A stretch of 64,000 nt of DNA from contig JAUISW010000001.1 of NCBI GenBank assembly GCA_030434875.1, forward strand, positions 879,501 to 943,500, given 5' to 3'. The stretch is from Lachnospiraceae bacterium C1.1 (GTDB lineage: Bacteria; Bacillota; Clostridia; Lachnospirales; Lachnospiraceae). The first letter of the stretch is position 1; the number at the start of each line of letters is the position of its first letter. A program made the translations under genes and the position numbers. Under the pieces are notes generated by a model. That model was not told the origin of the DNA and ran no database searches. It worked only from the letters and a program-made list of their open reading frames with translations. Shown piece by piece: positions 1 to 64,000 of the stretch.

Positions 1-30
1 TCTGATTTCTATATTGAGGACTATGAATAT

Positions 31-792
31 ATGAAAAAAATTGGAATTATTACGGGAGCATCTTCCGGAATGGGAAGAGAATTCGTAAGAGTTGCAGCAA
101 CAAAACTCAGTTCTTTGGATGAATTGTGGGTCATAGCCAGACGAGGAGACAGACTTGCTTCAATAAGGAGAACTTTTGGCAGCAGGATACGTCCTATAGA
201 GCTGGATCTTTCTGATGAAAATAAAATAAGCTCACTTGCAGCAATGCTTGAAAATGAGCAGCCTGACGTTAGACTGCTGATTAACAGTGCAGGTCTCGGA
301 ATTATCGGAAAGGTTGAAGAAGTCAGCAGTGAAGAGACTATGAATATGGTCAGGGTAAATGTTGATGCATTGACTTATTTATGCTCTGTTGTGATACCGT
401 ATATGAGAAGGGGATCACATATCATAAATATGGCTTCAAGCGCAGCATTTCTTCCGCAGCCGTCATTTGCTGTTTATGCTGCTTCAAAGTCTTATGTACT
501 TAGTTTTTCCCGGGCATTGAATTCGGAATTGAAGAAAAAAGGAATTCATGTCACTGCAGTGTGTCCTGGACCGGTAAAAACTGAGTTCTTTGATATTGCA
601 GAAAAACACAGAACAATAGCTTTCTATAAAAAACTGGTTATGGCATCACCTTCAAAGGTAGTTAATCTTGCATTCAGGGATGCTGCAAAAAATAAAGAAA
701 TTTCTGTATATTCACTGACTATGAAATTATCGCTCTTTATTACTAAAATATTACCGCATTCATTGCTGATTAGGATAATGGGGATCTTTTGA
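31..792 (+). CDS. SDR family NAD(P)-dependent oxidoreductase
   Basis: A 253-residue short-chain dehydrogenase. The N-terminal TGASSGMG motif binds the dinucleotide, NSAG sits near residue 85, and the catalytic Ser and YAASK (Tyr-x3-Lys) lie around residues 137-153, followed by the PGPVKTEF segment typical of the family. The length is normal for a classical SDR. The ATG is preceded by a TTGAGGA ribosome binding site. The gene overlaps the next start by one base (TGATG), so the two are translationally coupled. The substrate cannot be read from the sequence; the PGPVKTEF stretch and hydrophobic C-terminus resemble the DltE/YqjQ-like group, which is inference. Confidence 0.9.
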   Translation: MKKIGIITGASSGMGREFVRVAATKLSSLDELWVIARRGDRLASIRRTFGSRIRPIELDLSDENKISSLAAMLENEQPDVRLLINSAGLGIIGKVEEVSSEETMNMVRVNVDALTYLCSVVIPYMRRGSHIINMASSAAFLPQPSFAVYAASKSYVLSFSRALNSELKKKGIHVTAVCPGPVKTEFFDIAEKHRTIAFYKKLVMASPSKVVNLAFRDAAKNKEISVYSLTMKLSLFITKILPHSLLIRIMGIF

Positions 793-1349
793 TGGAAAAG
801 GGAAATTACGGCTACTTAAATAAGAAGCATAAAACAGCAGCATTGAAAACGGGAGCTTTTTTCGGATTCACATTGCTGCTGGTGCTTTTAGGGAGAGTTT
901 TTTTTAAGCAATATCAGGATGTTTTTATTATTTGTGCGATCATATCTGTGGTGCCTGCCGCAATGACGGCTGTCAATATGATAATGTATCTGCGTTACAG
1001 GACCGGACGCAGAGAAGTCTTTGACGAAATTGAGAAGATCAAGGGTGAGATTCCGGTTTTATATGATTGTGTATTTACTACGGAGAAGGAATCTTACGGT
1101 ACAAATGCGCTGGCAGTTATAAACAAAAATATTATTCTTTATTCAGAATATTCCAATTTTGATCCTGCCGGTCTTGAGAAGCATTTAAATTATATTTCTA
1201 AAAAGAATGGCCATAAAAGCTGGACAATAAAGGCTTTTACTGAATTTGAGAAATTTACTGCCAGAATTTCATATCTTAGAGAAAAAGAAATCAAGATTAC
1301 AAAATCAGATAAAGAAATGTTGGATCTGATCAAGGCAATTGTTTTATGA
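792..1349 (+). CDS. Small two-TM membrane protein of unknown function
   Basis: A protein of about 185 residues that I do not recognise as a named family. It has a short polar N-terminus, two adjacent hydrophobic helices (about residues 20-38 and 43-65), and a cytoplasmic-looking mixed-charge tail rich in Lys and Glu. I chose the ATG at 792 over the in-frame TTG at 789 because it overlaps the upstream TGA. The gene overlaps the downstream pseudouridine synthase start by 4 bases, so it sits inside an operon between an SDR and an RNA modification enzyme. No catalytic motif is visible. Confidence 0.75.
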   Translation: MEKGNYGYLNKKHKTAALKTGAFFGFTLLLVLLGRVFFKQYQDVFIICAIISVVPAAMTAVNMIMYLRYRTGRREVFDEIEKIKGEIPVLYDCVFTTEKESYGTNALAVINKNIILYSEYSNFDPAGLEKHLNYISKKNGHKSWTIKAFTEFEKFTARISYLREKEIKITKSDKEMLDLIKAIVL

Positions 1350-2341
1350 AAAAATTTACAGTTACAAAAAATGATGAGGGACAGACTCTCTTAAAATACA
1401 GTGCAAAAATACTTGCGAAGGCGCCAATGAGTGTTATTCGGAAAGCGCTTAGGAAGAAAAATATAGATCTGAACGGAAAGAAAGCTGATGGAAGTGAGAG
1501 CTTAAAGGCCGGGGATGAAATTCAGATATGGTTTTCTGATGAAACTTTTGCAAAATTTATGTCTGTGGCAGATAAACATAAATCATCTGCAAAGGATAAT
1601 AAAAAAATAAGTGAAAAAGAGTTAAAGTCTTTTGAAAAAAGTATTCTTTATGAGGACGAAAACGTAGTTATTATCAATAAGGCTGCCGGAATACTTACAC
1701 AGTCTGATGATTCAAACGAAAACTCGTTAAATGATATTTTACTTGCGTATTGTTCGGATTTTTCAAAGATCAGAACATTTAAGCCATCTATATGCAACAG
1801 ACTCGACAGGAATACAAGTGGCATCGTTATCGCTGGAAAGACTATAAAGGGTCTTCAGAAAATGAATGAACTTATCAAGGACAGGTCTGTTCGTAAATTC
1901 TACAGAACTATTCTTTTTGGCGAATTCAGGGAAGAAGCTGATCTTAAAGCGTGGTTGAGGAAAGATAAGGCAAAGAATAAGGTTTTTATATATGACAGTG
2001 AAAAAGAAAATTCCGTTGAAATAGAAACTATAGTAAATCCTATAGAAATTTTTAAGAGTCAGGGCTATAGTTTTACTTATGCTGAGGTGGATCTTGTAAC
2101 AGGCCGACCTCATCAGATAAGGGCTCATTTATCACATGTCGGGTGTCCTGTTATGGGAGACAGTAAATATGGCAGCAGTGAAAGCATCAGATGCAGTGAA
2201 AAATTTGGGATCAGACGCCAGATGCTTCATGCAGCAAGACTTGAATTTCCTAAATTAAAAGGTGAATTTGCTGCGTTATCAGAAAAAATCATTGAAGCCC
2301 CAATAGCTCAGGATATGAACTCGCTCTTAAAATTAAGATGA
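1346..2341 (+). CDS. RluA-family 23S rRNA pseudouridine synthase (RluC-like)
   Basis: A 331-residue pseudouridine synthase. An S4-like RNA-binding domain covers about residues 25-75. The RluA catalytic domain follows, with the signature RLDRNTSG; its Asp, about residue 154, is the catalytic nucleophile of the family. A later GRPHQIRAH motif is also typical. It most likely isomerises uridines in 23S rRNA, but the exact target cannot be read from sequence. It starts inside the upstream gene (4-base overlap). A second paralogue, RluD-like, lies at 57139-58056. Confidence 0.9.
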   Translation: MKKFTVTKNDEGQTLLKYSAKILAKAPMSVIRKALRKKNIDLNGKKADGSESLKAGDEIQIWFSDETFAKFMSVADKHKSSAKDNKKISEKELKSFEKSILYEDENVVIINKAAGILTQSDDSNENSLNDILLAYCSDFSKIRTFKPSICNRLDRNTSGIVIAGKTIKGLQKMNELIKDRSVRKFYRTILFGEFREEADLKAWLRKDKAKNKVFIYDSEKENSVEIETIVNPIEIFKSQGYSFTYAEVDLVTGRPHQIRAHLSHVGCPVMGDSKYGSSESIRCSEKFGIRRQMLHAARLEFPKLKGEFAALSEKIIEAPIAQDMNSLLKLR

Positions 2342-2366
2342 GATCTGAAATTGGAGAAAGCTGAAA

Positions 2367-2912
2367 ATGGCAACATGGAAATCAAGAGGTCTTCGGGGAT
2401 CAACCCTTGAAGACCTTATAAATAGAGCAAATGAGAAATATTTAGAGAATCATCTTTGCCTCATACAGAAGGTACCCACTCCTATAACGCCTATTGAATT
2501 TGACAAGGGTTCAAGGACTATTAAACTTGCTTATTTTGATAAAAAAAGTACGGTTGATTATATCGGTGTGGTTCAGGGGATACCGGTCTGTTTTGATGCA
2601 AAGGAATGTGCGGTGGATACCTTTACTCTTGCCAATATTCATGAACATCAGGTGAGGTTCATGGAGGAATACGAAAGGCAGGGTGGGGTGTCTTTTTTTC
2701 TAATCCATTATACTGGAAGAGGGATTTTTTATTATTTAAGATTTGCAAAACTGTATGAATTCTGGAAACGATGGGAAGGTGGAGGCCGCAGGAGTTTCAG
2801 GTTTGAAGAGATTGAAACAGATTTTATAATCGATCCGAGACCGGGAATGCCATTGCCTTATTTGGATGCTTTGCAGACTGACCTTGACAGACGCAGTGAA
2901 ATCCCTGTATAA
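2367..2912 (+). CDS. recU: Holliday junction resolvase RecU
   Basis: A 181-residue protein matching RecU, the Firmicute Holliday junction endonuclease used in recombinational repair and chromosome segregation. Visible hallmarks are the N-terminal GSTLEDLIN stretch, the metal-binding core with an Asp in VDYIGV, the FDAKE motif carrying the acidic and Lys catalytic residues, and the EHQVRFM helix. Its length is close to that of the compact clostridial RecU proteins. It is followed by an 80-bp spacer before the histidine operon and probably belongs to the upstream transcription unit. Confidence 0.92.
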   Translation: MATWKSRGLRGSTLEDLINRANEKYLENHLCLIQKVPTPITPIEFDKGSRTIKLAYFDKKSTVDYIGVVQGIPVCFDAKECAVDTFTLANIHEHQVRFMEEYERQGGVSFFLIHYTGRGIFYYLRFAKLYEFWKRWEGGGRRSFRFEEIETDFIIDPRPGMPLPYLDALQTDLDRRSEIPV

Positions 2913-2991
2913 TAAGCTAAGTTTTTAATTTGGTAGCACGTTACCACGATAAAGTGGAACCGATAAATATGTGTATTGTGAGGTGTGAAAG

Positions 2992-4203
2992 GTGAAAACA
3001 AATAGTTTATTACATACTCCGGAGGGCGTTCGTGATATATATGGGGATGAGCTTCAGAGAAAACTTAGTCTTGAGGAAAAACTTAGGGAAACGATCAGAA
3101 GTTTTGGCTACAACGATATAGAGACTCCTTCGTTTGAGTATTTTGATATTTATTCAAAGGAAATAGGCACAACACCTTCGAAGGAAATCTATAAATTTTT
3201 TGACAGTGAAAATAATACCCTGGCGCTTCGGCCTGACTTTACTCCGGGCGTTGTACGTTCAGCTGTTAAATATTTTATGGAAGATGAGCTTCCTATCAAA
3301 CTTGTTTATCTTGGTAATACATTTTCAAACAGATCCGATCTGCAGGGTAAATTAAAGGAAATAACTGAGCTTGGAGTTGAACATTTGGGAAACGCTTCAG
3401 CAGATGCAGATGCAGAAATGATCTATATGGCAGTATGTCTTTTAAGGACTGCCGGTCTTAAGGATTTTCAGATCTGTCTTGGCACAGAGGAATATTTCAG
3501 AGGACTTTGTGAGGCAGCAGGACTTGAGAACGAAGACAGAGCTGATCTAAGTGAGCACATTCGAAATAAGAATTATTTCGGAACAATGGACTTTATTGAG
3601 TCTCTTGATATCAAGGATAACGTAAAAAATGCACTGGCTGCTTTTTCTGATTTCGCAGGAGATGTTGAAATACTTGATTCTGCCTATGAGCTTGCTAAGG
3701 GAATAAAGAGAAGCGAAGCGGCAATTGAGAGACTTAAGAATGTATATGATCTTTTGAAGATCTATGGTGTTGAAAATTATGTAAGCTTTGATCTGGGAAT
3801 GCTTTCAAAGAGAGAGTATTATACCGGAATAGTTTTCAGGGCTTATACATTTGGAACCGGTGATGCGATCATCAGAGGCGGAAGATATGATAATCTTCTC
3901 GTAAAATTTGGTAAGGATGTTGCAGCTACAGGATTCACAGTTGTCATAGATGAACTTATGAATACTTTAAGTGCACAGCATATAGATATCAGTCTTGATC
4001 TTAAAAGAGCTATCGTTGCCTATGATGAAAAATCTCTTGCAGAAGCCCTTAGGCTTTGCGAAGAACTAAGGGCGGACGGAGTTGATACTGAAATGCTGAG
4101 CATAGCTTTTTCAGAGGAAAAACTGAAAATGCGGGCTAAAAACCTAGGCAATGCAAAGCTTTATTTTGTAATAGATGGAGAGCGAAAGGAGGAGGAGCTT
4201 TGA
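2992..4203 (+). CDS. hisZ: ATP phosphoribosyltransferase regulatory subunit HisZ
   Basis: A 403-residue class II histidyl-tRNA-synthetase-like protein without a tRNA anticodon-binding role. It pairs with the short catalytic HisG to form the octameric first enzyme of histidine synthesis and confers feedback regulation. Seen here: LLHTPEGVRDIYGDE, TPSFEYFD, LRPDFTPGVVRS and the GGRYDNLL segment near residue 300. The GTG start at 2992 has a GAGGTG site just upstream. It overlaps hisG by 4 bases. Adjacency to a short HisG distinguishes it from HisS. Its C-terminus is shorter than that of typical HisS. Confidence 0.93.
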   Translation: MKTNSLLHTPEGVRDIYGDELQRKLSLEEKLRETIRSFGYNDIETPSFEYFDIYSKEIGTTPSKEIYKFFDSENNTLALRPDFTPGVVRSAVKYFMEDELPIKLVYLGNTFSNRSDLQGKLKEITELGVEHLGNASADADAEMIYMAVCLLRTAGLKDFQICLGTEEYFRGLCEAAGLENEDRADLSEHIRNKNYFGTMDFIESLDIKDNVKNALAAFSDFAGDVEILDSAYELAKGIKRSEAAIERLKNVYDLLKIYGVENYVSFDLGMLSKREYYTGIVFRAYTFGTGDAIIRGGRYDNLLVKFGKDVAATGFTVVIDELMNTLSAQHIDISLDLKRAIVAYDEKSLAEALRLCEELRADGVDTEMLSIAFSEEKLKMRAKNLGNAKLYFVIDGERKEEEL

Positions 4204-4835
4204 GATATCTTACATTTGCCCTTACAAAGGGACGTCTTGCGGAAAAGACTCTTGAACTCCTTGAGAAAAAAGGACTCGGCTGTAAAGAGATGGAAGATAA
4301 GAAGTCGAGAAAACTTATTTTTGTAAATGAGGAGAAAAAACTTAAATTCTTCCTTGCAAAAGGACCGGATGTGCCGACTTATGTCGAGCATGGAGCTGCA
4401 GATATTGGTGTTACCGGTAAAGACATCATCATGGAGGAAAACCGTAATATTTTTGAGGTTCTTGATCTTGGCTTTGGAAAATGCAGAATGTGTGTCTGCG
4501 GTCCAGAGGAAGCAAGGGAAAAACTCAATCATCATGAGATGATTCGTGTTGCAAGTAAATATCCGCTCATAGCAAAGGATTATTTTCACAATAAAAAGCA
4601 TCAGACGGTCGATATCATTAAACTTAACGGTTCTATCGAGCTTGCGCCAATTGTAGGATTGAGCGATGTTATAGTAGATATCGTTGAGACAGGTGCAACA
4701 TTAAGGGAAAATGGACTCAGCGTATTGGAAGAGGTTTGTCCTTTGTCAGCGCGAATGGTTGTAAATCAGGTTTCAATGCGCCTTGAGGCTGAGAGGATCA
4801 GGAAAATAATCAATGACTTGAAAGAGGAAATATAA
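4200..4835 (+). CDS. hisG: ATP phosphoribosyltransferase catalytic subunit, short form
   Basis: A 211-residue short-form HisG that condenses ATP with PRPP in the first step of histidine synthesis. The short form lacks the C-terminal allosteric ACT-like domain and needs HisZ, which is encoded immediately upstream. Seen: the TKGRL motif at the N-terminus, GAADIGVTGKD, and the PRPP-binding DIVETGATLRENGL loop. It uses a TTG start overlapping the hisZ stop (TTGA), with an AGGAGGAG site inside the end of hisZ, which indicates tight coupling and equimolar production. Confidence 0.95.
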   Translation: MRYLTFALTKGRLAEKTLELLEKKGLGCKEMEDKKSRKLIFVNEEKKLKFFLAKGPDVPTYVEHGAADIGVTGKDIIMEENRNIFEVLDLGFGKCRMCVCGPEEAREKLNHHEMIRVASKYPLIAKDYFHNKKHQTVDIIKLNGSIELAPIVGLSDVIVDIVETGATLRENGLSVLEEVCPLSARMVVNQVSMRLEAERIRKIINDLKEEI

Positions 4836-4836
4836 A

Positions 4837-6132
4837 ATGGGAATCAGAATCCTTGAACTTAATGACAAAATAAAAAATAATATTCTTGAAAATATGCTTA
4901 AAAGAAGCCCTTCCAGCTACAGAGAACATGAAGAGACTGTTAGGGAGATCATCGCCAATGTCAGAAAAGATGGTGATAAGGCAATTTTTGCATATGCTGA
5001 GAAATTTGACGGTGTAAGTCTAAACGCTGATAATTTCAGAGTCAGTGAAGAAGAAATTAAAGAGGCTCTTTCGGAAGTCGGAGATGAACTTTTGGGAGTA
5101 ATGAAGCGCTCAATGGAAAACATCAGGGCATTTCATGAAAAACAGGTTCGCCAGAGCTTTTTTACTACAAAAGAAGACGGAAGTATTCTGGGACAGAGAA
5201 TTACTCCGATAGCAAGAGTTGGTGTATACGTTCCAGGCGGTAAGGCAGTTTATCCTTCTTCAGTTCTCATGAATGTCGTTCCTGCACTTGTTGCCGGGGT
5301 TCCTGAAATCGTAATGACAACACCCTGTGGAAAGGACGGTAAGATCAACGCAAATGTCCTTGCGGCAGCGCACATCCTAGGAATCAAGGAAATATACAAG
5401 ACAGGCGGAGCTCAGGCAATAGCAGCACTTGCGTTTGGAACAGAGAGTATTGCAAAGGCTGATAAGATTGTTGGTCCCGGAAACATTTTTGTTGCTTTGG
5501 CCAAAAGAGAGGTTTATGGTCACGTAAGCATAGATTCGATAGCAGGCCCTTCTGAGATAATGGTTCTTGCTGATGAAACAGCAAATGCTCATTTTGTGGC
5601 TGCTGATCTTTTAAGCCAGGCAGAACATGATGAGATGGCCTCCTCGATACTTGTGACAAATTCAGAAAAACTTGCGAAAGAAGTATCAGATGAGATAGAT
5701 GGATACCTGAAAAAATTAAGCAGAAGTCAGATCATTGAAAAATCATTAGTAAATTATGGCTATGCTCTTGTTGCTGCTTCGATGGATGAAGCAATAGATG
5801 TTGTAAATGAGATTGCATCCGAACATTTGGAAATTGTAACGGCCAATCCATGGGAAACAATGACAAAGGTTAAGAATGCAGGAGCTATTTTCCTTGGCAG
5901 TTATTCGTCAGAACCGCTTGGTGATTATTTTGCCGGTCCTAATCATGTGCTTCCGACAAATGGTACTGCAAAATTCTTCTCACCGCTTTCAGTGGATGAT
6001 TTTATAAAGAAATCTTCGGTAATTTCTTATTCAAAAGAAGCATTGGAAAAAGTACATAAGGACATAGAGGCTTTTGCAAAGGCTGAGGGACTTACAGCCC
6101 ATGCGAATTCAATAGCTGTGAGGTTTGAGTAA
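4837..6132 (+). CDS. hisD: Histidinol dehydrogenase
   Basis: A 431-residue zinc enzyme catalysing the last two oxidations from histidinol to histidine with NAD+. Recognisable segments are RVGVYVPGGKAVYPSS, GGAQAIAALAFGT, KIVGPGNIFVALAK, IAGPSEIMVLAD, the metal-binding SQAEHDE and ASEHLEI regions, and YFAGPNHVLPT. The full family length is present. It starts one base after the hisG stop and its stop overlaps the hisB start (TAATG), so it is a central gene of the operon. Confidence 0.96.
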   Translation: MGIRILELNDKIKNNILENMLKRSPSSYREHEETVREIIANVRKDGDKAIFAYAEKFDGVSLNADNFRVSEEEIKEALSEVGDELLGVMKRSMENIRAFHEKQVRQSFFTTKEDGSILGQRITPIARVGVYVPGGKAVYPSSVLMNVVPALVAGVPEIVMTTPCGKDGKINANVLAAAHILGIKEIYKTGGAQAIAALAFGTESIAKADKIVGPGNIFVALAKREVYGHVSIDSIAGPSEIMVLADETANAHFVAADLLSQAEHDEMASSILVTNSEKLAKEVSDEIDGYLKKLSRSQIIEKSLVNYGYALVAASMDEAIDVVNEIASEHLEIVTANPWETMTKVKNAGAIFLGSYSSEPLGDYFAGPNHVLPTNGTAKFFSPLSVDDFIKKSSVISYSKEALEKVHKDIEAFAKAEGLTAHANSIAVRFE

Positions 6133-6719
6133 TGAACAGAAATGTATTTAAGCAAAGGACTACCCGAGAAACGGATATTAGTGTAAAATTAGATTTAGAT
6201 GGAAGCGGAAAATCTGACATTGATACAGGCGTAGCTTTTTTTGACCATATGCTTGAAGGATTTGCACGTCATGGTTTTTTTGATCTTGAATTAAAATGTA
6301 AGGGCGACATAGAAGTAGACTGTCACCATACTGTTGAGGACTGCGGAATTGTTCTGGGTTCTGCAATTGCCGAAGCAGTCGGTGATAAGAAGGGCATAAA
6401 GCGTTTCGGACATTTTATACTTCCTATGGATGACGCGCTTGTGCTTTCGGCGGTGGATCTTTCCGGAAGACCATATCTTGATTTTAAGGTTGATTTTAAG
6501 AACGAAAAGTGTGGAGCTATGGATTCTGACCTCTTCAATGAATTTTTTTACGCGCTTTCATACAGTTCAATGATGAACATACACATACAAAAGCTTGCAG
6601 GAGAAAATGACCATCACATAGCGGAGGCTGCGTTTAAGTCATTTGCCAAGTCCCTTGATATGGCCGTTTCTTTTGACGAAAGAATTACAGATGTCCTTTC
6701 AACGAAAGGAAGTTTGTAA
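6132..6719 (+). CDS. hisB: Imidazoleglycerol-phosphate dehydratase
   Basis: A 195-residue monofunctional IGPD that dehydrates imidazole-glycerol phosphate to imidazole-acetol phosphate with two manganese ions. Both metal-binding halves are visible: [11 protein letters not shown] with DCHHTVED near residues 35-75, and DNHHIAE-like [11 protein letters not shown] near residue 155. There is no fused histidinol phosphatase, unlike the enterobacterial HisB. It overlaps the hisD stop and is followed after 20 bases by the HisF-like/HisIE fusion. Confidence 0.96.
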
Positions 6720-6739
6720 GAAAGAAGGACAGTTTATTT

Positions 6740-8056
6740 ATGGATTACAAACAGATCGTGCCAAGCATATTCCTGAAAAACGGAGAGGCTGTTTCCTGGC
6801 CGGATAAGGATGAAAGAGTTACTGATGATCCTGTTCAGCTGGCACTTAATTATGCAAATTATGGTGCTGACAGTATCATAGTTTTCGATTTAGCAGAGGA
6901 TTCTCATGGTCATGCCATAAATATAGGCGTGATAAGGAATATATGCAGAAATGTGGATATTCCGGTTATCGGTTCCGGAAACGTAGGACGTCTCGAAGAT
7001 ATAAAGAGAATGATATATGCGGGATGTTACAAGGCCTGTCTTAATTTTACAAGAAGGGTGGATACCAATCTTACAGAAGATGCGGGAAGACGTTTCGGAC
7101 GAGAGCATATTGCAATTGCCGTTGATAATGTCAGGCAGCTTGAAGCAGGAACCATACAGATCAAAAATTATGTCAGTGAGATCATTCTTATAGGAAGTTT
7201 TGACCTGGAACTTTGTACAGAATGGGTTACAAAGAATTGCACAAAAAATGTAAATCCTATTAATATGGGGCTTGTACCTGTTTTCAGCAATAAAAGCTTT
7301 CATGATGCAGCAGCGGTTCTCAGAAGTTATGATATAACAGGAATTTCCGGCGGAGAATTGAACTGCAATTATAAGGAATTTATGAATTTTAAGAGACAGT
7401 GCAAGGGTCTCGGAGTTTCGGTAGATTCTTTTGAAAGCAAGTTAAGCTGGAGTGATTTTAAGCTTAATTCAGATGGGATGGTACCGGTAATCGTACAGGA
7501 TTATAAAAATAATGAAGTCCTTATGCTTGCATATATGAACGAGAAGGCGTATGATGCTACAGTACAAAGCGGTATAATGACATATTGGAGCAGAAGCCGC
7601 AATGAACTTTGGGTAAAGGGCGATACATCAGGACATTATCAGTATGTCAAGAGCCTTACAGCTGACTGTGATACTGACACGATCCTGGCTAAGGTATATC
7701 AGGTCGGAGCCGCATGTCATACAGGTTCAAGATCATGCTTCTTTAATGAAATGCTTTCTAAGAATTTTGATAAATCAAATCCAATGGAAGTTTTCAATCA
7801 GGTTTATAGAAAAATCTGTGAATCAAGTGAGGCACCGGGAAGTGATTCCTATACAAACTATATGTTTGACAAAGGAATTGATAAGCTTCTAAAAAAACTT
7901 GGTGAGGAATGTACAGAAATAATTGTTGCAGCCAAGAATCCCGATCCTGAGGAAATAAAGTACAGTATGGCTGACTGGCTCTATAATGCAATGATCCTCA
8001 TGAGCGAAAAAGGCGTTACATGGGAAGATGTTGCCAGAGAAGTCGCACACCGTTAA
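6740..8056 (+). CDS. hisIE: HisF/HisA-like barrel fused to HisI and HisE
   Basis: A 438-residue three-part protein. Residues 1 to about 220 form a HisA/HisF-like TIM barrel ([41 protein letters not shown]). Residues about 235-340 are HisI, the phosphoribosyl-AMP cyclohydrolase, with [10 protein letters not shown] and the zinc motifs DCDTD and CHTGSRSCF. The remainder is HisE, the phosphoribosyl-ATP pyrophosphatase ([15 protein letters not shown]). HisI and HisE catalyse steps 2 and 3 of histidine synthesis. In the barrel the first HisF catalytic Asp (CLDVKDG region) is replaced in PSIFLKNGE, while the second (AIDAK-like) is kept as AVDN. The barrel is therefore probably not an active HisF; this is inferred from alignment by eye. 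Confidence 0.9.
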
Positions 8057-8069
8057 AGTAAGTAAATAC

Positions 8070-8117
8070 GAAAACACTTTTCAATATAAATATATTTTTA
8101 TATTGAAAAGTGTTTTC
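8070..8117. terminator. Perfect 21-bp inverted repeat, likely bidirectional terminator
   Basis: The arms 8070-8090 and 8097-8117 are exact reverse complements separated by a 6-base loop. The stem is AT-rich. It lies 14 bases after the his operon stop and 39 bases before the radical SAM gene, where a terminator or attenuator is expected. The right arm contains a TTTT run but the T tract after the stem is poor, so an mRNA-stabilising hairpin is also possible. Confidence 0.7.
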
Positions 8118-8155
8118 ATGGTTTTAGAAAAGAATGAGTAAGAGAAATTAAGCGT

Positions 8156-10024
8156 ATGAAAAAAACAGCATTAAAGGATGAATATCTGCTTGAGATCGAA
8201 AAGCCGGAACGTTATATAGGAAACGAGATCAATGCAGTTTTTAAGGAAAAAGAAAAGGTAGATATCCGTTTTGCCATGTGTTTTCCGGATGTCTATGAAA
8301 TAGGAATGTCCCATTTGGGGATACAGATCCTATATGACATGTTTAATAAGCGGGAGGACGTTTGGTGTGAAAGAGTTTATTCGCCATGGCTTGACCTGGA
8401 TAAACTTATGCGTGAACGTCATATCCCGCTTTTTGCTCTTGAATCACAGGACAGGATAAAAGACTTTGATTTCCTTGGAATAACATTGCAGTATGAGATG
8501 TGCTATACAAATATCTTGCAGATATTGGATTTATCAGGAATTGCTTTAACTGCCTCTGAGAGAACAGAAGAGGATCCTATTGTTATAGGCGGAGGTCCCT
8601 GCACTTATAATCCGGAGCCGATAGCAGAATTTTTTGACATTTTCTATATAGGTGAGGGTGAAATATCTTATGATCCTCTTTTTGATCTTTATAAAGAGTG
8701 CAAAAAGGCCGGTATGAGCAGAAAAGAGTTTCTTAAAAAGGCTGCTAATATACCGGGTATTTATGTACCCCAGTTTTATGAGGCTGAATACAACGAGGAT
8801 GGTACAATTGCTTCGTTTAAGCCGACGATAGATGGGGTACCTGAAGTAATTGAGAAACAAATAGTAATGAATCTTGACGAGGTGTCATATCCGGAGAAGC
8901 CTTTGGTACCTTTTATTAGAGTTACGCAGGACAGAGCTGTGCTTGAGATAATGCGTGGCTGTATCAGGGGCTGCCGATTTTGTCAGGCAGGTCAGATTTA
9001 CAGACCGGTCAGAGAAAGAAGCCTGGACTTTTTGAAGGCAAAGGCTCGCGCTATACTTGATTCAACCGGACAGGATGAGATAACCCTAAGTTCACTTTCA
9101 TCTTCGGATTACAGTCATCTTGGTGAACTTGTTCTCTGGCTTATTGATAATTACAGGGATAAGTATATCAATATTTCCCTGCCATCACTTAGAATAGATT
9201 CCTTTGCTCTCGATATAATGAGCAGAGTACAGGATGTAAAGAAAGGATCTCTTACATTTGCATCAGAGGCCGGATCTCAGAGACTCAGGGATGTTATAAA
9301 CAAAGGAATCACCGAAGAGGATATTATGCGTGGTTCAGCTGAGGCTTTTAAGGGTGGCTGGAATAAGGTTAAACTTTATTTTATGCTCGGTCTTCCTACA
9401 GAAACAGACGAGGATGTTAAGGCTATAGCTGAGCTTGCAAATGCAGTGGCTGCAAATTATTTCGAGACAGTACCCAAAGAGGATCGTAAGGGAATAAGAG
9501 TAATGGTTACATCTTCTGCATCTTTCTTCATACCTAAACCCTTTACGCCTTTCCAGTGGGCTGCAATGAATTCAGCAGATGAATTTTTAAGAAAGGCGCA
9601 TTTACTTGGTGATGCATTCAAGGAGCAGATCAATAAAAAGTCGCTTAAATTCCAATATCATGAGAATAATTTAAGCGAATTGGAGGGCCTTTTTGCCAGA
9701 GGTGACAGAAAGCTTTCCAAACTTTTGAAGGCAGCATACAAAAAGGGCTGTTTATATGATTCATGGTCTGAGTGTTTTGACGTTGATAAATGGAATGAGG
9801 CTATTGAGGAGTGTGGAGTAGATCTTGAGTTCTATACACAGAGAGAAAGAAGCCTCGATGAGAAATTCCCGTGGGATTTCATAGATATAGGAGTTACAAA
9901 GGATTTCCTTAAAAATCAGTGGCTTGAAGCGCATGCTGAAAGAGTGACGCCAAACTGCCGTCAGAAATGTTCCGGATGCGGAGCGGCTAAATTCGGAGGA
10001 GGTGTTTGCTTTGAGCAGCGATAA
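8156..10024 (+). CDS. B12-binding-like radical SAM protein, TIGR03960 type
   Basis: A 622-residue radical SAM protein of unknown function. The N-terminal ~200 residues resemble a cobalamin-binding Rossmann fold (CFPDVYEIGMSHLG, VIGGGPCTYNPEP), but I see no DxHxxG cobalt-ligand motif. The central radical SAM domain has CIRGCRFC (CxxxCxxC) around residue 265, which binds the [4Fe-4S] cluster. A C-terminal Cys-rich patch (CRQKCSGCGAAKF) could hold a second metal site. It overlaps the DUF2344 gene downstream; the two are fused in some genomes, so they probably act together. Neighbours are RNase E/G and ribosomal proteins, which suggests an RNA or ribosome role (inference). Confidence 0.88.
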   Translation: MKKTALKDEYLLEIEKPERYIGNEINAVFKEKEKVDIRFAMCFPDVYEIGMSHLGIQILYDMFNKREDVWCERVYSPWLDLDKLMRERHIPLFALESQDRIKDFDFLGITLQYEMCYTNILQILDLSGIALTASERTEEDPIVIGGGPCTYNPEPIAEFFDIFYIGEGEISYDPLFDLYKECKKAGMSRKEFLKKAANIPGIYVPQFYEAEYNEDGTIASFKPTIDGVPEVIEKQIVMNLDEVSYPEKPLVPFIRVTQDRAVLEIMRGCIRGCRFCQAGQIYRPVRERSLDFLKAKARAILDSTGQDEITLSSLSSSDYSHLGELVLWLIDNYRDKYINISLPSLRIDSFALDIMSRVQDVKKGSLTFASEAGSQRLRDVINKGITEEDIMRGSAEAFKGGWNKVKLYFMLGLPTETDEDVKAIAELANAVAANYFETVPKEDRKGIRVMVTSSASFFIPKPFTPFQWAAMNSADEFLRKAHLLGDAFKEQINKKSLKFQYHENNLSELEGLFARGDRKLSKLLKAAYKKGCLYDSWSECFDVDKWNEAIEECGVDLEFYTQRERSLDEKFPWDFIDIGVTKDFLKNQWLEAHAERVTPNCRQKCSGCGAAKFGGGVCFEQR

Positions 10025-10712
10025 TATTAAGTTAAGAGTAAAGTTTTCAAAGCATGGTCTTATGAAGTATATAGGTCACCTTGACTGTATGAGATATTTT
10101 CAGAAGCTAATAAGACGAACAGGAGTAGATATTGCATATTCGGCAGGATTTTCTCCGCATCAGATCATGTCCTTTGCCCAGCCTCTCGGAGTTGGACTCG
10201 AGAGTGAGGGTGAGTACATGGATATCGAAGTAAGATCTGCTATGAGCTCGAAAGAAATGATCGATCAGATGAATTCGGCTCAGGCAGAGGGTATGAAGGT
10301 CGTAGATGTCGTCAGGCTTCCGGAAAAATGCGGAAACGCAATGGCCAGCGTTGCAATAGCGGAATATTTAGTATCATTCAGAGAGGATAAAAAACCTCAA
10401 TTTGATATTTCATCATCAATAGAAAAGTTTAATGCATCTGATGAGATAATCATTGAAAAAAAGACAAAGAAGGGTTCCAGAGAGCTTAACTTAAAAGAAT
10501 TCGTATATAAGATAGAAGTTAAAGATGACGAAAAAATCTTTATGAGGTTATGTGCAGGCAGCGGAACCAATATTAAACCCGGACTTGTGATCGGAGAATT
10601 ATATGCAATGAATGGAGATTCGGGTTTTGATGATGAGGATATTCTGGTGACAAGACTGGATTTATTTGATTCGGAGGGAAAGGCTCTTATAGAGGCCGGA
10701 GAACATTTTTGA
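10011..10712 (+). CDS. Radical SAM-associated DUF2344 protein, TIGR03936 type
   Basis: A protein of about 233 residues matching the DUF2344 partner of the preceding radical SAM protein (KLRVKFSKHGLMKYIGHLDCMRYFQKLIRRTG, given here only as its opening KLRVKFSKHG and later YSAGFSPHQIMSFAQPL). I chose the TTG at 10011, eight bases after GGAGGAGG; an in-frame GTG at 10002 lies too close to that site. It overlaps the upstream gene by 14 bases and the downstream RNase gene by 4. Its biochemical role is not established. Confidence 0.86.
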   Translation: MSSDNIKLRVKFSKHGLMKYIGHLDCMRYFQKLIRRTGVDIAYSAGFSPHQIMSFAQPLGVGLESEGEYMDIEVRSAMSSKEMIDQMNSAQAEGMKVVDVVRLPEKCGNAMASVAIAEYLVSFREDKKPQFDISSSIEKFNASDEIIIEKKTKKGSRELNLKEFVYKIEVKDDEKIFMRLCAGSGTNIKPGLVIGELYAMNGDSGFDDEDILVTRLDLFDSEGKALIEAGEHF

Positions 10713-11884
10713 AAAATAAATATCTGATAAGTGAATACAAGAATAAGCGCTTTTGTGCAATATATGAGGATGATATTCCGGTAGAATTCATATTTATTGA
10801 AAATTCGGATTATACTGTTGGCAGCATTTATATAGGTCATGTAGAGTCCATTATAAAAAATCTAAATGCCGCCTTTGTTGACCTTGGTAACGGAATAAAG
10901 GGATATCTGCCTTTGAAAACGCCTGACAGTGTCAAAGCCGGAACTGATATAACGGTACAGATCGAGAAAGAAGCTATAAAATCGAAAGAGATTCGACTTA
11001 CTGAAGATATTTCGATCGGAGGAAAATTTCTTGCAATTTCAAAGGGACGTCCGGGAATCGGAATCTCAAGAAAAATTTCATCTGAAGAAGTCAGAAACAG
11101 GCTGAAAAGAGCTTTTGAAGAATTTATAGAAAACGATCCTGATTTAAATAAATTTTTTGCAGGTAAGGAACACGGGATGGTTGTCCGTACTGCGGCTGCA
11201 GAGGCTGATTTTGAAGAGATAAAGACGGAGCTTGTCAGTATTGTTGATGTTTTCAGGAAAACAGTTGATTTTGCAGAAAACAGAACCTGTCATTCCTGTC
11301 TTTATAAACCTCTCGCAGAATATCTGTTAAGAATTAGGGATTCAAAGTCTGAGATAGAGAGAATAGTTACAGACCTTCCGGATATTTATGATGAATGCAG
11401 GAGTGTATTTGATGATTCGAAAGAAATAATTGATGCTTTGGCGTTATATGAAGATGAAATGTTGCCATTAATAAAGCTATACAGCATAGAAGCTGTTTTT
11501 GAAGAGGCGCTTCATAAAAAAGTATGGATGAGATCAGGAGGCTTTCTGGTAATTGAACCAACTGAAGCACTTACAGTTATAGACGTGAACAGCGGGAAGA
11601 ATATTAAAGGAAAAAATAAACAGAAACTTATTTTTGAAACAAATAAGGAGGCTGTTTATGAAACTGCAAGACAGCTCAGATTAAGAAATATTTCCGGGAT
11701 AATCATTATTGATTTTATAAATATGGCAGATGAGAATTATAAGGTAGAAATTATATCCGAAATAAAAAGAGTTTTGAAAAAAGACAGTGTTCAGACCAGG
11801 TTTATAGATTTTACACCGCTTGGCTTGGCGGAAGTTACAAGAGAAAAGATACACAGACCTCTTTGGGAAAATCTGCGGATTTAA
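10709..11884 (+). CDS. RNase E/G family ribonuclease, short form
   Basis: A 391-residue endoribonuclease of the Rne/Rng type. An S1-like RNA-binding domain lies at about residues 35-90 (GSIYIGHVESI, FVDLGNGIKGYLPL). The two catalytic metal-binding Asp residues are visible as D292 in VIDVNSGK and D335 in IIDFINM. The protein ends shortly after EVTREKIHRPLWENLRI, so it lacks the CPxC zinc-link motif and small domain that complete E. coli RNase E and G. The TTG start overlaps the upstream stop. A mobile element abuts its stop codon and the last codons form part of the target duplication. Confidence 0.88.
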   Translation: MKNKYLISEYKNKRFCAIYEDDIPVEFIFIENSDYTVGSIYIGHVESIIKNLNAAFVDLGNGIKGYLPLKTPDSVKAGTDITVQIEKEAIKSKEIRLTEDISIGGKFLAISKGRPGIGISRKISSEEVRNRLKRAFEEFIENDPDLNKFFAGKEHGMVVRTAAAEADFEEIKTELVSIVDVFRKTVDFAENRTCHSCLYKPLAEYLLRIRDSKSEIERIVTDLPDIYDECRSVFDDSKEIIDALALYEDEMLPLIKLYSIEAVFEEALHKKVWMRSGGFLVIEPTEALTVIDVNSGKNIKGKNKQKLIFETNKEAVYETARQLRLRNISGIIIIDFINMADENYKVEIISEIKRVLKKDSVQTRFIDFTPLGLAEVTREKIHRPLWENLRI

Positions 11885-12039
11885 TGTTACTGTTCACACC
11901 TTACAGGTGCTCACAGTAACTGGATTTGCCCATTTTAAGATTGCCTGCGGCAATAGGGCAAATCCATATTTCCTGTTTTATGCTGTCTTACGCTCAGCGC
12001 AGCAGGTGCGCAGAGCTGTGTGAACAGTAACGATTTAAT
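11878..12039. mobile_element. MITE-like palindromic element, copy A, with 8-bp target duplication
   Basis: The element spans 11886-12031 (146 bp). It begins with GTTACTGTTCACAC and ends with the exact reverse complement GTGTGAACAGTAAC. It is flanked by the perfect 8-bp direct repeat GATTTAAT at 11878-11885 and 12032-12039, which includes the RNase stop codon. Inside are three hairpins: CACC/GGTG near 11898, a core stem GGATTTGCCC/GGGCAAATCC, and GCGCA/TGCGC. There is no transposase gene, so it must be mobilised in trans. A second copy lies at 59537-59683 in the opposite orientation. Confidence 0.9.
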
Positions 12040-12068
12040 TTCATTTAATCTCTTTTAGAAAATTTTTA

Positions 12069-12097
12069 TTGACGAATTGGGAAAGCTGTGATAACTT
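12069..12097 (+). promoter_or_regulatory. Candidate promoter of the L21-L27 operon
   Basis: A TTGACG -35 box at 12069-12074 is followed after 17 bases by TAACTT (12092-12097). Alternatively an extended -10 TGTGATAAC begins at 12087. The position just before the structured leader and after the mobile element makes it the likely rplU promoter. The -10 match is weak. Confidence 0.5.
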
Positions 12098-12100
12098 ATT

Positions 12101-12178
12101 AGAGTATGCCGCATGCCGTGGTAGAAGTCTGTATAAAATACAGCACCGAAGGCAGCGAGTAATTATTTCAGGAGGTGT
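12101..12178 (+). ncRNA. Structured 5' leader of the L21 operon (L21-leader-like)
   Basis: The 80-nt leader can fold into a nested structure: TGCC (12114) with GGCA (12154), GGT with ACC, and an apical CTGTAT/ATACAG stem (12129-12143). This position and shape fit the autoregulatory L21 leader known from Firmicutes, in which the L21 protein is thought to bind its own mRNA. I have not aligned it to the family model. A strong AGGAGGTG site follows at about 12170. Confidence 0.5.
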
Positions 12179-12181
12179 CCT

Positions 12182-12487
12182 ATGTACGCAATTATTGCAA
12201 CAGGCGGAAAACAGTACAAGGTTTCGGAGGGCGATGTTATTTTCGTAGAAAAGCTCGATGCCGAGAAGGATAGTGCTGTTACGTTTGATCAGGTTCTTGC
12301 AATTGGCGGTGATAAGCTTGCAGTAGGCAGTGAAGTTGCTAATGCATCTGTTTCAGCTAAGGTTGTTGATCAGGTTAAAGGCAAAAAAGTCATTGTTTAC
12401 CACTACAAGAGAAAGACCGGCTACCACAAGAAGAATGGTCACAGACAAGCATACACAAAAGTACAGATCGAAAAGATTAACGCTTAA
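12182..12487 (+). CDS. rplU: 50S ribosomal protein L21
   Basis: A 101-residue L21 with [18 protein letters not shown] at the N-terminus and the basic [14 protein letters not shown] segment near the C-terminus. It binds 23S rRNA in the large subunit. The ATG has an optimal AGGAGGTG site. It is the first gene of the classical rplU-prp-rpmA-obg order. Confidence 0.98.
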
Positions 12488-12498
12488 TTTTTAATCGT

Positions 12499-12822
12499 AT
12501 GATTCGTGTAAATGTCTATAAAAGCGGTAAGGGGAAAATAAGAGGATTCAAATGTCTGGGTCATGCAGAATATGCAGACGCGGGCGAGGATATAGTCTGC
12601 GCGGCAGTGTCGATGCTTGTTATAAATACTATAAACAGCATTCAGACCTTTCTGCCGGACGAGCATATAACTGTTAAGAATGACCAGGAGAGCGGACTTA
12701 TCGAATGCAATTTCGAAAATGAACCCTCTGACCAGGCTGCTTTACTATTAAATTCCATGCTACTCGGATTAAAAAGTGTGGAAGAAAATTATCAGGGTAA
12801 TTACCTGAAGATAGAAAAATGA
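12499..12822 (+). CDS. prp: Ribosomal-processing cysteine protease Prp
   Basis: A 107-residue Prp (YsxB) protease. Its catalytic pair is visible as His22 (GHAEYADAG) and Cys34 ([10 protein letters not shown]). These are at the same positions as in the characterised staphylococcal enzyme. In Firmicutes, Prp removes the N-terminal extension of L27, which is required for ribosome function. The substrate, with a matching leader, is encoded immediately downstream, which supports the assignment. Confidence 0.95.
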
Positions 12823-12841
12823 TTTAAGGAGGAAAAAGGCC

Positions 12842-13135
12842 ATGTTAAATATGAACCTTCAGTTCTTCGCTCATAAAAAGGGAGTAGGATCAACCAAGAA
12901 CGGTCGTGATTCTGAGTCCAAGAGATTAGGTGCGAAGAGAGCAGACGGCCAGTTCGTTAAGGCTGGAAATATTCTTTACAGACAGCGTGGAACCCATATT
13001 CACCCGGGTAAGAACGTCGGTAGAGGCGGAGATGATACACTTTTCGCTAAGATTGACGGAATCTGCAGATTTGAGAGAGTAGGCAGATATCGTACTCAGG
13101 CTAGCGTATACGCAGTAGAGCAGGCAGCTGAATAA
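12842..13135 (+). CDS. rpmA: 50S ribosomal protein L27 precursor
   Basis: A 97-residue L27. The N-terminus, [10 protein letters not shown], is the Firmicute-type leader cleaved by Prp after the FF-A region to expose the AHKKG tail that reaches the peptidyl transferase centre. The rest is canonical ([38 protein letters not shown]). A strong AAGGAGGAAA site precedes the ATG. Its stop is followed by a ~270-bp structured spacer before obg. Confidence 0.98.
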
Positions 13136-13136
13136 T

Positions 13137-13400
13137 CCTTAATTAAGGAGCAGCTTTGAAACGGAAGGGGTTTCGGACGCATGGAGCTTTTTTGCAGTAT
13201 TATTATGCAAAAGTTTCATAGTCTGAAACTCCTTCTTTCTATTCATATCAGGCTTGGCGGCAGTTAGCTGCAGAATTATTTTCGCAGATTTGAAAGTCGT
13301 GCTGCAGGTGGCTGCTGCCGGATATGACAGGAATCCATATTTTGTATTCACAAAAATGGACATCCGGAAACTGTATATCAACGAATAATATACGTTGTAT
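13137..13400 (+). ncRNA. Strongly structured spacer between rpmA and obg
   Basis: No gene is present here. It begins with the palindrome CCTTAATTAAGG (13137-13148). Arms 13164-13178 and 13221-13235 form a 15-bp stem with two G-U pairs, enclosing a TTTGCA/TGCAAA hairpin; each outer arm can also form a small local hairpin (GAAAC/GTTTC and AGTTTC/GAAACT), so alternative folds exist. A second domain pairs CGGCAG (13258) with CTGCCG (13315) and TGCAG with CTGCA. A third pairs TCCATATTTTGT with ACAAAAATGGA (13334-13360). It could be a cis-regulatory RNA, a decayed repeat, or a processing site; I cannot tell which. Confidence 0.4.
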
Positions 13401-13412
13401 AAGGAGATTTTT

Positions 13413-14708
13413 ATGTTTGCAGACAAGGCAAGAATTATAATACGATCAGGAAAAGGCGGAGATGGACATGTTAGTTTTCGCCGCGAAAAATATGTGCCTG
13501 CCGGCGGACCGGATGGCGGAGATGGTGGAGACGGTGGTTCTGTTATCTTTCAGGTTGATAATGGTGTAAATACTCTTTCGGATTTCCGTTATAAGCGCAA
13601 ATTTTCAGCAGAAGACGGAAAAGAAGGTGCTAAAAAGCGTATGCACGGAAAGAACGGTAAGGATCTTATACTTAAGGTTCCTGAAGGAACAGTAGTTAAA
13701 GATGCAAAAAGCGGTAAAGTTATCGTTGACATGTCCGGAGATAATAAATGTGTTACTATACTCAAAGGCGGTCATGGCGGTAATGGAAATATGCATTATG
13801 CTACATCAACAATGCAGGCGCCTAAATACGCTCAGCCGGGACAGGATGCAATAGAGTTAGAAGTTCTTTTGGAGTTAAAGGTTATCGCTGATGTTGGTCT
13901 GGTTGGTTATCCTAATGCCGGAAAATCAACTCTTATCAGCAGAGTAACCAATGCTAAACCGGAAATAGCAAATTATCCTTTTACCACGCTTCAACCTCAT
14001 CTTGGAGTTGTTGACTTTCCGGATGGCGGTGGTTTTGTAATGGCGGACATACCGGGACTTATTGAAGGTGCTGCAGATGGAGTCGGACTTGGACATGAGT
14101 TTTTAAGACACATAGAGCGTACCAGAGTTCTTATCCATATGGTAGATGCTGCAGCTACTGACGGCAGAGATCCTGTTGATGATGTATATAAAATTAATCA
14201 GGAATTGGAAAAATACAGCGCTGACGTATCAAAAAAACCGCAGATCATTGTTGCTAATAAGACTGATGCTGTTCAGGTTGCAGAGGGAGAAGAAAATCCT
14301 GTTGACAGAATTCGCAAAGAATTTGAGCCTAAGGGTTATGAAGTGATGTCTGTATCTGCTGTTACCGGTGAAGGTGTTAAAGAACTCATGGGCAGGGTTA
14401 AGGAACTCTTGAGTCAGCATCGTGATGAGAAGATAGTATATGAACAGGAATTCTTCCCTGAGGAACATGTTGCGGACAAGCTTCCTTATGATGTTTCTTA
14501 TGATGAAAAGAATAACCTTTACGTTCTTGAAGGACCCAGAATAGAAAAGATGCTTGGATATACAAATCTGGAATCTGAAAAAGGATTTATCTTCTTCCAG
14601 AAATTCATTCGTGAATGTGGTGCACTTGAAAAGCTTGAAGCACTTGGAATGCAGGAAGGCGATACAGTTAAGATTTATGGTTTCCAGTTTGAATATTTTA
14701 AGGATTAA
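13413..14708 (+). CDS. obgE: GTPase ObgE/CgtA
   Basis: A 431-residue Obg GTPase involved in 50S assembly and stress signalling. The Gly-rich Obg fold (residues about 1-158, GGPDGGDGGDGGS) is followed by the G domain with GYPNAGKST, DIPGLIEGA and NKTD. A C-terminal OCT domain (LYVLEGPRIEKMLGYTNLES) is present, as in most Firmicute Obg proteins. I chose the ATG at 13413 with AAGGAG at 13401; an in-frame TTG at 13395 would place the ribosome binding site inside the gene. Confidence 0.96.
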   Translation: MFADKARIIIRSGKGGDGHVSFRREKYVPAGGPDGGDGGDGGSVIFQVDNGVNTLSDFRYKRKFSAEDGKEGAKKRMHGKNGKDLILKVPEGTVVKDAKSGKVIVDMSGDNKCVTILKGGHGGNGNMHYATSTMQAPKYAQPGQDAIELEVLLELKVIADVGLVGYPNAGKSTLISRVTNAKPEIANYPFTTLQPHLGVVDFPDGGGFVMADIPGLIEGAADGVGLGHEFLRHIERTRVLIHMVDAAATDGRDPVDDVYKINQELEKYSADVSKKPQIIVANKTDAVQVAEGEENPVDRIRKEFEPKGYEVMSVSAVTGEGVKELMGRVKELLSQHRDEKIVYEQEFFPEEHVADKLPYDVSYDEKNNLYVLEGPRIEKMLGYTNLESEKGFIFFQKFIRECGALEKLEALGMQEGDTVKIYGFQFEYFKD

Positions 14709-14725
14709 TTGAGGAATTTATAATT

Positions 14726-15025
14726 ATGATGAAAATTACTACTAAACAGAGAGCTTTTCTTAGAAGTATCGCAATGACTACAGATCCGATATTTCAGGTT
14801 GGTAAGGCAAGCCTTACGCCTGAAATCACTGCAGCTATAGACGAAGCACTTGCAGCCAGGGAACTTATTAAAATAAGTGTTCTTAAAAACTGTGATGATG
14901 ATGCACATTCTATTGCAGAAGCTCTTGCTGAGAGAACCAGATCTGTTCTTGTACAGGTTGTTGGAAAGAAAATTACTCTTTACAGACCGGCAAAAGAGCC
15001 TAAAATTGAGCTTCCTCGCGCATAA
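14726..15025 (+). CDS. yhbY: YhbY/CRM-domain RNA-binding protein
   Basis: A 99-residue single CRS1-YhbY (CRM) domain protein. MKITTKQRAFLRSIA at the N-terminus, the GKASLTPEI segment (the GxxG-like loop region) and RELIKISVLKN are typical. The family associates with pre-50S particles. GAGGA at 14711 favours the first of two adjacent ATG codons. It lies between obgE and nadD, its usual place in Firmicutes. Confidence 0.92.
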   Translation: MMKITTKQRAFLRSIAMTTDPIFQVGKASLTPEITAAIDEALAARELIKISVLKNCDDDAHSIAEALAERTRSVLVQVVGKKITLYRPAKEPKIELPRA

Positions 15026-15037
15026 AAGAGGCATATA

Positions 15038-15649
15038 ATGAAGAGATTGGGATTTCTAGGAGGTACATTTAATCCGATACATATAGGTCATTTGATCTTA
15101 GCTGAACAGGCTTATTCAGAGTTTGACCTTGATAAGGTTTTGATCGTTCCCAGCGGTAATCCATATTTTAAGGAAAACATCAAGGTTCTTCAGGCAGAAA
15201 AAAGATTGGAAATGTGCAGGATAGCAGTTTCTGATAATGCACATTTTGAAGTGTCTGATATAGAGGTCAGAAGAGAAGGGGATACCTACACTTTTGAAAC
15301 CTTAGAGGAGCTTCATAAAATCTATCCTGATGCAGAGCTTTATTTTATATGTGGTGCAGATATTATTAAACAGATAAAATTGTGGAAGCACCCAGAAAAA
15401 GTTTTTAAGCTTTCTTCAATAATTGCGGCCGTTAGGGATGATTGCGATATTTTAGATCTTGCAAGTCAGATCGAAATATATAAAAGAGATTATGATGCCA
15501 GGATTGAAATTATGCATACGGGTCGAATGGATATCTCATCCACAGATTTAAGGCTTAAGATAAGAGATTCAAAAACAGTAAGATACTTTATTCCGGATAA
15601 TGTTATAGAATATATTAGAAAGAATAAAATATATATGGATGAAGTTTGA
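15038..15649 (+). CDS. nadD: Nicotinate-nucleotide adenylyltransferase
   Basis: A 203-residue NadD, which adenylates nicotinate mononucleotide in NAD synthesis. The nucleotidyltransferase signature GGTFNPIHIGHL carries the HxGH motif near the N-terminus, and the C-terminal SSTDLR is the ISSTxIR-type motif. It is 12 bases after yhbY and is followed by yqeK, the standard Firmicute arrangement. Confidence 0.95.
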   Translation: MKRLGFLGGTFNPIHIGHLILAEQAYSEFDLDKVLIVPSGNPYFKENIKVLQAEKRLEMCRIAVSDNAHFEVSDIEVRREGDTYTFETLEELHKIYPDAELYFICGADIIKQIKLWKHPEKVFKLSSIIAAVRDDCDILDLASQIEIYKRDYDARIEIMHTGRMDISSTDLRLKIRDSKTVRYFIPDNVIEYIRKNKIYMDEV

Positions 15650-15679
15650 TTTTGGTATTTTAACTTAAGGAGCGGAATA

Positions 15680-16261
15680 TTGACAGAAGAAATCAAAGCT
15701 ATTAAGAAAAAGGTTAAGAAGGTTCTTGATAAAGACAGGTATCAGCATACTCTTGGCGTTGCATATACAGCAGCTTCTCTTGCTATGCGATATGGTATAG
15801 ATATCGATCGTGCTTTTCTTGCCGGAATTTTGCATGATTGTGCAAAGAACATAGCAAATGATGAGAAATTTACTCTATGTAAAAAGTATAAGATCAAGCT
15901 TTCTGATGTTGAAAAGCAGGCTCCATACTTGATCCATTCTAAACTGGGTGCTTGTTTGGCAAGGGAAATATATAAGGTAGAGGACAAAGAAATACTTGAT
16001 GCTGTCCGGAATCATACAACAGGACGCCCGGGCATGACTGTTCTTGAGAAGATCATTTTTATCGCGGATTATATAGAACCTGGCAGAACTACAGCTCCTA
16101 ACCTTTCTAAAATCAGACAGATGTCTTTTGTTGATCTCGATAAAGCAGTTATTGAAATCTTAAAAGATACACTTGAGTATTTAAATACTAAAGATCAGAT
16201 TATTGACCCTATGACACAAAAAACGTATGATTACTATGTAGCTTGCACAAAACAGGTATAA
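15680..16261 (+). CDS. yqeK: HD-domain hydrolase YqeK (Ap4A hydrolase)
   Basis: A 193-residue HD-domain phosphohydrolase. Visible metal ligands are HTLGVA (first His), ILHDCAKN (His-Asp) and RNHTTGRPGM. YqeK homologues symmetrically hydrolyse diadenosine tetraphosphate. The TTG start at 15680 is supported by AAGGAG at 15667. It continues the nadD-yqeK-rsfS cluster. Confidence 0.93.
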   Translation: MTEEIKAIKKKVKKVLDKDRYQHTLGVAYTAASLAMRYGIDIDRAFLAGILHDCAKNIANDEKFTLCKKYKIKLSDVEKQAPYLIHSKLGACLAREIYKVEDKEILDAVRNHTTGRPGMTVLEKIIFIADYIEPGRTTAPNLSKIRQMSFVDLDKAVIEILKDTLEYLNTKDQIIDPMTQKTYDYYVACTKQV

Positions 16262-16276
16262 GCAAAGGATTAATAA

Positions 16277-16630
16277 ATGACAAAAACAACTGAGGAACTC
16301 GTAAAAATTGCATTTAACGCAGCAGAAGAAAAAAAAGCAGAGGATCTTGTTATCCTAAACATAGGTAAAGTTAGTGTTATCGCTGATTATTTTATTATTG
16401 CCACAGCAAATAATCCGTCACAGATGCAGGCAATTACGGATAATATTGATGAAATGCTTGTTAAATTCGGATCAGAGGCTAAAAGCATAGAGGGAAATAA
16501 TGATTCTAACTGGATTTTAATGGATTATGGTGATTTTATAGTTCATGTTTTTGATCGTGAGAGTCGATCATTTTATGATCTGGAAAGAATCTGGAAAGAT
16601 GCTGATACAGTTAAAATTGAAGAATTATAA
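16277..16630 (+). CDS. rsfS: Ribosomal silencing factor RsfS
   Basis: A 117-residue RsfS (Iojap/YbeB family), which binds L14 and blocks subunit joining during starvation. The DYFIIATANNPSQMQAI segment, the SNWILMDYGDFIVHVF stretch and the closing YDLERIW are family hallmarks. It is the last gene before a strong bidirectional terminator. Confidence 0.95.
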   Translation: MTKTTEELVKIAFNAAEEKKAEDLVILNIGKVSVIADYFIIATANNPSQMQAITDNIDEMLVKFGSEAKSIEGNNDSNWILMDYGDFIVHVFDRESRSFYDLERIWKDADTVKIEEL

Positions 16631-16632
16631 TA

Positions 16633-16674
16633 AAAAAGAGAATCTGTAAATTGTACAGATTCTCTTTTTGTTTT
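16633..16674. terminator. Bidirectional intrinsic terminator between rsfS and lexA
   Basis: A perfect 16-bp stem (16633-16648 with 16654-16669) with a 5-base loop has a T-rich right flank (TTTTTGTTTTT) and an A-rich left flank. It serves the + strand rsfS operon, and lexA on the minus strand ends 25 bases away. Confidence 0.92.
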
Positions 16675-16694
16675 TGTCACTGCATTCCTCAAAG

Positions 16695-17330
16695 TCATGC
16701 ATTTCCATAAAGTCTGAATACTGCAAAAACTTTACCGAGAATCTGACAATCGTCTACGATGATAGGATCCATTTCATCATTCTGCGGCTGAAGACGTATA
16801 TGTCCATTTTCTTTATAAAAAGTCTTTACAGTAGCACTGTCGCCAACAAGTGCAACGACCGTATCTCCGTTTTCTGCGGTATTTGCGGAACGAACAAAAA
16901 TCTGGTCTCCATCCATTATTCCCATGTTGATCATACTGTTTCCATGTACTTTAAGTACAAAAGCATCCGATGATCCCATATTTTTAGGAAGCATATCGGT
17001 AGGAATAGGAAAATAACCATCTATATTTTGTGATGCAAGTATGGGCTGACCGGCAGCAACTGTACCAACAACGGGGATACTTGTCATTTCTTTTCTGATC
17101 ATTTCAAAACCATCATCGAGAATTTCAATTGCTCTGGGCTTTGTCTGATCACGTCTGATGTATCCGTTCTTCTCAAGTGTAGCAAGATGGGCATGAACAG
17201 ATGAAGTGGATTTTAAGTTAACGGCCTGGCAGATTTCACGAACTGAAGGCGGAAAACCACGATCAAGTATTTGTTCTTTAATATATTCGAGAATTTCGGA
17301 TTGTTTTTCACTAAGTTTTGTACGAGACAT
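16695..17330 (-). CDS. lexA: SOS repressor LexA
   Basis: A 211-residue LexA. The N-terminal winged helix (PPSVREICQAVNLKS) recognises SOS boxes. The autocleavage site is Ala93-Gly94 (VAAGQP), and the Ser-Lys dyad is Ser132 (HGNSMINMG) and Lys169 (ATVKTF). I chose the ATG at 17330 over an upstream in-frame codon at 17351 because GGAGG lies 7 bases ahead of it. It is divergent from the YneA-like gene across a shared region with six LexA-box-like sites, so it is probably self-regulated. Confidence 0.96.
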   Translation of the reverse strand: MSRTKLSEKQSEILEYIKEQILDRGFPPSVREICQAVNLKSTSSVHAHLATLEKNGYIRRDQTKPRAIEILDDGFEMIRKEMTSIPVVGTVAAGQPILASQNIDGYFPIPTDMLPKNMGSSDAFVLKVHGNSMINMGIMDGDQIFVRSANTAENGDTVVALVGDSATVKTFYKENGHIRLQPQNDEMDPIIVDDCQILGKVFAVFRLYGNA

Positions 17331-17406
17331 ATAATTCCTCCGTATAAACAAACAATAAATGTCTAATTTTTTCTTTTATTACTATAACATAATTCTTGAA
17401 AAAAAC

Positions 17407-17444
17407 AAACATTTATTCAGAAAATTTGTTCTGAAAATTTATTC
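17407..17444. promoter_or_regulatory. Array of three LexA-box-like 12-mers, lexA side
   Basis: Three 12-mers, AAACATTTATTC (17407), GAAAATTTGTTC (17420) and GAAAATTTATTC (17433), each separated by exactly one base. They fit the pattern GAAC-N4-GTTC with one or two mismatches. They lie upstream of the lexA promoter region and just before the -35 box of the divergent gene. They may be weak or cooperative LexA sites. Confidence 0.6.
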
Positions 17445-17452
17445 GAAAGATA

Positions 17453-17481
17453 TTGACAAAAGAATATCTGTTCGCTATAAT
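17453..17481 (+). promoter_or_regulatory. Consensus sigma-A promoter of the YneA-like gene
   Basis: TTGACA (17453-17458) and TATAAT (17476-17481) are separated by 17 bases, a perfect vegetative promoter. The predicted transcription start, about 17488, falls on the first of three LexA boxes, so the repressor would block initiation. Confidence 0.9.
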
Positions 17482-17487
17482 CTTCAA

Positions 17488-17525
17488 GAACGGTTGTTCA
17501 AAACGAATGTTCAGAACGAATGTAC
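17488..17525. promoter_or_regulatory. Array of three tandem LexA boxes in the YneA-like leader
   Basis: GAACGGTTGTTC (17488), AAACGAATGTTC (17501) and GAACGAATGTAC (17514). The first matches GAAC-N4-GTTC perfectly and the others have one mismatch each. Spacing is exactly 13 bp start to start. The array covers the transcription start and early leader of the downstream gene. Confidence 0.85.
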
Positions 17526-17540
17526 TTGCAGGAGGAAGAT

Positions 17541-17870
17541 ATGAAAAGAAGCAGGATGATAAAAAGAAGACGTTTGTTGTTTATCAGAATAGTTTTTGTA
17601 TTAATTGTACTCCTTTTGTTAAAAGCTTTTGTATTTAAGGTTTCTGCAAAAGAAACAACACCTAAGGCAAAATATTATACCAGCGTTCTTGTTATGCAGG
17701 GGGATACTGTTAATTCCATTGGAAGCAGATATATTTCAAGTGAATACTCTGACATTGAAGAATATGTTGATGAGGTAAGGCAAATGAATTATTTAAGTTA
17801 TGACTGTCAGATTCATACAGGTGATTATATTGTAGTTCCTTATTATGATACTGTTGAGGATGAAATATAA
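17541..17870 (+). CDS. YneA-like SOS cell-division inhibitor with LysM-type domain
   Basis: A 109-residue protein with a basic N-terminus, one membrane helix (about residues 12-34) and an extracytoplasmic domain ending in HTGDYIVVPYYD, the typical end of a LysM domain (MQGDTVNSIGSRYI is its start). This layout, and its place divergent from lexA with LexA boxes, match YneA of Bacillus, which delays division during the SOS response. I chose the ATG at 17541 with AGGAGG just upstream, not the earlier in-frame ATG at 17520, which lies inside the third LexA box. YneA itself is poorly conserved, so the name is by context. Confidence 0.85.
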   Translation: MKRSRMIKRRRLLFIRIVFVLIVLLLLKAFVFKVSAKETTPKAKYYTSVLVMQGDTVNSIGSRYISSEYSDIEEYVDEVRQMNYLSYDCQIHTGDYIVVPYYDTVEDEI

Positions 17871-17878
17871 CAGGATTA

Positions 17879-18040
17879 ATAATTGTGATTGTTTTTATAA
17901 GATTAATGATCTAATATTTGCTATTTTAACAGTCACGCAGCGCAGCTACATTAAATTGTCTGTTTGCATGACTTTAAGGCATACAGTGACGAAAAGTCAT
18001 ACTTATTCAGACTTGCGCTAAAGTCTGTTTTGCATTAAAC
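17879..18040. other. Hairpin-rich spacer before the ABC-F gene
   Basis: No gene. Two hairpins are visible: ATGACTT/AAGTCAT (17968-18000) and CAGACTT/AAGTCTG (18008-18027). The outer segments AACAGTCACGCAGCGCA (from 17938) and the reverse complement of the right end share AACAG and AGCGCA, a poor terminal inverted repeat. TCTGTTTGCAT near 17959 recurs as TCTGTTTTGCAT near 18023. It could be a decayed repeat element or a terminator region. Confidence 0.35.
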
Positions 18041-18051
18041 TAAATCTCATT

Positions 18052-19854
18052 ATGAGTATATTAAATTTTGAAAATGTAAGCAAAACACTTGGAAATAAAC
18101 TGATTTTTGATAATGTCAGTTTTGGTATTGAATACGGAGAAAAAGTTGGAATTGTCGGAATTAATGGAGCCGGCAAATCAACTTTTCTCTCATTGGCGTC
18201 CTTGGAATCAGAGCCTGATGAAGGAAAAATTATCACGTCTAACGGTCTTAAAATCGCTTCACTTGCGCAGTCACAGGTATTTGATAATGAAAAAAGCATT
18301 TTGGAAAATGTTTCTAAAATGGCCTATGGAGAATTTGTGAATGAAAATACAAACGGTGAAGTAAAAGCAGCTCTCGCAAAATTAGGAATAACAAATTCAG
18401 AGTTGTCTCCCGGATTATTGTCGGGAGGACAGAAGAAGCGTGCTGCACTTGCTGCAGCAATTCTTTCACCTTGTGATTTTCTTATTCTTGATGAGCCTAC
18501 AAACCATCTTGATATAGAAATGATCGAATGGTTAGAACAGTATCTCAGATCATATAGCGGCACTCTTATGCTTGTTACCCATGACAGATATTTCCTTGAT
18601 AGTGTTTGTAATTCTATTTTAGAAATAGACAGATCAAAAATATATCGTTATGATGATAACTATTCAGGCTATTTAATGCTAAAGCAGCAAAGACTTGACT
18701 ATGCCAAGGCTGCAGAGAGAAAAATGGCAGCTTTATACAAGAAGGATCTTGAATGGATGCAGAGAGGCGCGAGAGCTAGATCTACAAAGCAAAAGGCGCA
18801 TATACAAAGATTTGAATCATTAAGGGATAGGGATAAAATTAAAGAGGATTCAACAATTCAGATTAGCTCAGCCCTTACCAGATTAGGCAGTAAAACAGTA
18901 GAAATCTATGATATTTCCATGTCCTATGATGAAAAAAAACTTATATCATCTTTTAGTTATAATTTTCTTAAGAATGACAGAATTGGAATAATAGGACCGA
19001 ATGGATCTGGTAAATCTACTTTTATTAAGATTCTTTTGGGACTGATCTCTCCGGATGAAGGCTATATAGAAGTTGGCCAGACAGTTAAGTTTGGTTATTT
19101 TAGCCAGGAAAACGAAAATCTTGATGAAAACATGCGCGTCATAGATTATATAAAAGAAACGGCTGAGTATATTAGAACGGAAAATGGACTTGTATCGGCA
19201 TCACAAATGTGTGAAAATTTTCTTTTTGATGCAGATGCACAATATACACTTATATCTAAATTATCAGGAGGAGAAAGACGCAGACTTTATCTGCTTAATG
19301 TTCTTATGTCTTCTCCAAATGTACTTGTACTTGATGAGCCAACAAATGATTTGGATATTCAGACTTTGCAGGTACTGGAAGATTATCTTGACGTTTTTAC
19401 AGGCATATTAATAGTTGTTTCTCATGACAGATATTTTTTGGACAGAGTTGCATCAGGAATATTTTATTTTGCAGGAAATGGGATTATCGAACGTATACCG
19501 GGAAATTATGAAAGCTATAGAGAAAGACACCCTAAAAACGAAGGAAAAGGATCAGGCTTAAAGGATAACGATAATAAACAGGAAGAAAAAAAGGTCAAAG
19601 GATATTATAAAGAAAAGAAAAAAACCAGATTTTCCTATAATGAGCAAAAAGAATATGATTCAATAGAGTCTGAAATAGATGAACTTCAGAGAAGATCTGA
19701 TGAATTAGAAAAACTTATTACAGAAAATGCAAGAGATTTTATTAAATTAAATGAACTTACGGCTGAAAAAGAGAAAGTTGACAGCAGTCTGGAACAAAAA
19801 ATAACAAGGTATCTTGAACTTGAGGAATTGCTTGAGTCTTTTAAGAACCTTTGA
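18052..19854 (+). CDS. ABC-F family ATPase (Uup-like)
   Basis: A 600-residue soluble protein with two ABC ATPase domains. Walker A motifs are GINGAGKST (about residue 38) and GPNGSGKST (about 316). Signatures are LSGGQKKRAAL and LSGGERRRLYL, and both Walker B sites read LVLDEPTN or LILDEPTN. The linker between them carries the charged RGARARSTKQKAHIQR segment of ABC-F factors. A C-terminal coiled coil (about 520-598) resembles the Uup DNA-binding tail. Such proteins act on ribosomes rather than in transport. No good ribosome binding site precedes the ATG. Whether it confers antibiotic protection cannot be said. Confidence 0.9.
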   Translation: MSILNFENVSKTLGNKLIFDNVSFGIEYGEKVGIVGINGAGKSTFLSLASLESEPDEGKIITSNGLKIASLAQSQVFDNEKSILENVSKMAYGEFVNENTNGEVKAALAKLGITNSELSPGLLSGGQKKRAALAAAILSPCDFLILDEPTNHLDIEMIEWLEQYLRSYSGTLMLVTHDRYFLDSVCNSILEIDRSKIYRYDDNYSGYLMLKQQRLDYAKAAERKMAALYKKDLEWMQRGARARSTKQKAHIQRFESLRDRDKIKEDSTIQISSALTRLGSKTVEIYDISMSYDEKKLISSFSYNFLKNDRIGIIGPNGSGKSTFIKILLGLISPDEGYIEVGQTVKFGYFSQENENLDENMRVIDYIKETAEYIRTENGLVSASQMCENFLFDADAQYTLISKLSGGERRRLYLLNVLMSSPNVLVLDEPTNDLDIQTLQVLEDYLDVFTGILIVVSHDRYFLDRVASGIFYFAGNGIIERIPGNYESYRERHPKNEGKGSGLKDNDNKQEEKKVKGYYKEKKKTRFSYNEQKEYDSIESEIDELQRRSDELEKLITENARDFIKLNELTAEKEKVDSSLEQKITRYLELEELLESFKNL

Positions 19855-19963
19855 AAAGATCAAAATTCTTAAATTAGAAGTTAAATTTAGAATAATAATT
19901 TATAAACAATTAATTTTACGGCGTTATTATAGCGAGAAAATATTTCCTTAAAATAACAAATAC

Positions 19964-19992
19964 TTGCACTTTGCAGGTATATGAATTAGAAT
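19964..19992 (+). promoter_or_regulatory. Promoter of the nfnAB genes
   Basis: TTGCAC (19964-19969), 17-base spacer, TAGAAT (19987-19992). Each box has one or two mismatches to consensus. It lies about 85 bases upstream of the nfnA start. The AT-rich remainder of this 220-bp spacer shows no gene and no obvious terminator. Confidence 0.75.
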
Positions 19993-20076
19993 AAAGGATG
20001 TGTATTTGTATGGAACGGAGAACATTAGAGGCATAAGTTCGATGTTTTACTAGTATGTTGGATAGGAGAATTCATT

Positions 20077-20961
20077 ATGTTCAAAATTGTGAAGGCAGAG
20101 ATGCTTGTCGAGAAGATATATCTTCTCGAAGTAGAGGCTCCGAGAATCGCACATACGTGTGAGCCGGGGCAGTTCGTTATAGTTCGTGCTGATGAGACAG
20201 GTGAAAGAATACCGCTTACAATATGTGACTATGACAGAGAACACGGCACCGTTACCCTCGTTATTCAGGTTATAGGTGCATCTTCGTACAAGATTTCCAA
20301 GTTAAAGACCGGAGACATGATGGCAGACATAACAGGACCACTTGGTGTGCCTTCAGAATTTGTAAACGAACCCATAGAGGAAGTAAGGAAGAGAAATTAC
20401 CTTTTCGTTTGCGGAGGACTTGGAACAGCTCCGGTTCTTCCACAGATCAAATGGATGAGAGATCACGATGTATCTTTTGATGTTATCGTTGGTACAAAGA
20501 GTCATTCTACACTTATTCTTGAGAAAGAATTTGAAGAAGTTGCAGGAGAGCATTATTTTATAACAACTGATGACGGATCATATAAGAGATCCGGAATGGT
20601 TACCGTTTGCATGGAAGATCTCATTGGAAACGAAAAGAGACATTATGACATTTGCGTAGCTATTGGACCTATGATCATGATGAAATTCGCTTCCCAGACT
20701 TCACTTAAATATGGAATTCATACAATTGTTTCAATGAATCCGATAATGGTTGATGGTACAGGAATGTGCGGAGCTTGCAGACTTATAGTTGATGGTGAGG
20801 TTAAGTTTGCATGCGTTGACGGTCCTGAATTTGATGCTGCAAAGGTTGATTTTGATGCAGCTATGAAACGTATGGCACTTTATAAGACCGAAGAAGGAAG
20901 AGCATACCTTGAGGCAACTGAGGGTGATACCCATCATGGTGGATGCGGACATTGTTCATAA
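20077..20961 (+). CDS. nfnA: NfnA-type ferredoxin-NADP+ reductase subunit alpha
   Basis: A 294-residue flavoprotein of the dihydroorotate dehydrogenase electron-transfer type. An FAD-binding barrel (ERIPLTICDYD) is followed by the NAD(P)-binding domain (FVCGGLGTAPVLPQIKWM) and a [2Fe-2S] motif with Cys residues in MCGACRL and FACVDG. With the downstream subunit it would form NfnAB, which couples NADH, reduced ferredoxin and NADP+ by flavin-based electron bifurcation. An alternative name is SudB or GltB-like. The pairing with a 464-residue GltD-like partner supports Nfn. Confidence 0.88.
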   Translation: MFKIVKAEMLVEKIYLLEVEAPRIAHTCEPGQFVIVRADETGERIPLTICDYDREHGTVTLVIQVIGASSYKISKLKTGDMMADITGPLGVPSEFVNEPIEEVRKRNYLFVCGGLGTAPVLPQIKWMRDHDVSFDVIVGTKSHSTLILEKEFEEVAGEHYFITTDDGSYKRSGMVTVCMEDLIGNEKRHYDICVAIGPMIMMKFASQTSLKYGIHTIVSMNPIMVDGTGMCGACRLIVDGEVKFACVDGPEFDAAKVDFDAAMKRMALYKTEEGRAYLEATEGDTHHGGCGHCS

Positions 20962-20998
20962 TCTTATCGATTAATCATTGAGACAAGGAGAAAAAATA

Positions 20999-22393
20999 AT
21001 GGCTATAGATATGACAAAAAAAGTTCCTGTCAGAGAGCAGGAGCCAAAGGTCAGAGCAACTAACTTCGACGAAGTTTGCCTTGGCTATAATAAAGAAGAA
21101 GCTATGGACGAAGCACAGAGATGCCTTAACTGCAAGAATCCAAGATGTGTTGAGGGATGTCCTGTTTCTATTAATATTCCTGGATTTATTCAGGAAGTAA
21201 AGAATGGTGATTTCAAGAAAGCATCCGAGATCATTGCTGAATCTTCAGCACTTCCTGCTGTTTGCGGACGTGTTTGTCCTCAGGAAAGCCAGTGTGAAGG
21301 TCAGTGCGTACGTGGTATAAAAGGTGAGTCTGTTTCAATAGGTAAGCTTGAGAGATTTGTTGCAGACTGGGCACGTGAAAATGGAATCAAACCAGAGGTA
21401 AAGGCTGAAAAGAAAAATAAAAAGGTTGCTGTTATCGGATCAGGTCCTTCCGGACTTACATGTGCAGGCGATCTTGCTAAAATGGGATATGATGTTACCA
21501 TTTTTGAGGCTCTTCATAAAGCAGGTGGAGTTTTAGTTTATGGTATTCCTGAATTCAGACTTCCAAAGGACAAGGTTGTTCAGCCTGAAATTGATAATGT
21601 AAAGGCACTTGGAGTTAAAATCGAGACTGATGTAGTTATTGGTAAGTCAACAACTATTGATGCTCTTCTTGAGGATGAGGGATTTGATGCTGTATATGTT
21701 GGATCAGGTGCCGGTCTTCCAAGATTCATGGGAATACCTGGAGAGCAGGCTCTTGGTGTGTATTCAGCAAATGAATTCCTTACAAGAAATAATCTTATGA
21801 AGGCTTATCGTGATGATTATGATACACCGATAGCAAGAGGCAAAAAGGTTGTTGTAGTAGGTGGCGGTAATGTGGCAATGGATGCCGCACGTACAGCTCT
21901 CAGACTTGGCGCTGAGGTACATGTTGTATATCGTCGTTCCGAAGCAGAACTTCCGGCTAGAGCTGAAGAAGTTCATCATGCAAAGGAAGAGGGAATTATA
22001 TTTGATCTTTTACAGAATCCTACAGAAATCCTTGAGGATGAAAAAGGTTGGGTAAAAGGTATCAGAGTAATAAAGATGGAACTTGGTGAACCTGATGAAT
22101 CTGGAAGAAGAAGACCAGTAGAAATTGAAGGTTCAGAGTATGAGATTGAATGTGATACTGTGATCATGTCACTTGGAACTTCACCTAATCCACTTATTTC
22201 TTCTACTACTAAAGGTCTTGAGATCAACAGACGTAAATGTATCATAGCAGATGAAGAAACCGGTGCTACATCAAAAGATGGTGTTTATGCCGGAGGAGAT
22301 GCTGTTACAGGAGCTGCTACAGTTATTCTTGCTATGGGTGCAGGAAAAGCTGCAGCAAAGGGAATAGATGAATTTCTTTCAAAAGTTGATTAA
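20999..22393 (+). CDS. nfnB: NfnB-type / NADPH-dependent glutamate synthase small-subunit-like protein
   Basis: A 464-residue flavoprotein of the GltD type. N-terminal Cys residues in CLNCKNPRCVEGCP and CGRVCPQESQCEGQC bind two [4Fe-4S] clusters. Two Rossmann motifs, VAVIGSGPSGLT and VVVVGGGNVAMDAA, bind FAD and NAD(P). The ATG at 20999 with AAGGAG upstream is chosen over an in-frame TTG at 20978. It follows nfnA after 37 bases. Annotation as 'gltA glutamate synthase' is common, but no large glutamate synthase subunit is present. Confidence 0.88.
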   Translation: MAIDMTKKVPVREQEPKVRATNFDEVCLGYNKEEAMDEAQRCLNCKNPRCVEGCPVSINIPGFIQEVKNGDFKKASEIIAESSALPAVCGRVCPQESQCEGQCVRGIKGESVSIGKLERFVADWARENGIKPEVKAEKKNKKVAVIGSGPSGLTCAGDLAKMGYDVTIFEALHKAGGVLVYGIPEFRLPKDKVVQPEIDNVKALGVKIETDVVIGKSTTIDALLEDEGFDAVYVGSGAGLPRFMGIPGEQALGVYSANEFLTRNNLMKAYRDDYDTPIARGKKVVVVGGGNVAMDAARTALRLGAEVHVVYRRSEAELPARAEEVHHAKEEGIIFDLLQNPTEILEDEKGWVKGIRVIKMELGEPDESGRRRPVEIEGSEYEIECDTVIMSLGTSPNPLISSTTKGLEINRRKCIIADEETGATSKDGVYAGGDAVTGAATVILAMGAGKAAAKGIDEFLSKVD

Positions 22394-22418
22394 ATAAAAT
22401 TTTCGGAGGACTTACTTT

Positions 22419-23099
22419 ATGTTTTGCCCAAAATGTGGACTTGAATATAGGGATGGTTTTAGTGAATGTGCTTATTGTCATGTAGCTCTTGTAGATGAAA
22501 TGCCTGATTTATCAGATGGATCAGAAGAATCTTCTGCGGATTTATTTGTTGGAGAAAAGGATTCGGAAGTAAACACTGGTAAAGAAGCTAATGAAGAAAA
22601 AACAGATGCAGAAGCTCCATTAAAACCTTACAGAAGTGCTGAGGAACAGGCAGCTGATATGAAGTCCTCCGGATTAACTTTACTTTTTGTATCTATTATT
22701 GGATTTGCATTTCTTGTGTTATGCTATACAGGTGCGCTTCCGATTTATTTTTCAGGAATCGGGGCTGTTATTACATATACTGTAATGGGTGCGCTTTTTC
22801 TGATATTCTTTGTTTCAGGAGTTAAAGCTCTTAAAAAGGTTAATACTCTTGAGGAAGATGCTGTTCGTGAAAATGAAAAAACAGAGGAGATTAGCAGTTG
22901 GTTTAGCGAGAGCTATAGCGCAGAAGTGATTGACCAGGCACTTAATGTCGATGATCCCGAGGCAGATGGTGGAGATAGATATTTTGACAGGATCAGTTAC
23001 ATGAAAAATGAAATAAATAATCGTTTTATGGATTTGGATCCTCAATTTGTTGATTATATTGTTGAGAATCTGTATGCAGATATTTTTGGTGACAAATGA
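22419..23099 (+). CDS. Zinc-ribbon protein with two membrane helices
   Basis: A 226-residue protein I cannot name. It opens with a zinc ribbon, CPKCGLEYRDGFSECAYC (two CxxC knuckles), then an acidic low-complexity linker (about residues 28-75), two adjacent membrane helices (about 85-105 and 110-132), and an acidic soluble tail. The layout suggests a cytoplasmic zinc finger tethered to the membrane. Its stop overlaps the rlmH start (ATGA), so the pair is co-translated. A GGAGG site precedes the ATG. Confidence 0.75.
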   Translation: MFCPKCGLEYRDGFSECAYCHVALVDEMPDLSDGSEESSADLFVGEKDSEVNTGKEANEEKTDAEAPLKPYRSAEEQAADMKSSGLTLLFVSIIGFAFLVLCYTGALPIYFSGIGAVITYTVMGALFLIFFVSGVKALKKVNTLEEDAVRENEKTEEISSWFSESYSAEVIDQALNVDDPEADGGDRYFDRISYMKNEINNRFMDLDPQFVDYIVENLYADIFGDK

Positions 23100-23539
23100 A
23101 AATAACAGTTCTTTGTGCCGGAAAAATTAAAGAAAAATTTTATCAGGACGCGATAGCCGAGTATAATAAACGGCTGTCGCGTTATTGTAAGTCTGCAGTG
23201 ATTGAAGTTGCTGACGGACCTGATATGTATGCGGAAGCAGAGCGCTTTTTAGCACGTTTGCCAGAGGATGCATATATTATTACTCTTGAGATTGGCGGAA
23301 AAAAATTAAATTCAGTCGAATTGTCAGAAAAGATTGAAAAGCTTGGAATCGAAGGAAAAAGTCATATTTGTTTTATTATCGGAGGTTCTGATGGTTTGGC
23401 AGAAGCTGTTTTAAAAAAGTCTGATTTTGCTTTAAGTTTTTCGGATATGACATTTCCTCATCAATTAATGAGGGTTATTTTATTCGAGCAGATTTATCGT
23501 TCATTTAAGATTATTGCAAATGAACCTTATCATAAATAA
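23096..23539 (+). CDS. rlmH: 23S rRNA (pseudouridine1915-N3)-methyltransferase RlmH
   Basis: A 147-residue SPOUT methyltransferase. IIGGSDGLAEAV forms part of the trefoil-knot SAM site, and LSFSDMTFPHQLMRVILFEQIYRS, quoted here as MTFPHQLMRV, plus the closing NEPYHK are diagnostic. It methylates pseudouridine 1915 in helix 69 of 23S rRNA. It is slightly shorter than the 159-residue Bacillus enzyme but keeps the ends. Confidence 0.95.
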   Translation: MKITVLCAGKIKEKFYQDAIAEYNKRLSRYCKSAVIEVADGPDMYAEAERFLARLPEDAYIITLEIGGKKLNSVELSEKIEKLGIEGKSHICFIIGGSDGLAEAVLKKSDFALSFSDMTFPHQLMRVILFEQIYRSFKIIANEPYHK

Positions 23540-23579
23540 TTACAGGAAGGGCTTTTTAGCTTTTTAATAATTACTAACT

Positions 23580-24608
23580 ATGGAAAACAACGTTATCAGA
23601 ACAATGCAGGATATATCAGAAGAAGATTTAAGAAATATATTCGGTCAGTTCGATAGATTTGAAAAAATTATAGAAGATGAGTGCAAAGTTGATATTATTC
23701 TTAGAGACGGTGTTGTTAAGATCATCGGAAGCAGGAATGGGAGCGACAGAGCATATAAGATACTTGAACGTCTTTTGAAAAAATCAATTTCAGGTGAGAT
23801 TATCGAGGAACAAAACGTGAATTACGTAATTGATACGGAAAGAGAAGCAGAAGAGAATTCAGATGCTTTTGATCAGATAGATAAAGATGTAATATGTCAT
23901 ACAATACAGGGGAAACCTGTTAAGCCTAAAACTTTGGGGCAGATGAAATATGTTGATGCTATCAGGAATCAGATGATAGTATTTGGCATTGGTCCTGCTG
24001 GTACAGGTAAAACTTACCTTGCAATGGCAATGGCTATAATGGCTTTTAAGAATGAAGAGGTTAGCAGAATCATACTTACAAGACCTGCAATTGAAGCAGG
24101 TGAGAAGCTTGGATTTTTGCCAGGTGATCTTCAGAGTAAAGTTGATCCGTATCTAAGACCTCTTTATGATGCGCTTTATCAGATAATGGGTGCCGAATCC
24201 TTTCAAAAAAATATGGAAAAGGGGCTTATAGAAGTTGCACCCTTAGCGTATATGAGAGGAAGAACACTTGATAATGCGTATATAATATTGGATGAAGCTC
24301 AGAATACAACACCGGCTCAGATGAAAATGTTTCTTACGAGAATTGGATTTGGGTCCAAAGTTGTAATTACTGGAGATAAAACACAGAAAGATTTGGCTGC
24401 AAATACAGTTTCAGGACTTGATGTCGCAGAAAGTGTTCTCGGAAAGATAAATGATATTTCTTTCATATATCTTTCTTCTAAGGATGTTGTGCGTCATCCG
24501 CTTGTTCAGAAGATTGTAAAAGCGTACGAGGAATACGAGACTAAACACATAAATTCGGGCAGCGACAAAAGCAGGAGGGGCCATGTTAGTAAGCACCGTA
24601 ATAAGTGA
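23580..24608 (+). CDS. PhoH family P-loop ATPase (YbeZ-like)
   Basis: A 342-residue PhoH-like ATPase. A small KH-like N-terminal region (IIGSRNGSDRAYKILERLL) precedes the ATPase core with GPAGTGKTYLAM (Walker A, about residue 140), RPAIEAGEKLGFLPGD and YIILDEAQN (Walker B). It is encoded with ybeY, a pairing linked to rRNA maturation. The ATG lacks a clear nearby ribosome binding site. It overlaps the HD-like gene downstream by 26 bases. Confidence 0.92.
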   Translation: MENNVIRTMQDISEEDLRNIFGQFDRFEKIIEDECKVDIILRDGVVKIIGSRNGSDRAYKILERLLKKSISGEIIEEQNVNYVIDTEREAEENSDAFDQIDKDVICHTIQGKPVKPKTLGQMKYVDAIRNQMIVFGIGPAGTGKTYLAMAMAIMAFKNEEVSRIILTRPAIEAGEKLGFLPGDLQSKVDPYLRPLYDALYQIMGAESFQKNMEKGLIEVAPLAYMRGRTLDNAYIILDEAQNTTPAQMKMFLTRIGFGSKVVITGDKTQKDLAANTVSGLDVAESVLGKINDISFIYLSSKDVVRHPLVQKIVKAYEEYETKHINSGSDKSRRGHVSKHRNK

Positions 24609-25659
24609 TTTAGTACTTTTGATAATTTCCATAGGTATGTTTTGCTATACTTTGGATGTTTTAAAGGATAATAAGGCAAAAAAGAATGCGGAAATTACAC
24701 TGATTATTGGAATAGTTTTATGCATTGCCGGTTTTTGGAGCCCTGAGTTCATTTTTCCATTCCATGCATTGGCGCTGATATACATGATCTACACTGATTT
24801 TGCATCAGCTGTTGCTTTGTTAGGAATGTTTGGCACAATAACTATGGTATCGGCTAACGAGAGCAGTGGGTATTTTTTCTATTTTATGATTCCTGCTATT
24901 ATTCTTCTTTTGCCATTTAAGAATCCGGATAAATATTTTAATGTTAAAAAAACTGTTCTATATTACACATTATCTTCGATGTTAATATATGCAGCTCTTT
25001 TTATTCTCTATTCATTAAAAATTACTCCGGAGAACATTATTTTTCCTGCAATAGGGATTTTGATGAATGTTTTGGTTACAATAATTGTAATGCCCAAAAT
25101 ACAGCATGGGTTCTTATTTAAGACAGAGGAAATATATAAGAATATAGTTGATCCAGAGTATCATTTGCTTCTTAAGCTTAGGAAAGAAAATAACCATGAG
25201 TATAAAAGAGCCATACATTCAGCGTATTTATCAGGTAGATGTGCTGACAGGGTCAAGGCAGATAGTCGTCTGGCCAGAGGATGTGCTTACTATCATAGAA
25301 TAGGTGTTTTGACTGAAGGAGAAGAAAACTTATCGTCTAAAACAGCTAATCTGATTGATGAAAATGAATTTCCTACTGAACTTGCTGATATGATCAAAAT
25401 CTGTGCAGGAGCAAAAAAATCTTACCTTCCCAAAGAGGTTGCTATAGCTTTGATATGTGATGATCTTATATCATCTATAATTAAGTTTATGGAACAGAAA
25501 CCCGGAGAAAGTATTAATTATGATGCGCTCATTGATCTCATATTCGAAAGAATTTCAAATAGAGCTCCGGTTGTAGATTCTGATCTAAGTTTAAGGGATA
25601 TTAGAATTATTAAGAAAAAGCTTAAAGAGGAAAAACTTTATTATGACTTTTTACGTTGA
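24583..25659 (+). CDS. PgpH-like membrane protein with degenerate HD domain
   Basis: A 358-residue protein in the place usually held by the cyclic-di-AMP phosphodiesterase PgpH, between phoH and ybeY. It has about six hydrophobic helices (residues 1-190), then a soluble domain that follows PgpH (YKRAIHSAYLSGRCAD, ARGCAYYHRIGVL, KIC, NRAPVVDSDLSLRDIRIIKK). The metal-binding HD pair is changed: YYHDIGK of the family is YYHRIGV here, and later His ligands are missing. The extracytoplasmic 7TMR-HDED domain is absent. It is probably not an active phosphodiesterase. The ATG has a strong GGAGGGG site. Confidence 0.75.
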   Translation: MLVSTVISDLVLLIISIGMFCYTLDVLKDNKAKKNAEITLIIGIVLCIAGFWSPEFIFPFHALALIYMIYTDFASAVALLGMFGTITMVSANESSGYFFYFMIPAIILLLPFKNPDKYFNVKKTVLYYTLSSMLIYAALFILYSLKITPENIIFPAIGILMNVLVTIIVMPKIQHGFLFKTEEIYKNIVDPEYHLLLKLRKENNHEYKRAIHSAYLSGRCADRVKADSRLARGCAYYHRIGVLTEGEENLSSKTANLIDENEFPTELADMIKICAGAKKSYLPKEVAIALICDDLISSIIKFMEQKPGESINYDALIDLIFERISNRAPVVDSDLSLRDIRIIKKKLKEEKLYYDFLR

Positions 25660-26140
25660 AAATGAAGCTGATCTAGACTTGGGTCTCGATTATTCAGCTA
25701 TTTTTGAAACTGTTGCCAGAGAAGTACTCAGACAGGAAAAATGTCCTTATGAAGTAGAGGTTTCACTGACACTTGTTAATCCGGCAGATATTAGATCTAC
25801 TAATAAGGAATTCAGAAATATTGATAAAGTTACCGATGTACTATCATTTCCGATGATCGATTATGAAATCCCTGCAGATTTTTCTAATGTTGAAGAGGAT
25901 TTTTCGGATTGTTTTAATCCTGAAACAGGGGAGCTGATGCTTGGTGACATAATGATCTGTTGCGAAAGAGCGAAAGAGCAATCAGAAGAATACGGTCACA
26001 GTATTAAAAGAGAATTTGCTTTTCTTATTGCTCACAGTATGCTACACTTACTTGGGTTTGATCATATGGTAGAAAATGAGGCTCGTGTAATGGAGTCAAA
26101 ACAAACACAGGCTTTAGATAGTCTTGGAATTTCACGGTAA
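25643..26140 (+). CDS. ybeY: Endoribonuclease YbeY (rRNA maturation factor)
   Basis: A 165-residue zinc endoribonuclease needed for 16S rRNA 3'-end processing and ribosome quality control. The metal site HSMLHLLGFDHM (HxxxHxxxxxH) lies near the C-terminus; TDVLSFPM and LGDIMI are the other conserved segments. It overlaps the preceding gene by 17 bases. Confidence 0.95.
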   Translation: MTFYVENEADLDLGLDYSAIFETVAREVLRQEKCPYEVEVSLTLVNPADIRSTNKEFRNIDKVTDVLSFPMIDYEIPADFSNVEEDFSDCFNPETGELMLGDIMICCERAKEQSEEYGHSIKREFAFLIAHSMLHLLGFDHMVENEARVMESKQTQALDSLGISR

Positions 26141-26150
26141 AAGGAGACAT

Positions 26151-27329
26151 ATGAAGAAAATTAGATTTTTTTCGGCAATAGCGCTTGCAATTTTCTCCTG
26201 CACTTTTATTTTAGGAGGTTGCGGAGCAAACACTAATGCGAATAAAGGCATTGAAGATGGTATGGAAGAAGTTTCTGATCCGAATGCTTATGCAAACTTT
26301 GAAAATTCCGCTGCTTCTGATAACGCAGTAAATGCAAGTGGTATTTCTGCTGAGTATGGATACCATTCAAGCTATGGAATGAGCAGAGAAACAAACGGAG
26401 ACCAGATCAGAAGTTATCTTACAGGAAAATGGGTAAGTAAGGAAATAGGAGAACGCAGACCAATAGCTGTAATGCTTAATAATATAGAAGAAGCACAGCC
26501 TATGTCTGGAAGTTCATATGCAGACATACTCTATGAGTGTGTTGTAGAAGGTTCTCTTACAAGAATGATGGGAATCTTTGAGAATTATGATAATCTTGAT
26601 AAGATTGGCTCTGTAAGAAGCTGCAGAAACTATTTTGTTTATTATGCGCTGGAATTTGATTCTATATATTGTCATTATGGACAGTCGGCATACGCAATGC
26701 CTCTTTTAAATGAACCATTTGTAGATAATCTTAGTGGGCTTGGTTCAGAGGGGGATATTGTTTTTTATAGGACAAATGACCGTATAGCTCCTCATAATGC
26801 CTATGCTTCTGCTAAGGGAATTAAAAAAGGCATAGAAACAAAGGGCTATGATACTGCTTATGACAGTAATTACAAAGGAAAATTTACTTTTGCAAAGGAT
26901 GATGATATCATAATCCCTGATTCAGCAGATTCATATAAGGCAACCAGAGTAGAACCTGGTTATCTTATAAATAAACCTTGGTTTGAGTATAATTCTGATG
27001 ATGGTAAGTACTACAGATATGAGTATGGAGATAAGCAGGTTGATGCAGAAAATGGTGAACAGCTTGCAGTAGATAATATTATTCTTCAGTATTCTTCATG
27101 GGAACAGGTTGATGAAAAGGGGTATCTTGGATTTGACTGTCATTCCGGTGGAAAAATGACATATATCACCCATGGAATGGCAAGGGATGGTACGTGGATC
27201 AGATTTGATGGAGATCAGGGATCTGTCCGTTATTTTGATGCAGATGGAAATGAAATTGTTATGAATCAGGGTAAAAGCTGGATTTGTATTATTCAGGACA
27301 CTTATGCAGATAAGGTAAGTGTTTCATAA
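26151..27329 (+). CDS. DUF3048 (YerB-like) lipoprotein
   Basis: A 392-residue secreted lipoprotein. The signal peptide ends in the lipobox LGGC (about residues 18-21), followed by a Ser/Asn/Ala-rich linker. The DUF3048 domain begins with RRPIAVMLNNIEEAQPMSG and includes MGIFENYDNLDKIGSVRSCRNY, quoted here as SVRSCRNYF. The C-terminal region matches the paired DUF3048 C-terminal domain. Its function is not established. The ATG at 26151 follows AAGGAG; an in-frame TTG at 26124 lies within ybeY. Confidence 0.88.
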   Translation: MKKIRFFSAIALAIFSCTFILGGCGANTNANKGIEDGMEEVSDPNAYANFENSAASDNAVNASGISAEYGYHSSYGMSRETNGDQIRSYLTGKWVSKEIGERRPIAVMLNNIEEAQPMSGSSYADILYECVVEGSLTRMMGIFENYDNLDKIGSVRSCRNYFVYYALEFDSIYCHYGQSAYAMPLLNEPFVDNLSGLGSEGDIVFYRTNDRIAPHNAYASAKGIKKGIETKGYDTAYDSNYKGKFTFAKDDDIIIPDSADSYKATRVEPGYLINKPWFEYNSDDGKYYRYEYGDKQVDAENGEQLAVDNIILQYSSWEQVDEKGYLGFDCHSGGKMTYITHGMARDGTWIRFDGDQGSVRYFDADGNEIVMNQGKSWICIIQDTYADKVSVS

Positions 27330-27355
27330 TAAAGTAAGGAGATAACTTTTTTATT

Positions 27356-29005
27356 ATGCCTTCTAAAAAAAGGAGCAAAACAAATAATTTTGTAGTACAG
27401 GGAGGAATTCTTGCACTTGCCGGAGTGATAACCAGGATCATCGGTATGTTTTACAGAATCCCTGTTACTAATATTATAGGTGATGAAGGAAACGGATACT
27501 ATGCGGCGGCATATCAGATTTATAATATTATGCTTCTGATATCCTCGTATAGCCTTCCGTTGGCTATATCTAAAATTGTTTCTGCCAGATATTCAAGGCA
27601 GGATTACACAAATTCAGATCGCGTTTTTAGAGGCGGTCTGTTTTTTGCGTTAATATCAGGTGGAATTGCGTGCCTGCTTGTGTTTTTTGGAGCAGGCTTT
27701 TTTGCAGGCAATCTTATGACGGAACCAATGAGTGCAATTGCATTGAGAATCTTTGCTCCGACACTTCTCGTTGTTGCATTAATGGGTGTTATACGTGGAT
27801 ATTTTCAAGGCATGGGGACAATGGTTCCTACAGCAGTTTCCCAGATCATAGAACAGATTGTAAATGCAATAGTGAGTATACTTGCTGCACAGACACTTTA
27901 CAGCTATGGTTTTAAGGTTGCAAAGTTACTAAAAAATGAACATTATGCACCTGCATACGGAGCAGCCGGCAGTACGCTTGGTACCAGTTCGGGAGCTTTG
28001 GCAGGATTAATCTTTTTGGCAATAGTTTTATTATTGACATCAGCTTCGATCAGAAGAAACAAACCAAAAGATTCTGTTAAGGCTATTGAGCCTATGGGTG
28101 ATGTTATAAGGCTTATTATGCTTACTGCTGTTCCGGTCATATTGAGTACAGCTATTTACAATATCAGTGATGTACTTGATAATGGAATGTTTAATAAAAT
28201 AATGACTATTAAAGGACAGGGTGTTGAAAAAACTGCAATCTGGGGAATTTATTCAGGCAAATATAAGCTTATGATGAATATTCCCATTGCTTTAGCTAAT
28301 GCTATGTGTTCTTCCGTTGTACCTACACTTGCTTCATGTATAGCAGCAGATAATGTGAGAGGTGCCAAAAGAAAAATATTTACTGCAATCCGGGTAACAA
28401 TGCTCATAGCAATACCATGTTGTGTCGGCATGGCAGTTCTTGCAAAGCCGATGCTTTCGATGCTTTTTACAGGAGACCTTACACTTGCAGCAAGGTTGAT
28501 GCAGGTTGGATCGATATCAATAATATTTTTCTCAATATCAACACTTACAAATGGTATACTTCAGGGAATCAATCATCTTGAGATTCCGGTCAGACATTCT
28601 GCAATATCTCTTGTACTGCATATAACTGCATTGTATTTTATGCTTAATTATACGGATCTTGGAATTTATGCTGTAGTATTCGCAAATATTCTTTTTGCAT
28701 TTTTAATGTGTATAATGAATCAATTTTCAATTCGTAAGTATTTAAAATACAAACAGGAGATTCCAAGAACATTTATAATTCCCGCAATATCTGCGACTAT
28801 AATGGGAATAGTTGTTTTTGCAGTTTACAGTCTTTTGAGCAAGCTTGCTGCTAACATATTAAGTACATTGATTTCTATGATCATCGGTACTTTTGTTTAT
28901 TGTTTCTGCATATTAAGGCTACGTGGTGTCAGAGAAGAAGAGATTAATGAAATTCCTGGAGGAACATTCTTTGCACATATTGCCAGATTCTTACATATGA
29001 TTTGA
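27356..29005 (+). CDS. MOP-superfamily polysaccharide/lipid flippase (SpoVB/MurJ-like)
   Basis: A 549-residue integral membrane protein with about 14 predicted helices. The N-terminus (FVVQGGILALAGVITRIIGMFYRIP, quoted as GVITRIIGMFYRIP) and YFQGMGTMVPTAVSQI fit the SpoVB/YtgP oligosaccharidyl-lipid flippase group. It is probably a lipid II or polysaccharide precursor flippase in the cytoplasmic membrane; the cargo is inferred from family only. The gene sits in a short operon with a DUF3048 lipoprotein and two flavoproteins. Confidence 0.88.
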   Translation: MPSKKRSKTNNFVVQGGILALAGVITRIIGMFYRIPVTNIIGDEGNGYYAAAYQIYNIMLLISSYSLPLAISKIVSARYSRQDYTNSDRVFRGGLFFALISGGIACLLVFFGAGFFAGNLMTEPMSAIALRIFAPTLLVVALMGVIRGYFQGMGTMVPTAVSQIIEQIVNAIVSILAAQTLYSYGFKVAKLLKNEHYAPAYGAAGSTLGTSSGALAGLIFLAIVLLLTSASIRRNKPKDSVKAIEPMGDVIRLIMLTAVPVILSTAIYNISDVLDNGMFNKIMTIKGQGVEKTAIWGIYSGKYKLMMNIPIALANAMCSSVVPTLASCIAADNVRGAKRKIFTAIRVTMLIAIPCCVGMAVLAKPMLSMLFTGDLTLAARLMQVGSISIIFFSISTLTNGILQGINHLEIPVRHSAISLVLHITALYFMLNYTDLGIYAVVFANILFAFLMCIMNQFSIRKYLKYKQEIPRTFIIPAISATIMGIVVFAVYSLLSKLAANILSTLISMIIGTFVYCFCILRLRGVREEEINEIPGGTFFAHIARFLHMI

Positions 29006-29007
29006 TT

Positions 29008-30216
29008 ATGAAAAAAATAGCTGTAATTGGAGGAGGAGCTTCAGGCCTCATGGCTGCTATTACTGCAGCAAAAAATGGAGCAGACGTTACTGTTTTTGAA
29101 AAAAATGATCGTATAGGAAAAAAAATACTTCAGACAGGAAATGGAAAGTGTAACTACACCAATCTTGAAATGGATGATTCTTATTTCTATTCCTCTTCAG
29201 ATAACGGTATAATAAAAAGAATACTTTCAAAATTTAATGAGAAGGATACAATAGCGTTTTTTGAAAACCTGGGAATAGTTCCAAGAAACAGAAATGGTGG
29301 GATTTATCCATATCCGGAGACTGCTACTGCCATACTGGATGTTTTAAGAATGGAAGTTGAGAGACTTGGAATTAAACTTTCTCTTTCAAATACGATAGAT
29401 TCTATTAAAGAAAAAGGAACAGGATTTATTGTAAATTCTACATTTTTTGACAGAATAATAATTGCTGCAGGCGGAAAGTCAGCACCTAAAACAGGCTCTG
29501 ATGGAGATGGTTATAGAATAGCAAAGCGATTTGGACATAAAACGCTAAAAGCCTTGCCGGCCTTGACACAGCTTATATCTAATGAAAAATACTTTAAGAG
29601 TATAAGCGGAGTAAGGGCAGAAGCGTATTTAAGCCTTTATATTGATGGCAGATTTATAAAGAAAAGCCATGGTGAGCTTCAGCTTACAGACACTGGGCTT
29701 TCCGGAATCTGCAGTTTCGAACTTTCTTCTCTGATTTCAAGAGGCATTGACAGTAAAAGGAAGGCAGAGGTTGAAATTAACTTTTTTAATGATTTAAGTA
29801 AAAAGGATTTCGCAGAATTATTAAGAAAGAGGATAAAGCTTCAGCCTGAAAGACCGGCGGAGTTATTGTTCACGGGTATTTTTAATAAAAAACTATCATT
29901 ACTTTTTCTAAAAATGGCATCTGTTTCATTGAATAAGAACTCAGGCAGCTTAAATGAAAAGGAACTTGCAACTTTGTCTGATTCAGTTTGCTCATTCAGG
30001 GTAGTTATCAGTTCGGTTGGAGATTTTGCAAAATCACAGGTAACAAGCGGTGGAGTTCCGCTTAATGAGGTAAACGAAAATCTTGAGTCAAAGAAGAAGA
30101 AAGGTCTCTTTTTTGCAGGAGAGGTTCTTGATGTAGATGGTATATGCGGAGGATATAATCTGCAATGGGCATGGAGCAGTGGTTTTTCTGCAGGAAAGGC
30201 GGCAGCATTTGATTAA
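29008..30216 (+). CDS. HI0933/BaiN-like NAD(P)/FAD-dependent oxidoreductase
   Basis: A 402-residue flavoprotein. The N-terminal Rossmann motif VIGGGASGLMAAITAA and the GNGKCNYTN segment identify the HI0933 group, some of which reduce bile-acid or other unsaturated intermediates. The C-terminal FAD motif FFAGEVLDVDGICGGYNLQWAW, quoted as FAGEVLDVDG, is typical. I chose the ATG at 29008, not the TTG at 29002. The substrate is unknown. It overlaps the next flavoprotein by 8 bases. Confidence 0.88.
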   Translation: MKKIAVIGGGASGLMAAITAAKNGADVTVFEKNDRIGKKILQTGNGKCNYTNLEMDDSYFYSSSDNGIIKRILSKFNEKDTIAFFENLGIVPRNRNGGIYPYPETATAILDVLRMEVERLGIKLSLSNTIDSIKEKGTGFIVNSTFFDRIIIAAGGKSAPKTGSDGDGYRIAKRFGHKTLKALPALTQLISNEKYFKSISGVRAEAYLSLYIDGRFIKKSHGELQLTDTGLSGICSFELSSLISRGIDSKRKAEVEINFFNDLSKKDFAELLRKRIKLQPERPAELLFTGIFNKKLSLLFLKMASVSLNKNSGSLNEKELATLSDSVCSFRVVISSVGDFAKSQVTSGGVPLNEVNENLESKKKKGLFFAGEVLDVDGICGGYNLQWAWSSGFSAGKAAAFD

Positions 30217-31810
30217 AATAAATCAATTGAGATTTCAAAATGAAGCTGGACCGGATGATTTATATAAAAAAGCCTCAAAACTCTTAAAATGTAAAGCTTC
30301 GGCTCTCTCTAAACTGAGAATAGTCAAAAAATCAATAGATGCCAGAAAAAAGAGTCAGATATTGTATATTTATTCTATTCTTCTTTCGGCTGACAATGAG
30401 GAGGCTTTAGTAAAACGTTCAGCTTCTAAGGATGTATCGATATACAAAGAGAAAAAATATAGATTACCAAAGTTAATTGAAACCGTTGAAAACCTTGAAA
30501 GACCCGTAATTGTTGGTTTTGGACCTGCAGGAATGTTTGCATCTCTAATTTTGGCTAGAGCGGGACTTCGTCCTATTGTTATAGAAAGAGGAGAAGATGT
30601 TGACAGCCGAAGATCGAAAGTGGATTCTTTCTGGGAGGGCAGTGAACTGGATCCTGAATCTAATGTTCAATTTGGAGAAGGCGGAGCCGGTACATTTTCT
30701 GATGGTAAGCTTAATACACTTGTACATGATACAGAGGGCAGGAGCCGTTATGTTTTGGAGAACTTTGTAAACTTTGGAGCTGATCCTGCAATCCTTACAG
30801 ATGCAAAACCCCATATAGGATCTGATGTTTTGATCAAAGTTGTTAAAAACCTTAGAAAAGAATTTATAGAGCTTGGTGGAGAAATTCGTTTTAATACAAA
30901 ACTTACAGGATTCGATTCTGATTTGGAAGGAAATCTTATTTCTATAACTGTTAATAATTCAGAAAAAATTCCTGCGTCCAGATGTATACTATGTATCGGC
31001 CATTCAGCAAGGGATACATTTGAAATGCTGAATGAAAAAAATTTGTCTATGGAGGCTAAACCCTTTGCAATTGGGGTTCGTGTTGAGCATTCTCAGGAGA
31101 TGATAAATCGGGCACAGTATGGTAATGAATATGCTGAAAATCTTCCTGCCTGTCCGTATAAAACAACCGCAAAGGCATCAGATGGGCGTGGAGTATATTC
31201 TTTTTGCATGTGTCCCGGAGGATTTGTTGTAAACGCTTCCAGTGAAAAGGGCAGACTTGTAACAAATGGAATGAGTAATCACGGACGTGATTCAGGCAAT
31301 GCTAACAGCGCAATAATCGTAACTGTATCGCCGAAGGACTTTGCTGGCGAGGGAGTACTTGCCGGGGTAGAGTTTCAGCGTAAACTTGAAGAGAGTGCTT
31401 ATAAAGCTGCAAATGGTAAACTTCCATATCAGAGATTTGGTGATTTTGAAAAGAATCAGATAAGTACAGAATTCGGAAAAATAAAGCCTATGTGCAAGGG
31501 AAAGTATGACTTTGGAAACTTAAGAGAAGTACTTCCTGATTTTGTATCAAAGGATATTATTGAAGGCATGCATCTGTTTGCAAATAAGATAAAAGGATTT
31601 GATGACCCTGATGCTTTGTTTTCAGGAGTTGAAAGCAGGACATCTTCACCTGTCAGAATTAACAGAGATGAAAACGGAAATTCAAGCATAATCGGTATAT
31701 ATCCGAGCGGAGAGGGCGCCGGTTATGCAGGCGGTATAATGTCGGCGGCCATGGATGGCATGAAAACAGCAGAAAAAATTATAAAGGAAATCAATAAAAA
31801 TGGGAAATAA
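30209..31810 (+). CDS. FAD-dependent dehydrogenase, COG2509 type
   Basis: A 533-residue flavoprotein. A small N-terminal domain (residues about 1-90, KSIDARKKSQILYIYS) precedes the Rossmann motif VIVGFGPAGMFASLILARAG, quoted as GFGPAGMFAS, then QFGEGGAGTFSDGKL, GVRVEH and the closing GEGAGYAGGIMSAAMDG, quoted as GAGYAGGIMSA. This matches the uncharacterised COG2509 dehydrogenases. The TTG at 30209, overlapping the upstream stop, is the likely start; further upstream codons lie in the preceding gene. Confidence 0.88.
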   Translation: MIKINQLRFQNEAGPDDLYKKASKLLKCKASALSKLRIVKKSIDARKKSQILYIYSILLSADNEEALVKRSASKDVSIYKEKKYRLPKLIETVENLERPVIVGFGPAGMFASLILARAGLRPIVIERGEDVDSRRSKVDSFWEGSELDPESNVQFGEGGAGTFSDGKLNTLVHDTEGRSRYVLENFVNFGADPAILTDAKPHIGSDVLIKVVKNLRKEFIELGGEIRFNTKLTGFDSDLEGNLISITVNNSEKIPASRCILCIGHSARDTFEMLNEKNLSMEAKPFAIGVRVEHSQEMINRAQYGNEYAENLPACPYKTTAKASDGRGVYSFCMCPGGFVVNASSEKGRLVTNGMSNHGRDSGNANSAIIVTVSPKDFAGEGVLAGVEFQRKLEESAYKAANGKLPYQRFGDFEKNQISTEFGKIKPMCKGKYDFGNLREVLPDFVSKDIIEGMHLFANKIKGFDDPDALFSGVESRTSSPVRINRDENGNSSIIGIYPSGEGAGYAGGIMSAAMDGMKTAEKIIKEINKNGK

Positions 31811-32681
31811 GAGAGACGTATCTTCTATAAAAAGAATAGTTGTCAAGATCGGGTCATCTTCTATTACGCACCCTGAAACGGGAGGTGCCGATCTTGTCCG
31901 CATTGAGAAACTTGTCAGAGAGCTTTCTGATCTGAATAATGCGGGTCATGAAGTGATCCTTGTTTCTTCCGGCGCTATTTCTGTAGGACTCAAGGCAGCA
32001 AGAATTAATGATACTTTCTATGATGGTAGAAATGAAGATCCTGAGCGCCCTGATGAGAAATTAAGGGTTAAGCAGGCTGCAGCTGCAATTGGTCAGGGAA
32101 GGCTTATGATGATCTACGAAAAGCTCTTTGGCGAATATAATCAGATTACAGCTCAGGTACTCATGACAACGCGAAATATTAAAAATAATATAGACAGATA
32201 CAATGTTGCAAATACCTTTGAAGAGCTTCTTAAACTCGGAGCTATTCCTGTAGTAAATGAAAATGACTCTATTTCAACATATGAGATCAAATTTGGTGAT
32301 AATGATACGCTTTCATCGGTAGTTGCTTCCATTACACATGCTGATCTTTTGATATTACTTTCGGATATTGACGGACTCTATACAGATGACCCCAGGTCTA
32401 ATCCGGATGCTAAGTTTATTTCATATATAGGAAATCTTACAGATGAGTACGATTCTTATGCTAAGGGAACTACCGGAAGCAGCAGGGGAACCGGAGGAAT
32501 GGCTACAAAGATGAGAGCAGCGCACATTTCCTCACAGTCCGGAGCAAATATGGTCATTGCAAATTCTAAAGACCTTGGTGTAATTCATGAAATAGTAGAG
32601 GGAAAAGATGTCGGAACATGGATAGAGGCACATGCAAATCCTGATTTTTATGTGAGTGATTATTTTGAAGATGAGTTCTGA
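31800..32681 (+). CDS. proB: Glutamate 5-kinase, PUA-less
   Basis: A 293-residue amino-acid kinase catalysing the first step of proline synthesis. KIGSSSIT at the N-terminus, SSGAISVG, NENDSIST, FGDNDTLSS and the GTGGMATKMRAA motif are diagnostic. The C-terminal PUA domain of E. coli ProB (367 residues) is missing, a shorter form seen in several Firmicutes. proA is not adjacent. It overlaps the upstream and downstream genes by about 11 bases each. Confidence 0.94.
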   Translation: MGNKRDVSSIKRIVVKIGSSSITHPETGGADLVRIEKLVRELSDLNNAGHEVILVSSGAISVGLKAARINDTFYDGRNEDPERPDEKLRVKQAAAAIGQGRLMMIYEKLFGEYNQITAQVLMTTRNIKNNIDRYNVANTFEELLKLGAIPVVNENDSISTYEIKFGDNDTLSSVVASITHADLLILLSDIDGLYTDDPRSNPDAKFISYIGNLTDEYDSYAKGTTGSSRGTGGMATKMRAAHISSQSGANMVIANSKDLGVIHEIVEGKDVGTWIEAHANPDFYVSDYFEDEF

Positions 32682-33246
32682 TGCTGATATCAGGGAAATA
32701 AAAAAATCCCTTAGAAATAGGATAATAGAAAAAAGAAACCTGATAGATGAGGCAGAAAGAGAGAGAAAATCCAGAAAAATTTATGAAAAACTTTGTAAAA
32801 ACACGGTTTTTTGTAATGCGGAAACGATTTTCTTTTTTGCAGGTTATGGCTCTGAGGTAAAAACCTTATTTATGATCGAGGACATGCTTAAATCCGGAAA
32901 AAGCATAGCATTGCCAAGGGTAATATCAAAGACAGAGATGAGATTTTTCAAGATAGATTCTTTGGAAAATCTTATTGATGGATATAAGGGCATTCCGGAA
33001 CCGGAAGAAAAGTGTCCTGAAATCGAAGAATCGGATCTTATATTAATGCCGGGAGTTGCTTTTGATACTGATCGAAATCGGATCGGATATGGCAGAGGAT
33101 ATTATGACAGGTTTATTTCCGAATCAGCCAGGACAGTCAGAACCATTGCAATATGTTTCGATGAACAGATAGTTGAGAAAGTTCCGGTCAATGAAAATGA
33201 TCTGAGACCGGAACTTATAATAACTGATCTTCGTGAAATAAGATAG
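32671..33246 (+). CDS. 5-formyltetrahydrofolate cyclo-ligase
   Basis: A protein of about 191 residues that converts 5-formyl-THF to methenyl-THF using ATP. SDLILMPGVAFDTDRNRIGYGRGYYDRF, quoted as GVAFD and RIGYGRGYYDRF, is the family signature near residue 130. The ATG at 32671 within the proB end is the likely start; an in-frame GTG at 32656 is possible. The last gene on this strand before a convergent phosphopantetheinyl transferase. I see no clear terminator in the 33-bp gap. Confidence 0.92.
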   Translation: MSSDADIREIKKSLRNRIIEKRNLIDEAERERKSRKIYEKLCKNTVFCNAETIFFFAGYGSEVKTLFMIEDMLKSGKSIALPRVISKTEMRFFKIDSLENLIDGYKGIPEPEEKCPEIEESDLILMPGVAFDTDRNRIGYGRGYYDRFISESARTVRTIAICFDEQIVEKVPVNENDLRPELIITDLREIR

Positions 33247-33279
33247 CTGAAAAGACTTATAAGGCTTGCATTTTTAAAA

Positions 33280-33975
33280 TCAGAGACTAAGATCATATTC
33301 TGTCGGTTTATCCGGGAAATCCTTTGATAAGGCAGCAATAGAGCATTTATAGTCTGACAGGAAATCATAGGATTTCAGATAATATTTTGTTTTTATCGAT
33401 TTTGAATCTGATAGTATAACATACTCTGTCGATGGAAGACTTTCAAAAGAATCAAGCGGAAGTGACAGACCCTGACCGCAGGCTTTTATTACGCTTTCCT
33501 TTAATGCCCATATTCTGTAAAAAAGATCGTTAGATAAAGACTCATCTGAATTTGATCTGCTGGTGTTTAACAATACGGAGTATTCGTTTTTGGTAAAAAA
33601 ACGTTTGGCAATATTCAGATTTTTTGATAAGGCTTTTTCCTCGGTATATTGAATATCACAACCTAGTTCCTTATCTGAAACGGCACAGAGGACTCTTTCT
33701 TTAGAGTGCGAAAGACTAAAATAGATATCGGAGCGATCCGCAAGGTATGGCTTTCCGTATTTACCGTTATAAAAGGATGAAGTTGAAATATCAATATTTT
33801 CAACAGATAGGGCATGTTTTAGAACAAGACCGGCAGCGAGTGAAAGATGCTTGTCTGACTCAAATTTAAATTTATCAATTTTTTCTCTTCTGAGTTCGGG
33901 AAGGGAATAATATTTATTATTAAAAATATCTGGATTTTTTAGGCAGGATATTTCTGCAGTGTATAATTTGATCAT
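33280..33975 (-). CDS. 4'-phosphopantetheinyl transferase, Sfp type
   Basis: A 231-residue Sfp-like transferase that activates carrier proteins by adding phosphopantetheine from CoA. GKPYLADRSDIYFSLSHS (the GKP and SxSHS motifs), GCDIQ (Asp for Mg) and WALKESVIKACGQGL (WxxKES) are all present. The ATG at 33975 is preferred. No carrier-protein or NRPS gene is visible nearby, so it may serve fatty acid or an unlinked secondary pathway. It is convergent with the upstream operon and divergent from miaB. Confidence 0.92.
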   Translation of the reverse strand: MIKLYTAEISCLKNPDIFNNKYYSLPELRREKIDKFKFESDKHLSLAAGLVLKHALSVENIDISTSSFYNGKYGKPYLADRSDIYFSLSHSKERVLCAVSDKELGCDIQYTEEKALSKNLNIAKRFFTKNEYSVLLNTSRSNSDESLSNDLFYRIWALKESVIKACGQGLSLPLDSFESLPSTEYVILSDSKSIKTKYYLKSYDFLSDYKCSIAALSKDFPDKPTEYDLSL

Positions 33976-34051
33976 GATTGAATTATACAATAAAAATCGG
34001 ATATGTGCATTAATGAAAGGATTTTTGTTTTTAATGAGTTTAGGAGAAATA

Positions 34052-35473
34052 ATGGAATTTGAAACTGCTGTACCCGAGACTGAACCGGAGAGACAGTATT
34101 ATTTTATAGAAAGAGCAAAGAAATATCTTGAAAAAAAGAAGGAAGAACTTGGTCGTCCGCTTAAAGCGGTTTGTCAGACCTTCGGCTGTCAGATGAATGA
34201 ACGCGACTCCGAAAAAATCGTAGGTATACTTGATAAAATAGGATATGAAAGAGCTGCTAATGAAGAAGAAGCTGATTTCATCATATATAATACCTGTACT
34301 GTAAGAGATAATGCTGATCAGAGGGTGTTTGGAAGACTTGGCGTTCTTAAGAAATATAAGGAAAAGAATCCGGCTCTTATTATAGGTCTCTGTGGCTGCA
34401 TGATGCAGGAAAAAACAGTGATCGAAAAAATACAGAAAAGCTACAGTCAGGTGGATCTGATATTTGGCACTCACAATTTATATAAATTTGCTGAGCTTTA
34501 TTGCACTGTATTTGAGTCAGATTCGCAGGTTATTGATATTTGGAAGGATACTGATAAAATCGTTGAGGATCTTCCGGTCAGCCGTAAATTTCCCTTTAAG
34601 AGCGGCGTAAATATTATGTTTGGCTGCAATAATTTCTGCAGTTATTGTATCGTTCCTTATGTAAGAGGAAGAGAAAGAAGCAGGGAGCCAAAGGCTATTA
34701 TAAGAGAAGTTGAAAGACTTGTGGCTGATGGCGTAAAAGAGGTTATGCTTCTTGGCCAGAATGTTAATTCATACGGTAAGGGTCTTGATCAGGATATTAA
34801 CTTTGCAGAACTCCTAAAGGAGGTTGCTAAGGTTGATGGACTTGAGAGAATCAGATTTATGTCGTCTCATCCTAAAGATCTTTCCGACGAACTTATAGAA
34901 GCCATGGCATCTTCTGAAAAAGTCTGCAGACATATGCACCTTGCGCTGCAGTCGGGAAGTGACAGATTGCTTAAGCTTATGAATCGTCATTATACAAAAG
35001 AACAGTATCTTGAGCTTGTCCGTAAGCTTAGGGCTGCGATGCCGGATATTGCAATAACAACAGATATCATAGTTGGATTTCCGGGTGAGACAAAAGAAGA
35101 TGTCGATGAAACTATTGATATAGTAAAGAAAGCGGCATTTGATGGAGCCTTTACATTTGTATATTCCAAGAGAACCGGAACTCCTGCTGCCGCAATGGAA
35201 AACCAGTGCAGCGAAGAATTTGTAAAAGAACAGTTTGACAGAGTTCTTAAGACGGTCCAGGATGTTTCTAAGGAACAGGCTGAAAGATTTACAGGCGAGA
35301 CAGTTAAAGTTCTGGTTGAATCAGTCAATGATAAAGATCCTTCAATGGTTACAGGAAGAATGGGTCAGAATCATGTAGTACATTTTAAGGCAGACAGTTC
35401 ACTGGTAGGGCAGATCGTAGAAGTACATTTAGACGAATGCTGTGGATTCTACTATATGGGAAGCATGGTATAA
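34052..35473 (+). CDS. miaB: tRNA-2-methylthio-N6-dimethylallyladenosine synthase MiaB
   Basis: A 473-residue radical SAM methylthiotransferase. The N-terminal UPF0004 domain holds three Cys for a second cluster (TFGCQMN, NTCTVRDNA, GLCGCMMQE). The radical SAM motif is CNNFCSYC around residue 190, followed by the RGRERSR stretch and a C-terminal TRAM domain. It methylthiolates i6A37 in tRNA, downstream of MiaA encoded at 40338. The ATG at 34052 with AGGAG upstream is preferred over earlier in-frame starts. Confidence 0.95.
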   Translation: MEFETAVPETEPERQYYFIERAKKYLEKKKEELGRPLKAVCQTFGCQMNERDSEKIVGILDKIGYERAANEEEADFIIYNTCTVRDNADQRVFGRLGVLKKYKEKNPALIIGLCGCMMQEKTVIEKIQKSYSQVDLIFGTHNLYKFAELYCTVFESDSQVIDIWKDTDKIVEDLPVSRKFPFKSGVNIMFGCNNFCSYCIVPYVRGRERSREPKAIIREVERLVADGVKEVMLLGQNVNSYGKGLDQDINFAELLKEVAKVDGLERIRFMSSHPKDLSDELIEAMASSEKVCRHMHLALQSGSDRLLKLMNRHYTKEQYLELVRKLRAAMPDIAITTDIIVGFPGETKEDVDETIDIVKKAAFDGAFTFVYSKRTGTPAAAMENQCSEEFVKEQFDRVLKTVQDVSKEQAERFTGETVKVLVESVNDKDPSMVTGRMGQNHVVHFKADSSLVGQIVEVHLDECCGFYYMGSMV

Positions 35474-35559
35474 GCTATTATTTTTAGTTGAGGTATTGAA
35501 TTAAAGTCATGCAGTCATAACATATAGATAATTATTTTTATAGTAATGAGGAGGAAATT

Positions 35560-38232
35560 TTGACACTGAAAGAGGTAGACAGAGAGAAGCTTTCTCCGAT
35601 GATGCTTCATTATATCGAGACAAAAGAAAAATATCCGGATTGTATTTTATTTTACAGACTGGGCGATTTTTATGAGATGTTTTTTGATGACGCACTTGTT
35701 GTTTCAAAGGAGCTTGAAATCACCCTTACAGGAAAAAGCTGTGGTTTAGATGAAAGAGCACCGATGTGTGGCGTACCTTTTCATGCAGTGGATGCATATC
35801 TGGATAAACTTGTGGCACTTGGACATAAGGTAGCGATATGTGAGCAGCTTGAAGACCCGAAGACTACAAAGAATATTGTAAAAAGAGATGTTATCCGTGT
35901 AGTTACACCGGGAACAAATATGAATATGCAGGCTTTGGATGAGGGAAAGAATAATTTCCTTATGTCTGTGGTTTATTTTGCCGGAATGTTCGGGCTTGCC
36001 GTCACCGACGTTACAACCGGAGATTTTTATCTTACGGAAGTCGAGAATTTAAGACTTTTATTGGATGAAATTTCCAGATATATGCCAAGTGAGATAATTG
36101 CCAATCCCGCATTTTTCCTGAGTGGAATAAACATCGATGATCTGCGTGAAAGATTAAAAATTACGCTTAACCAGCTTGATGAGAAATATTTTACCGATGA
36201 AAATTCAATAAAAGAAATTAAAAATCATTTTAATGTAGAGGATCTTTCTGAGCTTGAACTGGCTGACTTTGATATCGGTACGCATGCTGCAGGTGCACTT
36301 ATCAGTTATCTTAAAGAAACACAGAAAACTGATCTGACAAACCTAACGAAAATTTCTCCATATAAGAGCGCTAATTACATGGTCATTGATTCTTCTACAA
36401 GAAGAAACCTTGAACTCACAGAGACATTACGAGAAAAAAATAAACGCGGAAGTCTCCTCTGGGTGCTTGATCACACAAAAACAGCTATGGGAGCGAGACT
36501 TTTAAGAAGCATGATAGAGCAGCCATTGATCGATGAGAATGAGATCAATGCAAGGCTGGATGCGGTAGAAGAGCTTACCAAAAGAATAATGGACAGAGAT
36601 GAGATAAGAGAATATCTTGCTGCTGTTTATGATCTTGAAAGACTTTTGTGTAAGATCAGTTATGGTTCTGCAAATCCACGGGATCTTATCGCCTTAAAAG
36701 GTTCACTTAAGATGATGGCTCCGATCCGTGCTTTGACCGCGGATTTTGATTCTGATCTGCTTAAAAAGCTTTCAGAGAAAATTGATGCTTTAGAAGATAT
36801 TTACCAGCTTATCGAAAATGCCATAGTTGATGATCCTCCGTTAGCTCAAAAAGAGGGCGGGATAATTAAAGACGGATATAACACGACTGTTGACGAGTTA
36901 AAAGATGCCGGAAGAAACGGTAAAAGATGGCTTGCCGAACTCGAAGAAAGAGAACGTGAAAAGACCGGAATAAAGAACCTTAAAGTCAAATTCAGCAAAG
37001 TTTTCGGTTATTCGATTGAAGTAACAAATTCTTATCTTTCGCTTGTTCCAAAAGATTACGTCAGAAAGCAGACCCTTGCCGGTGGGGAGCGTTATATTAC
37101 GGATGAGCTTAAGAAAATGGAGGATACGATCCTTAATGCAGAAGACAGGCTTACATCGCTGGAATATGAACTTTTTTCGGAAGTAAGAAATATCATTGGA
37201 AATTCAATAGAGAGAATTCTTGATACAGCTAAGGCAGTAGCTATGGTAGATGTTCTCCAGTCTCTTTCTTACGTAGCTGATCATAATAATTTTGTAAGAC
37301 CTAAAATAAATACTAAGGGCATTATTAATATTAAAAACGGACGTCATCCTGTGGTTGAAAAGATGATCTCAGGAAATTCCTTTGTCCCGAACGATGTCCT
37401 GCTTGATCAGAAGAAAAATATGATAGCGATCATTACCGGACCGAACATGGCTGGTAAGTCTACATATATGCGGCAATGCGCTCTTATAGTCCTTATGGCG
37501 GCAATTGGCTCATTTGTGCCGGCAGAGGCTGCGGATATATCTGTTGTAGACAGGATATTTACAAGAGTTGGAGCATCGGATGATCTTGCTTCCGGACAGT
37601 CTACGTTTATGGTAGAGATGTCAGAGGTTGCAAATATCTTGAGAAATGCTACGCCTAAAAGCCTGCTGATCCTTGATGAGATCGGAAGAGGAACGTCTAC
37701 TTATGATGGACTGTCGATCGCATGGGCAGTTGTTGAGTATATTGCAAATACTTCAACAATAGGGGCAAAAACTCTTTTTGCAACCCATTATCATGAACTT
37801 ACTGAGCTTGAGGGAAAAATTCCGTCGGTAAATAATTTCTGTTTTGCAGTCAAGGAAAATGGAGAGGATGTAGTATTTTTAAGGAAGATAGTCAGAGGCG
37901 GTGCTGATAAATCCTATGGAATCCATGTTGCCAAGCTTGCAGGAGTTCCTGCGGCTGTCATAGACAGGGCAAATGAAATAGTCTGGGAATTATCGGATAA
38001 TGATATTGCCGCTAAAGTGAGATCGATTTCCGCATCTTCTACAAAGAAGGAACGCAAGCATAAAATGGATGAGGTGGATCTGAATCAGATGTCGTTTTTC
38101 GATACTATGAGCGATAATGACGTACTTAAAGAGCTTGAGGAGGCAGATATTTCACATATGACTCCGATGGATGCTCTTAATACGCTTTATAAGCTCCAAA
38201 ATGAGTTGAAAAACCGGTGGAAGGCTGTTTGA
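35560..38232 (+). CDS. mutS: DNA mismatch repair ATPase MutS
   Basis: An 890-residue MutS1. The mismatch-reading loop is YRLGDFYEMFFDDA (Phe-x-Glu type, about residue 28-40), and the ATPase core has GPNMAGKSTYMRQ (about residue 627), TFMVEMSE, LLILDEIGRGTSTYDG and ATHYHELTEL. The C-terminal helix-turn-helix is present. It recognises mispairs and recruits MutL, encoded 27 bases downstream. The TTG start has GAGGAGG upstream. Confidence 0.97.
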   Translation: MTLKEVDREKLSPMMLHYIETKEKYPDCILFYRLGDFYEMFFDDALVVSKELEITLTGKSCGLDERAPMCGVPFHAVDAYLDKLVALGHKVAICEQLEDPKTTKNIVKRDVIRVVTPGTNMNMQALDEGKNNFLMSVVYFAGMFGLAVTDVTTGDFYLTEVENLRLLLDEISRYMPSEIIANPAFFLSGINIDDLRERLKITLNQLDEKYFTDENSIKEIKNHFNVEDLSELELADFDIGTHAAGALISYLKETQKTDLTNLTKISPYKSANYMVIDSSTRRNLELTETLREKNKRGSLLWVLDHTKTAMGARLLRSMIEQPLIDENEINARLDAVEELTKRIMDRDEIREYLAAVYDLERLLCKISYGSANPRDLIALKGSLKMMAPIRALTADFDSDLLKKLSEKIDALEDIYQLIENAIVDDPPLAQKEGGIIKDGYNTTVDELKDAGRNGKRWLAELEEREREKTGIKNLKVKFSKVFGYSIEVTNSYLSLVPKDYVRKQTLAGGERYITDELKKMEDTILNAEDRLTSLEYELFSEVRNIIGNSIERILDTAKAVAMVDVLQSLSYVADHNNFVRPKINTKGIINIKNGRHPVVEKMISGNSFVPNDVLLDQKKNMIAIITGPNMAGKSTYMRQCALIVLMAAIGSFVPAEAADISVVDRIFTRVGASDDLASGQSTFMVEMSEVANILRNATPKSLLILDEIGRGTSTYDGLSIAWAVVEYIANTSTIGAKTLFATHYHELTELEGKIPSVNNFCFAVKENGEDVVFLRKIVRGGADKSYGIHVAKLAGVPAAVIDRANEIVWELSDNDIAAKVRSISASSTKKERKHKMDEVDLNQMSFFDTMSDNDVLKELEEADISHMTPMDALNTLYKLQNELKNRWKAV

Positions 38233-38259
38233 GCTTGAATCGGGGATAAGGAGTAGAAC

Positions 38260-40341
38260 TTGAGTGAGATAAAAGTTCTTGATGAAAAAACGATTGATAA
38301 GATTGCCGCGGGAGAGGTTGTTGAGAAACCTGCATCAGTGGTTAAAGAACTTGTAGAAAATGCAATCGATGCAGGAGCATGCAGTATATCGGTTGAAGTA
38401 AAAAATGGCGGAACGGATCTTATCAGGGTTAGTGATAACGGAGATGGAATAGTCAGAGATCAGGTTCGAACAGCCTTTTTACCGCATGCGACAAGTAAGC
38501 TAAGGAAAATCGAAGATCTTGAAACTATAGAAAGTCTTGGATTCAGAGGTGAGGCGCTTCCAAGTATTGCCTCGGTTTCACAGGTGGAACTGCTTACAAA
38601 GACGGTTGATGAGATAACCGGTGTAAGATACTGTATAGATGGCGGCACCGAGCAGTCATTTGATGAGGTCGGAGTACCGGATGGAACGACATTTATTGTA
38701 AGAAATCTATTTTTCAACACACCTGCAAGAAAAAAATTCTTAAAGACAGCAATGACTGAGACTGGCTATGTTACCGAGCTTGTGGAGCAGTTGGCTTTGC
38801 TGCGCCCGGACATAGCTTTTAAGTATACTGCAAATTCGTCAAATAAGCTTGTGACCAGCGGTAATGGGGATTTAAAAGAAGTTATATACAGGATTTATGG
38901 AAGAGATATAACATCTGCGCTTCTCGAGGTTGAAAAGGAAGAAGATGGAATGACAATCCATGGATTTATTGCAAAGCCTGTGATCGCCCGATCAAGCCGG
39001 AATATGGAGAATTATTTCGTAAATGGCCGATATGTGAAGGATAAGGTTATATCCAGAGCTATAGAAGACGGTTATTCAGGATTTATGATGCAGCATAAAT
39101 TCCCTTTTACTGTTTTAAGCATCAATGTACCTACAGAACTTCTAGACGTAAATGTACACCCTAGAAAAATGGAGGTTAAGTTCGGTGAAAGTGAAAAAGT
39201 ATATGATTTTATAAGAAATGCTGTTAAAGAATCACTTTCAGGACGTGAATTCATAAATAAATTTGATTTTGAAAAGACAAGTTCAAAAATAGCAGAGGCA
39301 CCAAAAGCTCCCGAAAAGGCGCCCGAACCTTTTGAGAAAAAAGCATTCGGAAAACCTTTCAAAGAAACTGTTATTAAGCCTACAGTATTTCGAAATGATC
39401 TGATTAAAAAGGCTGTAAATAAAGAAGAAGGAGTGCAGAATGTTCTTAAGGAACCTGCATTAAATCTGATAATAGGCAGGAACGAAGATAAAGAGAATTC
39501 TGATAAAGGTATTGAGAGCGTAATTTCAAAAGAACTTAACTTTGAGATAGAAGATGATATAAATTATCCGTCAGAAAATAATGCCGCAGAACGCACAGAA
39601 AAGACTGAGGATAATATTTCGGATAATTTTGATCTTAATATATCAGAAAGCATATCTGAAAATAATGAAGCTGATAATAATGAATCTGATAAGGATGTTA
39701 CATTTGTTGAAAAACCAAGGCAGATGAATCTTTTTGAGGACAAGATCCTTGATAAAAATAACGCAGATGAGTTTGAGATAATAGGTCAGATTTTTGATAC
39801 TTACTGGATAGTTCAGTATCATGACAAGATGCTTATGATAGACCAGCATGCAGCGCATGAAAAGATCAACTATGAGCGTTTTATGAAAAAATTCGAAGAA
39901 CGCAGGGTTGATAAGCAGATTTGCAGTCCGAGTGTGATCATTACGCTCGATGGCGCACACCGAAACATCTTAGAGCGTTTTATGGACAGATTCGAGGAGA
40001 TGGGTTTTGAAATCGAACCATTTGGTGGAAACGATTTTGCTATAAAGGCTGTTCCGGGAGATCTCTATGGGCTTACGGAAGAGGAAATCCTCATATCTCT
40101 TTTAGACGAACTTGATGACGGAATTAAGGTATCTGAAGTAAGTGCCATTCATGACAGGATCGCAACAATGTCATGTAAGGCAGCGGTTAAGGGAAATATG
40201 AAGCTTTCCCGTGAAGAGGCGAAAATGCTTATTGCTGAGCTTATGGAGCTTAAAGATCCTTATAACTGTCCGCATGGAAGACCTACTATAATTCAGATGT
40301 CAAAAAGTGAATTGGAAAAAAAGTTTAAGCGAATAATATGA
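38260..40341 (+). CDS. mutL: DNA mismatch repair endonuclease MutL
   Basis: A 693-residue MutL. The GHKL ATPase has ELVENAIDAGA, DNGDGI and GFRGEALPSIASV. A long acidic, Asn-rich linker (about 350-490) leads to the C-terminal domain, whose endonuclease motif DQHAAHEKINYE begins at about residue 528, and SCKAAVKG and CPHGRPT complete the metal site. It nicks the nascent strand in mut systems without MutH. The TTG start follows AAGGAG. It overlaps miaA by 4 bases. Confidence 0.97.
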   Translation: MSEIKVLDEKTIDKIAAGEVVEKPASVVKELVENAIDAGACSISVEVKNGGTDLIRVSDNGDGIVRDQVRTAFLPHATSKLRKIEDLETIESLGFRGEALPSIASVSQVELLTKTVDEITGVRYCIDGGTEQSFDEVGVPDGTTFIVRNLFFNTPARKKFLKTAMTETGYVTELVEQLALLRPDIAFKYTANSSNKLVTSGNGDLKEVIYRIYGRDITSALLEVEKEEDGMTIHGFIAKPVIARSSRNMENYFVNGRYVKDKVISRAIEDGYSGFMMQHKFPFTVLSINVPTELLDVNVHPRKMEVKFGESEKVYDFIRNAVKESLSGREFINKFDFEKTSSKIAEAPKAPEKAPEPFEKKAFGKPFKETVIKPTVFRNDLIKKAVNKEEGVQNVLKEPALNLIIGRNEDKENSDKGIESVISKELNFEIEDDINYPSENNAAERTEKTEDNISDNFDLNISESISENNEADNNESDKDVTFVEKPRQMNLFEDKILDKNNADEFEIIGQIFDTYWIVQYHDKMLMIDQHAAHEKINYERFMKKFEERRVDKQICSPSVIITLDGAHRNILERFMDRFEEMGFEIEPFGGNDFAIKAVPGDLYGLTEEEILISLLDELDDGIKVSEVSAIHDRIATMSCKAAVKGNMKLSREEAKMLIAELMELKDPYNCPHGRPTIIQMSKSELEKKFKRII

Positions 40342-41279
40342 AAAATAAATTATACATATTGGCAGGTCCAACAGCAGTCGGAAAAACGGCGCTTTCGATC
40401 GAACTTGCAAAAAGAAATGATCTTGAAATAATTTCAGCAGATTCTATGCAGGTATATAAAAGACTGGATATCGGCTCTGCAAAGATACGTCCGGAAGAAA
40501 TGCAGGGAGTCAGACATTACCTTATAGATGTACTTGAACCTTCTGAAAACTTTAATGTAGCACGTTTTCAGGAAATGGCCAAAGAGGCTATGAATGAGAT
40601 TTATTCTCATAATAAGACTCCTTTGGTCGTTGGAGGAACTGGCTTTTATACACAGGCTTTGCTCTATGATATCGATTTTTCCGAAAATGAAGTTGATGAA
40701 AAATTGAGGGCTGAGATAGATAATGAAGCCCGGGAAAGAGGTGCGGATCATTTGCATTCAAGGTTGAAAGAACTGGATGCGGAATCAGCTGAAGCAATTC
40801 CTCCGGGAAATGTTAAAAGAGTTGCAAGAGCTCTCGAATATTGTCTGTCTACAGGCGAAAAATTTTCAGAACATAATAAAAGAGAACGTGAAAAAGAATC
40901 ACCATACGATTTTAGATATTTTGTTCTGAATATGCCAAGAGATATCCTCTATCAGAGAATAGAGAAAAGGGTAGATATCATGATGGAAACAGGTCTTCTT
41001 GAAGAAGTTCAAAACTGTATGAATGAGGGACTTAAAAGAGACATGAATTCCATGCAGGGACTCGGTTATAAGCAGCTGCTAAAATATCTTTACGGAGAGT
41101 GCAGTCTTGAAACGGCAGTTGATGATATAAAGAAAGAAACCAGGCATTTTGCAAAACGCCAGCTTACCTGGTTCAGAAGAGAGAAAAATGTTATTTTCAT
41201 AGATAAGGAAAAATTTGCCTCTGATGAGGAGATTTTGGCATATATGGAAAGATGCATGATGAGTTCGAAAGATAATTAA
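40338..41279 (+). CDS. miaA: tRNA dimethylallyltransferase MiaA
   Basis: A 313-residue prenyltransferase adding the dimethylallyl group to A37 of UNN-decoding tRNAs, the substrate for MiaB. The P-loop AGPTAVGKTALS, ISADSMQVYK, GGTGFY and FAKRQLTWFRRE are diagnostic. The order miaB-mutS-mutL-miaA is typical in Clostridia. Confidence 0.96.
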   Translation: MKNKLYILAGPTAVGKTALSIELAKRNDLEIISADSMQVYKRLDIGSAKIRPEEMQGVRHYLIDVLEPSENFNVARFQEMAKEAMNEIYSHNKTPLVVGGTGFYTQALLYDIDFSENEVDEKLRAEIDNEARERGADHLHSRLKELDAESAEAIPPGNVKRVARALEYCLSTGEKFSEHNKREREKESPYDFRYFVLNMPRDILYQRIEKRVDIMMETGLLEEVQNCMNEGLKRDMNSMQGLGYKQLLKYLYGECSLETAVDDIKKETRHFAKRQLTWFRREKNVIFIDKEKFASDEEILAYMERCMMSSKDN

Positions 41280-41302
41280 GATTTAAATGTTAGGAAGTTA
41301 AA

Positions 41303-42583
41303 ATGGATAAATATACACAATATGAAAAATTAAACATAAGCAGAGAGGTCTATGAGTTCGGAGAAAACATATTAAAAGATCTCAGGGAAAGATTTGACAA
41401 AATTGATGAAACAGCTGAATTTAATCAGCTTAAAGTAATCGATGCGATGCATCAGGCAAAGGTTGGCGAGGCATGCCTTACAGGAACGACCGGATATGGT
41501 TATAACGATATAGGAAGAGACAGTCTTGAAAAGGTTTATTCTATATGCTTCAATGGAGAGGATGCATTGGTAAGACCTCAGATAACCTGTGGAACACATG
41601 CATTGGCATTAGCTCTTTTCTCTAATCTCAGACCCGGAGATGAGCTTCTTTCTGTAGCCGGAAAGCCTTATGATACCTTGGAAGAAGTAATTGGTATCAG
41701 ACCGTCTAATGGTTCCCTTGCAGAATACGGTATAACTTATGCCCAGGCTGATCTGACAGATGACGGGGAATTTGATTTTGAGGCAATCAGAAGTAAAATC
41801 AATGATCGTACAAAGCTTGTAACAATTCAGAGATCAAAAGGATATCAGACCAGAAGAACTCTTTCTGTAAAGCAGATCGGTGATGCAATTAAATTTATTA
41901 AATCAATACGTCCGGATCTTAAGGTAATGGTTGATAACTGCTATGGTGAATTCGTAGAAAGAATCGAACCGACAGACCTTGGTGCGGATATGATCGTAGG
42001 TTCGCTTATAAAGAATCCGGGAGGCGGTCTTGCACCGATAGGCGGATATATAGTTGGAAAGAAAGAGTGTATAGAAAATGCAGCTCACAGACTTACTTCA
42101 CCCGGCCTTGGAAAAGAGGTAGGTGCTTCACTCGGAATTCTTCCACAGTTTTACCAGGGCCTTTTCCTTGCACCGACAGTAACGGCATCTGCACTTAAGG
42201 GAGCTATATTTGCAGCTAATATTTATGAAAAGCTAGGTTTTAGCTGTGTTCCAAATGCAACAGAGGACAGACATGATATAATCCAGGCAATCACATTTGG
42301 CAAGCCTGAAGGTGTTGTTGCTTTCTGTAAGGGAATTCAGGCAGCATCTCCGGTTGATAGCTACGTAACTCCGGAACCCTGGCCTATGCCGGGATATGAT
42401 AGTGATGTAATAATGGCAGCTGGTAATTTTGTTTCAGGTTCATCAATAGAGTTATCGGCAGACGGACCGATAAAACCGCCTTATGCTGTTTATTTCCAGG
42501 GAGGTATTACCTGGCCACATGCAAAATACGGTATTCTGAATACTCTTCAGAATATGGTAAATGAAAAATTAGTTGTTTTATAA
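41303..42583 (+). CDS. Methionine-gamma-lyase family PLP protein (YnbB/'aluminium resistance' type)
   Basis: A 426-residue PLP-dependent enzyme of the Cys/Met metabolism fold. TGTTGYGYNDIGRDSLE, VRPQITCGTHALALALFSNLRPGDE, quoted as QITCGTHALALAL, MVDNCYGEF and the PLP-Lys segment GSLIKNPGGG are visible. It is often annotated as an aluminium resistance protein or YnbB; the real substrate is not established. It is 23 bases after miaA, as in many Firmicutes. Confidence 0.9.
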   Translation: MDKYTQYEKLNISREVYEFGENILKDLRERFDKIDETAEFNQLKVIDAMHQAKVGEACLTGTTGYGYNDIGRDSLEKVYSICFNGEDALVRPQITCGTHALALALFSNLRPGDELLSVAGKPYDTLEEVIGIRPSNGSLAEYGITYAQADLTDDGEFDFEAIRSKINDRTKLVTIQRSKGYQTRRTLSVKQIGDAIKFIKSIRPDLKVMVDNCYGEFVERIEPTDLGADMIVGSLIKNPGGGLAPIGGYIVGKKECIENAAHRLTSPGLGKEVGASLGILPQFYQGLFLAPTVTASALKGAIFAANIYEKLGFSCVPNATEDRHDIIQAITFGKPEGVVAFCKGIQAASPVDSYVTPEPWPMPGYDSDVIMAAGNFVSGSSIELSADGPIKPPYAVYFQGGITWPHAKYGILNTLQNMVNEKLVVL

Positions 42584-42675
42584 TTTTTTATTTCTGTACA
42601 ATGTTTTTTATTTGTGATAATATTAATTGACTATTGCTTAAGGAGAGATGGCATAGGTCTAGAGGAAATGTAATT

Positions 42676-42927
42676 ATGAAACTCAGAGGAAATTTTACAC
42701 TGTTAATACTAATTCTTGCAGGAATTGTTCTTGGCAGCCTGCTTGGAAATGTTTTAGGACAAGTCAGTTCATTGAGCTGGCTTTCTTATGGTCTTAACAT
42801 AGGAACACCAGAACCCTGGCAGTTAAATCTCGGAGTTATGACACTCACCTTTGGTATATCTGTTAACTTTACGGTTGCCAGTATTTTTGGTGTAGTTTTG
42901 GGAATAATCGCATATAAAAAGCTTTGA
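42676..42927 (+). CDS. DUF4321 small membrane protein
   Basis: An 83-residue protein with two hydrophobic helices (about residues 5-25 and 55-80) matching DUF4321, a small membrane protein common just upstream of radC and mreB in Clostridia. The ATG at 42676 is chosen because AGGAAA precedes it; an in-frame TTG at 42634 would add an unlikely Arg/Trp-rich extension. Its role in cell shape is only suggested by position. Confidence 0.82.
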   Translation: MKLRGNFTLLILILAGIVLGSLLGNVLGQVSSLSWLSYGLNIGTPEPWQLNLGVMTLTFGISVNFTVASIFGVVLGIIAYKKL

Positions 42928-42955
42928 CTTGGAGTTCTCTTGAAAAGGAGAATAT

Positions 42956-43675
42956 ATGAATACTGTAAAAGACATGCCGGAAGCCGAGAGACCCTATGAA
43001 AAATGTGAAAAATTCGGGGCGGAAATTTTGACAGACACTGAGCTTCTGGCTGTAATTATGCGAACAGGAACCGTTGGAAGCAGTTCAATGAAACTAGCTG
43101 AAAATATTCTGGAGGCATGTCCGGAAGGAAGTTCACTGGCAGGGCTTGCGTCAATGTCAATCAATGAGTTGACGGGAATCAGAGGAATTGGAAGAGTCAA
43201 GGCTATACAGATCAAATGTCTGACAGAGTTTTCGAAAAGAGTCTGGAAATCCAGAAACAGAAGAAAAACTTATAGATCCTCCAGTGAGATTGCATCTTAC
43301 TATATGGAGCAGATGAGATATTTAGATCATGAAGAAGTATATATAATGTTTTTGGATAATAAATGTGCTTTTCTTGGGGATTTTAAGCTTTCTTCGGGGA
43401 CAGTAGACAGATCGCTTGTATCTGTCAGAGACATAATGATGAATGCATTGAAACGTGGTGCTGTAAAGATTGTTATGATACATAATCATCCCAGCGGAGA
43501 TCCAAGTCCGAGCGAGGATGACATTAAAATAACAGAGAAAATATTTAAGGCAGGTAAACTGGTAGATATTTCGTTGGTAGATTCAATAATCATTGGCGAT
43601 GGAATATATATAAGTCTTTTAGATGAGACTGATTTTTACAATTTATTAGGAAAGCATTCAGTAATGAATGGCTGA
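42956..43675 (+). CDS. radC: RadC family JAMM/MPN+ protein
   Basis: A 239-residue RadC. An N-terminal helix-hairpin-helix region (LTGIRGIGRVKAIQIK) precedes the JAMM metalloprotease-like motif HNHPSGDPSPSEDD. Despite its name, a role in DNA repair is doubtful. The position before mreB is conserved in Firmicutes. Confidence 0.92.
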   Translation: MNTVKDMPEAERPYEKCEKFGAEILTDTELLAVIMRTGTVGSSSMKLAENILEACPEGSSLAGLASMSINELTGIRGIGRVKAIQIKCLTEFSKRVWKSRNRRKTYRSSSEIASYYMEQMRYLDHEEVYIMFLDNKCAFLGDFKLSSGTVDRSLVSVRDIMMNALKRGAVKIVMIHNHPSGDPSPSEDDIKITEKIFKAGKLVDISLVDSIIIGDGIYISLLDETDFYNLLGKHSVMNG

Positions 43676-43718
43676 CCCGTATTAATTCAAGATTTTTAAA
43701 TTTGAAAGGGGACAGGAA

Positions 43719-44750
43719 ATGCAGAACTGTGCATTCGGTATTGACTTAGGTACCGGAAATATCAAAATTTACAACAATATGGATGGCACGATCCTTAATA
43801 AAAAGAACATGATCGCCATTATGAATAAGACAACTCTTTTTGCATATGGAGATGAGGCTTTTGACATGTATGAGAAAGCCCCTTCAAATATAAGGATTTC
43901 TTATCCTTTGACATACGGCGTAATTGCTGATATCAAGGATATGCAGGATGTGCTCAAATGCTTTATTACTGATCTGACATCAAAGCAGAAGTATAATGGC
44001 GCAGACTTCTACATTTCTGTTCCAAGCGATATTACTGAAGTTGAAAAGAGAGCTTTCTATGATCTTGTTAAAGATTCAAATGTCAAAGCTAAAAAGATTA
44101 TGATGGTTGACAAGGCAATTGCAGATGGACTTGGCCTTGATATAGACGTTAAGAATTCACAAGGTGTAATGGTAGTTGATGTTGGATTCGAAACATCAGA
44201 AATATCCATTCTTTCACTCGGAGGAATCGTACTTTCAAAGCTTATTAAAGTTGGAGGAAGTAAATTCGATAGTTCTATTCAGGCAGCGGTTCGTAAAGAG
44301 TTTAATCTTATAATTGGCGGTAAAACTGCAGAAAAACTTAAGATAGATCTGTCTGTAAATAAGACTCCTGAAGAAGATTCTGTTGTTTATGGACGTGATA
44401 TAGTTACAGGTCTTCCTGTGGAGAGAAGAATTCCTACAGAGCTTATTGATAATGCATTAAATGAGAATATTGCAAGCATTGTTGAAAATATTAAAGTTAT
44501 TCTTGAGCGTACGCCACCGGAACTTGCTGCTGATATCTATAAGCATGGAATCTATCTTACAGGCGGTTCTGCACACTTGAGAAATCTTGATGAATTAATT
44601 AATAAAGGAACTAATTTAAGAGTAAACCTTGCTGAGAATTCACAGGAAAGCGTTGCTAACGGGCTTGCAAGGATAATTCAGGATGATGAGTTCAGCTCTC
44701 TTGCTTATACAATTGAGGGTGTTTCATCTAAAGGTTTGAGTCTTAAATAA
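43719..44750 (+). CDS. mreB: Rod shape-determining protein MreB/Mbl
   Basis: A 343-residue bacterial actin. Phosphate-1 motif FGIDLGTGNIKIY at the N-terminus, VMVVDVGFETSEIS (phosphate 2) and YLTGGSAHLRNLDELI (adenosine motif, ITGGGAxL-like) are present. It forms membrane-associated filaments that steer wall elongation. AAGGGGACAGG precedes the ATG. The sequence is somewhat divergent from classical MreB, so it may be an Mbl- or MreBH-type paralogue. Confidence 0.9.
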   Translation: MQNCAFGIDLGTGNIKIYNNMDGTILNKKNMIAIMNKTTLFAYGDEAFDMYEKAPSNIRISYPLTYGVIADIKDMQDVLKCFITDLTSKQKYNGADFYISVPSDITEVEKRAFYDLVKDSNVKAKKIMMVDKAIADGLGLDIDVKNSQGVMVVDVGFETSEISILSLGGIVLSKLIKVGGSKFDSSIQAAVRKEFNLIIGGKTAEKLKIDLSVNKTPEEDSVVYGRDIVTGLPVERRIPTELIDNALNENIASIVENIKVILERTPPELAADIYKHGIYLTGGSAHLRNLDELINKGTNLRVNLAENSQESVANGLARIIQDDEFSSLAYTIEGVSSKGLSLK

Positions 44751-44766
44751 AATTTAAGAGGATATA

Positions 44767-45648
44767 ATGGCAAGATTAAATTTAGAGCGGAAAAAATTTG
44801 TAATACCGGACAGATATATTTTGCTTATTATTACAGGTGTCTGCATTGTTCTTATGCTTTTGACATATTATACGGATGCTGTCAGCGCACCGTTGTCATT
44901 GGTGGCATCATATACGATTGTACCGTTCGAAAAAGGCTTAAATGCAGTAGGAAGAAAATTTGAGGAAAGACTTTCAGAGCTTGAAAGCTTAAAAGATGTA
45001 ATGTCTGAAAATGAAAGCCTCAAAGAAGAACTTGCAAAACTGAAGATAGAAAATAACCAGCTCGCTGAAGACAGGTATGAGCTTAACGAGCTTCGCACGT
45101 TGTATCAGCTTGATGATCAGTTTGATACTTATGAAACTGTTGGTGCCAGAGTTATTGGCAAAGATCCTGGAAACTGGTTTTCTGTTTTTATCATTGATAA
45201 AGGAAGTCTTGATGGTATAGCGGTTGATATGAATGTTATTTCCGGCAGCGGATTGGTTGGAATAGTAACTGAGGTTGGAGACAATTGGGCAACTGTAAGA
45301 TCCTGTATAGATGATGAAAGTAATATATCAGGTATGGTGCTTTCTACCTCGGATACAGTAATGGTAAACGGTGATCTCAAGCTTATGGAAAATAATGAGA
45401 TTTTATTTAGCCAGCTTACAGATGAAGAAGATAAAGTCGGAGTAGGAGATGAGATAGTAACTTCTAATATTTCGAATAAATATCTTCCCGGAATAACTAT
45501 AGGATATATAACATCAGTAGAAGTGGATGCAAATAACCTTACCAAATCCGGAACTATCACACCTACTGTTGATTTCAGACATATAAATACAGTACTTGTT
45601 ATAAAAAATCTGAAACAGTCAAAGAGTAGTTCAGTTTCATCTAATTAA
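44767..45648 (+). CDS. mreC: Rod shape-determining protein MreC
   Basis: A 293-residue MreC. One N-terminal membrane helix (about residues 15-35), a coiled coil (about 65-110, LESLKDVMSENESLKEELAKLK, quoted as ENESLKEELAKLK), and the extracellular beta domains (ARVIGKDPGNWFSVFIIDKG, quoted as GKDPGNWFSVFIIDKG) match the family. It links MreB to PBP2 and RodA. Confidence 0.94.
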   Translation: MARLNLERKKFVIPDRYILLIITGVCIVLMLLTYYTDAVSAPLSLVASYTIVPFEKGLNAVGRKFEERLSELESLKDVMSENESLKEELAKLKIENNQLAEDRYELNELRTLYQLDDQFDTYETVGARVIGKDPGNWFSVFIIDKGSLDGIAVDMNVISGSGLVGIVTEVGDNWATVRSCIDDESNISGMVLSTSDTVMVNGDLKLMENNEILFSQLTDEEDKVGVGDEIVTSNISNKYLPGITIGYITSVEVDANNLTKSGTITPTVDFRHINTVLVIKNLKQSKSSSVSSN

Positions 45649-45675
45649 TTACAGATCAGTATTAACTGAAAAATT

Positions 45676-45704
45676 CAGAGACACGCTTTGTTAGCGTGTT
45701 TCTG
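45676..45704 (+). terminator. Hairpin in the mreC-mreD gap
   Basis: An 11-bp stem, CAGAGACACGC with GCGTGTTTCTG (one G-U pair) and a 7-base loop. The downstream T run is weak, so it may lower read-through within the operon or mark an mRNA processing site rather than terminate fully. Confidence 0.5.
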
Positions 45705-45750
45705 ATTATTAAGAAGCAAATAAATTTAATTACTGTTCAGGAAGAAAATT

Positions 45751-46257
45751 TTGAGAAGAAAAATTATTGAATTTCTTATAATCTTTATTTCATTTATAAT
45801 CCAGTGTACTTTTTTTAAGGCTGTAAATATGGGAGGAATTTCTCCTAATCTGTTGATAATAGTTACAGCAACATTCGGTTTTATAAGGGGACAGAGAGAA
45901 GGAATGTATGTCGGTTTTCTTGCCGGCCTGTTTACAGATATTCTTTTTGGAAATGGTATTATCGGATTGTATACACTTATATATACCTTTGTAGGATATC
46001 TCAATGGTCTGTTTAGCAGAATCTTTTATCCTGAAGATGTTAAACTGCCCATTTTTCTAATAATTGTAAGTGATTTTATATATAGTTTTATATGCTATAT
46101 ACTTACATTTCTTTTGCGTTCCAGACTTGATCTGCCTTTTTATCTTATCCATGTAATGATACCTGAGCTGGTCTATACTGCTTTGATAACACTTATTTTT
46201 TACAGGTTCATTCTGATTATTGAAAAGGTGATTGAGGAAAAGGAAGAAATGGAGTAA
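45751..46257 (+). CDS. mreD: Rod shape-determining protein MreD
   Basis: A 168-residue protein with five or six membrane helices, matching the small MreD family. ISPNLLIIVTATFGFIRGQREGMYVGFLAGL, quoted as GFIRGQREGMYVGFLAGL, is characteristic. The TTG at 45751 has CAGGAAG upstream. It is followed after 9 bases by mrdA. Confidence 0.9.
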   Translation: MRRKIIEFLIIFISFIIQCTFFKAVNMGGISPNLLIIVTATFGFIRGQREGMYVGFLAGLFTDILFGNGIIGLYTLIYTFVGYLNGLFSRIFYPEDVKLPIFLIIVSDFIYSFICYILTFLLRSRLDLPFYLIHVMIPELVYTALITLIFYRFILIIEKVIEEKEEME

Positions 46258-46266
46258 TTAAAGCCT

Positions 46267-49155
46267 ATGCTTGAGAATATAAAAGATAAATTGATCAATA
46301 TATTCACTTCAAGGATCTTTGTTCTTACAATGATCATAATGCTCTTATTTGCTGTAATAACTTATCGGTTATTTGTTTTGCAGATTATTAATGGTGAGTC
46401 ATATCTTGATAATTTCACTCTTAAAATTGAGAGAAATAAAACCATAGCAAGCACCAGGGGAACGATCTATGATCGTAATGGTAATGTTCTTGCCTCTGAT
46501 AAGCTCGCTTATTCCGTGACAATCGAAGATAATTATGATACAGATGATAATTATAATATGAAGCTCAATGATACAATTTACAAACTTATTAATATTGTTG
46601 AGAAAAATGGCGATAAGCTGAATAATGATTTTGATATCATTATAGATGCTGACGGAAATTATAGTTATACACTTACAGGAACGAAGCAGCTTCGTTTTCT
46701 GGCTGATATTTACGGCAGGACGCAGATAGATGATCTTGCTTACAAGGAATCATCAGCCACACCTGATGAGGTTATGAGCTATTTATGCAGTTCAAAGAAG
46801 TATGGGATCGGAAAATATACGCTTAAGGATGATGGGACTTATGACTTTATCCCTGAAGAAGGCTATAGTAAGTCTGAGATTCTAAAGATTGTTACAGTTC
46901 GTTACAGCCTTAACCTTAACAGCTATCAGAAATATCTTGCAACGGTTATAGCAACAAATGTTAATGAGTCAACTGTTGCTGAAGTGATGGAAAATAAAGA
47001 TTTGCTTCAGGGTGTTGATATTGCTGAGGATACAGTAAGAACATATATAGATGATCCGAGCTTTTCACATATATTGGGTTATACAGGAAAAATCTCGGAT
47101 GAAGAGCTTACAGCTTATAATGAATCCATATCTCAGAATGAGGGCTCGAATCTTTATGAGCTTAATGATATGGTAGGAAAAGCCGGAATAGAGCAGTATA
47201 TGGAAAAAGAACTGCAGGGTATAAAAGGCAGCCAGACAATATTTGTTGATAATCTGGGAAGAGTTCAGGAAACAGGAGAAAAGGTTGATCCTATAGCTGG
47301 TAATGATCTTTACCTTACTATTGACTCCGATTTACAGAAGGCTGTTTATCAGATATTGGAACAAAAAATTGCAGGTATTTTAATTTCTAAGATCAGAGAT
47401 GTTAAAACATATGTTTCAACGACTGGAAGCTCATCAGATATAATAATTCCAATAACTGATGTATACTATGCTCTTTTTGATAATAATTTTATAAGTATTG
47501 CATCAATGTCTGAAAAGGATGCCGGTGAGTATGAGAAACAGGTACAGGCACTTTATGATGAGCGGGAAGCTTCAATTCTTGAAGCGTTGAGAAATGAATT
47601 AAGCTCATCCAATACAATATACGAAAACCTCTCTGAGGAAATGCAGGTTTATGAATCATATATTGTTTCTATGCTTCAAAATTCAAACGTTGGGGTATTT
47701 GACAGTTCAAAAGTAGATACTGAAAATGATGTTTATAAAAATTGGAAACAGGGAAAGATTTCACTTTCTGAGTATTTAAAAGAGGCAATCGCCTGTGGAT
47801 GGATCAATACAACTAAACTTGGCAATTCGGAAAAATACCTTGATTCCGAAGAAATATATGATTCACTTTTAAATTTTATTATAAATAAACTTTCTGATGA
47901 CTTATCTTTTTCTAAAAAAATATATAAATATATGATCTTAAACGATGTCATCAGCGGGAAACAAATCTGTCATATTATGTTTGAGCAGGGTAAACTGAAC
48001 GATTCGGATGGTAAGCTTGCAGGATTGGACAGTGGAGAGATCAGTGCGTATAATTTTATACTGAAAAGAATAAGATCACTCGAGATAACACCGGCAGATC
48101 TTGCTTTGGATCCATGTTCTGGATCATGTGTAGTAACTGATGTAAATACCGGTGAGGTTCTTGCATTGGTTTCTTACCCGAGCTACGATAATTCAAAATT
48201 AGCAAACTCAATTGATGCAGCATATTACAGTGCACTTACAGTCGATCAGTCATTGCCTTTGTATAATTATGCTACGCAGCAGGAAACAGCGCCGGGTTCT
48301 ACATTCAAGCCAGTGTCTGCGACCGCAGGTCTGGAGGAGGGTGTTATATCACCGGGAGAAACCATCGATTGTGTTGGTATTTTTGAGAAGATCACACCGT
48401 CTCCTAAATGTTGGATTTATCCTAACGGAACACATGGAAATCTTAATGTGATCGGAGCCATACAGAATTCGTGTAACTTTTTCTTTTATGAGGTTGGCTA
48501 TCGATTGGCGTCATTAACAGGAAGATATGATAGTGATTCCGGTCTTGCGATCATTAAGAAATATGCAGATATGTATGGCCTTACTGAAAAATCCGGAATT
48601 GAAATAACTGAGTCTGAGCCCGAAGTATCTACACAGGACGCAGTTAGATCAGCAATTGGACAGGGTAATCATGCTTATACAACTGTAGGATTATCAAGAT
48701 ACGTAACAACAGTTGCAAATGAGGGAACCTGTTTCAATCTTAGTTTAATAGATAAATTGACGGATTCTGATGGAAGCCTTATAGAAGATTTTGAACCGGA
48801 TGTTAGAAATTACGTAGACGTCGCAAGCTCAACGTGGGATAATGTACATGAGGGAATGAGAATGGCTGTTGTGGAGGACTATGATGCTTTTGAAGATTTT
48901 CCGATAACAGCTGCAGGTAAAACAGGAACGGCACAGCAGATTACAACGAGACCAAACCATGCTTTATTTGTAGGATTTGCTCCTTATGACAAACCGGAGA
49001 TTTCTATAGCTACAAGAATTGCATATGGATATACTTCGGCGAATGCAGCCGAGGTTTCAAGAGATGTTTTTAAGTATTACTTCAAGCTTGACGATAAAGA
49101 TAATATTATTACCGGTACAGCCGTTCTTCCGGATAGTGCCGAGATAGGAGATTAA
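46267..49155 (+). CDS. mrdA: Class B penicillin-binding protein 2 (elongasome transpeptidase)
   Basis: A 962-residue monofunctional transpeptidase, far longer than the 600-700 residues usual for PBP2. It has one N-terminal membrane helix, a dimerisation domain (RGTIYDRNGNVLA), and the transpeptidase domain with Ser678 (GSTFKP), SCN at 735-737, and KTG starting at Lys885. The extra length is an insertion of roughly 240 residues between LYLTIDSDLQKAVYQILE and the GSCVVTDVNTGEVLALVSYP segment, rich in Asp/Glu/Ser. Similar insertions occur in clostridial PBP2 proteins. It partners RodA (next gene) in rod elongation. Confidence 0.92.
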   Translation: MLENIKDKLINIFTSRIFVLTMIIMLLFAVITYRLFVLQIINGESYLDNFTLKIERNKTIASTRGTIYDRNGNVLASDKLAYSVTIEDNYDTDDNYNMKLNDTIYKLINIVEKNGDKLNNDFDIIIDADGNYSYTLTGTKQLRFLADIYGRTQIDDLAYKESSATPDEVMSYLCSSKKYGIGKYTLKDDGTYDFIPEEGYSKSEILKIVTVRYSLNLNSYQKYLATVIATNVNESTVAEVMENKDLLQGVDIAEDTVRTYIDDPSFSHILGYTGKISDEELTAYNESISQNEGSNLYELNDMVGKAGIEQYMEKELQGIKGSQTIFVDNLGRVQETGEKVDPIAGNDLYLTIDSDLQKAVYQILEQKIAGILISKIRDVKTYVSTTGSSSDIIIPITDVYYALFDNNFISIASMSEKDAGEYEKQVQALYDEREASILEALRNELSSSNTIYENLSEEMQVYESYIVSMLQNSNVGVFDSSKVDTENDVYKNWKQGKISLSEYLKEAIACGWINTTKLGNSEKYLDSEEIYDSLLNFIINKLSDDLSFSKKIYKYMILNDVISGKQICHIMFEQGKLNDSDGKLAGLDSGEISAYNFILKRIRSLEITPADLALDPCSGSCVVTDVNTGEVLALVSYPSYDNSKLANSIDAAYYSALTVDQSLPLYNYATQQETAPGSTFKPVSATAGLEEGVISPGETIDCVGIFEKITPSPKCWIYPNGTHGNLNVIGAIQNSCNFFFYEVGYRLASLTGRYDSDSGLAIIKKYADMYGLTEKSGIEITESEPEVSTQDAVRSAIGQGNHAYTTVGLSRYVTTVANEGTCFNLSLIDKLTDSDGSLIEDFEPDVRNYVDVASSTWDNVHEGMRMAVVEDYDAFEDFPITAAGKTGTAQQITTRPNHALFVGFAPYDKPEISIATRIAYGYTSANAAEVSRDVFKYYFKLDDKDNIITGTAVLPDSAEIGD

Positions 49156-49158
49156 TAT

Positions 49159-50286
49159 ATGCCCAGAAAATATCGATTGAAGAATTATGATTTCCTTCTG
49201 GTTTTGCTGGCTGTATTGATTTCCATATATGGCATATTTATAATTGGCAGTGCAAAAACATCTTTTCAGCCCAGACAGATAGGTGGCCTTTGTCTCGGAA
49301 TTGCTTTAATGGTAGTGATATCATTAGTAGATTACCAGACAGTGCTGAATTTTTATTGGGTTTTCTATATTTTAAATATTGTATTACTTTTGGCTGTTCA
49401 GTTTTTTGGACGAGAGGTAAATAATGCAACAAGATGGATTTCGATTGCCGGTATACAGTTTCAGCCGTCAGAGGCAACAAAATTTTTGTTGATTTTATTT
49501 TTTGCAAAGCTTATTATGAAATTTAAGGATAAAATCAGCAGGTTCGGAGTGCTTTTGATACTTATAGCACTTTTTGCGGCTCCATGGTATCTGGTATATA
49601 GTCAGCCTGATCTATCAACAAGTATTGTAATTTTTTTGATATTTGTTAGTATGATATTTATAGGAGGTTTAAGCTGGAAAATCATCGGCGGTGTACTGGC
49701 TGTTACGGTACCGCTCGCAATTATAGGTCTTGTTCTTGTTATTCAGCCTAATCAGCAGATAATAAAAGGCTACCAGCAGACAAGAATCCTGGCTTGGCTT
49801 GATCCTGAAAAGTATTCTAATCAGGAAGCTTATCAGCAGCAAAATTCGATTACTGCGATTGGATCTGGTCAGTTAACAGGTAAAGGCTATAAAAATAATG
49901 AGGTTGCATCAGTTAAGAATGCTAACTTTATATCAGAGCCTCAAACAGACTTTATATTTGCAATAGTTGGAGAAGAACTTGGTTTTATGGGTTCTATGGC
50001 TATTGTCATATTAGTAATGGCTATAATACTGAGGATAGTTCAAATTGGTTTTGGAGCAGATGATTTGTCTGGCACACTTGTGTGTGCCGGTGTGGCAGCA
50101 CACATCGGCTTCCAGACTTTTATGAATATTGCCGTTGCGACGGGACTAATGCCTAATACAGGTATTCCTTTACCGTTTATCAGCTATGGTATGACATCTC
50201 TTGTTTGCCTGTTTATGGAAATAGGTGTTGTATTGAATATCGGATTACAGAAAATCAGAGAAAATTATTTTGTATTTAGGGCATAA
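49159..50286 (+). CDS. rodA: SEDS glycosyltransferase RodA
   Basis: A 375-residue SEDS-family protein with about 10 helices. NATRWISIAGIQFQPSE, YSQPDLSTSI and AVATGLMPNTGIPLPFISYG are conserved SEDS segments carrying catalytic residues. It polymerises glycan from lipid II with PBP2. It starts 3 bases after mrdA. No minC/minD genes lie between, unlike several other Firmicutes. Confidence 0.93.
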   Translation: MPRKYRLKNYDFLLVLLAVLISIYGIFIIGSAKTSFQPRQIGGLCLGIALMVVISLVDYQTVLNFYWVFYILNIVLLLAVQFFGREVNNATRWISIAGIQFQPSEATKFLLILFFAKLIMKFKDKISRFGVLLILIALFAAPWYLVYSQPDLSTSIVIFLIFVSMIFIGGLSWKIIGGVLAVTVPLAIIGLVLVIQPNQQIIKGYQQTRILAWLDPEKYSNQEAYQQQNSITAIGSGQLTGKGYKNNEVASVKNANFISEPQTDFIFAIVGEELGFMGSMAIVILVMAIILRIVQIGFGADDLSGTLVCAGVAAHIGFQTFMNIAVATGLMPNTGIPLPFISYGMTSLVCLFMEIGVVLNIGLQKIRENYFVFRA

Positions 50287-50318
50287 TGCTTTAAGGCATT
50301 GACACTCGGAGGTGAATT

Positions 50319-50714
50319 ATGAATATAGGACTTGTGGCACATGATGCCAAGAAAAAACTTATGCAGAATTTTTGTATTGCATATCGTGGCATACTTGCCA
50401 AGAATGATCTTTATGCGACAGGGACAACCGGAAGACTTATAGAAGAAGTGACCAATCTCAATATTCATAAGTTTCTTGCAGGACATCTTGGCGGCGAGCA
50501 GCAGCTTGGAGCACAGATAGAGCATAATCAGATCGATCTGGTGATCTTTTTGCGCGATCCGCTTACGCCAAAGAGAAATGAACCTGATGTAAACAATGTT
50601 GTGAGACTTTGCGACGTACATAATATTCCACTTGCTACTAATCTTGCAACGGCTGAATTACTTATTAAATCACTTGACAGAGGAGATCTTGAGTGGCGTG
50701 AAATGTATAAGTAA
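50319..50714 (+). CDS. mgsA: Methylglyoxal synthase
   Basis: A 131-residue enzyme converting dihydroxyacetone phosphate to methylglyoxal and phosphate. ATGTTGRLIEE (phosphate binding), LGGEQQLGAQI and FLRDPLTPKRNEPD (catalytic Asp) are diagnostic. Its position after rodA is conserved in Clostridia. GGAGG precedes the ATG. Confidence 0.95.
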   Translation: MNIGLVAHDAKKKLMQNFCIAYRGILAKNDLYATGTTGRLIEEVTNLNIHKFLAGHLGGEQQLGAQIEHNQIDLVIFLRDPLTPKRNEPDVNNVVRLCDVHNIPLATNLATAELLIKSLDRGDLEWREMYK

Positions 50715-50721
50715 TTTTCAG

Positions 50722-51708
50722 ATGCGAGGTCGTTTATCAGGGAAAAGACTTTTTCCACTACTTATATCTATTGCAGTTTTACTAACAGGATGTGGTTCTA
50801 AACACTTTGATTATGCATTTGATGCAAATAATTCACAAAGTGCTTTTAGGTTTGATACATCTAACGAGAATGATATTGCAGATTCTTTTGCTTCGAATTT
50901 AGCTGTAGTCAGTGGAGATGTTATAGCAGGAGAAGAGGTTTCAACCGGAGAAAATTCCTATGGATCTGCAATACTGGTTAATTCAGACAGCAATGAAGTT
51001 CTTTTTTCAAAAAACGCGAATGCAAAACTCTATCCTGCAAGTATGACTAAGGTTATGACAGCTCTGGTTGCACTGGAGAATTGTGATAAGGATAAAATAC
51101 TTACGGCAGATGCAAACTGCCTTATATCAGAAGAGGGTGCACAGTTAGCAGGATTACAGGTAGGAGATACAATGACCCTTGATCAGGCCCTTCATATTCT
51201 CCTTATTTATTCTGCAAATGATGTTGCAGTAATGATAGCTGATAATATTGGAGGTTCAGTAGAAGGCTTTGCAGATATGATGAATGCCAAAGCAGCACAG
51301 TTGGGGGCTACAAATACTCATTTTGTCAATCCGCATGGACTTCATGACGAGAATCATTATACGACCGCTTATGATATGTATCTGATGTTTAATGCAGCAT
51401 GCAAATACGAAGAATTTACTGAAATAATCAACATGTCCACCTATACAACTTCTTATAAACATGCTAATGGGAACAGCATAGATTTTACATGCAATAGTAC
51501 AAATCGTTTTATAACCGGTAAAATATACGCGCCCACAAACATTACAGTTATGGGAGGAAAGACAGGAACAACACTTGCAGCAGGTGCGTGTCTTGTAATG
51601 CTTTCAAAAGATACCAAGGGCGCTTCATATATTTCCTGTGTAATGAAGGGGACAAATATTGATGCAACTTATGGTAAGACAAAGGCTATGCTGGAAATAA
51701 TTGAATAG
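50722..51708 (+). CDS. D-alanyl-D-alanine carboxypeptidase, lipoprotein form
   Basis: A protein of about 328 residues, S11 peptidase family. The signal sequence ends in the lipobox LTGC (about residues 18-21), so it is likely lipid-anchored outside the membrane rather than held by the usual C-terminal amphipathic helix. The active site reads ASMTKVMTA (Ser107, SxxK), YSANDVAV (SxN) and GGKTGTT (KTG). It trims peptidoglycan pentapeptides. I chose the ATG at 50722; upstream in-frame codons lie in mgsA. The ribosome binding site is weak. Confidence 0.9.
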   Translation: MRGRLSGKRLFPLLISIAVLLTGCGSKHFDYAFDANNSQSAFRFDTSNENDIADSFASNLAVVSGDVIAGEEVSTGENSYGSAILVNSDSNEVLFSKNANAKLYPASMTKVMTALVALENCDKDKILTADANCLISEEGAQLAGLQVGDTMTLDQALHILLIYSANDVAVMIADNIGGSVEGFADMMNAKAAQLGATNTHFVNPHGLHDENHYTTAYDMYLMFNAACKYEEFTEIINMSTYTTSYKHANGNSIDFTCNSTNRFITGKIYAPTNITVMGGKTGTTLAAGACLVMLSKDTKGASYISCVMKGTNIDATYGKTKAMLEIIE

Positions 51709-51727
51709 TTTTTAATAGAGAGAATTA

Positions 51728-51760
51728 AACAGCGTTCTATTTTATGGGACGCTGTTTTTT
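51728..51760 (+). terminator. Intrinsic terminator after the carboxypeptidase gene
   Basis: AACAGCGTTC pairs with GGACGCTGTT (one G-U) across a 9-base loop, followed directly by TTTT. It ends the large mre/rod operon. Confidence 0.9.
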
Positions 51761-51877
51761 GTATCCTCTGAGAACCGGCAAAGAGAAAAGGATTAGAAGA
51801 AAAAGCAACAGGCAAAATAGCCAAAACTATAGATAGTTATTTAATTAACATGTATACTACTTATTGCACATAAAAGG

Positions 51878-51906
51878 TTGTATAAATACTTTCTCTATTG
51901 TATAAT
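51878..51906 (+). promoter_or_regulatory. Promoter of the P-loop protein gene
   Basis: TTGTAT (51878-51883), 17-base spacer and a perfect TATAAT (51901-51906). It starts the single gene that follows, which is then closed by a terminator at 52430. Confidence 0.8.
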
Positions 51907-51972
51907 ATAACTATACAAAAAGTGCGAAGGTGTTTCGTACTCATAATGAAAACGGCGAAGGAGGACACGGAA

Positions 51973-52395
51973 ATGGTTCAGTTAATTGTTGGGGAAAAAG
52001 GTAAGGGAAAAACAAAAGTACTGTTGGATCGCGTAAATGAGACGGTGTCAAGTGCAAAGGGAAATATTCAGTTTGTAGATAAAGATCTTTCGCACATGTA
52101 TGAGCTTAAAAATAAAATCCGTCTTGTTAATGTAAGCGACTATGACATCACCAACGCTGATGAATTTGTGGGCTTTGTCAGCGGCATTATTTCTGCAGAT
52201 CATGACCTCGAAGAACTTTTTATTGACAGGTTCTTAAAAGTTTCATTTCTAGATAATATCAGTAATTCTTCTGACTTCCTTCGAAAACTAGATACAATAA
52301 GTTCAAAGTTTAATGTTAAAGTAACTATAAGTTTATCCGGTAGCGTAAGTGAACTTCCTGATGACCTTAAAGAGAAAGTTGCTATTGCACTTTGA
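51973..52395 (+). CDS. Small P-loop protein often annotated as PilT-like
   Basis: A 140-residue protein with an N-terminal Walker A motif, GEKGKGKT (about residues 6-13). There is no clear Walker B or any of the secretion-ATPase boxes of true PilT, so the common name 'twitching motility protein PilT' is misleading. The C-terminal region is Ser-rich with alternating hydrophobic stretches. I do not know its function. It has its own promoter and terminator. The ATG at 51973 is set by AAGGAGG 8 bases upstream. Confidence 0.8.
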   Translation: MVQLIVGEKGKGKTKVLLDRVNETVSSAKGNIQFVDKDLSHMYELKNKIRLVNVSDYDITNADEFVGFVSGIISADHDLEELFIDRFLKVSFLDNISNSSDFLRKLDTISSKFNVKVTISLSGSVSELPDDLKEKVAIAL

Positions 52396-52429
52396 TCTTA
52401 AATTTGTTATTTTATTATATAGATTATAT

Positions 52430-52456
52430 GGGCTGCCTAATAGGGCAGCCCTTGTT
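52430..52456 (+). terminator. Intrinsic terminator after the P-loop gene
   Basis: GGGCTGCC (52430-52437) pairs perfectly with GGCAGCCC (52444-52451) across a 6-base loop, followed by TTGTT. Confidence 0.85.
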
Positions 52457-52488
52457 AATATAAAATAAATCTGAATCCGGGATAACAG

Positions 52489-53976
52489 ATGAAACGCTCC
52501 ATAGAGAAGAAAAACTACAGAAAAAAGAATAGAAGACGGCGTACAGATAGCGACAGAAGCAGGAAAAGAACAAGACGATATCGCAGTAATGAAAAAAAGA
52601 TCACGAAGATGCCGAACATGGGACTCTTGAAAATAAATTTTGGAGTTCTTATTTTTCTTGCCTTGGCAATATATCTTGTTTTTATATTAATTTCGTATGC
52701 AAGCACAACACATATTGCCGGATACGAGGTTAAGCTCGGTTCTCTTGCTTTGGATACAACAGCCAGAGCTGTATGTGTGCGTGAGGAAAAAATATATACT
52801 GCAAATAATGCAGGCTATATAAACTATTATATGAGAGAAGGCGAACGTGCTGCCGGTGGTGAACTTGTTTATGCAATAGATGAAAGTGGTGAACTTTCTG
52901 AAAAAATAAATGAAAGCCAGTCAGTAAGTTCAAATATTAAAGAGTCGGATCTTTCCGAATTAAAGAGCGAAATACAAAATTATAAGAATTCGTTTTCTGA
53001 TGAAAAATTCAACAGTGTTTATGATTTTGCATATAACATTGAGGGGACTATTGAACAGATCAATCATGCAAACATTTTAAGTATGCTTACAGGTGTTTCG
53101 GGTAATAAGATAAGCGGTTCAGTAGACCTTGGATATTCAGATACAAGTGGTATTTTATGTTATTCAACAGATGGGTTGGAAAACCTTAAGGAATCTGAGG
53201 TAACAGCAGATACATTTAACGAGGAAAACTATAATAATACAAATCTTGTTAATGGAAGTCTTGTTTCCAAGGGAGATAATGCGTTTAAGCTGATAACCAG
53301 TGAAAACTGGAGTATTGTTATGCCATGGAATACTTCGTGGGAAGAGGAAGTTAAAGATGGAGAATATATAGAAGTTAATTTCCTTAAAAATGGCTATACA
53401 GCCTGGGGTAAAGCTTCTATTTTGAATAATTCCGATGGACAGTATCTATCGCTTAGTTTTACAAATTCGATGGTTAATTTTTCCAGTGAAAGATTTGTTG
53501 ACATTGAGCTTATGACAGATGAAAAGAAAGGCTTTAAGATTCCAAATACATCTATTGTTCAAAAGGAGTTCTATCTTGTTCCGGAGGATTTTGTAACCAA
53601 GGGTGGGGATACAGATTCCGATGGATTTTTAAGAAGAGCCTACCTCGAGAACGGTGGAGAAACAACAGAATTTGTTGAAGCCGAAATATATGATAAAGTG
53701 GATGGAAATGTCTACGTTGCGACTGAGATATTTAACCCGGGAGATATTCTTATCAAGCCGGATTCACAGGATACATATACTATAAGCACAAAAGATTCTT
53801 TGACCGGCGTTTATAATATGAACAGTGGATTTGCCGATTTCAGAAAAATAAATGTATTATATTCAAATAAAGAATATTCAATAGTTGAATCAGGAACGAT
53901 GTACGGTCTGAATGTTTATGACCATATCGTTCTTAATGGTGACGGAGTTTCTGATAAGGATCTTATGTTCCAGTAA
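52489..53976 (+). CDS. HlyD-like membrane protein upstream of yggS-sepF
   Basis: A 495-residue membrane protein. A very basic Arg/Lys-rich cytoplasmic head (residues 1-40) precedes one membrane helix (about 47-70). The outside part begins with an HlyD-like barrel or biotinyl-lipoyl-like segment (AVCVREEKIYTANNAGYINYYMREGERA, quoted as YINYYMREGERAAGGELVY) and includes an acidic region. It is found next to yggS and sepF in related Clostridia, so a role at the division site is suspected. No transporter partner is adjacent, so an efflux role is not supported. Confidence 0.8.
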   Translation: MKRSIEKKNYRKKNRRRRTDSDRSRKRTRRYRSNEKKITKMPNMGLLKINFGVLIFLALAIYLVFILISYASTTHIAGYEVKLGSLALDTTARAVCVREEKIYTANNAGYINYYMREGERAAGGELVYAIDESGELSEKINESQSVSSNIKESDLSELKSEIQNYKNSFSDEKFNSVYDFAYNIEGTIEQINHANILSMLTGVSGNKISGSVDLGYSDTSGILCYSTDGLENLKESEVTADTFNEENYNNTNLVNGSLVSKGDNAFKLITSENWSIVMPWNTSWEEEVKDGEYIEVNFLKNGYTAWGKASILNNSDGQYLSLSFTNSMVNFSSERFVDIELMTDEKKGFKIPNTSIVQKEFYLVPEDFVTKGGDTDSDGFLRRAYLENGGETTEFVEAEIYDKVDGNVYVATEIFNPGDILIKPDSQDTYTISTKDSLTGVYNMNSGFADFRKINVLYSNKEYSIVESGTMYGLNVYDHIVLNGDGVSDKDLMFQ

Positions 53977-54053
53977 TTGTGAACTTGAGAATTATCTGAT
54001 CAGCATTGATCATTCAAATTAGTAAAAAGCAGTAGTACTCAGGAGAATATAAA

Positions 54054-54758
54054 ATGATATCAGTAGCAGAAAACCTTAAGAATGTTGAAAAGAAAATAGA
54101 GGAAGCCTGCCAAAAATCAGGCAGGAAGCGCGATGAAGTAACCTTAATTGCCGTAAGTAAGACTAAACCGATAGAGATGATAATGGAAGCCTATAATGAG
54201 GGTATCAGAGACTTTGGTGAAAATTATGTACAGGAGCTTGTAGATAAAATTGAAAAGCTTCCTAAGGATATACGCTGGCACATGATCGGTCATCTTCAAA
54301 GAAACAAGGTTAAATATATTATTGATAAGGTAGAATTGATTCATGGAGTGGATTCCCTTGCTCTTGCGAAAGAAATAAGTAAACAGGCTGCCAAGCATGA
54401 AATTACTGCGAACATTTTATTAGAAATAAATATCGCCGGTGAAGAAAGTAAATTTGGCTTTTCACCTGAAAAAGTGACTGACGAAGTGCAAGAAATCAGC
54501 GAATTGCCTAACATTAATGTGAAGGGAATTATGTGTTCGGCACCATATGTTGAAAATCCGGAAGATAATAGACAACATTTTGAGAAAATGTGTAAAATTT
54601 GTGTTGACATAAATTCAAAAATAAGTAATAATAGTTCTATAAATATAATTTCAATGGGAATGACTGGGGATTATCAGGTTGCGATAGAAGAAGGGGCAAC
54701 TTTGGTACGTGTGGGAACCGGTATTTTCGGAGAAAGAGACTATAGTAAGTTAGCGTGA
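54054..54758 (+). CDS. yggS: YggS/PLPBP pyridoxal phosphate homeostasis protein
   Basis: A 234-residue single-domain PLP-binding protein with an alanine-racemase-like fold. The PLP Lys is in IAVSKTKP, and GENYVQEL, WHMIGHLQRNKVKYI, SMGMTGDYQVAIEEG and RVGTGIFGERDY are family landmarks. It controls PLP and amino acid balance. It is placed upstream of sepF as in most Gram-positive division clusters. Confidence 0.95.
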   Translation: MISVAENLKNVEKKIEEACQKSGRKRDEVTLIAVSKTKPIEMIMEAYNEGIRDFGENYVQELVDKIEKLPKDIRWHMIGHLQRNKVKYIIDKVELIHGVDSLALAKEISKQAAKHEITANILLEINIAGEESKFGFSPEKVTDEVQEISELPNINVKGIMCSAPYVENPEDNRQHFEKMCKICVDINSKISNNSSINIISMGMTGDYQVAIEEGATLVRVGTGIFGERDYSKLA

Positions 54759-54810
54759 ATAAGATATTTGTTAAGGATTTCTAAAGGCTAATACTGAGGG
54801 AGGATTGATT

Positions 54811-55320
54811 ATGAGTTTATTAGATAAGTTCGTTAAGGCTATGAACATTAATGATGAAGATGATTATGATGATTACGATGATGATTATTTAGATGACGAT
54901 GAGGAAGAATTCGAAGAGCGTAAGAGATTCAGCCGTAAGGAAGAGCCAAAGGTAGTTGAGACCAAGCCTTCGAGATCAGCAAAGATCACACCTATGCGTC
55001 AGGTGAAGAGAAGAAATGCTGACAGCGGCAGAGAGGTTTGCATGTTCAAACCTGCAGCTTCCGATGAGTCATGTGATATTATGGACGCACTTCTTGCAGA
55101 CAGAACCGTTGTATTAAATCTTGAAGGTATCAATGAGGATGTTGCACAGAAGATCATCGATACTATTTCAGGTGCTTGTTATGCACTTGATGGAAACATG
55201 GTAAAGATTTCAAATTATATCTTTATCGTAGCTCCTAAGAGTGTAGAAATTTCAGGTGATTCTCAGGGCAGTGTTTTACAGAATGCCTTTGATTTACCGC
55301 TTGCAGTTGGAAGAATGTAA
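54811..55320 (+). CDS. sepF: Cell division protein SepF
   Basis: A 169-residue SepF. An N-terminal amphipathic membrane-binding helix (MSLLDKFVKAMN) is followed by an acidic Asp/Tyr-rich linker (DEDDYDDYDDDYLDDDEEE, very low complexity) and the C-terminal beta-sheet domain that polymerises and binds FtsZ (DRTVVLNLEGINEDVAQKIIDTISG, quoted as AQKIIDTISGACYALDG). The ATG at 54811 follows GAGGGAGG. Confidence 0.94.
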   Translation: MSLLDKFVKAMNINDEDDYDDYDDDYLDDDEEEFEERKRFSRKEEPKVVETKPSRSAKITPMRQVKRRNADSGREVCMFKPAASDESCDIMDALLADRTVVLNLEGINEDVAQKIIDTISGACYALDGNMVKISNYIFIVAPKSVEISGDSQGSVLQNAFDLPLAVGRM

Positions 55321-55346
55321 TCAAATAAAAATTTTATGATTATTAT

Positions 55347-55377
55347 GGAAGGCGGAACATGGTTTCCGCCTTCTTTT
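55347..55377 (+). terminator. Intrinsic terminator after sepF
   Basis: GAAGGCGGAA (55348-55357) pairs with TTCCGCCTTC (55364-55373), 6-base loop, followed by TTTT. Confidence 0.9.
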
Positions 55378-55438
55378 ATGCATCTAAGATGCTGGTTTGT
55401 CCTAATTAACTGGCACTCGACTTTACGTGGAGGGAAAA

Positions 55439-56545
55439 ATGTCAACATCTTTAACAGTAGCTGAAACTTCATCCGGACCATCATATAAAATAGTTATAGA
55501 AAATAACTTTTCAAAGCTTTTGGATAGTTTAAAAGAGCTTGATCTTAATGGCAGAAGAGCGTGTATCGTGACTGATAGTAATGTCGGACCATTATATGAA
55601 AAGGAAGTTCATGATATCATTTCAAATATTTTTTCTCTGGTTGAATCCGTTGTAATAAAAGCCGGAGAAGATAATAAAACACTTGATAATGTCAGACTGG
55701 TATACAGAAAACTTATAGAAAATCATTTTGACAGAAATGATGTTATAATTGCTCTTGGAGGTGGAGTAATAGGAGATCTTGCAGGATTTGCAGCGGCTAC
55801 ATATCTGAGAAAAATCCGCTTTATCCAGATACCTACAACGCTCCTTTCGCAGACGGACAGCTCTATAGGGGGTAAAACCGGAGTTGATTTTGAAGAATTC
55901 AAAAATATGGTAGGCGCTTTCCATCAGCCAGCGCTTGTATATATGAATATGTCGGTACTCTCAAGTCTTGATGGAAGGCAGTTTGCATCAGGAATGGCCG
56001 AAATATTGAAGCATGGTTTGATAAAAGATAAAAACTATTATGAATGGCTGATCAATAATTTTAATGAGATAAATGACAGAATACCTGAATATCTCGAAAA
56101 GATGATTAAGAGGAGCTGTGAGATCAAAGCCGCAGTTGTGGAAAAGGATCCGACAGAAAAAGGGGAAAGAGCCCTGCTTAACTTTGGACATACAATAGGG
56201 CATGCAATAGAGAAGTATATGGACTTTAAGCTTATGCATGGTGAATGTGTTGCGCTTGGTACTATAGCAGCCTCATGGATATCTTATAAAAGGGAGAATC
56301 TTGATACGGAAGAATTCTATGAAATCCGTGATATGTTCCTTCCTTTTGGCCTTCCGTTAACATTGGATGATGGAGTCGATATTGAGAAAATTATCGATAT
56401 AACAAAATCGGATAAGAAAATGGATGGCGGACATGTGAAGTTTGTTTTATTAAAAAAGCCGGGAAAGGCTTATATTGATACTACGGTCACAGATGATGAA
56501 ATGCGGGACGCTCTTAAGCAGCTTGTCATTTCAATGGATGACTAA
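55439..56545 (+). CDS. aroB: 3-dehydroquinate synthase
   Basis: A 368-residue AroB for the second step of the shikimate pathway. GGGVIGDLAGFAAATYLRKI, quoted as GGGVIGDLAGFAA, IPTTLLSQTDSSIGGKTGVD, quoted as IPTTLLSQTDSSIGGKT, and NFGHTIGHAIEK hold the NAD and zinc ligands. It stands alone among division and envelope genes, in the place that ylmH/divIVA often take between sepF and lspA. The ATG at 55439 follows GTGGAGGG. Confidence 0.94.
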   Translation: MSTSLTVAETSSGPSYKIVIENNFSKLLDSLKELDLNGRRACIVTDSNVGPLYEKEVHDIISNIFSLVESVVIKAGEDNKTLDNVRLVYRKLIENHFDRNDVIIALGGGVIGDLAGFAAATYLRKIRFIQIPTTLLSQTDSSIGGKTGVDFEEFKNMVGAFHQPALVYMNMSVLSSLDGRQFASGMAEILKHGLIKDKNYYEWLINNFNEINDRIPEYLEKMIKRSCEIKAAVVEKDPTEKGERALLNFGHTIGHAIEKYMDFKLMHGECVALGTIAASWISYKRENLDTEEFYEIRDMFLPFGLPLTLDDGVDIEKIIDITKSDKKMDGGHVKFVLLKKPGKAYIDTTVTDDEMRDALKQLVISMDD

Positions 56546-56561
56546 GAATGCAGGTAAAAAA

Positions 56562-57119
56562 ATGATTAAAGTCAGGAATGTTTTATATTGGTTTATAGAT
56601 TTTATTTTAATAGTAGTTCTGGTAGCAGCAGATCAGTTTACAAAGAAGCTTGCAGTAGAACATTTAATGAATAAGGCACCTATTTCGGTCATAAAGGATT
56701 TCCTTATATTGGAATATCTGGAAAACAGAGGTGCGGCATTTGGAATGCTGCAGAATCAGAGCCTGTTTTTTATTGCCATAGGCGTTCTTTTCGTATGTAT
56801 AATTGTTGTTGCTCTGGTAAGAATCCCCACATATGGAAAATATCATTTTCTCAGATTTCTTCTGAGTCTGATCACGGCCGGAGCAATCGGTAATATGATA
56901 GACAGGGTTACACTTAAATATGTTATTGATTTTATTTATGTAATATATATTGATTTCCCTGTATTCAATGTTGCAGATATCTATGTCACACTAGGGACAG
57001 CAGCACTTCTCATAACAATTCTTTTTGTATGGAAAGAAGATGATCTGGATATGAAGAAGGCTAATAATCCCAAAATACATTCTGCTTTTCTGAACCCTGA
57101 AAACAAGTCAGAAAAGTAA
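56562..57119 (+). CDS. lspA: Lipoprotein signal peptidase (signal peptidase II)
   Basis: A protein of about 185 residues with four membrane helices. The two catalytic Asp are in GNMIDRV and FNVADIYV; DQFTKKLA and ENRGAAFGML are the other conserved blocks. It cleaves prolipoproteins such as the DUF3048 and carboxypeptidase lipoproteins in this window. The start is set at 56562; an in-frame ATG at 56538 within aroB is an alternative. Confidence 0.93.
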   Translation: MIKVRNVLYWFIDFILIVVLVAADQFTKKLAVEHLMNKAPISVIKDFLILEYLENRGAAFGMLQNQSLFFIAIGVLFVCIIVVALVRIPTYGKYHFLRFLLSLITAGAIGNMIDRVTLKYVIDFIYVIYIDFPVFNVADIYVTLGTAALLITILFVWKEDDLDMKKANNPKIHSAFLNPENKSEK

Positions 57120-57138
57120 TGAAGGATGAGGATTTTAG

Positions 57139-58056
57139 ATGAAAGAAGAACATATAGAAAAGTATTCTTTTGTTATAGATTCTGATGATGCAGATGAAAG
57201 AATAGATAAATATCTTGCGTATGCAGTGGAGAATCTTTCGAGATCATATATTCAGAAAATCATAGATAATGGCGGAGTTACTGTAAATTCAAAAAATGTT
57301 AAAGCACGAACGGTTCTTAAAGAAGGCGATCTGGTTGAACTTATAGTTCCTGAGAAAATAGTTCCGGAAATAGAGGCTGAGAATATTCCGATAGATGTCT
57401 TATATGAAGATGATGATCTAATTGTTGTTAATAAACCGAAGGGGATGGTTGTTCATCCGGCTGCAGGCCATTACAGCGGGACACTTGTTAATGCTCTATT
57501 ATATCATTGTAAGGATCTCTCGGGAATTAATGGTGTTATGCGACCCGGAATAGTTCATAGAATCGATATGAATACAACAGGTTCACTTCTTATTTGCAAA
57601 AATGATTTCGCGCACAGGATAATTGCTGAACAGCTTAAAGATCATAGCATAAAGCGAAGATATGCTGCAATAGTTGAGGGTAAAGTTAAAGAAGATGGTG
57701 TAATAGATAAACCTATTGGACGCAGTATCAAAGACAGGAAAAAAATGGCTGTTACACCAAACGGTAAAAATGCAGTTACTCATTTCAAGGTGCTTGCTTC
57801 GACCGATAAATACAGTTATATTGAATGCAGGCTTGAGACAGGAAGAACACATCAGATAAGGGTTCACATGGCTTCTATTGGTCATCCGGTTGTCGGTGAT
57901 GATGTTTATGGACACCCTGCAAAAGGGCTTGAGGGACAGACTCTTCATGCCAGAATCCTTGGCTTTATACAGCCTCATAGCAGAGAGTATATTGAAACAG
58001 AAGCTCCGCTGCCCAAGTATTTTGAAGAACTATTGGATAAGTATTCTTTAAGATGA
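57139..58056 (+). CDS. rluD: 23S rRNA pseudouridine synthase RluD-like
   Basis: A 305-residue RluA-family enzyme. An N-terminal S4 domain (RIDKYLAYAVENLSRSYIQKII, quoted as ENLSRSYIQK) precedes the catalytic HRIDMNTTGSLL motif and GRTHQIRVHMASIGHP, quoted as GRTHQIRVHMA. Its position after lspA is the classical rluD location. The target in other bacteria is helix 69 of 23S rRNA, near the site RlmH methylates. Confidence 0.94.
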   Translation: MKEEHIEKYSFVIDSDDADERIDKYLAYAVENLSRSYIQKIIDNGGVTVNSKNVKARTVLKEGDLVELIVPEKIVPEIEAENIPIDVLYEDDDLIVVNKPKGMVVHPAAGHYSGTLVNALLYHCKDLSGINGVMRPGIVHRIDMNTTGSLLICKNDFAHRIIAEQLKDHSIKRRYAAIVEGKVKEDGVIDKPIGRSIKDRKKMAVTPNGKNAVTHFKVLASTDKYSYIECRLETGRTHQIRVHMASIGHPVVGDDVYGHPAKGLEGQTLHARILGFIQPHSREYIETEAPLPKYFEELLDKYSLR

Positions 58057-58138
58057 TTAAAAGTAACTCTTATAGTATTTGATTGATATTTCAGCTTTTT
58101 GTAAGTGATATACAGTTAAAAAATTTTTTAAAATAACT

Positions 58139-58179
58139 AAAGAATCTCGAATAAGCCAATGTCTTATTCGAGATTCTTT
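58139..58179. terminator. Bidirectional terminator between rluD and the secreted protein gene
   Basis: A perfect 17-bp stem (58139-58155 with 58163-58179), 7-base loop, A-rich on the left and T-rich on the right. It serves both the + strand rluD operon and the minus strand gene. Confidence 0.92.
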
Positions 58180-58183
58180 TTAG

Positions 58184-58606
58184 TTATTTTGAAATTGCTT
58201 CTATGAACTGATCTGCATAATATTCGTCTAGAGTTTCACATCCTCCTGCAAAGTTATAATTATCAAAAAGATATGCGCCGGTTTTATCTTCGAAATAAGT
58301 TATCTCATAATTATCAATTATAATTTTTGTTGCTTCAGAACCTTCGTATGTGGTCTCATAGAGATTACATTTTTTGTATATATATGATTCTCCGTTGGAT
58401 ACCCATGCAGTGAAGGAGTCATCTGTCTGATAGAGTACGAGCAGGATTTCATCGCCTTCACCACTGTCTGCGTGTATAGCTGTAATGAAATCTGCGTCCG
58501 GATCGACTATTTTGTTGGCTGCTTCTGCTTTTGACGGGTTAAAAACTGCGAGTAAAATAAATGCTGATATTGCTGCTATGGTAAATAACTTTGTAAGATT
58601 TTTCAT
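58184..58606 (-). CDS. Small secreted protein of unknown function
   Basis: A 140-residue protein with a clear signal peptide (residues 1-29, KLFTIAAISAFILLAVFNPSKAEA, quoted as PSKAEAA, probable cleavage after AEA). The mature part is acidic, rich in Tyr and Asp, and contains two Cys. I recognise no domain. AGGAGGAAA precedes the start on the minus strand. It is monocistronic between two terminator/promoter regions. Confidence 0.78.
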   Translation of the reverse strand: MKNLTKLFTIAAISAFILLAVFNPSKAEAANKIVDPDADFITAIHADSGEGDEILLVLYQTDDSFTAWVSNGESYIYKKCNLYETTYEGSEATKIIIDNYEITYFEDKTGAYLFDNYNFAGGCETLDEYYADQFIEAISK

Positions 58607-58830
58607 AATTTCTTTCCTCCTGATATTTATTATCTTTTCAACAATTATATATACGGATATTAATGTTGAACGGTATAGAAAAAAATGATTTTTAACTTGT
58701 ACAGTTGAAATTGTGATTATTGCAATTACAATATTGCAGGTGCATAAAAACTGGCTATATGTTATAATATAGTTAAATTTAGAGGATATCTTTTGTAAAT
58801 ATTTTCTATTCGGGAAAGGACGGCATCCGC

Positions 58831-59469
58831 ATGAAAACAGTTATTACGATAGGAAGACAGTTTGGTTCAGGTGGACGTGAAATCGGGGAAAAACTTGCAG
58901 AGCACTTTAATATTAAATGTTACGATAAAGAATTGCTGACGAAAGCTGCAAAAGATAGCGGGCTATGTGAAGAGGTCTTTGAAAATCATGATGAGAGACC
59001 TACGAGCTCGTTTCTTTATAATCTTGTCATGGACACATATTCTTTTGGTTATACCAATTCAACATATGTGGATATGCCGGTATCGCACAAGGTTTTTCTT
59101 GCTCAGTTTGATACAATAAAGAAAATAGCAGCAGAGGGACCGTGTGTGATAGTTGGAAGATGCGCTGATTATGCGTTACAGGATTTTGATAATGTATTAA
59201 ATCTTTTCATTTATTCAAAACTTGAAGATAAAGTAGAACGTATAATGAAACGTTTTGATGATATTACATCACCGGAAAAGGCTAAGGAATTCATCAGAAA
59301 AAAAGATAAACAGAGAAAAAGTTATTATGACTATTATTCATCGAAGAGATGGGGACATGTAGATACTTATGACCTGGCAATTGACAGTTCTGTACTTGGA
59401 ATTGATGGAACTGTAAATCTGATATGCCAGTATATAGAGGATTACGAAAAGAGAAAAGTTGATAAGTGA
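58831..59469 (+). CDS. Cytidylate kinase-like protein (Cmk2/AAA family)
   Basis: A 212-residue P-loop kinase of the cytidylate-kinase-like group. The motif GRQFGSGGREIGEKLAEHF, quoted as GRQFGSGGREIG, is diagnostic, followed by YDKELL. The 'like' group lacks proof of CMP activity and is distinct from the essential Cmk. A TATAAT lies at 58763-58768 upstream; its -35 is unclear. Confidence 0.88.
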   Translation: MKTVITIGRQFGSGGREIGEKLAEHFNIKCYDKELLTKAAKDSGLCEEVFENHDERPTSSFLYNLVMDTYSFGYTNSTYVDMPVSHKVFLAQFDTIKKIAAEGPCVIVGRCADYALQDFDNVLNLFIYSKLEDKVERIMKRFDDITSPEKAKEFIRKKDKQRKSYYDYYSSKRWGHVDTYDLAIDSSVLGIDGTVNLICQYIEDYEKRKVDK

Positions 59470-59483
59470 TTCAGCTATAAATA

Positions 59484-59510
59484 AAAGCCCGGGTGATTTG
59501 CCCGGGCTTT
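59484..59510 (+). terminator. Intrinsic terminator after the cytidylate kinase-like gene
   Basis: AAAGCCCGGG (59484-59493) pairs perfectly with CCCGGGCTTT (59501-59510) across 7 bases, followed by ATTATT. Confidence 0.9.
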
Positions 59511-59528
59511 ATTATTGAGCCCTGGGGA

Positions 59529-59691
59529 CTTTGTTTGTTACTGTTCACAGGCAAACTGCGCACTCCGCTGCGCAGTTATGCCACAATAACTTTGACTGAA
59601 CACTGGGTTTTGCCCATTGCCGTAGGCAATCTTAAATGGCAAAACCCGTTACTGGAGCACGCTGAAAGCGTGTGAACAGTAACCTTTGTTT
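59529..59691. mobile_element. MITE-like palindromic element, copy B, with 8-bp target duplication
   Basis: The element spans 59537-59683 (147 bp). Its ends GTTACTGTTCACA and TGTGAACAGTAAC are exact reverse complements. It is flanked by the perfect 8-bp direct repeat CTTTGTTT at 59529-59536 and 59684-59691. Its reverse complement aligns with copy A along the whole length, including the core GATTGCCT-CGGCAAT stem. Different flanks on each copy with exact 8-bp duplications show two separate insertions. It occupies most of the 334-bp gap between two genes; the remainder, 59692-59803, holds only a TATAAT at 59745. Confidence 0.92.
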
Positions 59692-59803
59692 TTGGGCTTG
59701 TTTTGCCTTTAATAACAGGGCTTTCATTTTTATAAATTCAAGTCTATAATTATAGTAGCGTATATTTTTAATTCGCGAATAATTATATCGGAGATAATTG
59801 CTT

Positions 59804-61033
59804 ATGAGATTTAAGCCTGATAAAAAATATGTTTACTGGGGTGTTACAGCCTTTTTGGTTATCATAGCCTGTCTTTTTGTATCTTTCATGTTCTATAATT
59901 TTTCTGCGTTTTCAAAGGGGATATCAAAATTTTCTGCAGTGCTTACACCTGTAGTTAATGGATTTATAATTGCTTACCTTCTTTCACCATTAATGGATTT
60001 TTTTGAATATAGGGCACTTCCGTCCTTTTGCAAAATGCTGAAAATAAATGAAGAAAAAAGCAAGAAGCCGATTCACTATAGCTCGGTGTTTTTATCGATA
60101 TTTTGTCTGCTTCTGGTTATATACGCATTCTTTCAGTTACTTGTTCCGCAGTTAATATCAAGTACCAAGAGCATTATTAATTCATTTCCTGAGTATCTTG
60201 TTAGTTTCAATGATTTTGTGGATGATCTCTTTAAGAATAATGAAGATCTCAATGAGCTTGTTACAAGCTATTCGGGAGATATAGAAGATTTTTTCAATAA
60301 GAATGCAATGCCGCAATTGAATGAGGCTATATCGAATCTCTCATCCGGAATATATACAGGTATTTCCAGTGGAATATCTTTTGTAAGGAATCTTATTTTA
60401 GGTCTTATTCTTTCAATCTATATACTTGCCAGCAAGGATATGTTTTTAGGACAATTCCGAAAGGTACTTTTTGCGATACTAAACAGAAAGACAGCAAAGA
60501 ATATTGTAAACGAAATGCATTTTATAAATTTTACATTTCAGAATTATATTGTGAGCAGTGTTGTGGATTCGACCATTATAGGAATTCTTTGTTTTGTAAC
60601 CTGCCTTATTCTTGGAATCCCATTTCCAACACTTATAAGTGTTATCGTCGGTGTGACGAATATAATACCATTTTTTGGACCTTTTTTGGGGGCAATACCA
60701 AGTGCTTTTTTGATCTTACTTGCTGAACCGATAAAATGTTTGTACTTCTTAATATTAATATTAGTCCTGCAGCAATGTGATGGTAACTTAATAAAGCCAA
60801 AGCTTTTTGGAAGTTCTACCGGACTTCCGGGATTCTGGGTTCTGTTTTCGATACTGGTTGGCGGAGGACTTTTTGGAATTCCGGGAATGTATCTTGGCGT
60901 ACCGGTTTTTGCAGTAATTTATATTTATACCAAAAAGACAATTACAAAAAAACTTTCCTCAAAGGGGCTTCCGACTTCAACACATTATTATATGCTTAAT
61001 GGACATCAGGACAATAAACTGGATTCGCTTTAA
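59804..61033 (+). CDS. AI-2E family transporter
   Basis: A 409-residue membrane protein with about eight helices of the AI-2E exporter family (also PerM/YdiK). The IGILCFVTCLILGIPFPTLISVIVGVTNIIPFFGPFLGAIP region, quoted as GVTNIIPFFGPFLGAIP, and FWVLFSILVGGGLFGIPGM, quoted as LVGGGLFGIPGM, are family hallmarks. The transported molecule is uncertain; some homologues are sodium/proton antiporters. The ATG at 59804 follows CGGAG. Confidence 0.9.
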   Translation: MRFKPDKKYVYWGVTAFLVIIACLFVSFMFYNFSAFSKGISKFSAVLTPVVNGFIIAYLLSPLMDFFEYRALPSFCKMLKINEEKSKKPIHYSSVFLSIFCLLLVIYAFFQLLVPQLISSTKSIINSFPEYLVSFNDFVDDLFKNNEDLNELVTSYSGDIEDFFNKNAMPQLNEAISNLSSGIYTGISSGISFVRNLILGLILSIYILASKDMFLGQFRKVLFAILNRKTAKNIVNEMHFINFTFQNYIVSSVVDSTIIGILCFVTCLILGIPFPTLISVIVGVTNIIPFFGPFLGAIPSAFLILLAEPIKCLYFLILILVLQQCDGNLIKPKLFGSSTGLPGFWVLFSILVGGGLFGIPGMYLGVPVFAVIYIYTKKTITKKLSSKGLPTSTHYYMLNGHQDNKLDSL

Positions 61034-61040
61034 TTGGAAT

Positions 61041-61083
61041 AAAAACAGGCTGCTGCACTGATCAGTGTAACAGCCTGTTTTTT
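61041..61083. terminator. Bidirectional terminator between the transporter and MscS-like genes
   Basis: AAAAACAGGCTG (61041-61052) pairs with CAGCCTGTTTTT (61071-61082) around an inner CACTG/CAGTG stem. The two convergent genes share it. Confidence 0.92.
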
Positions 61084-62512
61084 ATAATATTTTTTCAGCG
61101 ATTATATGAACATCTTTGTTTTTGGTATTTATATGTATATCATCACATAATTCTAATAATAATATTTTTTCAAGATCTTTATTGTTAGTATTTGTTGTAT
61201 CATCATTAAATCTCCATATATCATGATAATTCATATTTTTTTCAATATTTTTTAGACTTGAATATACGGAATACTTTATTTTATCGGTAAATTCCATTGT
61301 CATGTCATTCTCAGCGGAAAGTTCCTTTAAGGATTTTGTTATCGAGTAATCAAATAAAGTATTTTTTATAAGATAATGAATTTTTACATAGTTTGAATTA
61401 CCTGAGATCCAAAATTCACAATCCTGATTATTGAATAGATCACGTGTAAATATATAAAGTTCTTCTACTATCAGGCGTATCTTGATGGAATTTTTATTAG
61501 AAACTGAAAAATATGAAACAAAATTATCGACTTTTTCAAAGCAGCTATTAATATCATCATCGTAATTTGTAATGATAATTTTATCAGTTTTTATTTTAAC
61601 ATTTCGTTTACCTATGTCAGACGCATCCCTTAATCTGCCATTATCTGCAGTTAATGAATGTGCAGCGTCTTTTTTTATAGAATGCGGATCTTTTTTTATG
61701 ATATTAAAATAAGGGTAAGGTATTTCGATATTATTTTTCTTAAATTCTTCAACTACAGCGATCCTGACTTCGCTGGCTGCAAGAAAGTTATCTGTTTCAT
61801 TTTCAGTCCAGATAGTGGTTTCCAGAAGCAGCGAACGCTCATTAAATCCCATGAAATAAACATCACCATAGCCATCAAGATCTTTATTTTTTTCATTATT
61901 GGGAAGTGTGTAAGGACAATATTTTACTACTTCACGGATAAGATGAATTGCAAGTCTTATATCGGAATCATAAGCAACTTCAAATTTCAGAAAAGTACCA
62001 CGGAGGTTAGACTGATTAAAACTTGAATTCAGGATTATTTTTTCATTAATTAAACTGTTTGGGATTATATAACATATATTGTCCATGGTTTTGAGAACAA
62101 CATGCCGCATGGTCATGTCTTCAACAACACAAGGCTTGTCAATATCAGACAAAATAACACGATCCTTTAGGTTAAAGGGATGATAAATACTGATCATCAG
62201 ACCTGCAAGAAGATCCTGTAGGATATCTTTTCCAATGATACCTAAGAGTGCAGTCAGGAGAATTGAACTTCTGAATAAAAGACCATATATGTTATCCAGA
62301 CCCTTAAAACCTGTCAGCGCAAAAACAATTGCTAAAATTAAAATAATGCCTTTAACTACCCGCCTGAAGAACTTTATATGGATTTTGTTTTTTTTATTAT
62401 CGAGTTTGTCAAAAATAAGATCATTAAAGCGAAGAAAGATAATTCCAACAATAACTGCAATAATAATATATAAAACGTGAGTATTTAATGTAATTATATT
62501 GAAAAAATTCAT
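61082..62512 (-). CDS. MscS-like mechanosensitive channel with unusual C-terminal domain
   Basis: A 476-residue protein. Four hydrophobic helices (about residues 10-27, 52-68, 72-90, 95-110) and the MscS pore and beta domain (ALLGIIGKDILQDLLAGLMI, then DRVILSDI and CYIIPNSLI) run to about 270. The tail from about 300 is not part of ordinary MscS: IRLIVEELYIFTRDL (346-360) and following beta strands resemble the anti-sigma HATPase fold, but the Asn of the N-box and G-rich ATP lid are missing. Channel gating by tension is likely; the tail's role is unknown. A GAGGGGA site precedes the ATG. Confidence 0.82.
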   Translation of the reverse strand: MNFFNIITLNTHVLYIIIAVIVGIIFLRFNDLIFDKLDNKKNKIHIKFFRRVVKGIILILAIVFALTGFKGLDNIYGLLFRSSILLTALLGIIGKDILQDLLAGLMISIYHPFNLKDRVILSDIDKPCVVEDMTMRHVVLKTMDNICYIIPNSLINEKIILNSSFNQSNLRGTFLKFEVAYDSDIRLAIHLIREVVKYCPYTLPNNEKNKDLDGYGDVYFMGFNERSLLLETTIWTENETDNFLAASEVRIAVVEEFKKNNIEIPYPYFNIIKKDPHSIKKDAAHSLTADNGRLRDASDIGKRNVKIKTDKIIITNYDDDINSCFEKVDNFVSYFSVSNKNSIKIRLIVEELYIFTRDLFNNQDCEFWISGNSNYVKIHYLIKNTLFDYSITKSLKELSAENDMTMEFTDKIKYSVYSSLKNIEKNMNYHDIWRFNDDTTNTNNKDLEKILLLELCDDIHINTKNKDVHIIAEKIL

Positions 62513-62742
62513 ATTAATGTATCCCCTCTTTATGCATTTATATGATTTGAAAATATTAAATTAAGCTCATATTGTTTTAATTTTATTTTATCAAAAACTT
62601 TTTTTAAGTAAAGCATTTAATAAAAAACTAACAGTATACAGTGACTTGTGGATTCCCGTATTGTACCTATAAAAAAATTTGCTTTTAATAATGTGTGTTA
62701 TAATTTTATTGTTCGTAATATATTCAAATTTTTTGGGGGAGT

Positions 62743-62913
62743 ATGAGGAAAATAATCTTTATAACCTGCATTTCAATTTTTTCGGCAATTGTGCTTTCTG
62801 CATGCAGTGCAGAAAAGAGCACAGAAAAGAACAGTGATATAACTCAGAATAATTCTGAAACAACTGAAGCTGTAGTGACAGACAGCACTGAAGAGGTAAA
62901 AGAAGATATGTGA
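62743..62913 (+). CDS. Short lipoprotein, probably truncated
   Basis: A 56-residue protein with a lipoprotein signal ending in the lipobox LSAC (about residues 18-21), then a Glu/Thr/Ser-rich linker that stops abruptly at TGA. A GGGGGAG ribosome binding site precedes the ATG at 62743. The linker is the kind that normally leads to a folded domain, and the sequence right after the stop encodes the end of an unrelated enzyme, so this is probably the 5' part of a gene disrupted by deletion or recombination. Confidence 0.6.
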   Translation: MRKIIFITCISIFSAIVLSACSAEKSTEKNSDITQNNSETTEAVVTDSTEEVKEDM

Positions 62914-63112
62914 GGAAAGCGAACAGATTTATGCTTATCGCAGATCTAATGATTCGGGAACAGCAACTATTTTTGTTAACTTTACCGGAGAAAATGCAGA
63001 GTTTGACAGTTCATTGATATCTGATGGATCACAATTGATCTCTTCTTATGGAGATGAGGGAGAAAAAGGAACTCTCAGACCTTATGAGTCAGTAATATAT
63101 TGTAGCTATTGA
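62900..63112 (+). pseudogene. C-terminal remnant of a GH13 alpha-glucosidase
   Basis: An open frame without a start codon encodes about 70 residues: EQIYAYRSNDSGTATIFVNF, then LISSYGDEGEKGTLRPYES, ending at a TGA at 63112. The pattern YAY...VNF..L.SNYG...LRPYE..VY is the C-terminal beta domain of GH13 oligo-1,6-glucosidases. The preceding 450 or so residues, including the catalytic barrel, are missing. It overlaps the truncated lipoprotein in another frame. The neighbouring ROK fructokinase fits a lost sugar-use locus. Recognition is by motif only. Confidence 0.6.
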
Positions 63113-63147
63113 TCATAAAATTTTATAAACTATGTGACATTCGTCTA

Positions 63148-63175
63148 TTGTATCTTAAAAATAATCGGATATAAT
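63148..63175 (+). promoter_or_regulatory. Candidate promoter of the ROK kinase gene
   Basis: TTGTAT (63148-63153), 16-base spacer, perfect TATAAT (63170-63175). The start of transcription would be about 63182, leaving a very short leader. Confidence 0.6.
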
Positions 63176-63193
63176 ATTTTAGGAGATTAAAAT

Positions 63194-63208
63194 ATGAAAG
63201 GTTGGTAA
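63194..63208 (+). other. Four-codon minicistron before the ROK kinase
   Basis: ATG AAA GGT TGG TAA, with AGGAGA at 63181 placed well for initiation. It ends 4 bases before the kinase ATG at 63213, which has no strong site of its own. It could couple translation or may be the original start after a frame change; it is not proven to be translated. Confidence 0.35.
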
Positions 63209-63212
63209 AGAG

Positions 63213-64000
63213 ATGAGATTAGGAGCATTGGAAGCAGGCGGAACTAAAATGGTCTGCGCTATATGTGATGAGGCGGGAAACGTAAGTGATCGTGTATCGA
63301 TACCTACAACTACACCGGCTGAAACTATGCCACAGCTTGTTGAATATTTCAAGGATAAAAATGTAGACTGTCTTGGAATCGCATGCTTTGGCCCCATAGA
63401 TTTAAGAGAGGATTCAGCTACTTACGGCTACATAACCACTACACCTAAGCCGGGCTGGGCAAATACCGATGTTGTCGGAGCATTTAAGGATATGAATGTA
63501 CCGATAGGCTTTGATGTTGATGTAAACGGTTCAGTACTTGGAGAAGTAACTTTCGGAATTGGAAAGAGCAAGAAGCACGTTATTTACATCACTATCGGAA
63601 CAGGTGTAGGAATGGGAGTATATCAGGATGGTAAACTCCTTCATGGTATGCAGCATCCGGAGGGAGGACATATTCTTCTTCCGATTCATCCGGATGATCC
63701 TATGAAGAAATCAATCTGTCCGTTCCATCCCAACTGTCTTGAAGGACTTGCATCAGGAACTTCCATTAAGGCAAGATGGGGCAAAGGCGGAGCAGATCTT
63801 TCAGATAAGGATGAAGTATGGGATCTTGAGGCATATTATATTGCTTCAGCTCTTGTTAACTATACAGCAACACTTTCACCTGAACTCATTATCCTCGGTG
63901 GTGGTGTAATGCATCAGAAAGATATACTTTTACCAAGAGTTCATAAGAAATATGCAGAGCTTCTTAATGGTTATATAAAGACAGAGGAGACAATGCATCC
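63213..64000 (+). CDS. scrK: ROK family fructokinase, runs off the window
   Basis: The first 262 or so residues of a ROK sugar kinase. LGALEAGGTKMVCAI binds ATP phosphate, VGMGVYQDGK and HPEGGHILL lead to the zinc motif with Cys and His in SICPFHPNCLEGLASG, quoted as CPFHPNCLEGLASG, and the ITIGTGVGMG stretch is the ROK signature. This subfamily phosphorylates fructose. The gene is cut by the window end at 64000. The start is 63213; the ribosome binding site is weak. Confidence 0.9.
   Translation, partial: MRLGALEAGGTKMVCAICDEAGNVSDRVSIPTTTPAETMPQLVEYFKDKNVDCLGIACFGPIDLREDSATYGYITTTPKPGWANTDVVGAFKDMNVPIGFDVDVNGSVLGEVTFGIGKSKKHVIYITIGTGVGMGVYQDGKLLHGMQHPEGGHILLPIHPDDPMKKSICPFHPNCLEGLASGTSIKARWGKGGADLSDKDEVWDLEAYYIASALVNYTATLSPELIILGGGVMHQKDILLPRVHKKYAELLNGYIKTEETMH

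Follow-up and report, generated by a model that had tools for sequence, protein, structure and literature searches.

The 64,000 nucleotides of Lachnospiraceae bacterium C1.1 DNA analysed here (the window) hold two copies of a short element with inverted ends. Each is flanked by an 8-bp direct repeat and neither carries a transposase. This raises the questions of what moves such an element and of what keeps the arms of its hairpins complementary. The best explanation as a whole, to which we give a probability of about 0.8, is that of a MITE moved in trans by an ISBst12-like transposase of the IS66 type, with stems that would be kept paired by template switching between their arms.

Two copies in the window

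The features of the two copies are collected in Table 1. As stated in the original prediction, copy A has exactly complementary 14-bp inverted ends within an exact 8-bp duplication, and copy B, when aligned to A, proves to lie in the opposite orientation and to have a different duplication of its own. The left end of copy B, GTTACTGTTCACAG, matches the terminal 14-mer at 13 of 14 positions, and its right end is exact. Copies A and B represent two subfamilies, with 118 of 155 aligned columns identical. With at most 2 mismatches allowed, the terminal 14-mer has four matches in the window against 0.16 expected, a number reached in none of 100 shuffles. No ORF of 90 aa or more lies over either copy in the list of window ORFs. 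The stop codon (TAA, 11882-11884) of the ORF upstream of copy A is inside the left duplication, and the protein product is therefore unchanged. What goes beyond the original prediction is the split into subfamilies A and B, the arrangement of three hairpins, the cassettes in the loops and the IS4-family elements nested in the MITE.

Table 1. Coordinates of the MITE copies and neighbouring ORFs (window positions), of the accessory ORF and of the IS4-family copies
Feature	Position	Strand	Remarks
ORF upstream of copy A	10709..11884	+	391 aa; putatively RNase E/G-like, by reading of the sequence
Left target duplication of copy A	11878..11885		GATTTAAT
MITE copy A	11886..12031	+	subfamily A, 146 bp
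Left terminal repeat of copy A	11886..11899		GTTACTGTTCACAC
Left hairpin of copy A	11886..11920		GTTAC...GTAAC; 5' arm is the terminal repeat; alternative to end-end pairing
Central hairpin of copy A	11921..11966		TGGATTTGCCC...GGGCAAATCCA; loop is the site of cassette u1 in longer copies
Right hairpin of copy A	11992..12016		GCTCAGCGCA...TGCGCAGAGC; loop is the site of cassette u2 in longer copies
Right terminal repeat of copy A	12018..12031		exact reverse complement of the left one
Right target duplication of copy A	12032..12039		GATTTAAT
ORF downstream of copy A	12182..12487	+	101 aa; putatively ribosomal protein L21 (rplU), by reading of the sequence
Left target duplication of copy B	59529..59536		CTTTGTTT
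MITE copy B	59537..59683	-	subfamily B, 147 bp; orientation opposite to copy A
Right target duplication of copy B	59684..59691		CTTTGTTT
Conserved accessory ORF, ~98-104 aa	L184 2132-2443, L218 1801-2094, L168 1716-2009 (minus strand)		
IS4-family copies, L293-L301	C1: 1061803, 1065508, 1299999, 1808164, 5512; elsewhere 1157453, 3535346, 3061382		

Copy number, mobility and insertion sites

In the host genome (4.23 Mb, 3 contigs) the terminal 12-mer GTTACTGTTCAC has 79 exact matches in the forward and 78 in the reverse direction, as compared with 2 and 0 for its reversed control. Contig C1 ends with the sequence with which it starts, so that a few of them appear twice in these counts; over the 3092-bp stretch compared, all 3092 bases agree. 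The assembly is probably circular with an overlap left untrimmed, which involves the first and last ~13.8 kb of C1 (L168, L180) and makes the copy counts slightly too high. Among the 145 genomes searched, the host genome included, 27 contain the 13-bp end of the MITE.

At least 61 distinct complete copies are present in the host genome. The 8-bp duplication is exact in 49, has one mismatch in five and three to six mismatches in seven; a first extraction had given exact duplications in 35 of 41 copies. The 45 rows from relatives, which include at least four chance pairs, have exact duplications in 29 cases and one mismatch in seven. These sets (41, 45 and 61) comprise the copies in the loci examined and are no census of the genomes. 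The sequence of copy A recurs with 100% identity in three other copies, each of the four sites having its own exact 8-bp duplication. In a genome of the same species (G145), two hits match the flanks of copy A, one at 100% and the other at 97% identity. Their overlap is exactly 8 bp, so that a single GATTTAAT is left, and this is therefore an empty copy A site. The empty site and the 49 exact duplications bear out the earlier claim that an element devoid of transposase has moved in recent history.

Insertions inside ORFs of at least 120 aa are rare: 1 of 40 tested lies there, whereas random positions drawn from these loci fall within such ORFs in 1543 of 2000 cases. Copies without loop cassettes measure 146-147 bp and those with them 196-265 bp. 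The element is a MITE, being short, free of a transposase ORF, bounded by inverted ends, flanked by a duplication of constant 8 bp and present in multiple copies, and the family is real and recently mobile. MITEs also occur in close tandem (L016, L019), where the duplication of one overlaps the end of its neighbour, and two copies in the relatives' set are only 6 bp apart.

A candidate driver of the IS66 type

The original prediction had named IS66, ISL3, ISAs1 and IS1595 as families that could drive the element. Judging from the ends and the duplication length, the choice narrows to IS66, and within it to a divergent ISBst12-like group. When these 145 genomes were searched for IS66 transposases, 45 gave a match, and weak, divergent matches adjoin MITE-type ends. 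Relatives contain the full-length insertion sequence sharing the ends that had been suggested as a search target: elements of ~2.2 kb, bounded left and right by GTTACTGTTCAC-type ends (GTTACTGTTCA), that code for a divergent IS66-family transposase. Exact 8-bp duplications flank the full-length elements L142 (GTTCATTT) and L149 (AGAGGATT), both of the same genus; L140 and L146 have none. Pfam PF03050 is found above its cut-off in seven of seven driver-type transposases (E 4.5e-11 to 6.8e-21). All seven fall below the cut-off of the NCBIfam IS66 equivalog NF033517 (101.7-173.2 bits, cut-off 180), and this divergent group is therefore labelled IS66-type. The invariant residues of these proteins include D296, D346 and E469.

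A scan of named genomes kept 80 transposase loci. With at most one mismatch, and on the correct side in the correct orientation, the end motif occurs upstream in 52 and downstream in 51 of the 80, and 64 of them have it on one side or both; the wrong orientation is seen at 4 and 2 loci, and reversed and complement controls gave 0. Both ends are found in 34 loci; many loci stop at contig edges. Fifteen of these two-ended elements have exact 8-bp duplications and 19 have none, the end pair with the fewest duplication mismatches having been taken where a choice existed. Canonical IS66 loci, by comparison, have a MITE-type end of any kind in 2 of 28 cases. In Muricomes intestini, the subfamily B 14-mers (...CACAC and ...CACAG) make up two ends that lie on separate contigs; both adjoin ATTGTATT and presumably belong to one element. 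Single end matches in relatives (L073, L079, L080, L097, L101) were treated as chance because they have no partner end with a duplication.

According to its description (PMC12898284), ISDge4, of the ISBst12 group of the IS66 family, has ends comparable to these (GTGACTACTCAGCA / GTAACTGCTCAGCA), an 8-bp direct repeat and an IS66-type DDE transposase in one large ORF, as the driver-type elements do. Within the ISBst12 group, the comparison of sequences covered the published ends of ISDge4. The full-length relatives differ from that group in a further, conserved ORF of ~98-104 aa that precedes the transposase in 9 of 15 elements, as read by eye, and for this reason they are called ISBst12-like and not plain ISBst12. 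The product of this accessory ORF has weak, coiled-coil-like matches in Pfam and NCBIfam, none of them convincing. The MITE lacks any such ORF and has only the terminal ~12-14 bp in common with the full-length elements, the subterminal sequence being different.

The host genome has a 752-bp remnant of such an element (L168 1423-2174; a second listing stems from the contig overlap) with ends GTTACTGTTCAG and a truncated transposase (N-terminus). Its accessory ORF is intact (98 aa, 48% identical to that of L184), and the remnant has no 8-bp duplication. Searching with the transposase alignment gave matches in 21 of the 145 genomes and no intact transposase of the ISBst12-like group in the host genome. 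Seven MITE-bearing relatives, among them the same-species genome and G033 with 50 end matches, also had no match to this alignment; six of them are drafts, 75-89% complete. The source of the recent insertions would therefore have been lost from the host genome or escaped sampling there.

On this sequence evidence, the MITE is most likely mobilised in trans by an ISBst12-like IS66-type transposase. As a non-coding, non-autonomous element it would have its 12-14 bp ends recognised by the enzyme of this divergent IS66 group, which would insert it mostly into intergenic DNA and duplicate 8 bp of target. A driver is thus proposed for a family of MITEs that occurs in Muricomes as well as throughout one genus of Lachnospiraceae-type bacteria, and a little-studied IS66 group is linked to MITEs. 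In one relative (L155, G031) a MITE end and the end of an IS66-type element are 10 bp apart.

Alternatively, another resident transposase might move the MITE. Recent insertions require some source, and canonical IS66, IS6-like and IS4-family elements are all present in the host genome, where the ISBst12-like one is only a remnant. These three were the resident families examined; IS6 was included for its 8-bp duplications and a partial likeness of its ends. All three were rejected as drivers. The locus of the single canonical IS66 element (L116) has no match to GTTACTGTTCAC within 2 mismatches, and no 13/14 inverted repeat was found around the element. The ends of the IS6-like element (PF13610; L103) start with GGTAGTGTCAAA, unlike those of the MITE. 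The IS4-family element has other ends as well; seven of its eight copies are flanked by 10-bp duplications, and it is itself nested within MITEs. A driver from among these families thus appears quite improbable, and the ISBst12-like transposase is the preferred candidate. The IS6-like element, present in three copies (C1:1693711 and two more places), has an unusually long ORF of 483 aa.

Three hairpins

The body of the MITE is a set of three DNA hairpins. Both strands of copies A and B fold far better than shuffled sequences (z -6.4 to -7.9), none of 200 shuffles being as good in any of the cases. The RNA fold of copy A pairs its two ends together, and the left hairpin forms in other copies. 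The structure alignment comprises 22 representatives chosen from 65 MITE rows of 144-148 bp; they come from the host genome, Muricomes and eight further genomes of the genus, with window copy A substituted for L019:1708-1853. In this set 213 of the 220 pairs of the central stem are intact, and the stem ends sharply at column 11, which is paired in 0 of 22. Double-sided changes occur at columns 5-10 of its 10 columns and are confined to the Muricomes copy at columns 5 and 6.

Pairing in the central stem amounts to 0.968, as against a mean of 0.851 and a maximum of 0.905 in arm-swapped controls; the right stem (12 columns) reaches 0.754 against 0.648 and 0.723, respectively. None of 1000 swaps attains the observed value in either stem, but the representatives are related by descent, so that this control is not fully independent. 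There are whole sequence groups in which several columns of the right arm do not pair. Applied to the MAFFT alignment, RNAalifold gives a weak consensus of 26 pairs, three of them with double changes, since the central stem is displaced by gap columns; the stems were then anchored by script.

Proposed conversion of hairpin arms

A few copies have altered arms. In L367, which has exact duplications, complementarity in the right-hand hairpin extends over 42 positions with 41 pairs, as compared with 15 positions and 14 pairs in its sibling L366. In L362 the left hairpin is now perfect over 16 pairs. One extra base perfects the u1 stem in L362, L365 and L370, a change that could have run in either direction. 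Rewriting of a whole arm is the expected trace of template switching in a quasipalindrome. The two clear copies suggest that template switching on DNA has made one arm exactly complementary to the other. From these few altered copies it would appear that the stems remain paired mainly through such quasipalindrome conversion.

The covariation of the stems across the 22 representatives lends itself to another interpretation, namely that the three hairpins are kept for a function of the transcript, such as processing, termination or mRNA stability, and that the compensatory changes reflect selection on RNA. Functions of this kind have been proposed for other bacterial MITEs. The fold scores of both strands of both window copies speak for it, and 39 of the 40 tested insertions lie outside ORFs of at least 120 aa, often beside genes. 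However, the two strands fold about equally well, an Rfam search of the window gave no match, and one-step conversions of whole arms are a mutational source of the same pattern. A transcript function is a possibility to which we give distinctly less than even odds. Arm conversion is a source of covariation besides selection on RNA, and such selection could still hold the stems. Should the stems owe their pairing to arm conversion, a functional RNA need not lie behind compensatory base changes in repeated DNA hairpins, which would bear on the inference of structured RNAs. The MITE copies form a natural series in which the conversion of hairpin arms is measurable.

Cassettes in the loops

What sets the copies of 196/197, 201 and 250/251 bp apart from the short ones is u1, which occupies the central loop and has a net length of 54 bp, and u2, which occupies the right loop and measures 50 bp. 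The u1 core has 32 matches in the genome and the u2 core 26, all of them exact and none with 1-3 mismatches. Once the contig overlap is removed, 30 distinct places remain for u1 and 25 for u2, all in the context of MITE stems and each in the same loop. Twenty-one of the 30 u1 units are identical, six differ at one site and three (L362, L365, L370) are length variants, which the copy-count script, working without indels, did not count as u1. Twenty-four u2 units are identical and the remaining one is the converted L367. The subfamily B bodies around the cassettes differ on average by 2.3% (u1) and 3.0% (u2), as calculated for the commonest body length only. Since u1 and u2 occupy the same loops in A and B, the cassettes are common to both subfamilies, and they are less variable than their surroundings.

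That the same loops are occupied in both subfamilies could mean that u1 and u2 are mobile palindromic units which insert into hairpin loops. Copies in G039 and G014 have a different right-arm cassette, which shares a core of the ACTAAGC/ACTATGC...GCTAAGT type. Yet every place in the host genome, 30 of 30 for u1 and 25 of 25 for u2, is in a MITE stem and always in the same loop, and the sharing is explained by recombination or gene conversion via the identical bases around the loops. No solo u1 or u2 was found in the host genome, and cassettes that are mobile genome-wide were rejected for this reason; independent mobility seems unlikely. A reading advanced tentatively is that of a self-correcting hairpin array, the arms of which would stay complementary mainly via template switching on DNA, not RNA selection, and the two loops of which would serve as docking places that gain and exchange cassettes. 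Subfamilies that differ in about one quarter of their bases would therefore bear the same cassettes in the same loops.

Relation to known repeats

Pneumococcal BOX, Neisseria NEMIS and enterobacterial ERIC, modular or structured small repeats, are likewise scattered between genes, vary in size and form stem-loops. The MITE resembles them by description and differs from them in sequence and host. No description of the family was found in the open-licence papers searched. Prokaryotic MITEs in general are presented in a review (PMC10969869) as short, non-coding, intergenic elements with inverted ends, direct repeats and predicted stem-loops that are moved in trans by a related IS; the term IS66 is absent from its text. 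The present element has the same features, short non-coding intergenic sequence, inverted ends, direct repeats and stem-loops, and is set apart by its three-hairpin body, loop cassettes and arm conversion. It is thus a new MITE family of a known kind, the unusual feature of which is the evolution of its hairpins.

An IS4-family element nested in the MITE

Some MITEs have themselves become targets. An IS4-family element of 1734 bp, with a 443-aa transposase and ends CAATGTCAGTAAGTTAA, is present in eight distinct full copies (Table 1). Five of them are at the same 10 bp inside the MITE terminal repeat and three elsewhere. Seven have the 10-bp duplication, and the eighth copy (L300) is flanked by two different MITE-end sequences, as if two IS4-family insertions had recombined.

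IS231A, also of the IS4 family, inserts into the ends of Tn4430 and thus prefers the terminal repeats of an unrelated transposon. The 1734-bp element behaves likewise, except that its target is a MITE of dozens of copies. Near one MITE that holds the IS4-family element, a four-base tandem repeat (L063 628-870) reads as a long TDRQ run.
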